NCBI GenBank assembly: GCA_016178155.1
Contig: JACOTZ010000223.1
Coordinates: forward strand, 1-40,041
Origin: Acidobacteriota bacterium
GTDB taxonomy: Bacteria > Acidobacteriota > Terriglobia > Bryobacterales > Bryobacteraceae
Direction: 5' to 3'
DNA: 40,041 nucleotides
The notes beneath the pieces were generated by a model. That model saw nothing but the letters and a program-made list of their open reading frames with translations. It did not search any database and was not told where the DNA came from. Position 1 is the first letter of the stretch. Every line of letters starts with the position of its first letter. Positions 1-40,041 of this stretch are shown here, piece by piece. Both the position numbers and the translations under genes were made by a program.

Positions 1-252
1 GCGCGCGCGGCCGAAGTGAACGCGCTGATGGAAAAGCACGCGCAACACTGGCGTCCGGAGCGCATGCCGACGGTGGACCGGAATATCCTGCGGCTGGCGA
101 TCTACGAGCTGCTGAAGAAAGACAGCCCGCCGGCGGTGGTGCTCGACGAAGCGCTCGAGCTGGCCCGGCGATTCGCGGGGGATGACTCGATCGGGTTTGT
201 GAACGGGATTCTCGATGCCGTGCGCAAGGAAGTTTCGGAGAGGGCTTTGTAG
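1..252 (+). CDS. nusB: Transcription antitermination factor NusB, C-terminal part (5' end outside window)
   Basis: Frame open from base 1; ...RMPTVDRNILRLAIYELLKKDSPPAVVLDEALELARRFAGDDSIGFVNGILDAV matches the typical NusB C-terminus (VDRNILRLAxYEL, A..F...S..FVNGILD). Confidence 0.9.
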   Translation, partial: ARAAEVNALMEKHAQHWRPERMPTVDRNILRLAIYELLKKDSPPAVVLDEALELARRFAGDDSIGFVNGILDAVRKEVSERAL

Positions 253-522
253 CACGCAGGGATGCCGCGGGGCTTTCCGCGATCGTTCGTCATTCAGCTC
301 TTACGTACGCGCGGCCAGCATGGGTTTCACCTCGCTCTGAGCCGACTCATGGTAGTGTTTGGGCTGGATTGAGCTTCAGCACGCGAAGCCCAGCCTGAGT
401 CGTTGCGCCACACCCGCCACCTTCCCGGTTCTTGAATCCAAGTGATTTCACAAGCACAACCTTGGCGCCCCAGTTGCTCAAAGTCTACTGGAGCAGTCTC
501 CTCGGAAGGGTACTTGGTGCGG

Positions 523-3500
523 ATGTTGCGACAATCCGGACGCATGGCGGGCGTGCTCCTCGCCTGCGCGACGCTGGCGGCCGAAGACCTCGCACTTCAA
601 GTCTCGGCGGAAACGACGCCTCCCGGGGGTATGACGCAGATCAAGATCGAGACGGAGCGACCGCGAGCCATCACACGCGGACGGCTGACAGTCGACTTCG
701 ACCCTGCGGTTTTTGGGGATGTCGAGCACGTCGCCGTGTTCAGTGCCGCCGGCGATGCGTACGGGTCCGCGATTGTGCACGGCCGGCGCGTCGAGCTTCA
801 ATTCGCGTCGCCCTCAGGGGGGATCGGTCGCCTTCCCCGACTTCCTGTCGCCGTAGTGAACGTACCCGTTCTGGCGAGCGCCGTCCGCGGCGCGAAGAGC
901 CGGCCGACCGTCAATCCGGGCAGCGTTCGCTGGAGCGGCATTGAGGGCGCAGAATACTCCATCAGGGTTCGATCGGGCGAACTCACTGTCGATGGCGGCT
1001 TATCGGTCACGAATGTGACGCCCGGAGGCGGAGATCTGCCAAGGGGCACGCCCGTGCGAGTGGAAGGCGCAGGCTTCACGGCGTCGACGACGGTAGACGT
1101 CGAGGGTGCGGCGATCTCTTCGGTGCGTTTCATCAGTCCGCAGGAGATGGAGTTGACGCTGGCCGGGCCGGTGGACTTGACCGGCAAACGAATCCGGATT
1201 CGCAATTCCGGCGCGCAGATCGACTATTTCCCCTCGCTGCGTGGGCTAGTGGCGCTACCTGCGAACGATACCCTCGCGCGCACGATTCCGATTCTGCCGC
1301 TACGGCGCTACGAGGCAGGGCAGGTCACCTCACCAGGCATTTTCGCCTCCGCGGTGGTCCTGCAAAACCCGACTTTGTCCCCGGTGGACGTCAGTGTCCG
1401 CGCGTTCGTGCCCCTTCGGTCGACTCTCTCCCGCGCGACGATCACCATTCCCGCCGGCGGTCTGCACTTTGAGCAAATGCCCCGCCTTAGTCGGGCTGTG
1501 CAGGCCGCAGTCCAACCCTCGGCCCCTATCCGCATGCTTGGACTTACTGCGCTGGGAACGGAGGGACCACTCGAAGCGACTTTGGCGCGCCCGAGCCAGA
1601 TCGCCCCGCCGCAGCTCGATCCGGTGCCGCCGTTATCGTGGACGTGGCAGACCGGGACCGCTCCTCCATCGCCCCGCATCTTGCAAGTAACCGTGCCAGT
1701 GAGTGCCTCCGAACCGCTCGAGTTCACTGTGGCGAATTCCGGCGAGGAGTGGCTCTCGATCACCCCTCGGGCCGGCACGAGTTGCGAGCGGTTCGGGGAA
1801 TGCCCTGATTCTTCCAGACTGAGCGTTGCCGTCGATCCCGCAGGCCTCGCTCCAGGAGTCTATACTGCCACGATCACCCTGACTCCAACCGCGGAGAACG
1901 CGATCCCGACGGCCGTTGACGTAATTCTGAATGTCACACGAGAGCCGCTGATCAACGCTTCGACGCAGCGCCTCCAAATCTTCATCCCCGCAGGCGCGCC
2001 CGCGACGCAGACCATTGACCTCGAGACGAGCTCCGGCATCGCGGCGTTTTCGGCAAGCGCGACAACCGACACGTTCGAGTCCGGTTGGCTTGCGGTGACT
2101 CCAACCGCGGGAACCGCGCCCGGCACGCTCACCGTAACGACGAACCCCGCCGGCGTTACGCGGGGAACCCGGACGGGAAGAATCACGATCGTGGGTCCGA
2201 TTAATACGCTGACCATTTCCGTCGAGTTCACGGTTGAGAACGCGCCTGACCGGCTGTACCCGTCTCCAGAATCCCTCCTGTTCTCGATTCGCGCCGGCTC
2301 CCAGGCAGCGGCTCAGAAGTTGTCGATCGCGTCATACATCCGTACCTTCGAGTTCTCGGTAGCCACACAGTCCGGCGGTGACTGGCTCAAAGCCTCTGCT
2401 GAGGGACCGTCGTCGCTGCGGGTCACTGCCGACGCCAGCATGCTTGTCCCGGGAAGGTATGAAGGCGAGATCACGCTCTCGGCGCCAACCGCACTCAGGC
2501 CTGAGCGTGTTCCGGTCACCCTTGTGGTTTGGAGCGAACCGCCGGCGCTGTCGGTTTCGCCGGCGCGGTTGGCTTTTACAGTCTCGGATACCGGCGCGTC
2601 GCCGCCATCGCAATCGCTGATGATCCATAGCGGAGCTCCCGCCCAGATCTCCGTTGCGTCGCCGCCGGACCTATGGCTGACACTTCCGCCATCCCTGCCG
2701 GAGCAGCTTGCCACACCCATGACAATCGTAGTCGGCGTGACTCTGGGCGCCGTGCCGCCCGCCGCTGGAGTCCACGAAAGCTCGATAACCATCACCGGAT
2801 CTGGAGGTCAGGTCGTCGTGCGGGTGACGCTGGCAGTCGTTACCTCTCCCCCACTCATCGGTTCGATCGTGAGCGGTGCCTCGCAGGTGCGCGGAAAGTT
2901 AGCGCCTGGAGAGATCGTGACCCTTCACGGTGCCGGCCTCGGCGCGCATCCGGTCGGATTGGCGCTCGAGTCCGGTCGCGTCGCGACGCGCCTCGCCGGC
3001 ACGCATGTTTTCTTCGACGGCGTAGCCGCGCCCGTTTTGTACGCCTCCGCGACGCAGATCAACACGGTCGTGCCGTACGAGGTCGCGGGGAAGGACCAGG
3101 TAACAATCAAGGCCGAGTACGGGAACACGAAGTCGCAACCGGAGGGCGTGGCCGTCGCAGCCGCGGCGCCCGCAGTCTTCACCATCGAGGGCTCCGGCCG
3201 GGGACAGGCCGCAGTGCTGAACCAGGACAACTCCGTCAATAGTCCCGCCAACGCAGCGGCGAGTGGCTCCGTGATTCAGATCTTCGCAACCGGCGAGGGC
3301 CTGACGGAACCTCCGACCTCAACTGGCGAGGTGACGGGCAATATCTCAAAGCGGCCCGTTCTGCCAGTGCGGGTCACCATTGGCGGCTTCGGCGCACAAG
3401 TACTCCATGCGGGCTCGGCGCCAAACGCGGTCGGCGGATTGCTCCAAGTCAATGCTGTCGTTCCGTCCGGTGTTCCCCCGAGCGCTGCCGTTCCGCTCGT

Positions 3501-3555
3501 TATTTCTATCGGCGAGTTCCAGGGCCAGGACTACGTGACCATCGCCGTGAAATGA
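523..3555 (+). CDS. Secreted BACON/Ig-like repeat protein with C-terminal TIGR03437-like (Solibacter) domain
   Basis: ORF 442..3555; internal ATG at 523 (or 544) starts a signal-peptide-like segment. Repeated 'WLSITPRAG..', 'WLAVTPTAGTAPGTLTVTTNPAG' BACON-type motifs; C-terminus 'LAPGEIVTLHGAGLG...VLYASATQINTVVPYEVAG...GGLLQVNAVVP'. Confidence 0.8.
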   Translation: MLRQSGRMAGVLLACATLAAEDLALQVSAETTPPGGMTQIKIETERPRAITRGRLTVDFDPAVFGDVEHVAVFSAAGDAYGSAIVHGRRVELQFASPSGGIGRLPRLPVAVVNVPVLASAVRGAKSRPTVNPGSVRWSGIEGAEYSIRVRSGELTVDGGLSVTNVTPGGGDLPRGTPVRVEGAGFTASTTVDVEGAAISSVRFISPQEMELTLAGPVDLTGKRIRIRNSGAQIDYFPSLRGLVALPANDTLARTIPILPLRRYEAGQVTSPGIFASAVVLQNPTLSPVDVSVRAFVPLRSTLSRATITIPAGGLHFEQMPRLSRAVQAAVQPSAPIRMLGLTALGTEGPLEATLARPSQIAPPQLDPVPPLSWTWQTGTAPPSPRILQVTVPVSASEPLEFTVANSGEEWLSITPRAGTSCERFGECPDSSRLSVAVDPAGLAPGVYTATITLTPTAENAIPTAVDVILNVTREPLINASTQRLQIFIPAGAPATQTIDLETSSGIAAFSASATTDTFESGWLAVTPTAGTAPGTLTVTTNPAGVTRGTRTGRITIVGPINTLTISVEFTVENAPDRLYPSPESLLFSIRAGSQAAAQKLSIASYIRTFEFSVATQSGGDWLKASAEGPSSLRVTADASMLVPGRYEGEITLSAPTALRPERVPVTLVVWSEPPALSVSPARLAFTVSDTGASPPSQSLMIHSGAPAQISVASPPDLWLTLPPSLPEQLATPMTIVVGVTLGAVPPAAGVHESSITITGSGGQVVVRVTLAVVTSPPLIGSIVSGASQVRGKLAPGEIVTLHGAGLGAHPVGLALESGRVATRLAGTHVFFDGVAAPVLYASATQINTVVPYEVAGKDQVTIKAEYGNTKSQPEGVAVAAAAPAVFTIEGSGRGQAAVLNQDNSVNSPANAAASGSVIQIFATGEGLTEPPTSTGEVTGNISKRPVLPVRVTIGGFGAQVLHAGSAPNAVGGLLQVNAVVPSGVPPSAAVPLVISIGEFQGQDYVTIAVK

Positions 3556-3891
3556 GCCGGCTGACGCGGCTGCTTCCGTGCGGCTGCATCGAGCATCATG
3601 GCGCAGTCGTCAATGTCCGGGAGGACAGGTTCAGCCGAGCGGGATGAATCTGGACCTATGGCGCTGAATGCGACGGCGAGGACTGCGGCGACCTGTCCTT
3701 GGCAGCTTGGTCGGCGTCGCTGTCCGATTCCAATACACGGTGCGGTCATGCGGGTAGCCGCCCGCGAGCGCTTATTGAGCGCGCCGCATGGGAACAGGTG
3801 CCGGGCATGCTTGACCGCAACGGTCGCACGAACGGCGGCGGCGCGAAGGACAAGTTGGCGCCTTGCTGCGCGGACTCGCGGATCTGCAATA

Positions 3892-5073
3892 TCATCCTGG
3901 CGGTGTCTCCGTTCCCTGGTTCAGGATGCCCAGATATTGGTCGTAAACAAAGAGCCGGTGCCTTTGCTTTCCCGTGATCTCGCGAAGCATCTCAAGTCGC
4001 CGCATGTGCTCGATCGACTTGGCCACAGTCGGCGCGGAGATCGACAGTTTCTCCGCCGTCGCCGGGATGGAGATGATCGGGTTGGCCTGCATGAACTGGT
4101 GGACGCGCAGAACAGAAGCCGCCGGTCTGCCCAATTTTTCGATCCGCCGGCGGTCCGCTTCAAACAGAGCGAGAATCCGGCGCGCCGCGTCCGCGGCCTG
4201 ATTGGAAGTATCGCGCACGCCGGTCAGGAAGAACTCGACCCAGGTCTCCCAGTCACCGGCGGTCCGGACACGGTCGAGCAGCTCGTAGTACCGCTGGCGA
4301 TGCGTCTTGAAGTAAAGGCTCAGGTAAAGGATCGGTTCCCGAAGGACGCCAGCGGCGCACAGCAGAAATGTGATCAGCAAACGCCCGAGGCGTCCGTTGC
4401 CGTCCAGAAACGGGTGGATCGTCTCGAACTGAACGTGCGCCAGCGCGGCTTTGATAAGCGTGGGCAGGTCCGCCCGGTCTTCGTGGAGGAATACCTCCAG
4501 CGCGCCCATGCATTCCATAACATGCTCGGGCGGCGGCGGCACGAACGCGGCGTTACCCGGGCGCGTGCCGCCGATCCAGTTCTGGCTGCGCCGGAACTCG
4601 CCGGGGACTTTGTCGGAGCCGCGACCAGTGGCCAGCAGGATGCCGTGGATCTCGCGGATCAGCCGAAGCGAAAGCGGGAAGCCCTCGCGTAGTCGCGTGA
4701 GTCCGTGGTCCATCGCCGCAACGTAACTGGATACTTCACGAACGTCCTCAAGCGGCACTCCGGGCGCTTCGTCGCTCTCGAACAGCAACAGGTCGGATAG
4801 GGAGGATTGTGTGCCCTCGATTTGGGAGGAGAGTACCGCCTCCTTGCGGACATACATGTAGATGAGCAACGAAGGGTCGGGGAGAACGGATGCCAGACCA
4901 TCGAGGCGGCCGAGGGCCTGGTTGGCCTGCTCCAGAAGACCCAGAAACCGCCGCATCTCGACTGGCGGTTCTGGCGGCAACGGTGGTGGCACAAACGCAC
5001 GCACCTTCTCGTCACCGGCGTCGGTGACGATGTAGGTGCCGAGGCGCAACGACTTGCTAGTCACCGTAACCAA
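3892..5073 (-). CDS. Fic family protein with C-terminal winged-helix domain
   Basis: Fic motif HPFLDGNGRLGRLLI; N-terminal inhibitory-helix-like SSQIEGTQSS; C-terminal 'ISIPATAEKLSISAPTVAKSIEHMRRLEMLREITGKQRHRLFVYDQYLGIL' wHTH. Apparent TTG start at 5073; GTG at 5064 is an alternative. Confidence 0.92.
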   Translation of the reverse strand: MVTVTSKSLRLGTYIVTDAGDEKVRAFVPPPLPPEPPVEMRRFLGLLEQANQALGRLDGLASVLPDPSLLIYMYVRKEAVLSSQIEGTQSSLSDLLLFESDEAPGVPLEDVREVSSYVAAMDHGLTRLREGFPLSLRLIREIHGILLATGRGSDKVPGEFRRSQNWIGGTRPGNAAFVPPPPEHVMECMGALEVFLHEDRADLPTLIKAALAHVQFETIHPFLDGNGRLGRLLITFLLCAAGVLREPILYLSLYFKTHRQRYYELLDRVRTAGDWETWVEFFLTGVRDTSNQAADAARRILALFEADRRRIEKLGRPAASVLRVHQFMQANPIISIPATAEKLSISAPTVAKSIEHMRRLEMLREITGKQRHRLFVYDQYLGILNQGTETPPG

Positions 5074-5097
5074 AGGATCCTTTCGTTGCCGGAGCCA

Positions 5098-5130
5098 TAA
5101 CGAAACTATACAACCATTTTCTTTTCGTTA
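5098..5130. promoter_or_regulatory. Perfect 8-bp inverted repeat TAACGAAA-N17-TTTCGTTA upstream of fic
   Basis: taacgaaactatacaaccattttcttttcgtta; a further half-site-like tttcgtt lies at 5082-5088. Confidence 0.6.
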
Positions 5131-5376
5131 AGCGTCCTGTCCGGTTACCTGAACGGTGACCCGGCGAATGCGGATTAATGTCCGCAGAATCAATGTCATC
5201 CGGGTAGGCAAGGACTCCGACGACGAGGGTTCCTGGGTGTGGCACGGGCAGACCGTTGTAAGAAGCGCGGGCGAGGCGGGGATGCCGACTGTCGGACAAG
5301 CGCCCCACGCCGGGGCGGGAAGTCCTCCTGACCTGCTTGGAACTCGCAATCACGGGGCGGTCAGGCGGGCAGCAGC

Positions 5377-7425
5377 CTATTTCGCGACCACCAGCGGCGT
5401 GCGCGCCACGGCGAAGCGCTGGCCCGCAGGGTCGACGACGGTCACCTGCGCGATGTAGCGGCCGGGCCGGAGCTTCTCGAGCGGAACCTGGAACCGCAGC
5501 GGGACGGCGCCGGGCCGGTTCGCAATGGCGGCTGCCGCCCGCACTGGCTCGGACTCGAACACCTTCCGCCGCCCGCGGTAGAAGCTGACCGCCGCGGCCA
5601 GATCACGCGCCGACTGCGGATCGTAGGCTTCCAAATATACGAACGCTTTCTGACTGGCGCGGAACACGCGCGTGACGCTCGGCACCAGCTTCTGCCCTTC
5701 CTGGATCAAGGGGTGGTTAGCCATCGATTTGTTGTTCTTCTCGGCGACCCCCACCGCGGCGGCGAGCGGCTCGCGCTGGGCGCCCCAAACGACGGTGCTG
5801 AGCAGCAGTCCCTCAGGCTGGCTGGGGATGCTGAACCTCGTCTCGAACGTGCCCATCCTGCCAGTCTGGTTCTCGCGCACGAGAAACTTGATGCGGTAAG
5901 CGCCCGGAGGCAAGGTGAAGCCCGCGTCATAGACGATGGCGCGCCGTGTCAGCTCGCCCGCTTCCGCCTCAGGCAGCTTCACGCGAATCCCGTCGCGCAC
6001 GCTCGCCGCGACCCGCCCGCGCGCATCCCGAACTTGCGCGATGAAGTCCAACTCCGTCCGCGGCCTGGCCTTTTCCACCGGCGGCAAGGCATGGCCCGGG
6101 ATCTTCACCGCGACGGGCACGAAATACTTCGTGGGATTCAGTCGAAACCAGTTCACTTCGAGCGCCAGCGGCAGGTCCGTAAACGGATCGCCCAGCAGCA
6201 GCGCATCGTAGAGCTGCTTTTCGCGATCGCTGCCGGTGAACTTGTGGAACTCCTTGGGCGCGTAATAGCCCGAACGGTAATCGAGCCGCAGCCCGGCGCG
6301 GCTGGCGAGCTTGACCTGGACCCGGCGGAACCTGCCGTTGCGCGCCGGGTCCGGGCTGTAGTAGCCAAGCGTGTAGTAGCTCTGGAGATCGTGCTGCGCC
6401 TGCGTGATTCCCTGCCCCAGGTCGTTGGAGTCGAGCAGCGCCTTGCCCCCGGTATCGCTCGCCAGCGCCGAAAGCGTTTCCTGCTGATCGTTGTGCTTCT
6501 CGCGCTGCTTGCGCTGCGCCAGTCCGGTGAATACGCCTGTCCCTTTCGGCGATGCCTCCGAGGCCGCGCCGCCCGGCGGCATGGCGAGCAAGCCGCGCAC
6601 ATCCACGGGGTAGAAAGACACGTTGGCGCGCACGGCCGCGTTCACCGTCGCCCGCAACTGCGCCTGGTTTTCATTTCCCGTCTTGCCGCCACCGCTCGAG
6701 AAAGAGATGATCGCCTTTTTCTCGGGCAGGCTCGACAGCATTCTCGCCGCCGTCTCGAGCGCCGACAGCCGCCGGTCCGTATTAAAAAGATCGAGCTCGA
6801 CCTCCTCGGTCGCATCCAACGGCTCCTGTTCATCCGCGGCATCATCGGCGACCGGCGGCGCCCCCTCGAGGTTGTCCAACTCACCCAGGCGAAACCTCCG
6901 AATCGCCTCGATCAGCTTTTCGCGGTCATCCGTGAATTCCTGCTCGATCCGCAGCGTCGAACCCGAAGTCATGATCTGGACCAGGTCGGACGCCGTCAGG
7001 TTTTTCTCCAGAAAATCGAGCGCCGATTCCTGCGCCCGGATCTGGTCGGCCGGCGGCATGGCGGCGAAATCGAAGAACAGGACGAGCAGGCGCCGGTCCT
7101 TGTAGGGGCTGCGCGCCGGCTCGACCGAGGCAGCCGCCGGCTCCGCCGGCTTCCCCTCGGCCTTTTCCTCCGCGGGCTCCACCTTCGGCCCGGACGGCGG
7201 CGCGGGCTCCAGGCTCAGACGCTGGAACTCGAATACCGAAATCGTCTGCGACTTTCCGCTCTCAAATACCTGGAAGTCTTCTTTGCGCAGACCTTCCACG
7301 GGGTTGCCCTTGCCATCCCGCACGAACACGTTGAGAATCACGAGGTTCGTCTGCGACTTGAACGTAACCTGCGGATCGGCGCCGGCGAGCGCCACCCCGG
7401 CCAGCAAGAGCGCGAGCGCCCGCAT
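5377..7425 (-). CDS. VWFA-related (TIGR03436-like) acidobacterial secreted protein
   Basis: Signal peptide then 'VTFKSQTNLVILNVFVRDGKGNPVEGLRKEDFQVFESGKSQTISVFEFQ', 'RRLLVLFFDFAAMPPADQIRAQESALDFL', 'QSYYTLGYYSPDPARNGRFRRVQVKL'. Confidence 0.85.
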   Translation of the reverse strand: MRALALLLAGVALAGADPQVTFKSQTNLVILNVFVRDGKGNPVEGLRKEDFQVFESGKSQTISVFEFQRLSLEPAPPSGPKVEPAEEKAEGKPAEPAAASVEPARSPYKDRRLLVLFFDFAAMPPADQIRAQESALDFLEKNLTASDLVQIMTSGSTLRIEQEFTDDREKLIEAIRRFRLGELDNLEGAPPVADDAADEQEPLDATEEVELDLFNTDRRLSALETAARMLSSLPEKKAIISFSSGGGKTGNENQAQLRATVNAAVRANVSFYPVDVRGLLAMPPGGAASEASPKGTGVFTGLAQRKQREKHNDQQETLSALASDTGGKALLDSNDLGQGITQAQHDLQSYYTLGYYSPDPARNGRFRRVQVKLASRAGLRLDYRSGYYAPKEFHKFTGSDREKQLYDALLLGDPFTDLPLALEVNWFRLNPTKYFVPVAVKIPGHALPPVEKARPRTELDFIAQVRDARGRVAASVRDGIRVKLPEAEAGELTRRAIVYDAGFTLPPGAYRIKFLVRENQTGRMGTFETRFSIPSQPEGLLLSTVVWGAQREPLAAAVGVAEKNNKSMANHPLIQEGQKLVPSVTRVFRASQKAFVYLEAYDPQSARDLAAAVSFYRGRRKVFESEPVRAAAAIANRPGAVPLRFQVPLEKLRPGRYIAQVTVVDPAGQRFAVARTPLVVAK

Positions 7426-10400
7426 CAGAAGCGCAGCCTCATCGTGGCCGAGACCGTGCGCATGGGTGCGGTCGCGGTGGCCAGCCCGAAGTTCGATGCA
7501 TTCACTACGGTTGCGATGGCGGTGTAGCTCACGCGATTGGTCATGTTCTCGGAAGAGACGCGGAACTCGAGGCGCCTGCGGTCACCGAGGTCGAATGTGC
7601 GTGCGATCGAAGCATTGAGGCCGAGGAAGCCGGGGCCCGGGATGGTGTTGCGTCCCGCGTTGCCGAATCGCCCGGGCGGAGGGGTGCGGAACGCGCCCTG
7701 GTTGAAGGGTCCGCCGCCGGCATCGATGGGCTCGCCGGTGGCGTCCGCGCGGCCGCTGCCAATCGCTCCCGTGCCGCCGGCGTCCGCGATGTTGCCCAGC
7801 ACCCGGGCCGTGAACGGCCTGCCCGAGCGCGCCGCCAGCGACGAGCTGATGCTCCAGTTTTCGAGCAGCCGCGCGAGCGGGCCGCCGCGCGTCCAACCGT
7901 TTTCTCCAAAGGGCGAATTGACGACACCCGACACGGTGAAGTTGTGCCGCTGGTCGAAAATCGAAAGACCTCGCTCGAGCGCCAGGTTGCGATCGTTCTG
8001 CGCCACCACGTTGCCCGCGCCGCCGATGGTAGTTGCGTTGTCGATCGATTTCGACCACGTATAGAGCGCGTTCATCGAGAGGCCCTTCTTCAGCCGCCGC
8101 ACCAGCCGTGCCTGCCCCGCGTGAAAGATCGAGTTACCTTCCGAGCTCGAGTAGGTGAATCCCGCCGCGTTGCCGATCTGGCGGCGCTGCTCGGCCGTGA
8201 GCGGCGAGCCCGGCGCCGCGCGGTTCGGCAGGCGCTGGATCTCGAGCCGAGTGCCTTTCGTGCCGAGATAGCCCAGGTCCACCACGAAGGAACCGGGCAG
8301 CTCGTGCTGCACCGAGAAGCTCCAGGTCTGCGCGTAGGCGATCCGATAATCGCGCGCCACCGCGAAGCTGTTGGTGATCTTCTGCGCCGAGCCGCCCCCG
8401 AAGCCGTCCGCGAACGTCAGCCGGCGCGCGAGACTCGTGTGAATGCTCGCGGTGCTCGCAAAGGGCGGCTGCGCCGCCAGCCGCGAGACGATCTTCTGAT
8501 AGGCCGAGCCGTCGTAGAAATGCGAGTAGCCCCCCCGAATCTGCAGCCTGCTCCTCGGAAGCGGCCGCCAGGCGAACCCGATCCGCGGCGACAGGTTGTT
8601 CGCGTCGGGATCGATCAGCCCCTCGGGAAAGTCTCCGCTGTAGGGACCGCGGATCCCGGGCGTCACCACCGCCACGCCCGTGAATCCCGGCGCCACGTCC
8701 AGGTTCGCGATCCGCCCGTGCTCCTCCGTGAAGGGTGAGAAGTAGTCATAGCGGGCGCCTATGTTCACCGTCAGGTTCGGCCGGACGCGCCAGTCGTCCT
8801 GCAGCCAGGCGCTGTATACCCGGTTGCGGAAGTACGTATCGGTGCTGCCGTAGCGGATAGAGCTCGATTGCGGCAGTCCGAGCAGGAAATCCGCGAAGTC
8901 GAAGCCGGTTCCCGGCATGGGCTGGCCGCGGCCGTCGAAGCCGCTGGTGGCGAGGCCGCTCAGGGTGAAGCTGCCGCGTGCGTTCTGATCCGTGTTGGTG
9001 TCAAGCCACCCGAGTTTCACCTCGCCGCCGGCCGCGATCGTTTGCGTTCCATGCACCCAGGTGATGCTGTCCGACACCGACCAGTTCCGGTTGCGCCGCA
9101 GCACCGGGCTGCCGTCGCTGAGATCGCCGAAATTGGTGAAGTTCAGGTTTGGCGGTCCATAGTTGATCGGCGATGCCGAGGGGCCGACTATGCCGAGCCG
9201 TCCCGCGACGTTATCGCGGAAGGCGAAGAAGGGCAGCGCCTGGCTGCGGTCGCGCCCGAAGCGCAGTTTCAGGTCATGAATGCGCTTCGCCCCGAGTGTC
9301 CACATCCAGCCCGCGTCGGCCGTGTACCCGGAGCCTTCGATCTCGTCGTGAAAGCCATAAAGCAGCGCGTTCTCGTTGTCGCGTCGCTGCAGGTTCAGGC
9401 CGCCCGACAGGCGGTGCTTGAGCGAGAGTCCCTGGTTGATGCGCCAGCTCAAGCTGTCGCTGTTGCGCGGAATCGATGTCAGCGCCTGGTAGTTCCGCAC
9501 GGCGCCCGGGCGGTTAGGCGGCGGGATGTAATCGAGCAGGCCGGCCGCAATCGGATCGAAGCGGCTGCGCGGGATGCGATTGCCGGGGAACGGCTGGTTC
9601 GATGCGGGGTCAAACACGAGCACGGGGCCGCGCACGAACGAGTGCGAGAAGTCGCCCTCGCGCTCCAGCGCCGAGGGCATGGTGGCAAACGCCGAATACG
9701 GGCCGCGGTTCCGTGTTGCCGAGTAGCTCAGCACGAACATCGTGCGCTCCAGCTCGAGCAGCCTGGGAATGCGGAGCGGCCCGCCCAGGGTAACGCCAAA
9801 CCGGTTCTGCGCGTACGGAGGCTTCGCCGCGAGCGCCCCGGTGAGTGAATAGGGACGCGCGTTGAGTGCGGAGTTGCTGATGGTGTACCAGGCCATGCCG
9901 CGCACCAGTGGCCCGCTCCGGCGCCTGCGATTGCCAAAACTGGCGGCGCTCGCCCGCCGCGCCGCCGCTTTGCGCAAGAGCTTGTCGGACTTGCCGGCGC
10001 GTGCAGCCATCTTGGCCATCTTGCCGCGGCTTTCCGGCGCGGCTTCGTCGCGCTGGGCCAGGGCTGTACCCGGCGGCGCCCCCGGGATTGCATTGTCGCG
10101 TTTGGCTATGGCCCCTTTGACCTTCTCCGCCGTGCGCGTCACGACGAGCGGATCTTCTTCCTGCGGCGCCTGCAGGCCCCGGCTCAAACTGCCGCTGACC
10201 AGGAACGACTCCTCAGCGCCGAAATCGTCGATCTGCACCTCGGCGACGGGAGCGATCTCACTCGGCGGATCCTCAGCGGTCCGTGCCAGCGCCACCTGCT
10301 GGTAGTCGCTCTCGGTCTTTCCCGTGGCGGGAAGGGGCGCCGCCTGGACCCGCAGCGTCCATTCCACGCGGGTGGACTCGATCCCTTGGGCGTGCGGATA

Positions 10401-10718
10401 GGCAACGGGCTCGAAGCCGAACATCTCGATCCGGATGTCCCACAGCCCGGGGCTTAACTCGAATTCGTAAGCCCCCGCCTCGCCGGTGGTCGTGACCAGC
10501 CGGTATTGCTCGTGAACGGCGGTAACGACCGCGCCCGGCACCGGCCGGCCGCCCGCGGTTACCCCACCTGCGTGCTGAGCCGCCGCCGCGCCGGCCGGCA
10601 TCAGCAGCGCCAGCAGGCACATCGATGCCAGCGCAACAACTTGCGGCACGGCCACCGCACGGCAAAACAAGTGTCTGGCCTTGTGGATCGCGGAATGCTC
10701 CGCGCTGAGCGGTCTCAA
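7425..10718 (-). CDS. TonB-dependent receptor-like outer membrane protein with N-terminal carboxypeptidase-regulatory-like domain
   Basis: N-terminal signal plus '[46 protein letters not shown]'; beta-barrel features ('[26 protein letters not shown]', '[13 protein letters not shown]') and an aromatic C-terminus ending RLRF. Confidence 0.85.
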   Translation of the reverse strand: [1097 protein letters not shown]

Positions 10719-11054
10719 TTATTGTTAAACCCACGAATGGCGTTGATGACTCGCAGGAACCGGGGGCTACTCGTTTTTTCACCGCGATCAGCTATCGAGT
10801 TCACTCTCAGGGCCACGCTTGCAAGGTTGTATATCGCGATTGCGTACGGTGGAACTGGTAGCGCCGGCATAGAGGGCAACCGATTATCGAGCAAGCGCCT
10901 CGTATCACTCTGGACCGCTGTTCAGATCTCGAGGAAGGCGCGGGTAACTCCACCGCCCCGGTTGATGTGCAGGCATGGTCGGCGCCTTGAGCGTGCCGCT
11001 GGAATAAAGCTGGATGAGAAGAAGCTGCGAGGTCCAAACCGCGCGAAGACGCGG

Positions 11055-12260
11055 CTACCCCTTGCGCTCGAACCGCGGCACTCGCAACTGCTCCCCGCCT
11101 CGCAGCGCCGACTGGTGCGCGACCAATCCCGGCACCGTCATCGCCAGCGATTCGTAAACGTCGATCGCCGGCTCCCGGTCCTCGACCAGCGCATTGATGA
11201 ACTCTGCCGTGAGGAACGCCGCCGAGTTCCCGTGACCGCTCGGATGCCGCATGGGCTCGGGCAGCATGTCGCTCTTCCAGTACTCAGGGACGCGTAGCGG
11301 CTGCTTTCCCTTCATGCGGTCTTTCCAGGTCTCGGGATGCACCCCCTCGTTCTGCATGTAGAGCGTGCCTTTGTCCCCGAACCATTGCGCCCGCTCGCCA
11401 CCGGCTGCGGCGAGCCAGAAGACGTTGCAGCGCAACATGTGGCCTTTGCCGGTCTGCATCAGCGCGCTCTCGTTCCAATATGGATTCCGGTAGGCGTTGT
11501 CCGAGATCCAGGGATGCGGGCTGCCCCAACCCAGGCACGATACCCGTGCGATGCGCTCGCCCGTGATCCCGACGACGTAGGCCACGGCGTGTGTGGGGTA
11601 ATGCATCGGCGGCAGGCCCCAGCGCCAACTCTTCGACCCATCGGGTTCGTAGAACCGCGACTTGCGGTCGCTGACTAGCTTCTCGAGATCGCCGCGGTCG
11701 TGGTAGTACTCGGCCTCGGTGTAGAACAGTTCGCCGAATCCGCCTTCGCGGAAAAGATTGCGCGCATAGATCGCCGCCGGCCGGTAATAACTCGACTCAG
11801 CCATCATGTAGCGCAGCCCTGTTTTCTCCTTCAGGCTCCTAAGCTGCTCGGCTTCCTCCAGACTGCCGGCGGCGGGACAGGCGCTCACGACGTGCAGCCC
11901 GCGCTCGAAGCACATGCGGACGTGCTTGACGTGGTCGCGCGCACCGCTGAACACTGCCACTGCATCGAGATCGCGTGCCCGCTGGAGCATCTCCTGGAGC
12001 GAGGCGTGGACGCCGTCGCAGCGATAGGCCTGGCGCAGCCGGTCGCGCCGGTCCGCTCGCAAGTCGGTGACCGCGCTGACCACGCAGTTCGGATGTTCGT
12101 GCCAGTGGAACGTGGCGCCGAAACCACCGCCAACGACGCCCAGGCGTATCTTCTTCGTCGAGACCGCGGGTGTGGCCCGCCCCACCTGTACCGCAGCCGC
12201 TCTCCTCAGGCCTGCCGCGGCCATGCCGGCGGCGCCCAGAAACTCTCTACGCGTGGACAT
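11055..12260 (-). CDS. Gfo/Idh/MocA-family oxidoreductase with Tat-like signal
   Basis: Internal ATG at 12260 gives MSTRREFLGAAGMAAAGL (Tat-like RR motif), then 'KIRLGVVGGGFGATFHWHEHPNCVVSAVTDLRADRRDRLRQAY' Rossmann fold, 'GLHVVSACPAAGSLEEAEQLRSLKEKTGLRYMMAES'. Confidence 0.85.
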   Translation of the reverse strand: MSTRREFLGAAGMAAAGLRRAAAVQVGRATPAVSTKKIRLGVVGGGFGATFHWHEHPNCVVSAVTDLRADRRDRLRQAYRCDGVHASLQEMLQRARDLDAVAVFSGARDHVKHVRMCFERGLHVVSACPAAGSLEEAEQLRSLKEKTGLRYMMAESSYYRPAAIYARNLFREGGFGELFYTEAEYYHDRGDLEKLVSDRKSRFYEPDGSKSWRWGLPPMHYPTHAVAYVVGITGERIARVSCLGWGSPHPWISDNAYRNPYWNESALMQTGKGHMLRCNVFWLAAAGGERAQWFGDKGTLYMQNEGVHPETWKDRMKGKQPLRVPEYWKSDMLPEPMRHPSGHGNSAAFLTAEFINALVEDREPAIDVYESLAMTVPGLVAHQSALRGGEQLRVPRFERKG

Positions 12261-12492
12261 AATCAGGAACTCCTTCCCCTCTTCCGGCTCCGGATCTTTG
12301 ATTGTACGCAGAAATGCCGCTCGTTCCGATGGGTGCCGCCGGCCGATCGGGCGAGATTCCGCCCGTCTTACAAGTGTTGTACCGGCGCGCACGGCGGGCC
12401 AAAACCCACAGGCTGAAGCGCCGCCTCCCGCGACTTTCATTCCGTGAACGATAATCGACAACCGATCGCGTGCCGGGCCGGCCACCGGAGAG

Positions 12493-13119
12493 CTACTTCA
12501 GGTTGATGGTGCCGCGGCAGTTGGGCGCTCCGCATCTGCACGGCACCTTCTCCACGCTGGCGGCGAACTGGTAGTCAACCGTCAGCTCCTCGCCCGGCTC
12601 GACCGTCCGCTTGGCCATGTAGAGGATGTGGTTCTTGAGAAGCTTGGAGTAGAGATTTGGATTGCAGGAGTGATTGATGAATTCGGCGCCGCTTCCACCC
12701 ATACTGCCGTCGATGCACCAATAAGGGTTCAGAGTGAACAGATAATTTAACGGACCCTGGGCGCGGCGCTTGGTTTCACGGCGGTTCACCTTCTGGCCCG
12801 TGTACTCGATCACTTTGCGGCCGGCGGGGATACGCTCGCCCGCGTAAACGCCCCAGCGATGGATTGCCGAGGCCGCTACAAACAGCCGGAAACAGGCATG
12901 GCGCGGATCGATGCGAAGCTTTGGGCGGGCGGAGTCGGTATCCGCTGGCAGCGCGGTCGCGGCGCCAAGGCGCGGGATTCCGCGGCGCCCATTCTGTGCC
13001 GCGGCGGAGACGCCGTTGCCGTTGCGGGGCAGAAGACGCACTCTGGCGGCCATCAGCCGATCAGGAAGCTGGTATTTGTCCGTGGAGGTCACGATTGAAC
13101 ACACGAACAGCGGCAGCAA
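12493..13119 (-). CDS. SET-domain protein (protein-lysine methyltransferase-like) with post-SET cysteines
   Basis: 'HRWGVYAGERIPAGRKVIEYTGQKV', 'GSGAEFINHSCNPNLYS', 'VEPGEELTVDYQFA', 'VPCRCGAPNCRGTINLK'. Start codon uncertain. Confidence 0.85.
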   Translation of the reverse strand: MLPLFVCSIVTSTDKYQLPDRLMAARVRLLPRNGNGVSAAAQNGRRGIPRLGAATALPADTDSARPKLRIDPRHACFRLFVAASAIHRWGVYAGERIPAGRKVIEYTGQKVNRRETKRRAQGPLNYLFTLNPYWCIDGSMGGSGAEFINHSCNPNLYSKLLKNHILYMAKRTVEPGEELTVDYQFAASVEKVPCRCGAPNCRGTINLK

Positions 13120-13146
13120 CGCCGCACCGGCAGCCTGGGGCCGAGG

Positions 13147-13356
13147 CTAGAAATCGTCCTCGGCGGCCGCCTTCTTTTTCTTGCTCCGGCGCCGGAGAAT
13201 AATCGCCACCACACAAAGCGCCGCCAGAACTCCCGCAATAATCTGAACGGTGCGGACTTGCGAATCCGGCGTGCTGCCACCGCCCTCCTGCGCAAGCGCC
13301 GCAATGCTTAGAAGCAGAGCGGGAGCCAGAAGTTTCACCTGTTTGAGAAACGCCAT
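13147..13356 (-). CDS. Small single-pass membrane protein with basic/acidic C-terminal tail
   Basis: MAFLKQVKLLAPALLLSIAALAQEGGGSTPDSQVRTVQIIAGVLAALCVVAIILRRRSKKKKAAAEDDF: signal-like segment, one TM helix, RRRSKKKK. Start taken at 13356. Confidence 0.5.
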   Translation of the reverse strand: MAFLKQVKLLAPALLLSIAALAQEGGGSTPDSQVRTVQIIAGVLAALCVVAIILRRRSKKKKAAAEDDF

Positions 13357-13451
13357 TCGAACCTCCCGTGTGCCGGAACCATGCCGCGGCCAAGGCGGCG
13401 GGCCCGAGCGAGGCCGCCGGTTATTCGTCCTCGAAGGGGACGGACGGCTGG

Positions 13452-14390
<939 letters not shown>

Positions 14391-14649
14391 AATCTCTGTG
14401 CGCTGATTGGGCGGGCGGCGGCGGCGAAAGCTTGCCGCCGAGACTCGCCAGCGTGCAAAGGTGAATTATATCGGGTTACCCCGGGGTTGACGGCAAGTCG
14501 CCTGGAGCTGCGATGGCGCCGCGCCGCGCCGGCCGCCGTCTGTCCACAGCGCGGAGGGAAGTGGAACGCGGGAGTGCCACGGCCGGACGGCAGCGCTGGT
14601 GTCCGATGGTCTCCCGCGACAACGGGAATGGCGCCATCGTGGCCGGGCT

Positions 14650-14990
14650 GCCTTGTCGGAAAAGGATGCCGCCGCTCGATAAGGCGCTTGGCGGCGAACG
14701 GGGGCGCCTACACGCGCCGGTCGCGCGCGAGGGTCTGGGGCTCGCGGGCGCCGGAGCAGTGCTGGCCTCGCAGCGCCGTGATTCCTGACAGATTTGTCGC
14801 GCGGGAGCTCAAGATGAACGGCATCGTCGATTCACTCGGCCAGACACAGCTCATCGGCGTGAGCGTGCGCGATCCCGCAATCTTCGTGACGGTTGCGGCT
14901 GGGCTGCTGGACAGTGGCGCCGTTTGCTTGCCGCCGGCCAGCCCCAACGCGCGTCCGGATCGACGCGGCCGTTACATTGCGCGTGTCTTG
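14650..14990 (+). pseudogene. Degraded C-terminal remnant of an ADOP/MacB-FtsX-type ABC transporter permease
   Basis: Segments in different frames resemble consecutive pieces of the ADOP permease C-terminus: 'ALGGERGRLHAPVAREGLGLAGAGAVLA', then 'IGVSVRDPAIFVTVAAGLL', then 'ACRRPAPTRVRIDAAVTLR'. A stop lies between the first and second. Confidence 0.6.
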
Positions 14991-15029
14991 GCGCGTCCTC
15001 GTTGCGCGCGCGATTGCCGCAGCCGTGCG

Positions 15030-17381
15030 ATGATGAATGCGATGCGGTGGTGGTGCTTCATTTTCCCGCTGCTTCTGTGTGCCCAAGAATTGAAGTTTGC
15101 GACGTATTTGGGAGGAGGCGGCGGTGAGGCCACCCGGTCTGTCGCTGTTGATCCTCAGGGGAATATATACGTCACCGGCCGCACGGATTCTCCTGATTTT
15201 CCACTGAAGAATGCCATTCAGCCACAATCACGCGCCTATTCGCAGACGTTCGTAACGAAGTTCCGCCCGGATGGTGAGCTGATCTATTCCACTTATCTCG
15301 GTGGCAGTTCTAACGATGCCGGGATGGCGATCGCGGTCGACGCCGGGGGCAACGCATACGTCACCGGCAATGCGCATTCCACCGATTTTCCCGTTACCGC
15401 CAAAGCACTTCAGGCGAACAGCGGCGGCGCCGTGGATGCGATCGTCTATAAACTGGACGCCGCGGGCAATGTCGCCTATGCCACCTATCTTGGCGGCTCC
15501 GATAACGATCTGGGCGAAGCCATCGCGGTCGACGGCAGCGGCAACGTGTTCGTCGCCGGAAGAACGTACTCTCGTGATTTTCCGGTCTCCCCCAATGCAT
15601 TGCAGGAAGTCGCTTCACGCGGAAGCCCCGATGCCTTCGTGACCAAACTCGATGCCTCCGGCAATCTGGTGTATTCCACGTACCTTTCCGGGCACAATCC
15701 CACCGTTGCTTACGGGATCGCTGTGGACGAGAGTGGGGAGGCCGTAGTCGTGGGAGAAACGTCGGCGCTCGATTTCCCGACCACACCGGGTGCGGCGCAA
15801 GCGGGACCGGGTCGCACATCACGATATGGTGTTCTCAGTAATGACGCTTTCATTGCGAAGCTAAGCGCCGATGGTGGATCGCTGGTTTACTCCAGTGTGT
15901 GGGGAGGCGCCGGCTCTGATTCCGCGCATTCAGTTACGCTGGATGCAACCGGTAACGCCTACATCACCGGGCTCACTACGAACGGCCGGATGCCGATCGT
16001 AGGCGGTCGGCAACAGTATCTCGGCGGCGATATTTACTACCGCAGCACCGATGGCGGAAACACGTTTGGGGCCGTTCACAACGGGCTTCGCGCCTCGAGC
16101 GTGCTCCGCGTGGTTCAGTCTCCCCGCGATCCGCTGACGATCTTTGCCGGTACGGCCGAAGGTGTGTGCCATAGCACGAACGGCGGCGAGTCGTGGTCCC
16201 CGAGTGGACTTGACGGGCTCGCCGTATCACAAATCGTATTTGATCCGACGGATCCGCAAACCATGTACGTGGGAACGGGTCTCCCCGGCAGTGGCGCCCG
16301 CAACGGCCTGTTTCGGAGCGCTGACGGCGGCGCTACATGGACGGACATGAACGCGGGCTTCTCCACCAGGCTATATCCAAGCCTCACGATCAGTGATTTC
16401 AGCATCGATGCTTTGGCAGTGGATCCTGCGGATCCGGCCACGCTCTATGCGGTTACAGGCACAGGCGGCCAGGGTTTCGGTTATGACCAGCCGCTCTACC
16501 GCATTACAGAAGACGGGAACGTCTGGACGCAGATCGGAAGGGGTCTCGCCAGCACCCCAACGTCACTGGCGGTGGGCCGCGACTCCACGTTGTTGGTGGG
16601 AACGGGTCTTGTCGCGAGCCGAACCTCCTCAGTTCCGGGCACGGTCTATCGCCGGAGCGGGGATGCCTGGGCCGGCAGTAACATCAGCGACGACATCCGC
16701 GCATTGGCGGTCGCGGGCGACACGATTTATGCAGCAGGCCGCCGGCTGTTCATCAGCACGGATGGAGGCGCTACGTGGGATTCCAAATCCATGCCCAGCT
16801 CGGGTCCAGCCACGCAGCTCGAGGTTGCGCCGAACGATGCGTCTTCGCTTTACATTCTGGTCAACGGCTATGCCTGGAAGACTCTCGACGCGGGCGATAC
16901 CTGGTCGCCGGTGGCGTGAGGCCCATACACCACAATCGCGATCGATGCGTCCGGAGTGCTACATGCCGGCGCCCAGACGGCGCCCGACGCCTTCGTGGCC
17001 GCATTCGACCCAGATGGCGCGCTGCTGTATTCCACATACGTGGGAGAAGCGGGTGCCGAAACGGGCGATGGCATTGCCGTTGATGCTGAGGGCAATATTT
17101 CCATCGCCGGTTTTCTCGCCGCCGGGAACGCGCAATATCTATCCTACGGCGGCTACGGTTACGTAACCCGGCTGGGGAACGGCGCTTTCTCGACCGTTCT
17201 GGGCGCCAGTACGACCGCCACCATGCTCGGCGTCCCCGGACGCGGCATTGCGGTAGATCAGGAAGGCAACATCATCGCGGTCATGATCGCCACGGCCTCC
17301 GATCTGCCTGTGACCCCCAATGCCGTGCAATCCAATCTGATCGGCGATTCCGACGTGTATCTAGTGAAGTTCACGCCTTGA
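15030..17381 (+). pseudogene. SBBP (seven-bladed beta-propeller) / BNR-like repeat secreted protein, interrupted by one in-frame TGA at 16917-16919
   Basis: MMNAMRWWCFIFPLLLCAQELKFATYLGGGGGEATRSVAVDPQGNIYVTGRTDSPDFP...; repeated 'G(D/N)AxAVDxxGNxYVTG'. After TGA the same frame continues GPYTTIAIDASGVLHAGAQTAPDAFVAAFDPDGALLYSTYVGEAG... to 17381. Confidence 0.8.
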
Positions 17382-17382
17382 G

Positions 17383-17808
17383 GTTTCATGCCTTGGTCGC
17401 GGCCGCGGTGTCCTGCCGGCGCACAAGGCCGAAGCCGTGCGCCGCTTCCAGGCGGATGGCTCGGCCGTCGCCATGGTGGGCGACGGGATCAACGATGCGC
17501 CCGCGCTCGCTGCCGCCGATCTCGGGATCGCGCTCGGATCCGGAACGGATATCGCCATGCAGGCCGCGCCGGTAGTGCTCATGAGCAGCTCGGTCGCGCC
17601 CGTGGGCGATACCTTCGAGATCGCGCGCCGCGCCTATCGCATCGTGCGGCAGAACCTCTTCTGGGCCTTCTTTTACAACACCGCCGGCATCACGCTCGCC
17701 GTCGCCGGCATCCTGAACCCGATCATGGCCGCCGCCGCCATGGTCGTGTCGAGCCTCTCGGTCATTGCCAACTCGCTCCGGCTGGGCCGCTCCGGCGCAC
17801 AACCCTAG
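17383..17808 (+). pseudogene. C-terminal fragment of a heavy-metal P-type ATPase (CopA-like)
   Basis: GVLPAHKAEAVRRFQADGSAVAMVGDGINDAPALAAADLGIALGSGTDIAMQAAPVVLMSSSV...NLFWAFFYNTAGITLAVAGILNPIMAAAAMVVSSLSVIANSLRL; no N-terminal domains, actuator or DKTGT site upstream. Confidence 0.85.
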
Positions 17809-17924
17809 CTCGGCGACGCCACCTACTTTCGAGGACCGCGTCCCCGCTTCCACACGATCGGAACTACGATGGAGACAGCACCGGTCCCATTGTCAGGGGC
17901 GGGCGTCGCAGGGAGGTTTGCGGG

Positions 17925-20003
17925 ATGAGACCTTATGCGTTGCTGTTTCTCGCGGCGTGGCCGGCGTGGGCCGGAGCGCCGTGCGCGCCCAGCCGGGAGG
18001 TCCGGGACGCATTGTCGAATTGGCAGGAGAACTACCGGGCGCCTCTCAGTGAACGGGTGGCGAAGCTGAACGTCCTCGCGGCGAAATATCCCGGGGCCAT
18101 CGAAGTGCAGCGGGCGCGGATGCAGACGTATCGCTGGAGCCTGCCGGATCAGTGGCCCGCGGTGCGCGACGCCTACGTGAAGAACGCGGAAACGCGCAGC
18201 GATGACCCGATGGCGCTGACGCTCGGGGCAGAGGCGCTGCACCGGCTCGATACCAAACGTGCCATCGCACTGCTCGAGAAAGCGCGCCAGGTGGCGCCCG
18301 ACTACCCCTGGGCTGCGCTCAAGCTGGCGGATATCTACCAGGCCGGGAAGTTCGCCGACAAAGAGAAGGCGCGCCAGGCGTTCGACAATTATGCGCAGGC
18401 CTGCCCTGACCGGATCACCGGCAGCTCCGAGTGGGTGATGTCCAAGGTGGCGAGCCCGGCAACTCAGGCAGCCATCGCCAGGGCGCTGCGGGCACGGCTC
18501 GAGAAGGAGACCGATGCAAAGGAGCTGCTGGCGTACCCGATGCTCTGGGGCCTCGAGTTTCGCACACGGCCACCGCAGGAGCACCCGGCGCTGCGCCGGC
18601 AGGTGGCACGCGATCTCGATCGGCTGTCCAATCTGAATGATCGTCCGGACGCGCGCTGGATGGAGATGCTCGAGAGCGCGGCGAAACAGAGCGGCGCTCC
18701 CGAGGAGGCCGTTAACACGTATCGCGATCGGCTGCTGAAAGAGTTCCCGTCGAGTGCCCAGGCCTACCGCGTGGCCTACGACCGCTGGAAAAAGGAGAAC
18801 AAGGAGCCCGCGGACCACAAGGACGCGGAGTCGTGGCTCGCATGGAAGAAGAAGTACCTGACGGCGTTGAAAGAGTGGGCTGCGCAGTTCACCGACGCGG
18901 AGTGGCTGAAGGATTCGTATCTTAGTCTGGCCGTGGAATTGAGACAGATTGGAGAGAGGGAGGCTGTCGCGGCGGCCGAGCAGACCGTCCGTCGAGGCGC
19001 CGAGCGCAATGGCCCATCGCTCTGGACATATGCGAACGCCGCGGACCTGCTCCTGCGCGAAGGCTGGGCGCCCGGAAAGGCTCTCGCGTGGATGGAAAAG
19101 GCGTGGGCACTGGCCGAAAGTGAGGACCGGCGGCAACTCGAGGATGATACTCTGACGGACGAGCGGCGCAAAGAGATCGCGGACGGACGCGGATATCGCG
19201 GGTATGCGGCGCTACGCTATCTACAGGCGCTGCGGCTGGCGGGCAAACGCGCGGCGGCGGCATCGCTGCGGGCGTTTGTGGAGGGCCCGTCGCCCGCGAA
19301 GAAGTCCGGCGAGAGCGGCTACTGGTGGGGACGAGGCAGGCTCGCCGCGCTGGACGGCCGGACCGCCGATGCCCTGACCTACTACCAGTCGGCCCTGTTG
19401 ACGCGCGAGAAGACGCCGCAGCTATTCCGGGGTGTGCTGCGAGACGAACTGCTGGACGACGCCAGGGCGGTGTTCCTGAAGAATGGCGGAACCGAGAGCG
19501 CGTTTGCGCTGTGGTCGAAGCCGCGCGACGCGAGACCGCAGGAGCTTGCGGAAGGGCATTGGGAAAAACCGACCAAGGCGCTGCCCGCCTTCGAGCTGGC
19601 GGATCTTTCGGGCAAAACGTGGAAGCTGAAGCAACTGGAAGGCAAGGCGTTGTTGATCAACCTCTGGGCGACCTGGTGCGGACCCTGCCGTGCCGAGCTT
19701 CCCCACTTCCAGGAGCTCCATGAGAAGACGAGGGAGCGCACCGACGTCCAGGTGATCAGCTTCAATGTGGATGAGGAAATGGGGCTGGTGGAGCCCTACA
19801 TGAAAGAGAACAAGTACACCTTCCCGGCGCTGCTCGCGTACGGTTTCGTGCGCGGCTTGTTCGACGGCTACGGGATTCCACAGAACTGGGTGGTGAATCC
19901 GCAGGGAAAATGGATCGCTGCTCAAATCGGCTTCGATGCGAGCGACGCGGATTGGGTGGGCAGCATGATCCAGCGGCTGGAGGCGGCGAAGGGGACGCGC
20001 TGA
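17925..20003 (+). CDS. Secreted helical-repeat protein with C-terminal TlpA/thioredoxin-like domain
   Basis: Internal ATG 17925 gives signal peptide MRPYALLFLAAWPAWAGA; C-terminal 'GKALLINLWATWCGPCRAELPHFQELHEK' (WCGPC active site). Confidence 0.85.
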   Translation: MRPYALLFLAAWPAWAGAPCAPSREVRDALSNWQENYRAPLSERVAKLNVLAAKYPGAIEVQRARMQTYRWSLPDQWPAVRDAYVKNAETRSDDPMALTLGAEALHRLDTKRAIALLEKARQVAPDYPWAALKLADIYQAGKFADKEKARQAFDNYAQACPDRITGSSEWVMSKVASPATQAAIARALRARLEKETDAKELLAYPMLWGLEFRTRPPQEHPALRRQVARDLDRLSNLNDRPDARWMEMLESAAKQSGAPEEAVNTYRDRLLKEFPSSAQAYRVAYDRWKKENKEPADHKDAESWLAWKKKYLTALKEWAAQFTDAEWLKDSYLSLAVELRQIGEREAVAAAEQTVRRGAERNGPSLWTYANAADLLLREGWAPGKALAWMEKAWALAESEDRRQLEDDTLTDERRKEIADGRGYRGYAALRYLQALRLAGKRAAAASLRAFVEGPSPAKKSGESGYWWGRGRLAALDGRTADALTYYQSALLTREKTPQLFRGVLRDELLDDARAVFLKNGGTESAFALWSKPRDARPQELAEGHWEKPTKALPAFELADLSGKTWKLKQLEGKALLINLWATWCGPCRAELPHFQELHEKTRERTDVQVISFNVDEEMGLVEPYMKENKYTFPALLAYGFVRGLFDGYGIPQNWVVNPQGKWIAAQIGFDASDADWVGSMIQRLEAAKGTR

Positions 20004-20247
20004 CCGCCGGACCAGAATTATGATCTTCCGCAACTTGCGGCGTCCATCCGCCCGCGCCCGTGCATCGCCGCCTCGGGCGCCTCTGAAATCCTGGCAGGCT
20101 TCAAACTCTTGTAGACGCCTTCAAGAAATCTCGTCGGTTCATCGGGAATTCTCCGTTCCATCCGATCCAATATTGTACGGTCTCAGCGGAACCACTTCGT
20201 GGAACAGGGCCCCTGGCGCAGTACGATCAGAGTTCCGGATTTCAAGT

Positions 20248-22587
20248 ATGCAGCTAAATTACGCCTTCTTCGCGCTCGCTCTGAGTCTCGCGGCGGTTCA
20301 CACGCGGGCACTTGCGGCCGGTACAACGCCAGTTTTCCCAATCCCTCAAGAGCAGGAGATCCTGCAGGAGCGGGTCGCCCTCAACGGGCACACGCGGATT
20401 CTCGTCCCGGAAAAGGCCACCAGCGCTGACCTCCTGTTGGCGCGCTTTCTCTCTGGGGAACTGGCCGACCGCTATGGGTTGGGAGTGCCCGTGGAACGAG
20501 CGGCGAAATTACCAGCAGGTGGCACCTTCATCGCGATGGGTACGCTGCAGAACCCGCTTGTGCGCCAGTATTGTCTGTCGATCGGGTTGCAAGCGGATAC
20601 CGGCCGCCTGCCGGACGAGGGCTACCTCTTGCGCTCCGGCGCCGGTGCGATTGTCGTCGCGGGGAAGGACCAGCGCGGCGTCTTCTATGGTCTGCAAACG
20701 TTGCGGCAACTCATCGGCAAATCCGGCCGCAACGTCTACGCGCAGGGAGCGCGAATCCGCGATTGGCCCTACAAGCCGTTCCGCGGCATCCGGCTGTACG
20801 TTCCGGGCCGCGAAAATCTATCGTTTTTCAAGCGCTTCCTCCGCGACTTCATGGCGCTCTACAAATTCAACACGTTGATCGTCGAGGTGAACGGGACCAT
20901 GCGGCTGGACCGGCATCCGGAGGTGAACGCCGGCAGTATCGAGTTTGCCGAGATGATGCGTTCTACGCGGCGCAGCACTGTTATAGGTCCCAACGGCGTC
21001 GTGCAGGACTCGGCCCACCATGACGCGGCCGATGGCGGCGTGCTCGAAAAAAAGGAAGTGGCCGATCTGGTTGCTTATGCGCGCGAGCACCATATCGAAG
21101 TGATCCCCGAGATTCCTTCCCTGACCCACAGCTATTACCTGCTCACCCGGCATCGCGAACTGGCCGAGATCCAGGATGCCGAGTGGCCGGACACGTACTG
21201 CCCATCCAATCCGAAGGTCTACGATCTCCTGTTTGATGTCATTGATGAATACCTCGAGGTGATCAAGCCGCGCACCGTTCACATCGGCCACGATGAATGG
21301 CGCATGCCCATCAACGTGTGCGAGCGGTGCCGGGGCAAAGAGCCCGTGTCCCTGTTCGCGCAGGATGTCCAGCGGATTCATGGCCATCTTGCCAGGAAAG
21401 GCGTCCGTGCCGCGATTTACGGCGATACCTTTGTGGAGGAGGTGCGCGGCAAGGGCACGAAGGACCGTGTGACCGCGGCAGGGTTCCGCTACACGATGCC
21501 CGGCGCGCTCTCTCCCGAACAGGTCAGAAAGCTGATTCCGAAAGACATCATCATCTCCAACTGGTTTTGGACCGAGCAGTTGGGAGGCGTCAAGGTCGAC
21601 GACAAATTCGACAGGCTAGGTTTCCAGCAGGTCTACGGAAACATGGGACCATCGATCCCGCACTACCGCGAGCGCAGCCGGCGCGCGGGCGTGCTCGGCG
21701 GCGGGCCCTCCTCCTGGGTAGCCACAACGGAAGCGAACTTCGGAAAAGATTTCCTCTGGGAGTTCCTCGGCTGCGCGAACCTCCTGTGGTCGGAACATTG
21801 GCCCGACCGCAAGGAGCTGTTGCGGACGGTGCAAAGCCTCATGCCCGCGGTGCGCCGCAACCTGAGCGGCGTTGTCCCGCCCAGCGAGCAAGGCGATGAA
21901 GTTGCGCCGATCGCCATAAGTCGGAGATACAATCTGCCGGCATCGGGGAACATGCTCAAGATCGATCTTTCCGGCGTGGCGCCCGGAAAAGTCGCCGCCG
22001 GCGCCAAGATCTTTGAAATCGCCCAGCCTGGCGGGGCGACTGCCCTGGCTGTAGGTGTGGAGGGCGATAAGAAGGCCGCCCTGCCGCTGGCAAGCGAAGC
22101 GATCCATGTCGGGCAGGATGTCACCAGTCTGCTGTTTCTGCACGCCACGGCGCGGCCTGGGCGCAACGACGATGCTTACCGCCTGATTTACAATTTCGAC
22201 GACACGGCCGATTTGCTCGGCTGGTACGAGATCGTCTACGAAGACGGTTACGTCATGACGGCTCCGATCCGGTACGGCGTCAACATCCTCGAATGGAACT
22301 GGGACCGGACGAAGGCTCCTTACCTCGAAGTCACCGATTCGGGAGTCCGGGCGCCAGTCCCTTACGCCTACGCTGCCGATGCCGTGGCGGTAGGCTCCTC
22401 TGACAAGCCGGCGAGCTTCTTTGCTTTCGAATGGACGAATCCGCGGCTGGGGAAAGTAGTCAAAGAAGTCCGGCTGAAGGGGACGTCCGGTTTCCGTAAT
22501 TATCGGGGCCAACCTACCGGCGAAAACGCGATCATTCTTGCTGGCGTGAGCGCGGTGCGGGCACGGCCGCAGCCCGGAGTGAAATAG
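20248..22587 (+). CDS. Glycoside hydrolase family 20-like beta-N-acetylhexosaminidase
   Basis: Signal peptide MQLNYAFFALALSLAAVHTRALA; 'LPDEGYLLRSGAGAIVVAGKDQRGVFYGLQTLRQLI' (GH20 N-terminal domain style); catalytic 'TVHIGHDEWR' (HxGxDE). Confidence 0.8.
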   Translation: MQLNYAFFALALSLAAVHTRALAAGTTPVFPIPQEQEILQERVALNGHTRILVPEKATSADLLLARFLSGELADRYGLGVPVERAAKLPAGGTFIAMGTLQNPLVRQYCLSIGLQADTGRLPDEGYLLRSGAGAIVVAGKDQRGVFYGLQTLRQLIGKSGRNVYAQGARIRDWPYKPFRGIRLYVPGRENLSFFKRFLRDFMALYKFNTLIVEVNGTMRLDRHPEVNAGSIEFAEMMRSTRRSTVIGPNGVVQDSAHHDAADGGVLEKKEVADLVAYAREHHIEVIPEIPSLTHSYYLLTRHRELAEIQDAEWPDTYCPSNPKVYDLLFDVIDEYLEVIKPRTVHIGHDEWRMPINVCERCRGKEPVSLFAQDVQRIHGHLARKGVRAAIYGDTFVEEVRGKGTKDRVTAAGFRYTMPGALSPEQVRKLIPKDIIISNWFWTEQLGGVKVDDKFDRLGFQQVYGNMGPSIPHYRERSRRAGVLGGGPSSWVATTEANFGKDFLWEFLGCANLLWSEHWPDRKELLRTVQSLMPAVRRNLSGVVPPSEQGDEVAPIAISRRYNLPASGNMLKIDLSGVAPGKVAAGAKIFEIAQPGGATALAVGVEGDKKAALPLASEAIHVGQDVTSLLFLHATARPGRNDDAYRLIYNFDDTADLLGWYEIVYEDGYVMTAPIRYGVNILEWNWDRTKAPYLEVTDSGVRAPVPYAYAADAVAVGSSDKPASFFAFEWTNPRLGKVVKEVRLKGTSGFRNYRGQPTGENAIILAGVSAVRARPQPGVK

Positions 22588-22617
22588 ACCTGGAGGTCGC
22601 CAGAAGCAGTACAGTAG

Positions 22618-23603
22618 GTGGTCATGAAATATCTGGCGATTACGGCAACCGCTCTTCTGCTGTGTCTCTGGTTGCTGCGCGACCGGTTTCCTTCCCATCA
22701 CCGCGGCGGATGCGGACGCGGTGACCTGGGGCGCCACCGATCCCACCTGGTCTCCCGATGGCAGCCGTCTGGCCTTTTCGCTGTTCGGCAGCATTTGGGA
22801 GGCGCCTGCCGGCGGTGGAGAGGCGTCGCAGATTACCACTTCCTCCGGTTACCATGCGCATCCCCGCTGGTCGCCGCGGGGTGACAGGATCATCATTTAT
22901 CAGCGGCCGCCCGCCCGGGGGCGACATCCCGCACACCTCCGGCACTCTTAAAGTGGTCGACGTGGTAACGGGCGCGGAGCGCGATCTGCCCACTCCCGAT
23001 CCCACGGCCGGAACGCCGGCGTGGTCCCCGGACGGCGAAAGCGTCGTGTGCGGCTTGCAAGCGCAGAATAGGGGTTCCTTGCTGTACGAGATCCCGGTGG
23101 CGGGCGGCCCGGCGCGCCAACTGCAACACCGCCCCATGGCGTTGATGTGGGACCCTGGATCGAGACGGCCTGGGAAGCCGCGCAGGGCCGGATATTCTTC
23201 GTCGCGCGGCGCGGCGGGCCGCCGCAGCTCTGGAGCATGCCCGCGGGCGACCGGCGCGTGATGGTGCAGATGCAGCTTTCGAGCCCAGGCCGGGATCGTT
23301 CCGCATGGAAGAAGACGTAACCGTGAATGGCAGTTCGCGGCGCGCGTGAGCGGCCCCACCACGCGCGGCGTCACTGGGGGCGGCATTCCACGTGCGCACT
23401 CCGGCGCGATCTATATCGAAGCAGGCGGAGCGCCCACCCTGCTTAAGGAAGATGTCGAGTTGATGATCTCCTGGGTCGACCGGATCTGGGCGCTACTTGA
23501 GGAGCGCGACAATTTCGGGCCCGGCGATAATCGCGAGCGGGCGCGGAGGATGATCGCCGAGGCGCGGCAGCACTATGAGGCGAAACTAGCCAAGGCCCGT
23601 TGA
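22618..23603 (+). pseudogene. Degraded TolB/PD40 beta-propeller plus CehA/McbA-like metallohydrolase gene, multiple frameshifts and apparent internal deletion
   Basis: Fragments in alternating frames: MKYLAITATALLLCLWLLR; 'VTWGATDPTWSPDGSRLAFSLFGSIWEAPAGGGEASQIT'; 'LKVVDVVTGAERDLPTPDPTAGTPAWSPDGESVVCG'; 'WIETAWEAAQGRIFFVARRGGPPQLWSMPAGDRRVMVQMQ'; C-terminal 'SGAIYIEAGGAPTLLKEDVELMISWVDRIWALLEE'. Confidence 0.7.
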
Positions 23604-23608
23604 GTGGA

Positions 23609-25312
23609 TCATTCCACTTCAATACGGACCAGGATCGTCTCGTCCACTTTCTTGAGTGGCACCGATAACGCCCCCACCGCATTCTGGAGCCCGGTTTCGG
23701 GCGCATTGGAATAGGGATTGTAGGGTCTTACGGGCCACACCAGCCGCGCTCCCGCGTCGGTCCGCAGCGTCCAGCCGCGGTGGCGAATCCATCCGCCGAT
23801 CTTTTCGGGCCCAAGTTCCACGCCCCCTTCGCCCAACACGATTCTCGTGCCCGCTCCGGTTTCCAGCGGCTGCCCGGCCTTCAGACACAATTGCAGGTTC
23901 AGACTGGACTCGGCGCCGCCGCCTTTCGGGTGGATGACGAAGCGGAACTGCGCTTCCCGCGCCGAGGGCCGGGGCATTTCCAGCACGCTGAAAAAGGAAT
24001 TGTAGGCGAGCGCCAGCCGGTCCTCCTCGCCATCCATCCTGAGCCGTGTATTCAGCGGCATATGGAAAAGCTGGTCGCCGACCTTCTCCCAGAACGTAGC
24101 GAGTTCCGGCTGGCGCTTGGAATTGGCACCCGTGATGATCAGTCCCGGCTGGCGGTGAAACACGCTCAGGTGTCCCTGCCGGTCCAGCCGGAACCGGCTT
24201 GCCGATGATGCATCGATGATCCCCGAAAGAGCCACCACCCACGGGCCGGTCTTGCGAATGCCGGCCGGCACGGTCATCCGATGCATATAGTCTTCGCGAT
24301 CCTGCGGGATCGGCTCAGTGGCCCCTTCACGATAGTAGAGCGCATTCTGCGCCATGCGGCCGAGCGCCTCCAGCGACAGCCTGCCGGCCGGATATGAGTC
24401 CATGAGAAACTCCGAATAGCGCCGGCCTCCGGCGAAGTTGGAAAAGCCGAACTGCCCCCACGTTGTTTCGCTCCAGTAGCGATTCCGGTCGTTGTGTGTC
24501 TCCACGGGCACACCATCCGGATACGTGTAGTACTTGTGGAAGTCGGTGTTCCGGCGTAGCGCCTCGAGGGCCGCCTGGTCCCGGCTGTGTTCCCAATAAA
24601 GCGCTACTCCGGTAACCGTCAGGTAATCGTATCCTGTGGTCGGATACGAGAGGTTCTGTTCGCCCCAGAAGCCGTCGGGACTCTGTTCCTCCGCGGCGAA
24701 GCGATGCATCACTTGCGCGCCTGTGCTCTCCCAGGCCTTTTTTTCCAGCACCCGTCCGGCCAGGTACACAGTAGATGACCACAGTGAATAGTGATTGGGC
24801 GATGTGCCCAGGTACGGTCCGGCGTACCACGGGTAGTCCCGCCGTTTGGCGACTTCGCCGGCCAGCGGGGTCAGGTAATCGAGCAAGGCGCGGCGCCATC
24901 GGTCCCGCCGCTGCCTGTCAAGCTTCGGTTCGAGCACACGGAACGCATCCAGCCACATGTAGCTGTCGCGATGACGATCGAGCGCGGCGGCGAAGCGTCC
25001 CTGCTCCTGTTCGGCAGCCAACAGGTCACCGATGGCGAGGGCCGTTTCCAGGGTCTTGGAGTCCTGGTAGTGCCGGTTGGCGGGATGCGACTTCGAGTAG
25101 AGGACGGCCGCCATCAGAATCGCCGACGGAAAATGACGAAAGCCGCTGTAGGTCTCCAGTTTCTCCAGGCCGGACGCAGGTTCGGCCGCCAACCGCGCCT
25201 GCACCTGCGTCAATCCCGCGCCGACCAATTCGAAGTACTTGTCAGGCAATCTAGCCGCGGACAACCCACCTGCCAGGCAGAAGAGAGCCGCCATCAACCG
25301 TCTCAGTGTCAC
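23609..25312 (-). CDS. Uncharacterised secreted alpha/alpha-toroid-like protein, possibly carbohydrate-active
   Basis: Signal peptide; long open frame with aromatic/His-rich toroid-like segments 'RDSYMWLDAFRVLEPKLDR', 'YPWYAGPYLGTSPNHYSLWSSTVYLAGRVL'. Family not securely recognised. Confidence 0.6.
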   Translation of the reverse strand: MTLRRLMAALFCLAGGLSAARLPDKYFELVGAGLTQVQARLAAEPASGLEKLETYSGFRHFPSAILMAAVLYSKSHPANRHYQDSKTLETALAIGDLLAAEQEQGRFAAALDRHRDSYMWLDAFRVLEPKLDRQRRDRWRRALLDYLTPLAGEVAKRRDYPWYAGPYLGTSPNHYSLWSSTVYLAGRVLEKKAWESTGAQVMHRFAAEEQSPDGFWGEQNLSYPTTGYDYLTVTGVALYWEHSRDQAALEALRRNTDFHKYYTYPDGVPVETHNDRNRYWSETTWGQFGFSNFAGGRRYSEFLMDSYPAGRLSLEALGRMAQNALYYREGATEPIPQDREDYMHRMTVPAGIRKTGPWVVALSGIIDASSASRFRLDRQGHLSVFHRQPGLIITGANSKRQPELATFWEKVGDQLFHMPLNTRLRMDGEEDRLALAYNSFFSVLEMPRPSAREAQFRFVIHPKGGGAESSLNLQLCLKAGQPLETGAGTRIVLGEGGVELGPEKIGGWIRHRGWTLRTDAGARLVWPVRPYNPYSNAPETGLQNAVGALSVPLKKVDETILVRIEVE

Positions 25313-25456
25313 CTCTCCAATGTAAAGCGTCGCTGGTTCGCCGGCCAGCTCCCAACGTCCAGCCTTTTGGACAGACCCGCCAGATTCCCTTGCCCCTGTA
25401 GATCCGGGTGGCGCCTCCGCGTGCTATCGTTTGCGCACCGCTTGAGGACTTGAGCC

Positions 25457-27349
25457 ATGAAATCACGCACTACCCGCCGGCAGTGGATCGCGGGCGGGCT
25501 CTTCCCCCTGGTGGAGTGCCGTCCGTCCGCCGCATCCAGCCGTCCCAACATTTTGTGGATTACCTGCGAGGACATCAGCCCGATCCTCGGCTGTTATGGA
25601 GACCGCTACGCTCACACCCCGAACCTCGACCGCCTAGCTGCCGAGGGAACGCGCTACACGCGCGCTTTTTCGGCGGCCAGCGTTTGCGCCCCCGCCAGGT
25701 CGTCCCTGATCACCGGATTGCAGGCGAACACCCTGGGCACCATGCACCTCCGCGGCGTGGTCCCGCTCGCGCGCGGGATCAACTGCTTTCCGGCATATTT
25801 ACGCAGGGCGGGCTACTACTGCTCGAACAACGTGAAGCAGGATTACAATTTCACCGCTCCGGCCGACGCCTGGGACGAATCGAGCAAGACGGCTCACTGG
25901 CGCAACCGGAGATCGGGTCAGCCGTTTTTCGCCGTCTTTAACCTGACGGCGACCCATCAGGGGCAGATCCGCTACCCGCGGGAGGAATTCGAGCGCGTAT
26001 CGGCGAAAATGGCGCCGGAGGAACGCCACGACCCGGCGAAAGCGCCGCTGCCGCCTTACTACCCCGATACTCCGATGGTCCGGCTCAACATTGCCGAACT
26101 CTACACGCAGGCGACGGTCATGGACAAGCAGGCGGGGGATCTTCTCCAGCAACTCCAATCCGACGGGCTGGCCGGCGACACCGTCGTCTTCTTCTTCTCC
26201 GACCACGGCACCGGGTTGCCTCGCGACAAGCGCTGGCTGCACGATTCCGGCACACGCGTCCCGCTGTTGATCCGTTTTCCCGAAAAGTACGGCAGGATGG
26301 CGCCGGGCAAGCCCGGGTCGGCCACGGATCGTCTGGTAACCTTCCTCGATTTCGCCCCAACGGTCCTCAGTCTGGCCGGCATCGATCCCCCGGTCTATAT
26401 GCAGGGAAGCGCGTTCCTCGGGGAGCGGCCGGGCAAACCGCGCGACTACGCCATTGCCACGCGGGACCGCGTCGATGAGGTGCTCGAGATCAGCCGGGCG
26501 GTGCGCGACCTGCGCTATCACTACATCCGCAACTTCCTTCCCCATCGCCCGCGGATGCAGCACAGCCTCTACTCTGAGGTGGGACACGTACGGAAGGAAC
26601 TCCGCAGGCTCCACGCGGAGGGCAAGCTCAGCGGCGATCAGGCGTTTCTGTTGAATCCGGGCAAACCAGCCGAGGAACTCTACGACACGCAGGCCGACCC
26701 GCACGAAATCCGGAACCTGGCCGGCTCACCGGCTCACCAGGCGGTTCTCGAGCGCTTGCGGAAGGAATTGCGAACCTGGATGGTGAGAACCCGCGACACT
26801 GGGCTGCTACCGGAAGACGACATGATCCGCCGCGCCGAGGGCGGCTCACCCAAAGATATGCCCACCGCAAGCTATCCGGTGGAGAGGGTGTTTGATGCCG
26901 CGGACCTGGTAGGCCGGGGGCCGGCGCATGCCGTTAAGCTCCTGCAATTACTCTCGGACGGCGACAGCGCGGTGAGGTATTGGTCGGCCGTTGGGCTTAC
27001 GGCTCTCGGCAGCGGCGCGAAGCCCGCCGCGGAGGAGTTACGTAAAGCGCTGTCGGACGCCGCTCCGGCGGTTCGGATCGCCGCCGCGGAAGCCTTGGTC
27101 GTCGTGGGACAAGCGCCTGAGGCGATCGCCACGCTATCGAAATGCGTGCTCGATCCCGAGCCGCGCGTGGCTCTTCAGGCGGCCATCGCGCTCTGGTATC
27201 TGGGCGAGAAAGCCCGGTCGGCAGTGGAGACGATGCGCCAGGCGCTTGCGGTGGAAGGAGGGCCCAGCATCCAGCGAACGTACACAAGAGATGCCATCCG
27301 TAAGACGCTGTTGCGCCTCGATCCGGAAACGCCGGGAGTGAGAAGATGA
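25457..27349 (+). CDS. Sulfatase with C-terminal HEAT-like repeats
   Basis: 'PNILWITCEDISPILGCYGDRYAHTPNLDRLAAEGTRYTRAFSAASVCAPARSSLITG' with CxPxR formylglycine motif; 'FFFSDHGTGLPRDKRWLHDSGTRVPLLIRFP'; C-terminal HEAT-like 'SDAAPAVRIAAAEALVVVG'. Confidence 0.93.
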   Translation: MKSRTTRRQWIAGGLFPLVECRPSAASSRPNILWITCEDISPILGCYGDRYAHTPNLDRLAAEGTRYTRAFSAASVCAPARSSLITGLQANTLGTMHLRGVVPLARGINCFPAYLRRAGYYCSNNVKQDYNFTAPADAWDESSKTAHWRNRRSGQPFFAVFNLTATHQGQIRYPREEFERVSAKMAPEERHDPAKAPLPPYYPDTPMVRLNIAELYTQATVMDKQAGDLLQQLQSDGLAGDTVVFFFSDHGTGLPRDKRWLHDSGTRVPLLIRFPEKYGRMAPGKPGSATDRLVTFLDFAPTVLSLAGIDPPVYMQGSAFLGERPGKPRDYAIATRDRVDEVLEISRAVRDLRYHYIRNFLPHRPRMQHSLYSEVGHVRKELRRLHAEGKLSGDQAFLLNPGKPAEELYDTQADPHEIRNLAGSPAHQAVLERLRKELRTWMVRTRDTGLLPEDDMIRRAEGGSPKDMPTASYPVERVFDAADLVGRGPAHAVKLLQLLSDGDSAVRYWSAVGLTALGSGAKPAAEELRKALSDAAPAVRIAAAEALVVVGQAPEAIATLSKCVLDPEPRVALQAAIALWYLGEKARSAVETMRQALAVEGGPSIQRTYTRDAIRKTLLRLDPETPGVRR

Positions 27350-27702
27350 TGCCGACGCGCCAGACGGGATTGCTCCTAGTGTTTGTGCCGGTGGTTGCGG
27401 TTTTCGCCGCCGAGTTCCACGTTGCCGTGAACGGAGACGACCGGAACGACGGTTCCTCGTCGAGGCCGTTCAAAACGATCACCGCGGCAGCCCGCGCGGC
27501 GCAAGCCGGCGACACCATCACGGTACACGCCGGGACTTACCGGGAGCGCGTGACACCTCCGCGCGGCGGCGTGTGGCACGCTCGGCGCGGTTCGGTCCAC
27601 CCGTATCCGCCGGCAGCGTCTCGGCGCGACGTGACCAGATCCTCGCGGCGCCTGACAATGCCGACGCAGCCTGCCCGCAACTCCCGCACCGGCCTAGTCT
27701 AG
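27346..27702 (+). pseudogene. 5' fragment of a right-handed beta-helix protein (DUF1565-like), truncated
   Basis: ATGA overlap with sulfatase stop; 'FHVAVNGDDRNDGSSSRPFKTITAAARAAQAGDTITVHAGTYRERVTPPRGG' then loss of family-like sequence. Only ~75 residues retained. Confidence 0.65.
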
Positions 27703-29036
27703 GGGTGCATCCCGGCCTCGGCCGCCTCGCGCTCCAGCGGCGTCACCGGATCGATGAACGGCCAGATCAGCACCCCGAGCATATACACGCCCGCCATGGT
27801 GTAGAGAAACAGGTTCCAGTCGTTGCGGGTGTGATACAGAATGTAGCCGCCGATCGTGGGAGCAAAGATGCCCGCGAAGTTGCCGAACATGTTCATCGAG
27901 CCGGATAACGTGCCCGCATACTTGCCGCCCACATCCATGCAGGCCCCCCAAGCGCCGGGCATGACCAGGTCGTTGCAGAAACTCGCCATCCCCATCGCGA
28001 GCATCGCCCACAGCGGATCGCGGCTATGGATCGACACCACCAGGAACGACGAAGCCCCGAAGAACCCCAGGCAGGCCAGCAAACGCCGGCTGGTGCGTAC
28101 GCTCCCCAGCATCTGCGCCACGCGCGCCGATACGGTCCCGCAAAACAGCGATCCGAAGCCGCCGAACAGCAGCGGGAAAATCGCGTACTGTGCGCTCTGA
28201 GCCGCCGTCAGTCCCCGGCCCTCCTGAAGATACGTCGGCAGCCAGGTGATGTAGAAATACCAGGGATAGGACAGCAGGAAGTACTGCACCCACAAGAGAA
28301 TCACTGTGCGCGACCGGATCAGCTTCCCCCAAGGCACGTTCCTGTGTCCCGACGCCAGGCTCTCGGACCCTTCGAGCAGCGCCAGCTCGGCCGCGTTCAC
28401 CTTCTTGTTGTGGCGCGGGTTGTCCTTATACCAGACCGCGAAGCTCACGGCCCAGATCAGCCCTAGCGAACCAAAAGCGACGAATGCCCAGCGCCAGCTC
28501 ATGTAGCCGAAGACGAAAAGAAACAGAGGCGGGGTGAACGCTCCACCCCAGCGCGCGAACGTCCACATGATCCCCTGCGCGCGAACACGCTCCTCGTGCG
28601 GCAGCCAGGTTGTGAACGACTTGGTCAGCGTCGGAAAACAGCCGGCCTCGCCCGCGCCGAACAGGAAGCGGCAGGTGATCATCGACGTCAGACTCCACAT
28701 CCCGCCGGTCATGGCCGTGAAGGCCGACCACCAGAGCACGATCCGGATCAGAACCTTCCGCGGCCCGATCCAGTCGGCCAGCCAGCCGCTCGGGATTTCG
28801 AACAGCGCGTAAGCCAGGGCGAAGGCCGAGAAGACATAGCCCATTTCGCGCTTCCCGAATCCCAGGTCGCGCGAGATGTAGGGCGCTGCCTGCGAAATGG
28901 CGACGCGGTCGATATACGCCAGGATGGACAGGGTGACGGCAAAAACAATCACCCAGTAGCGGGTGTGGCTGGCCTTCTCGGCGGCCGCGCGGGCTTTGGT
29001 TTGCGCGAGCATGGCGGTCTTCACATCATAGGACAC
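27699..29036 (-). CDS. MFS transporter, ACS (anion:cation symporter)/hexuronate-like family
   Basis: Multi-TM protein; 'YIDRVAISQAAPYISRDLGFGKREMGYVFSAFALAYALFEIPSGWLADWIGPRKVLIRIVLWWSAFTAMTG', 'RFLFGAGEAGCFPTLTKSFTTWLPHEERVRAQGI'. Confidence 0.92.
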   Translation of the reverse strand: MSYDVKTAMLAQTKARAAAEKASHTRYWVIVFAVTLSILAYIDRVAISQAAPYISRDLGFGKREMGYVFSAFALAYALFEIPSGWLADWIGPRKVLIRIVLWWSAFTAMTGGMWSLTSMITCRFLFGAGEAGCFPTLTKSFTTWLPHEERVRAQGIMWTFARWGGAFTPPLFLFVFGYMSWRWAFVAFGSLGLIWAVSFAVWYKDNPRHNKKVNAAELALLEGSESLASGHRNVPWGKLIRSRTVILLWVQYFLLSYPWYFYITWLPTYLQEGRGLTAAQSAQYAIFPLLFGGFGSLFCGTVSARVAQMLGSVRTSRRLLACLGFFGASSFLVVSIHSRDPLWAMLAMGMASFCNDLVMPGAWGACMDVGGKYAGTLSGSMNMFGNFAGIFAPTIGGYILYHTRNDWNLFLYTMAGVYMLGVLIWPFIDPVTPLEREAAEAGMHP

Positions 29037-29040
29037 GTCT

Positions 29041-29157
29041 CTCAGCAGCCCGCGTCGGGCTCTCGATTCATCCGCTCCCAGGTAGTCCCGGCGCGGCGAT
29101 CACTGATAAGTCGGGAACCTCGTAGGAGTGGATCCGGGGGAGCGCCGAGCATCTCCA
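29041..29157 (-). repeat. Degenerate partial duplicate of the cutA 3' end
   Basis: 29041.. ctcagcagcccgcgtcgggctctcgattcatccgctccc...gggaacctcgtaggagtggatcc aligns with 29171.. ctcagccgtccgcgtcaagctctcgatccatccactcc...gggaacctgataggagtggatcc. Confidence 0.8.
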
Positions 29158-29171
29158 ACCGGACGCACCCC

Positions 29172-29498
29172 TCAGCCGTCCGCGTCAAGCTCTCGATCCA
29201 TCCACTCCAGGTAGCTGTGAGCGCCGGCGATCACCGGCACTGCGATCACTTCGGGAACCTGATAGGAGTGGATCCGACGGAGTGCGGCCTCCAGGCGCTC
29301 GAACCGGGAGCGAGTCGTCTTGATCAGCAGCGTCCACTCACCCGCTTCCTCGATCGCGCCCTGCCAGTGATAGATGCTGCGAACTCCCGGGATGATGTTC
29401 ACGCACGCGGCCAGCCGCTGCTCGACCAGCGCACGCGCGACCCGCTCCGCCTCCTCCCCGCTCGCACAGTTGCTGAAGACGACAATCTTATCGGTCAT
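29172..29498 (-). CDS. cutA: Divalent-cation tolerance protein CutA
   Basis: MTDKIVVFSNCASGEEAERVARALVEQRLAACVNIIPGVRSIYHWQGAIEEAGEWTLLIKTTRSRFERLEAALRRIHSYQVPEVIAVPVIAGAHSYLEWM: classic CutA. Confidence 0.96.
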   Translation of the reverse strand: MTDKIVVFSNCASGEEAERVARALVEQRLAACVNIIPGVRSIYHWQGAIEEAGEWTLLIKTTRSRFERLEAALRRIHSYQVPEVIAVPVIAGAHSYLEWMDRELDADG

Positions 29499-29621
29499 GA
29501 GCCCCTCCCCATCGGAAAAATCCGCCCCGGCAAATTTTTTTCCGTGAAACAGTGGATTCGGCGGCGAAACAGAAGTATAAACAAATGTAGTACCTTCGGC
29601 CGATCGCGGTTCAGCTCTCCG

Positions 29622-29981
29622 ATGAAAGTGGCGTTGCGGAAGACGGGTTATCTGACGGCTCTGGCGGTCGTCTGTGTGTATGCCTTCTTCGCCGTCTGGG
29701 GACCGCAGGGCGTTCCCGCGCTCTGGGAGAAGCGCCGTCAGATCCGCGGGCTGCAGGAGAAGAACGTCGAGCTCACCCGCGAGAACGACATGCGCCGCAA
29801 CCGCATCCGGAGGCTCGAGCAGAACCGTGCCGAGCAGGAGCTCGAGATCCGCAAGCGCCTTAAGCTGCTGCGGCCCGGCGAGACCACCTTCGTGATCCCC
29901 GGCGAGAAGCCGGAAGACCGCGGCGCGAGACCGGACGCGCCGGCGTCGAAAACCGGCAGGCCTCCCCACTCCGCCCACTGA
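29622..29981 (+). CDS. Septum-formation initiator-like (FtsB/DivIC) protein
   Basis: N-terminal TM 'LTALAVVCVYAFFAVWG' followed by coiled coil 'EKRRQIRGLQEKNVELTRENDMRRNRIRRLEQNRAEQELEIRKRLKLLRPGETTFVIPG'. Confidence 0.8.
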   Translation: MKVALRKTGYLTALAVVCVYAFFAVWGPQGVPALWEKRRQIRGLQEKNVELTRENDMRRNRIRRLEQNRAEQELEIRKRLKLLRPGETTFVIPGEKPEDRGARPDAPASKTGRPPHSAH

Positions 29982-31364
29982 TCAACCCTCCAGCAGGCGT
30001 GCCACGGACCCGTACAGGTGATCCAGGTCCTCGGGATTGCGGGATTCGGCGGCAATCCGCAGCAGCGGCTCGGTGTTCGAAGCGCGCACGTGAATCCATT
30101 TGTCCGGCCACAGCAGTTTGAGTCCGTCGCGGCGATCTGCGCTGGCCTCCGGATACCGCTGCTCGAGGGACTGCATCAGCGGTCCCAGGACGCCGTGCCC
30201 GAAGCTGAACTTCCCGAACCGGCGGTAGTACCGGGGCAGGCGTGCCCGCAGACTCGAGAGCGGCTCCCCCCGCGCGGCCATATGGTCGAGCAGGAGCGCC
30301 ATCCCGGCGAAGCTGTCGCGGCAAAGGTGGACCGAGGGCACGATGATCCCGCCGTTCGAGCCTTCACCGCCGATCGCGGCGCCGGTCGCTGCAATCGCTT
30401 CCACCACGTTCGCTTCCCCTACGGGCGTCCGGTGAACCCGCCGGCCGTGCGCGGCGGCGACATCGTCGATCACCGCCGAGGTCGTCAGGTTGACCACCAC
30501 GTCCCCCGGGGCGCGGGCCAGCACGGCGTCCACCACCAGCGCGAGCACATCGTCGTTGTCGAGCACCGTCCCGGTTTCGTCAGCCACGGCTAAGCGATCG
30601 CCATCCGGGTCCTGCGCGAAGCCGGCATCGCAGCGCTCCCGGCCAACCAGGCCGGCCAGTTCCCCCAGGACCTCGGGGCGCGGCTCGGCTTCGCGCGGGA
30701 ATGGCTGGCTCGGATCCACGTGGATGGCATGAAGCTCGCAGCCCAGGATCTCCGCAAGCAGGTGCACCGACATCGCGGATCCGGCGCCGTTGACCCCATC
30801 GAGCGCCACCCGGAAGCGGCAGCGGCGGATGCGCTCGGCATCGATGTGCTGCAGGACGCGGTTCAGGTGCAGCCGCGGCGCGTTCTCGTAGTCACGGCGG
30901 ATCGCCTGCATCTCGTCATTGGCGGCCTGGTGGAAATCGCTCTGGTGGTAGAGATCGACAAGCTCGGCGCGCTCATAGTTGTTGAAGAACAGACCCCGCG
31001 CGTTGAACAGTTTGAGAGCGTTGTACTCGGGCGGATTGTGCGAAGCCGTGACCGCGATGCCGCCGGCCGCCCGGCTCGCTCCGGTGAAGATCTGGATCGT
31101 TGGGGTCGGAAGAATCCCGGTTTCCACCACCTCGCAGCCGGCCGCCAGCAGCCCGCACTGCACCGCGTGCTGCAGCATCTCACCCGTCGTCCGCGTGTCC
31201 CTGCCCACCACCACGCACCCCCGCCCCACGTACGTCCCGAACGCTTGTCCGAAGGCGCAGGCGAGCGCGGGCGTAAGGAACTCGCCGACGACACCGCGGA
31301 TACCCGAAACGCCAATCTTGAGCAGATGTTCACGGGGCATGGTCTGGTAGGGCGCTGCTGTCAT
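29982..31364 (-). CDS. glmM: Phosphoglucosamine mutase / phosphohexomutase
   Basis: 'LLKIGVSGIRGVVGEFLTPALACAFGQAFGTYV', catalytic 'AVTASHNPPEYNALKLFN', metal-binding 'DPDGDRLAVADE'. Confidence 0.9.
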   Translation of the reverse strand: MTAAPYQTMPREHLLKIGVSGIRGVVGEFLTPALACAFGQAFGTYVGRGCVVVGRDTRTTGEMLQHAVQCGLLAAGCEVVETGILPTPTIQIFTGASRAAGGIAVTASHNPPEYNALKLFNARGLFFNNYERAELVDLYHQSDFHQAANDEMQAIRRDYENAPRLHLNRVLQHIDAERIRRCRFRVALDGVNGAGSAMSVHLLAEILGCELHAIHVDPSQPFPREAEPRPEVLGELAGLVGRERCDAGFAQDPDGDRLAVADETGTVLDNDDVLALVVDAVLARAPGDVVVNLTTSAVIDDVAAAHGRRVHRTPVGEANVVEAIAATGAAIGGEGSNGGIIVPSVHLCRDSFAGMALLLDHMAARGEPLSSLRARLPRYYRRFGKFSFGHGVLGPLMQSLEQRYPEASADRRDGLKLLWPDKWIHVRASNTEPLLRIAAESRNPEDLDHLYGSVARLLEG

Positions 31365-31417
31365 TGTGCCTCACCGGTCGGAGAAATGATGCGATCCCTC
31401 TTCACTTCTCCTCAGAA

Positions 31418-31500
31418 GCTCGGGACACGCCCCCGATGCGCGGCGGCCGCGACTCGAGTTTCCGGCTCGCGCAACCGCGGCCTGCCCCGCGGTTAACCCT
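31418..31500. repeat. Intergenic repeat B, copy 1, ending in a perfect hairpin AACCGCGG-CCTGCC-CCGCGGTT (31473-31494)
   Basis: ctcgggacacgcccccgatgcgcggcggccgcgactcgagtttccggctcgcgcaaccgcgg resembles 32823-32888. Confidence 0.65.
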
Positions 31501-31756
31501 CGACCAGCTCCGGATGATGACTTGGCCCAAATGAGCTATGCCCCCGCAACATCGCGCGCCCGCTCCCTAGCCCGGGAAGTCGCCGCCATAGAGCCGATTC
31601 CACACCCCAACCTCCCGCACTGCCCCACTACATCCATCTGTTTGCTTGTCAGAAACTTACACGGCCACTCCCCGGCCCCGGCTGTGGCCCGCGTCCTGCT
31701 CCGCTCTCGGGTGCACCCAACATTGATTGGGCGGATTCTGCGAAAGGAGAACAAGC

Positions 31757-31975
31757 ATGGCAAAAGTGCAGAAGTCGACCGACTCGTCCAGCCTGGCGGA
31801 AGTTGTGGATCGCATTCTCGACAAGGGAATCGTGATCGACGCGTGGGCTAAGGTGTCGTTGGTCGGCATCGAACTGCTGTCGGTGGAAGCCAGGGTTGTC
31901 ATCGCCTCGGTGGAGACATACCTGAAGTACGCCGAAGCGATCGGCCTGACCGCCACCGCGGCCGCTCCCGCGTAG
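31757..31975 (+). CDS. gvpA: Gas vesicle structural protein GvpA
   Basis: [64 protein letters not shown]: canonical GvpA; AAAGGAG RBS just upstream. Confidence 0.97.
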
Positions 31976-31977
31976 CC

Positions 31978-32151
31978 GCATTTCTCACCACGGTCTGGTC
32001 GTGGCGAGGCGCAGACCAGGGCCGCGCATACAGGTGCGCGACGGTCGCGGCCGGGAGCCGTACTCGAACAGTACGCCCGGACCGCGACCGAGGGCAGCGC
32101 GCCGTGGACGTGGCCCTTCCGCCAGCCGCGCTGGACCGCTGGTGAGAAGGC
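31978..32151. repeat. Intergenic repeat A, copy 1 (~174 bp, MITE-like inverted ends)
   Basis: Starts gcatttctcaccac and ends gctggtgagaaggc; interior 'ggcgaggcgcagaccagggccgcgcatacaggtgcgc...gtggcccttccgcc' shared with copies at 39229 and 39410. Confidence 0.7.
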
Positions 32152-32379
32152 GGGCGGGAGATGGTGGCGAGTCTGCCGGACTCCGCTGCCGGCGTCGGAA
32201 GTGACGGGCTTCCCACAGCGCCCAACCGGGCGTCCGGGATATGCACGTGGCGACTTCTTCCACGGCCGCCAGGCTCGGCCGACAAGGCTCTCATGGCGGC
32301 GTCGAGCGGTGAGCGAAGCCGCCTGCGCCGCTGCGGGAGTCTGGAGAGAATAACCCGATGAAGGAAAGGAGCAACACGT

Positions 32380-32670
32380 ATGGGTGTGCTAACCGACCAC
32401 ATGACTCAGATGTGCAATGAAATTCTGGCCATGCGCCACGGACGGCGCATGCTGAATACGGCGCTCGGCGAGGCCGGTGCCCAGCGCAAGAACATAGTCT
32501 CGCAGATGTGCGCCGGCTTTGCCCGCGCGCGCGTGGAGATGGCCCACCAGACCAGCACGGCGCGCCACGCCTTCCTGAAGAACCTCAGGCAAGGCGTTAA
32601 CCGCCACCGCAGGGAAGTACGGGCCGATCTGATGGGCGCGCGGCGGGCCTGGATGGGCAGGCGCGCGTAA
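32380..32670 (+). CDS. Small basic helical protein X1, candidate gas-vesicle accessory protein; paralogue of 32929-33324
   Basis: MGVLTDHMTQMCNEILAMRHGRRMLNTALGEAGAQRKNIVSQMCAGFARARVEMAHQTSTARHAFLKNLRQGVNRHRREVRADLMGARRAWMGRRA; gapless alignment with X2 (about 37/85 identical by hand count); aaaggagc RBS region upstream. Confidence 0.75.
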   Translation: MGVLTDHMTQMCNEILAMRHGRRMLNTALGEAGAQRKNIVSQMCAGFARARVEMAHQTSTARHAFLKNLRQGVNRHRREVRADLMGARRAWMGRRA

Positions 32671-32822
32671 GCGGCTTGCCGGTACGGCGAGTGAGCCGCC
32701 AGGGGCGCAGCAGCTCCAGCACGGCGCGGCGCTCCGCGTTTTCGGAGCGGATCCCGCCGGATGCTGCGGGCCATTCTTGTTGTCGGGGGTCGCTTCGGAT
32801 CTCGGCCGGTAAGAAACAGGAA

Positions 32823-32888
32823 ACTCGGGAAAGGCCTGGATGCGCGGCGGCTGCCCCCTTCAAGTTTCTGGCTCGGCAACCGCGGTTA
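32823..32888. repeat. Intergenic repeat B, copy 2
   Basis: actcgggaaaggcctggatgcgcggcggctgcccccttcaagtttctggctcggcaaccgcggtta aligns with 31418-31500. Confidence 0.65.
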
Positions 32889-32928
32889 GCCGCTTACTGC
32901 GGGGAGCCGTGATCGAATAAACAGCGAA

Positions 32929-33324
32929 ATGGGGAAAAAAGTGGATGTGATAACGGAAGAGACAAAACGGCTGTGCCGGAGCATTGTCGCCTGGCGGAAG
33001 GGCCGGCGCGCATTGCTCGCCGGCTTGGCGCGCGAAAACGGGGAGCGAAAAACCGCCGTCTCGCTGCTGCGGGCCGAACTCGCCGGCGACCGGCGCGAGA
33101 TGGCCCGGCAAACCAAGGCGAATCGTGTGGCCTTTCTTGCCGGCTTGCGGGGAGCCATCGCGGCACAGCAGCGCGAGTGGCAGGCCGACCGCGCCGGCGG
33201 CCGGCTGGCGTGGTTGAACCGAGCGGCGCCCGCCACCCAACCGGCCACGGGAGAAATGGCGCCGCCAGCCCATCGGCCCCCCGCAGCTCCGCGCAAGTCA
33301 ATGAAAAAGAACCGGTACCGCTAG
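32929..33324 (+). CDS. Small basic helical protein X2, candidate gas-vesicle accessory protein; paralogue of X1 with Pro/Ala-rich tail
   Basis: MGKKVDVITEETKRLCRSIVAWRKGRRALLAGLARENGERKTAVSLLRAELAGDRREMARQTKANRVAFLAGLRGAIAAQQREWQADRAGGRLAWLNRAAPAT...; shares C..I.A.R.GRR, RK..VS, R.EMA.QT...R.AFL..LR, RE..AD..G.R.AW with X1. Confidence 0.75.
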   Translation: MGKKVDVITEETKRLCRSIVAWRKGRRALLAGLARENGERKTAVSLLRAELAGDRREMARQTKANRVAFLAGLRGAIAAQQREWQADRAGGRLAWLNRAAPATQPATGEMAPPAHRPPAAPRKSMKKNRYR

Positions 33325-33334
33325 GAGAACAATC

Positions 33335-34387
33335 ATGCCAGCCGCAGCAATGAGTCATCCCGCCATGACCGAGGAAAACAGCAGTCGGGCCGCCGCCGTC
33401 CTGGTCAGGCTGCAGGCATCCGACGACCACATCGTTCCCGAGCCCAGTGAACAGTTCGTGGTCACGCCGCACATCGAGGCGCTGACCGAGCGGGCCCTGG
33501 CCTACCTCGAGGCCGGCTACGCCGTCCATTTCGCCGGCCCGGCCGGCACCGGCAAGACCGTTCTCGCCTTCCACGTGGCTTCTCGGCTCGGCCGTCCCGT
33601 GGTTCTGATGCACGGCGACGACGAGTTCGACAGCTCCGACCTGCTGGGCAAACATACCGGCTACCGAAAGTCCAAACTCATCGACAACTACATCCATTCG
33701 GTTCTGAAGACCGAAGAGAACGTGAACACTTTCTGGGTGGACAACCGGCTGACCAGCGCGTGCCAGAACGGCCATACCCTGGTCTATGACGAGTTCAACC
33801 GCTCCCGCCCGGAGGCCAACAACGCGCTGCTCAGCGTGCTCGAGGAGCGGATCCTCAACCTCCCCGGCCTGCGCCGCACCGGAGAAGGCTATCTCGAGGT
33901 GCATCCGCACTTCCGCGCTATCTTCACCTCCAATCCCGAAGAGTACGCGGGCGTGCACAAGACGCAGGATGCCCTGATCGACCGCATGATCACCATCCAC
34001 CTCGGGCATTTTGACCGGGAAACCGAGATCCAGGTCACTGTGGCCCGGTCGCGGATCGCGCGCGCCGAGGCCGAGGTGATCGTCGATATCGTGCGCAAGC
34101 TGCGCGAGGTCGGCGTCAACAATCACCGCCCCAGCATCCGCGCCTGTCTGGCAATCGCCCGGGTCCTGGCCGGCCGCCGGGCGCACGCGTCGCCCGACGA
34201 TCCCGTGTTCCATTGGGTATGCCAGGATGTGCTCAGCGTCAACACCGCCAAGATCACCCGCAACGGCCGGTCGATCATGCCGGGAAAGGTGAATGAGGCG
34301 ATCCGGAGCATTTTCGGCAACGGTAGCGGCCAACTTCCCGGGCAGTGCTCCGCAAATGGAGCCGCCGAACCAGCACCGCAGGAGTGA
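33335..34387 (+). CDS. gvpN: Gas vesicle AAA+ ATPase GvpN
   Basis: 'EALTERALAYLEAGYAVHFAGPAGTGKTVLAFHVASRLGRPVVLMHGDDEFDSSDLLGKHTGYRKSKLIDNYIHSVLKTEENVNTFWVDNRLTSACQNGHTLVYDEFNRSRPEANNALLSVLEE'. Confidence 0.96.
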   Translation: MPAAAMSHPAMTEENSSRAAAVLVRLQASDDHIVPEPSEQFVVTPHIEALTERALAYLEAGYAVHFAGPAGTGKTVLAFHVASRLGRPVVLMHGDDEFDSSDLLGKHTGYRKSKLIDNYIHSVLKTEENVNTFWVDNRLTSACQNGHTLVYDEFNRSRPEANNALLSVLEERILNLPGLRRTGEGYLEVHPHFRAIFTSNPEEYAGVHKTQDALIDRMITIHLGHFDRETEIQVTVARSRIARAEAEVIVDIVRKLREVGVNNHRPSIRACLAIARVLAGRRAHASPDDPVFHWVCQDVLSVNTAKITRNGRSIMPGKVNEAIRSIFGNGSGQLPGQCSANGAAEPAPQE

Positions 34388-34391
34388 AGCA

Positions 34392-34697
34392 ATGGCGAAT
34401 GAAATCCGAGGAGTACGCAATCTCAAGACGTTATCCGGCAGGTCGGATCCGGTGGCGTTCCCCTACCAGGGCTACATGCAGATCACCTGCCTCGAAATGG
34501 AGAAGGCCAGGCGCGGAGCCGAGCGGCGCTCGGCCACCCAGAGAATCGCTGAGATTGACGCGCGCCTGCGCGAGATCGAGGAAGAAAAGGCCGGGATCCT
34601 CAAGACGCTCTCCGGGCAGGACACCCCCGCGGGGCTGCCCGGCCGCGCGTCGGGCTGCCCGCCCACACCTCCGCGCGGATTAAAGATTCGTTATTGA
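34392..34697 (+). CDS. Uncharacterised small protein between gvpN and gvpL/F, with coiled-coil segment
   Basis: ATG four bases after gvpN stop; MANEIRGVRNLKTLSGRSDPVAFPYQGYMQITCLEMEKARRGAERRSATQRIAEIDARLREIEEEKAGILKTLSG...RGLKIRY; same strand as the gvp genes. Confidence 0.75.
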   Translation: MANEIRGVRNLKTLSGRSDPVAFPYQGYMQITCLEMEKARRGAERRSATQRIAEIDARLREIEEEKAGILKTLSGQDTPAGLPGRASGCPPTPPRGLKIRY

Positions 34698-34963
34698 GCC
34701 AAACTCAGCGATAAGCCACCTAGAGCGGCAAACCGCTGCGCAGGTGGTGAGCACTCCCATGAAAATTCCAGGCGCCGCCGGTCGCGCATCGGCTGGCCCT
34801 CCCGGATTCAGAGGAGGCGCTAATCACTGCGTACTCCGCCTCGGCCGGAGCGGGCGGCGCTAACGGAACGAAATGTCTTGAGCTCTCATGGAAAGCCGCC
34901 GCGGCGCGGGCCGAGGTTGCCCGCACCTATCCGTCGTTTGCGAGGTTCTGAGAAGGAGATCGG

Positions 34964-35767
34964 ATGAGCCAGCCCTTAACCGCAGCCCGGCCGCCGCTTC
35001 CGCGAGAATGCGCCGGAACTTCTCTGGGGACCGGGAAGACATACTTATACGCCATCGTCGCCGCCGAGCTGGACCAGCCCCACGATTCCCCCGGAATTGA
35101 CGACGCCGATGTGCACACGATCACCGCGGGAAGGGTGTCGGCGGTTGTGAGCTGTGTCTCACACGCCAGGCTGCGCCCGGAGCGGCGGCACATCGCCGCC
35201 CATCAACGCGTTCTCAAGCGGCTGATGGCTGAGACGACGCCCCTGCCGATGGCCTTCGGCATGACCGCCGAAAGCCCGGACGCAGTGCGCCGGATTCTGG
35301 CACGCAACCAGGGCGCCCTGCTCGGCGCGTTGCGCCGCGTCAGCGGCAACGTCGAGATGGGCCTGCGCGCCACCTGGGACGTGCCCAACATATTCGAGCA
35401 CTTCGTCAGCACCCATGCCGAACTCCGCATCCTTCGGGACCGCCTCTTTGCCGCCGGCCGCGAGCCCGCCCGGGAAGAAAGAATTGAATTGGGACGGCTG
35501 TTCGAGCGTCTGCTCCAGGCGGAGCGAGACGCGCACGCCGGCAAAGCAGAAGCCGTGCTGGCGCAACACTGTGTCGAAATCGAGCGCGGCAACTGCCGGC
35601 CCGAGCAGGAAGCGTTCCGTCTCGCTTGCCTGGTCCCGAAGCTCCAGCAGGAGGCGTTTGAAGGCTGCGTCTTTCGCCTGGCGCAACTGTTCGACAACAG
35701 CTTCGCCTTCGACTTCAACGGCCCGTGGCCGCCCTATAATTTCGCCAAGGTCGATCTCGACATGTAA
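34964..35767 (+). CDS. Gas vesicle protein GvpL/GvpF
   Basis: 'KTYLYAIVAAEL', 'RHIAAHQRVLKRLMAETTPLPMAFGMTAES', 'FDNSFAFDFNGPWPPYNFAKVDLDM' (GvpF/L hallmark C-terminus); strong RBS gagaaggagatcgg. Confidence 0.94.
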   Translation: MSQPLTAARPPLPRECAGTSLGTGKTYLYAIVAAELDQPHDSPGIDDADVHTITAGRVSAVVSCVSHARLRPERRHIAAHQRVLKRLMAETTPLPMAFGMTAESPDAVRRILARNQGALLGALRRVSGNVEMGLRATWDVPNIFEHFVSTHAELRILRDRLFAAGREPAREERIELGRLFERLLQAERDAHAGKAEAVLAQHCVEIERGNCRPEQEAFRLACLVPKLQQEAFEGCVFRLAQLFDNSFAFDFNGPWPPYNFAKVDLDM

Positions 35768-35794
35768 GGGTCGCAGAGCCGCGGAGGAGTCTCA

Positions 35795-36082
35795 ATGTTC
35801 CTGATCGATGACATTCTGCTTTCACCCGTGCACGGTGTCGTCTGGATCTGCAAGGAGGTCTTCCGTGCCGCCCAGGAGGAACAGGCGGACGAGGGCGACC
35901 GCATCCGGGCCCAGTTGTGCAATCTCTACATGATGCTCGAAACCGCGCAAATCTCGGAAGAGGAGTTCGCAGCTCAGGAGAAGGTCTGCCTGGACCGGCT
36001 GGAGTTGCTCGAGTCCGGTGAGATGGAGGAGATAGCTGCACCCGGCCAAACCCGCGGGAGCGGTCCAGATCGTGTCCCTTGA
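35795..36082 (+). CDS. gvpG: Gas vesicle protein GvpG
   Basis: MFLIDDILLSPVHGVVWICKEVFRAAQEEQADEGDRIRAQLCNLYMMLETAQISEEEFAAQEKVCLDRLE: typical GvpG. Confidence 0.92.
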   Translation: MFLIDDILLSPVHGVVWICKEVFRAAQEEQADEGDRIRAQLCNLYMMLETAQISEEEFAAQEKVCLDRLELLESGEMEEIAAPGQTRGSGPDRVP

Positions 36083-38021
36083 CTTCCTGGATCGTCGAGG
36101 CCTCCGGCTCCTGCTCTTCGGCGGCAAAGGCGGCGTGGGCAAGACCACATGCGCCGTGGCCACGGGCTTGCGCCTGGCTGAGCAGTTCCCGGAGTGTTCC
36201 TACCTCCTGGTTTCCACCGACCCGGCCCACTCGCTCGCCGACAGCCTCGCCGGCTGCCGCCCGCCTCAAAACCTTCACCTCCTCGAAATGGATGCCCGCC
36301 AGTCGCTGGCGGCCTTCCAGGCCATGCACGGGCGAAAACTGCGCGAGATTCTCTCCCGGGGAACCTTCCTCGACGAGGACGACACCGAGCGCCTCGTCAA
36401 CCTGTCGCTCCCAGGGCTGGACGAGCTGATGGCTTTCCTCGAAATCTCCACTTGGGTGCTCGAGCGCCGTTACGAATGCATCCTGGTCGATACCGCACCG
36501 AGCGGCCACATGCTGCGCATGCTGCAGGTCCCCGGACTGCTCCGCAATTGGCTGCAGGTGCTCGATTCGCTGCTCGCGAAACATCGCTACTTGCGGCAGG
36601 TCTTCACACGTTCTCGGGCCCCCGATGCGCTTGACCTCTATCTGAAGAATTTCGCCGCCTCCCTGCGGCGCATGGAACGGCTGCTCCGCGATCCAGCCTG
36701 CTCGCGTTTCGTGCCCGTGCTGGTGGCGGAGGCCCTCTCGGTCGCCGAAACCGCCGCCATGGTGCGGGAACTCAACTGGCTGCGGCTGCCAATCAGCGAA
36801 TTGGTGGTCAATCGGCTTTACCCCGAGAGCCGGTGCCCGGCCTGCGCCTCGGCGCGAAGCAGCCAGTGCGGGCAATTGCGAGCCCTCTCGGGCGAGCCGG
36901 CCCTCTCGCTATACCCTGTCTGGGGCGTCCCCGTTTACCCTGACGAGGTGCAGGGCGATCGTGCCCTGAGGGCATTCTGGGATGGCGCGGCCCCCGTGAC
37001 TGAAACCGCTGCCGGCGCAACCCTTCCGGCTAGGGCGCTCGCTCCCGCAGCCCCGGCCGCGGCCGAAGAGCTGCCTCCGGCGCTCAGGCTCCTGCTGATC
37101 GGAGGCAAGGGCGGAGTGGGGAAAACCACCGTAGCTTGCGCGACCGCGATCGGCTTGGCCACCCGCTACCCCGGAACCCGCGTGCTGCTGTTTTCCGCCG
37201 ATCCCGCGCACTCCCTGTCCGATTGTCTCGATCTGCCCGTCGAAGCCTCCCCCACCCAGGTGATCCCGGGACTCAGCGCCGTGGAGGTCGATGCGCGCTC
37301 AGAATTGGAATCGCTGCGCGCCCAATACGCCCGGGACTTGGAGCATTTCCTGATCACGGTCTCGCGGAATTTCGATTTGAGCTTTGACCGCCAGGTGATG
37401 GAACAGATTCTCGATCTGGCTCCGCCCGGCTTGGACGAGATCATGGCCCAGGCCCGCGTCATGGACTTCCTCGCCAGCCCCAACTTCGACGTGGTCGTGG
37501 TGGACGCGGCCGCCACCGGCCACCTGCTGCGCTGGCTCGAGCTGCCGGAGCTGATGGAACCATGGATCCGCTTTGTTTTCGGGCTCTTTCGCAAGTATCA
37601 GCGAGTCATCCGGGCGCCCCGCATCACCGCCCGGCTGGCCGAGCTCTCCCGCCACCTGAAACAGCTCAGAAACATGCTCGCCGATCGCGAAACGAGTCGG
37701 CTCTACATTGTGAGTATTTTGACCGATATGGCACTTGATGAGACCCGGGATCTGGTGGCGGCCTGCGAGCGCTTGCACCTCGACGTTCCTGCCATCATTC
37801 TGAATTTGGCGGTGCCTGCACGTGATTGCAGCCTGTGCTCGGCCATACATCGCCGCGAGGCAGTCGTGCGGCGCAAATACCGGGAGAGTTTCCCGCGCCA
37901 GCGCCAATCGACCGTTTACCGTCAGGAAACCCCACGCGGTCTGGCCGGGCTGGCGGAGTTCGCCGCGGCAATGTACTTGCCCGCCGGCCGGCGGAAGGAG
38001 GCGGTCTCGTTTGTATCTTGA
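36072..38021 (+). CDS. Tandem ArsA/Get3-family ATPase, two complete P-loop halves
   Basis: Two deviant Walker A motifs GGKGGVGKTT; 'DTAPSGHMLRML' and 'DAAATGHLLRWL'; 'PGLDEL' and 'PGLDEI'; a CxxC in each half (RCPAC and DCSLC). GTG start overlaps end of gvpG. Confidence 0.92.
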   Translation: MSLDFLDRRGLRLLLFGGKGGVGKTTCAVATGLRLAEQFPECSYLLVSTDPAHSLADSLAGCRPPQNLHLLEMDARQSLAAFQAMHGRKLREILSRGTFLDEDDTERLVNLSLPGLDELMAFLEISTWVLERRYECILVDTAPSGHMLRMLQVPGLLRNWLQVLDSLLAKHRYLRQVFTRSRAPDALDLYLKNFAASLRRMERLLRDPACSRFVPVLVAEALSVAETAAMVRELNWLRLPISELVVNRLYPESRCPACASARSSQCGQLRALSGEPALSLYPVWGVPVYPDEVQGDRALRAFWDGAAPVTETAAGATLPARALAPAAPAAAEELPPALRLLLIGGKGGVGKTTVACATAIGLATRYPGTRVLLFSADPAHSLSDCLDLPVEASPTQVIPGLSAVEVDARSELESLRAQYARDLEHFLITVSRNFDLSFDRQVMEQILDLAPPGLDEIMAQARVMDFLASPNFDVVVVDAAATGHLLRWLELPELMEPWIRFVFGLFRKYQRVIRAPRITARLAELSRHLKQLRNMLADRETSRLYIVSILTDMALDETRDLVAACERLHLDVPAIILNLAVPARDCSLCSAIHRREAVVRRKYRESFPRQRQSTVYRQETPRGLAGLAEFAAAMYLPAGRRKEAVSFVS

Positions 38022-38262
38022 GGACGACAAACAGAAATTGGACGGAGCCGAGCGGGTAGCGCTCTGCGAGTTGCTGGACCGGGTTCTCAATAAGGGGGTA
38101 GTGGTGGTCGGAGAGTTGACGATCTCGGTGGCCGATGTGGATCTCATCTACCTTGGCCTGCAGGTTGTCCTGACTTCGATAGAGACTTGCCGCGAGAGCC
38201 TTGCCCGTGGTTGCCCCGGGAGCGGCGGCCTCCGCATCGGCTTCCCGGGTGCGCGGCTGTAA
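38011..38262 (+). CDS. GvpA-family protein, GvpJ/GvpS type
   Basis: TTG start at 38011 with upstream ggaaggagg: LYLEDDKQKLDGAERVALCELLDRVLNKGVVVVGELTISVADVDLIYLGLQVVLTSIETCRESL; overlaps ATPase 3' end. Confidence 0.88.
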   Translation: MYLEDDKQKLDGAERVALCELLDRVLNKGVVVVGELTISVADVDLIYLGLQVVLTSIETCRESLARGCPGSGGLRIGFPGARL

Positions 38263-38348
38263 CGGCAATGGCTTGCAGCAATCGGCTGGTGCTGAGCGGT
38301 GGGGTGTCCGCAAACAATCGTGCAACCGGGTCGGAAGGAACAGCAACG

Positions 38349-38693
38349 ATGCTTTCTCCGCAAACGCGGGTAGAGTCTGAAGCAGTCGGTGAGTTCGCCA
38401 GCGTGATGCAGCCCGCTCGCTACGCCCCCCCGCGCATGAACCTCAACCCGGAGAGCGTCAGGAACGGCCTCGGGCAACTGGTTCTCACGCTGGTCAAGCT
38501 TCTGCACGAGCTGCTCGAGCGCCAGGCGATCCGGCGCATTGAAACCGGCTCCCTCAGCGAGGAACAGATCGAAAGGCTGGGGTTGACCTTGATGCGGCAG
38601 GCCGAGGAGATCGAACGCTTGCGCAAGGAGTTCGGTTTGGACGCAGAAGATCTGAATCTGGATCTCGGCCCGCTCGGGAGACTGTTCCAGTGA
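38349..38693 (+). CDS. gvpK: Gas vesicle protein GvpK
   Basis: 'LNPESVRNGLGQLVLTLVKLLHELLERQAIRRIETGSLSEEQIERLGLTLMRQAEEIERLRKEFGLDAEDLNLDLGPLGRLF'; ATG 38349 preceded by ggaagga (38268 alternative). Confidence 0.94.
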   Translation: MLSPQTRVESEAVGEFASVMQPARYAPPRMNLNPESVRNGLGQLVLTLVKLLHELLERQAIRRIETGSLSEEQIERLGLTLMRQAEEIERLRKEFGLDAEDLNLDLGPLGRLFQ

Positions 38694-38799
38694 AGCCGCT
38701 CAGCGCGCCTCGGGCCGCCGGGCAGGCCACGGCTGCTCGGGGTCGAAACGTCAACCGCCGCGCCTCGGGCCGGCTGGGAGGTTCTCAGGAGAGGTACAC

Positions 38800-39105
38800 A
38801 TGCAGCAGCCACACGCCGTGACCCACTCGATGCAGACGTCCTCGCTGGCGGACGTGCTCGAACGGGTGCTGGATAAGGGGATCGTGATTGCCGGCGATAT
38901 CAGGGTCAAGCTCGTCGACATCGAGCTGCTCTCGATCCAGCTCCGCCTGGTGATCTGCTCCGTCGACAAGGCCCGGGAAATGGGTATGGATTGGTGGGTG
39001 AACCAGCCCGTCTTCGCGGGCCGTCCGGCGCCGGACGCGGTGGAAAGCTCCCTGGCCCGGATTGAGGAGCGTCTGGCAAGGTTGGAGACGGCGGTTTCGC
39101 AGTGA
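38800..39105 (+). CDS. gvpJ: Gas vesicle protein GvpJ (GvpA family)
   Basis: 'SLADVLERVLDKGIVIAGDIRVKLVDIELLSIQLRLVICSVDKAREMGMDWW' plus C-terminal coiled coil 'SSLARIEERLARLETAV'. Confidence 0.92.
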   Translation: MQQPHAVTHSMQTSSLADVLERVLDKGIVIAGDIRVKLVDIELLSIQLRLVICSVDKAREMGMDWWVNQPVFAGRPAPDAVESSLARIEERLARLETAVSQ

Positions 39106-39228
39106 GCACGGCGGGCGCAGCAGCTTTTCGGAAACATCCGCGCAGCCGCCTGCCTTGCGCGCGGCTCCGCTGGCTTCGGCCGGCGGCTGCGACCCGCCGT
39201 TCCGCGGGCGCCTGCCGGCCGCTGGCCC

Positions 39229-39399
39229 GCATTTCTGATCACGGTGGTCGCGAGGCGCGGCGCCGGGGCCGCGGGTACAAGGCGCGCCCAGATCGCCCCC
39301 AGGAGGCGTACTTGACAGTGCGTCGAGGACGGCCACCGGGCGCAACGCAGGAGATGCGGCCCTTCCGCAACCCCCGGCAGAGCGCTGATGAGAAATGCC
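39229..39399. repeat. Intergenic repeat A, copy 2 (~171 bp, MITE-like inverted ends)
   Basis: Starts gcatttctgatcac, ends gctgatgagaaatgc (inverted); core gcgaggcgcggcgccggggccgcgggtacaaggcgcgcccagatcgc...atgcggcccttccgcaacccccggcag. Confidence 0.75.
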
Positions 39400-39409
39400 G
39401 GCTCGCCCG

Positions 39410-39585
39410 CGTTCCTCATTCTCGCTGCCTTGATCGCAAGCCGCGGCGCCAGGGCCGCGGTTACAAGGTGCGCCCAGGTCGCCGTGCCGGTGCGTGCTCA
39501 GAGAGTGCGTCGGCAAAGGTCGCCCGACGCAACACAGTCGATGCGGCCCTGCCGCAACCCCCGGCAGAACGCGGGTGAGAAATGC
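39410..39585. repeat. Intergenic repeat A, copy 3 (~176 bp), tandem to copy 2
   Basis: Starts gcgttcctcattctcgctgcc, core gcaagccgcggcgccagggccgcggttacaaggtgcgcccaggtcgc...atgcggccctgccgcaacccccggcag, ends gcgggtgagaaatgc. Confidence 0.75.
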
Positions 39586-39634
39586 CGCCACCACGAACAG
39601 AGACCTGGCGCCGCCGCGAGCGGGGGAATCGCTC

Positions 39635-40041
39635 GTGAAAGGCCGTGCTCGCATTCCGGATGCCGGCGGCAGCCGGAGGACTTTACTCTACTTCCCGATC
39701 GTTCACACGCAAGCGGATATGGGAGCACTGGGCCAATCGGTACGGCGGCTGCGGCTCGGCTCGTCGGGCCGGCAGGGCTGGGCGCGCAGCGCCCGCCTCA
39801 TCGACCGCCTATGGCACCAGATCGCGCAGGACATTGCAGGCCTGCACTTGTGCTACCCGCGAGTCCGCATTTATCAGGATGGGTTGCCCGAGTGTGGGCG
39901 GCACCTGGAAATTGTGACGGAACTGGCCCGCGCCGGCAGCCGGAATCACAAGCTTCTGCTGGAGTTGAACGAGCGGGGAGCCACCATCATGGGCACCGAG
40001 TCGCCCGATCTTTTGCTCGAGGAGTACCGGATGGCACAGGA
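39635..40041 (+). CDS. Uncharacterised protein, 3' end outside window
   Basis: Open frame from GTG 39635 (or GTG 39575) to window end: ...RRTLLYFPIVHTQADMGALGQSVRRLRLGSSGRQGWARSARLIDRLWHQIAQDIAGLHLCYPRVRIYQDGLPECGRHLEIVTELARAGSRNHKLLLELNERGATIMGTESPDLLLEEYRMAQ. Absent from the supplied ORF track, probably because it has no stop in the window. Confidence 0.75.
   Translation, partial: MKGRARIPDAGGSRRTLLYFPIVHTQADMGALGQSVRRLRLGSSGRQGWARSARLIDRLWHQIAQDIAGLHLCYPRVRIYQDGLPECGRHLEIVTELARAGSRNHKLLLELNERGATIMGTESPDLLLEEYRMAQ

Follow-up and report, generated by a model that had tools for sequence, protein, structure and literature searches.

Gas-vesicle genes at the locus

We analyzed a stretch of 40,041 nucleotides from a member of the Acidobacteriota (contig JACOTZ010000223.1; hereafter, "the window"). 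Judged by its nearest named relatives, the host is probably of the Bryobacteraceae/Solibacteraceae kind. Open reading frame (ORF) calls combined with Pfam and NCBIfam matches place a gas-vesicle cluster at positions 31757-39105, with the gene order gvpA, X1, X2, gvpN, gvpV candidate, gvpF, gvpG, double ArsA/Get3 ATPase, gvpA-like, gvpK, gvpA-like. X1 and X2 are the two small genes that are the main subject of this report. The features are:

31757-31975, + strand: gvpA, rib protein (NF006874 GvpA, 133.7 bits)
32042-32090, + strand: inverted repeat between gvpA and X1, 14-nt arms and 21-nt loop
32380-32670, + strand: X1, gvpA-proximal, probable minimal GvpC-type protein of 96 aa, single predicted helix 2-95
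32929-33324, + strand: X2, gvpN-proximal, probable minimal GvpC-type protein of 131 aa, predicted helix 3-99 plus disordered tail
33335-34387, + strand: gvpN, AAA ATPase (TIGR02640, 351 bits)
34377-34697, + strand: gvpV candidate, in the slot of Serratia gvpV (name inferred from gene order)
34964-35767, + strand: gvpF (PF06386, 213 bits)
35795-36082, + strand: gvpG (PF05120)
36072-38021, + strand: double ArsA/Get3-type ATPase, corresponding by position to gvpW in Serratia (PF02374, 341.6 bits)
38005-38262, + strand: second GvpA-domain protein, GvpA2/GvpS/J type (PF00741)
38241-38693, + strand: gvpK (PF05121)
38800-39105, + strand: third GvpA-domain protein, GvpA3/GvpJ type (PF00741 and NCBIfam matches)

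The order is shared with the operon of Serratia sp. ATCC 39006 (gvpA1-C-N-V-F1-G-W-A2-K-X-A3-Y; PMC9501494), and X1 and X2 together occupy the place of its gvpC. Neither Pfam nor NCBIfam has a family that matches the gvpV candidate, which is kept beside gvpN in nearly all of the loci surveyed below. The double ATPase stands after gvpG and before the second gvpA-like gene, and many related clusters have it too. Most related clusters carry extra gvpF-like genes upstream of gvpA, unlike the single GvpF found here in the whole genome; because the assembly is 87% complete, a further gvpF may be missing. The inverted repeat is GC-rich and lies inside the 404-bp gap between gvpA and X1. An Rfam search of this intergenic stretch returned nothing; judged from its sequence, the repeat is a possible processing or attenuation hairpin, perhaps limiting read-through from gvpA.

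Two paralogous basic proteins between gvpA and gvpN

A preliminary description of this DNA had presented X1 and X2 as strongly basic paralogs in the gvpA-gvpN interval, each with a tandem repeat of about 26 residues, and had suggested that they could be an unrelated or a highly diverged GvpC-type shell-binding family. The two + strand ORFs (32380-32670, 96 aa; 32929-33324, 131 aa) and their gap-free paralogy are borne out, with 39 identities in 94 positions (64.7 bits, E 9e-20 for the pair), and when X2 is searched against its own whole genome, X1 (9e-15) is the sole match below 0.1. Their basic character is likewise confirmed, with isoelectric points (pI) of 11.9 and 11.7. X2 may start at GTG 32941 instead of ATG 32929: on our reading of the sequence, the GTG has GGGGA five bases upstream and would give a protein of 127 aa with the family-like beginning M-D-V-I-T-E-E, and the ATG is without a clear ribosome site.

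Searched against Pfam and NCBIfam, X1 and X2 match no family above cut-off and give only scattered coiled-coil matches. A plasmid search with X2 gave no match, and viral contigs yielded distant ATPases only. As no match to a known non-gas-vesicle family was found, the GvpC idea survives this check.

In AlphaFold2 models, X1 is one continuous helix (residues 2-95, mean pLDDT 96.4) and X2 is a helix (residues 3-99, core pLDDT about 97) followed by a disordered tail. Both models show the extended amphipathic alpha helix that marks the wider GvpC superfamily.

A family confined to the gvpA-gvpN interval

To place the two proteins, we ran an iterated profile, seeded with X1, X2, and close relatives, on every ORF of 103 loci, each centered on a related gvpN or gvpA gene. 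The loci came from the window's own phylum, from two plasmids, and from 80 named contigs of genomes, covering about a dozen phyla. The profile identified 114 members in 83 of these loci. Where gvpA and gvpN lie on one strand, which is the case at 76 loci, family members stand between them at 73; 2 copies fall outside the gap and 102 inside it. As the search covered every ORF, the restriction to this interval was observed, not assumed; the loci are no census, since most were chosen by closeness to this gvpN. Further members occupy the same interval outside that search, in L199 (a gammaproteobacterium; 95 aa, 3e-33), L200, Spartinivicinus (L167), and Octadecabacter (L168).

Homologs outside a gas-vesicle context would speak against the assignment, and we looked for them in whole genomes. 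Among 396 genomes of the window's phylum, a profile of 26 short members gave matches in 8, of which 6 have gvpA near the match and two are weak matches in other ORFs. In the phylum of Desulfomonile, 33 of 345 genomes are gvpA-positive, and all 15 genomes with matches below 1e-5 are among those 33; the 312 genomes without gvpA gave 3 weak matches (9e-5 to 7e-4). Thus, in these two phyla, no confident homolog occurs outside gas-vesicle genomes. Four gas-vesicle genomes, none of them identified as Serratia, turned up among 369 drawn from the class to which a Thiodictyon belongs.

The members range from 67 to over 800 residues, including one-unit rods of roughly 87 to 100 residues, and have a median pI of 10.5. 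The family sits in one place in gas-vesicle clusters of many phyla, unrecognized by protein-family libraries. Family-like helical proteins also occur in Acidobacteriota-phylum clusters without a detected GvpV (L060:195-779, L060:11947-12540, and L202), and the family is therefore not confined to GvpV-type clusters. Against the curated libraries, long members show apolipoprotein matches below cut-off, which we set aside as a generic likeness of amphipathic helices.

The strength of gas vesicles, which are buoyancy organelles, depends on GvpC, a protein that wraps and stiffens them and through which they are mainly tuned as ultrasound reporters. Known GvpC models cover cyanobacteria and haloarchaea. 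What emerges here is an unmodeled, mostly "hypothetical" GvpC family across about a dozen phyla, for which a family profile would let annotation pipelines name the genes, and which would offer new parts for engineered vesicles. RefSeq labels the members on Methylocella and Methylosinus plasmids as hypothetical, and a search of the papers available to us turned up no report for Acidobacteriota. Part of the family has probably been called GvpC before, since the gvpC annotations of Tashiro et al. (2016) cover seven proteobacteria and their comparison includes Desulfomonile tiedjei (PMC4982088).

A single 33-residue unit in X1 and X2

The tandem 26-residue repeat of the preliminary description did not hold up. 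Self-similarity at lag 26 reaches z = 1.9 in X1 and 2.9 in X2 among 41 lags tested, in two proteins that are homologous to each other, and other lags at helix harmonics are positive as well. Across the long members, the mean z is 4.87 at lag 33, followed by 2.93 at lag 40, with 1.10 at lag 26, and individual lag-33 values reach 12.4 in Desulfomonile (L104), 9.9 in L062, 9.6 in L127, and 9.5 in L119. Nostoc GvpC shares this period (lag-33 z = 16.0). We therefore rejected the 26-residue repeat: lag 26 reflects a harmonic of the helix and is no special mark of this family, and 33 dominates in the longer relatives.

In X1 and X2 themselves, lag 33 is not raised. Neither protein has a tandem series of 33-residue repeats, and because each holds a single unit, its sequence cannot show the period. 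The earlier 26-residue unit arises from laying the C-terminal cap over this single unit. Read from sequence, the core of each protein is best described as three segments in a row: an N-cap, a single GvpC unit of 33 residues, and a C-cap with the conserved motif DLxGARRAW. The parts are:

32380-32466, + strand: X1 N-cap, residues 1-29, family motif MGxLTxDMTRLxxEIxAxRxxR
32476-32574, + strand: X1 GvpC-like 33-residue unit, residues 33-65 (profile alignment to three Nostoc GvpC repeats)
32596-32658, + strand: X1 C-cap, residues 73-93, DLxGARRAWxG motif
33037-33135, + strand: X2 GvpC-like 33-residue unit, residues 37-69 (gap-free alignment to X1)
33157-33219, + strand: X2 C-cap, residues 77-97, DRAGGRLAWLN
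33229-33321, + strand: X2 Pro/Ala/Lys/Arg-rich tail, residues 101-131, predicted disordered (pLDDT 46-64)

In the profile register, Arg51, Ala55, Phe65, and Leu69 of X1 fall at GvpC positions 19, 23, 33, and 4, and Arg55, Ala59, and Phe69 of X2 at positions 19, 23, and 33. The C-cap is strongly conserved, with W91 (X1 numbering) in 91% and D83 in 90% of alignment rows.

Relationship to GvpC

The profile of 26 short members, X1 and X2 included, matches the GvpC of Nostoc with a score of 26.5 bits and, for 10,000 sequences, an E of 3.5e-6; this test uses one cyanobacterial GvpC, and short amphipathic helices can match by chance. The controls for that chance are an E of 0.28 for the best of 1000 shuffled GvpC sequences, 1.7 or worse for reversed family members, and 18.4 bits for the best of 177,635 PDB sequences. 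The iterated profile reaches E 1.2e-7, and three Nostoc GvpC repeats align in one register to the same profile columns. In the reverse direction, when Nostoc GvpC alone is the query against 9986 ORFs, the six top-ranked hits are all family members. Of the 100 highest-scoring hits of a GvpC-repeat profile, 22 are family members (p 8e-23), a result that serves as enrichment only, because a single-repeat profile is too short for the significance of any one protein.

Residue conservation follows the unit of GvpC in part. Position 19 is Arg (41%) or His (38%), together 79%; position 23 is Ala in 83%, position 33 Phe in 68%, and the next position 4 Leu in 78%. Leu12 is kept in only 21%, and position 30 is mostly Arg, not Leu. 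Huber et al. found Leu4/12/30, Phe11/33, and Arg19 to be required for stabilization by GvpC (PMC9994262). In a rotation test of the contact face, the GvpC register comes only 4th of 33. One 254-aa member (L062, 9676-10440) keeps Leu12, Gln26, Leu30, Phe33, and Leu4 on our reading, and looks like an intermediate between the family and GvpC.

X1 and X2 thus resemble the cyanobacterial GvpC of Anabaena and Nostoc (PF01304, TIGR02641) in their position between gvpA and gvpN, their amphipathic helix, their 33-residue unit with Arg19, Ala23, and Phe33, and their profile-detectable similarity. They differ in having one unit where cyanobacterial GvpC has four or five, in their own N-cap and DLxGARRAW C-cap, in not keeping Leu12 and Leu30, and in charge (pI 11.9 and 11.7, versus 5.8 for Nostoc GvpC). 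The curated models also miss them: X1 and X2 have no match to TIGR02641 or PF01304 at E up to 1, and PF01304 finds nothing in the family loci, while the same models recover Nostoc GvpC, as a positive control, at 3.2e-39 and 8e-16.

These differences leave room for convergence, in which an unrelated basic helical family would bind helix alpha-2 of GvpA and act like GvpC without kinship. The failure of PF01304 and TIGR02641, the different charge, the unique caps, and a weak hhalign comparison with the single Nostoc GvpC sequence (probability 18.5%, E 0.0013) all fit such a history. We nevertheless consider it unlikely, as the family has the same gene slot and the same 33-residue period, and the register-consistent profile match lies far above shuffled sequences, reversed proteins, and PDB coiled coils. 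Synteny, the period of the long members, and the in-register match support the earlier suggestion of a highly diverged GvpC-type family, and its alternative, an unrelated family, finds no support. X1 and X2 are very probably stripped-down relatives of GvpC, two diverged proteins of minimal size in a GvpC superfamily with a broad spread in bacteria, and they probably act on the ribs as GvpC does.

With proteobacterial GvpC, as in Serratia sp. ATCC 39006, X1 and X2 share the slot and the order A-C-N-V-F-G-W-A2-K (PMC4982088). Desulfomonile tiedjei, compared in the same study, has in the gvpC slot a family member with several 33-residue repeats (L104). On the strength of this link and of gene order, Serratia GvpC and X1/X2 probably belong to one family.

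Haloarchaeal GvpC has a shaping and strengthening role. Its gene position and repeated amphipathic helix (PF05465) are similar to those described here, but it is very acidic (pI 4.05) and shows no significant similarity to the X profile, and kinship with it finds no support.

A proposed action on the shell

In Anabaena, a 33-residue unit of GvpC measures 49.5 A and runs over the alpha-2 helices of four GvpA subunits, where Arg19 meets Glu52 (PMC9994262, PMC10185304); the docking site on GvpA is V51-V61 (PMC9994262). The GvpA of this cluster has the corresponding 11-residue alpha-2 stretch with both glutamates (Glu52/Glu59), and the stretch is present in 83 of 110 GvpA-like ORFs of the surveyed loci. 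By analogy, X1 and X2 are probably shell-binding stiffening rods. Each core would form one amphipathic helix, some 95 residues and 14 nm in length, placed on the vesicle exterior along a GvpA rib and crossing the alpha-2 helices of successive subunits; the 33-residue unit would span four GvpA, and a rod that is helical over its full length would cover about eleven. The hydrophobic face (unit positions 8, 11, 15, 33, and 4) would turn toward the shell, and basic residues, Arg19 included, would meet Glu52/Glu59, so that the basic charge of X1 and X2 would suit the acidic alpha-2 surface. Binding would thicken the wall and raise the collapse pressure. X1 would act as a bare rod and X2 as a rod with a flexible basic tail. 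We infer the binding, orientation, and strengthening, and any difference in role between X1 and X2. For strengthening, the grounds are kinship with GvpC and the Serratia gvpC deletion, which lowers collapse pressure threefold, from 0.4334 to 0.1435 MPa (PMC4982088). As Anabaena GvpC cut to two repeats still binds and restores less strength (PMC9501494), one-unit proteins would be natural tests of the lower limit, and the family provides a size series for finding the number of 33-residue units that shell binding and stiffening require.

X1 and X2 could also be assembly factors, either GvpA chaperones or GvpN cofactors, whose coiled-coil helices lie in the gvpA-gvpN interval by chance. Assembly factors often include small, basic, helical proteins. 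Their genes adjoin gvpN in the clusters, and GvpV, the product of the next gene, is needed in Serratia for growth from bicone to cylinder (PMC4982088). Homology and register to GvpC argue against this function, as do the strengthening phenotype of the Serratia gvpC slot and the expansion in 33-residue repeats, which matches four GvpA and is expected of a rib-binding rod, not of a chaperone. We regard an assembly role as distinctly unlikely and prefer that of a GvpC-type rod on the rib.

Two copies with different tails

Two members are present at 29 loci; there the copy nearer gvpA is short (median 96 aa, tail of 5) and the copy nearer gvpN is longer (median 181 aa, tail of 72). X2 groups with the gvpN-proximal copies of Acidobacteriaceae and G015 (SH-aLRT 85). 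On the tree, whose resolution is poor, no fewer than 9 switches between the gvpA-proximal and gvpN-proximal positions are required, and this suggests more than one duplication as the origin of the two-copy loci.

A more speculative extension of the GvpC-type rod, which we think rather doubtful, is a two-part dressing of the shell, in which one unit suffices: X1-type proteins would clamp the ribs, and the tails of X2-type proteins, basic and disordered here and helix-hairpin-helix in sulfate reducers, would tether or space vesicles. The split between the two types would have evolved more than once, in different phyla. Far less probable still is a purely tethering function, with X1 and X2 using their basic faces, and X2 also its tail, to link vesicles to nucleic acid, polar clusters, or membranes and having little mechanical role. 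It would account for the high pI, the disordered basic tail of X2, the long tails of gvpN-proximal copies, and the helix-hairpin-helix tails of sulfate-reducer members, but X1-type copies are without a tail (median of 5 residues), and the conserved part is the helix with the GvpC register. The rib-binding rod thus remains our preferred function for both proteins.

Several variations accompany the gap proteins. A PF14520 helix-hairpin-helix domain ends the GvpC-like rods of sulfate reducers and others, in the C-terminal 60-90 residues of the gap protein (L110, L113, L119, L134, and L141, the last from the cultured Desulfocicer vacuolatum DSM 3385, and also L109, L148, and L153). These tails also resemble those of the phasin PhaH and of ribosomal protein L21, and granule-coat and vesicle-coat proteins may, from this resemblance, share a tail module. 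In Thiosymbion, two gap proteins (L152:3340-5211, 623 aa; L153:2340-4871, 843 aa) have long low-complexity repeats of the ALGGVTGA type after a short family core. A duplicated arrangement, gvpA-X-gvpA-X-gvpN, is found in Deltaproteobacteria-type MAGs (L093, L094, L095, L096, L097, L105, L125, L133, L139, and L150), and in the gammaproteobacterium mentioned above, an ORF with a DnaJ-like cysteine-rich zinc finger (L199:7116-7550) lies between the GvpC-type gene and gvpN.
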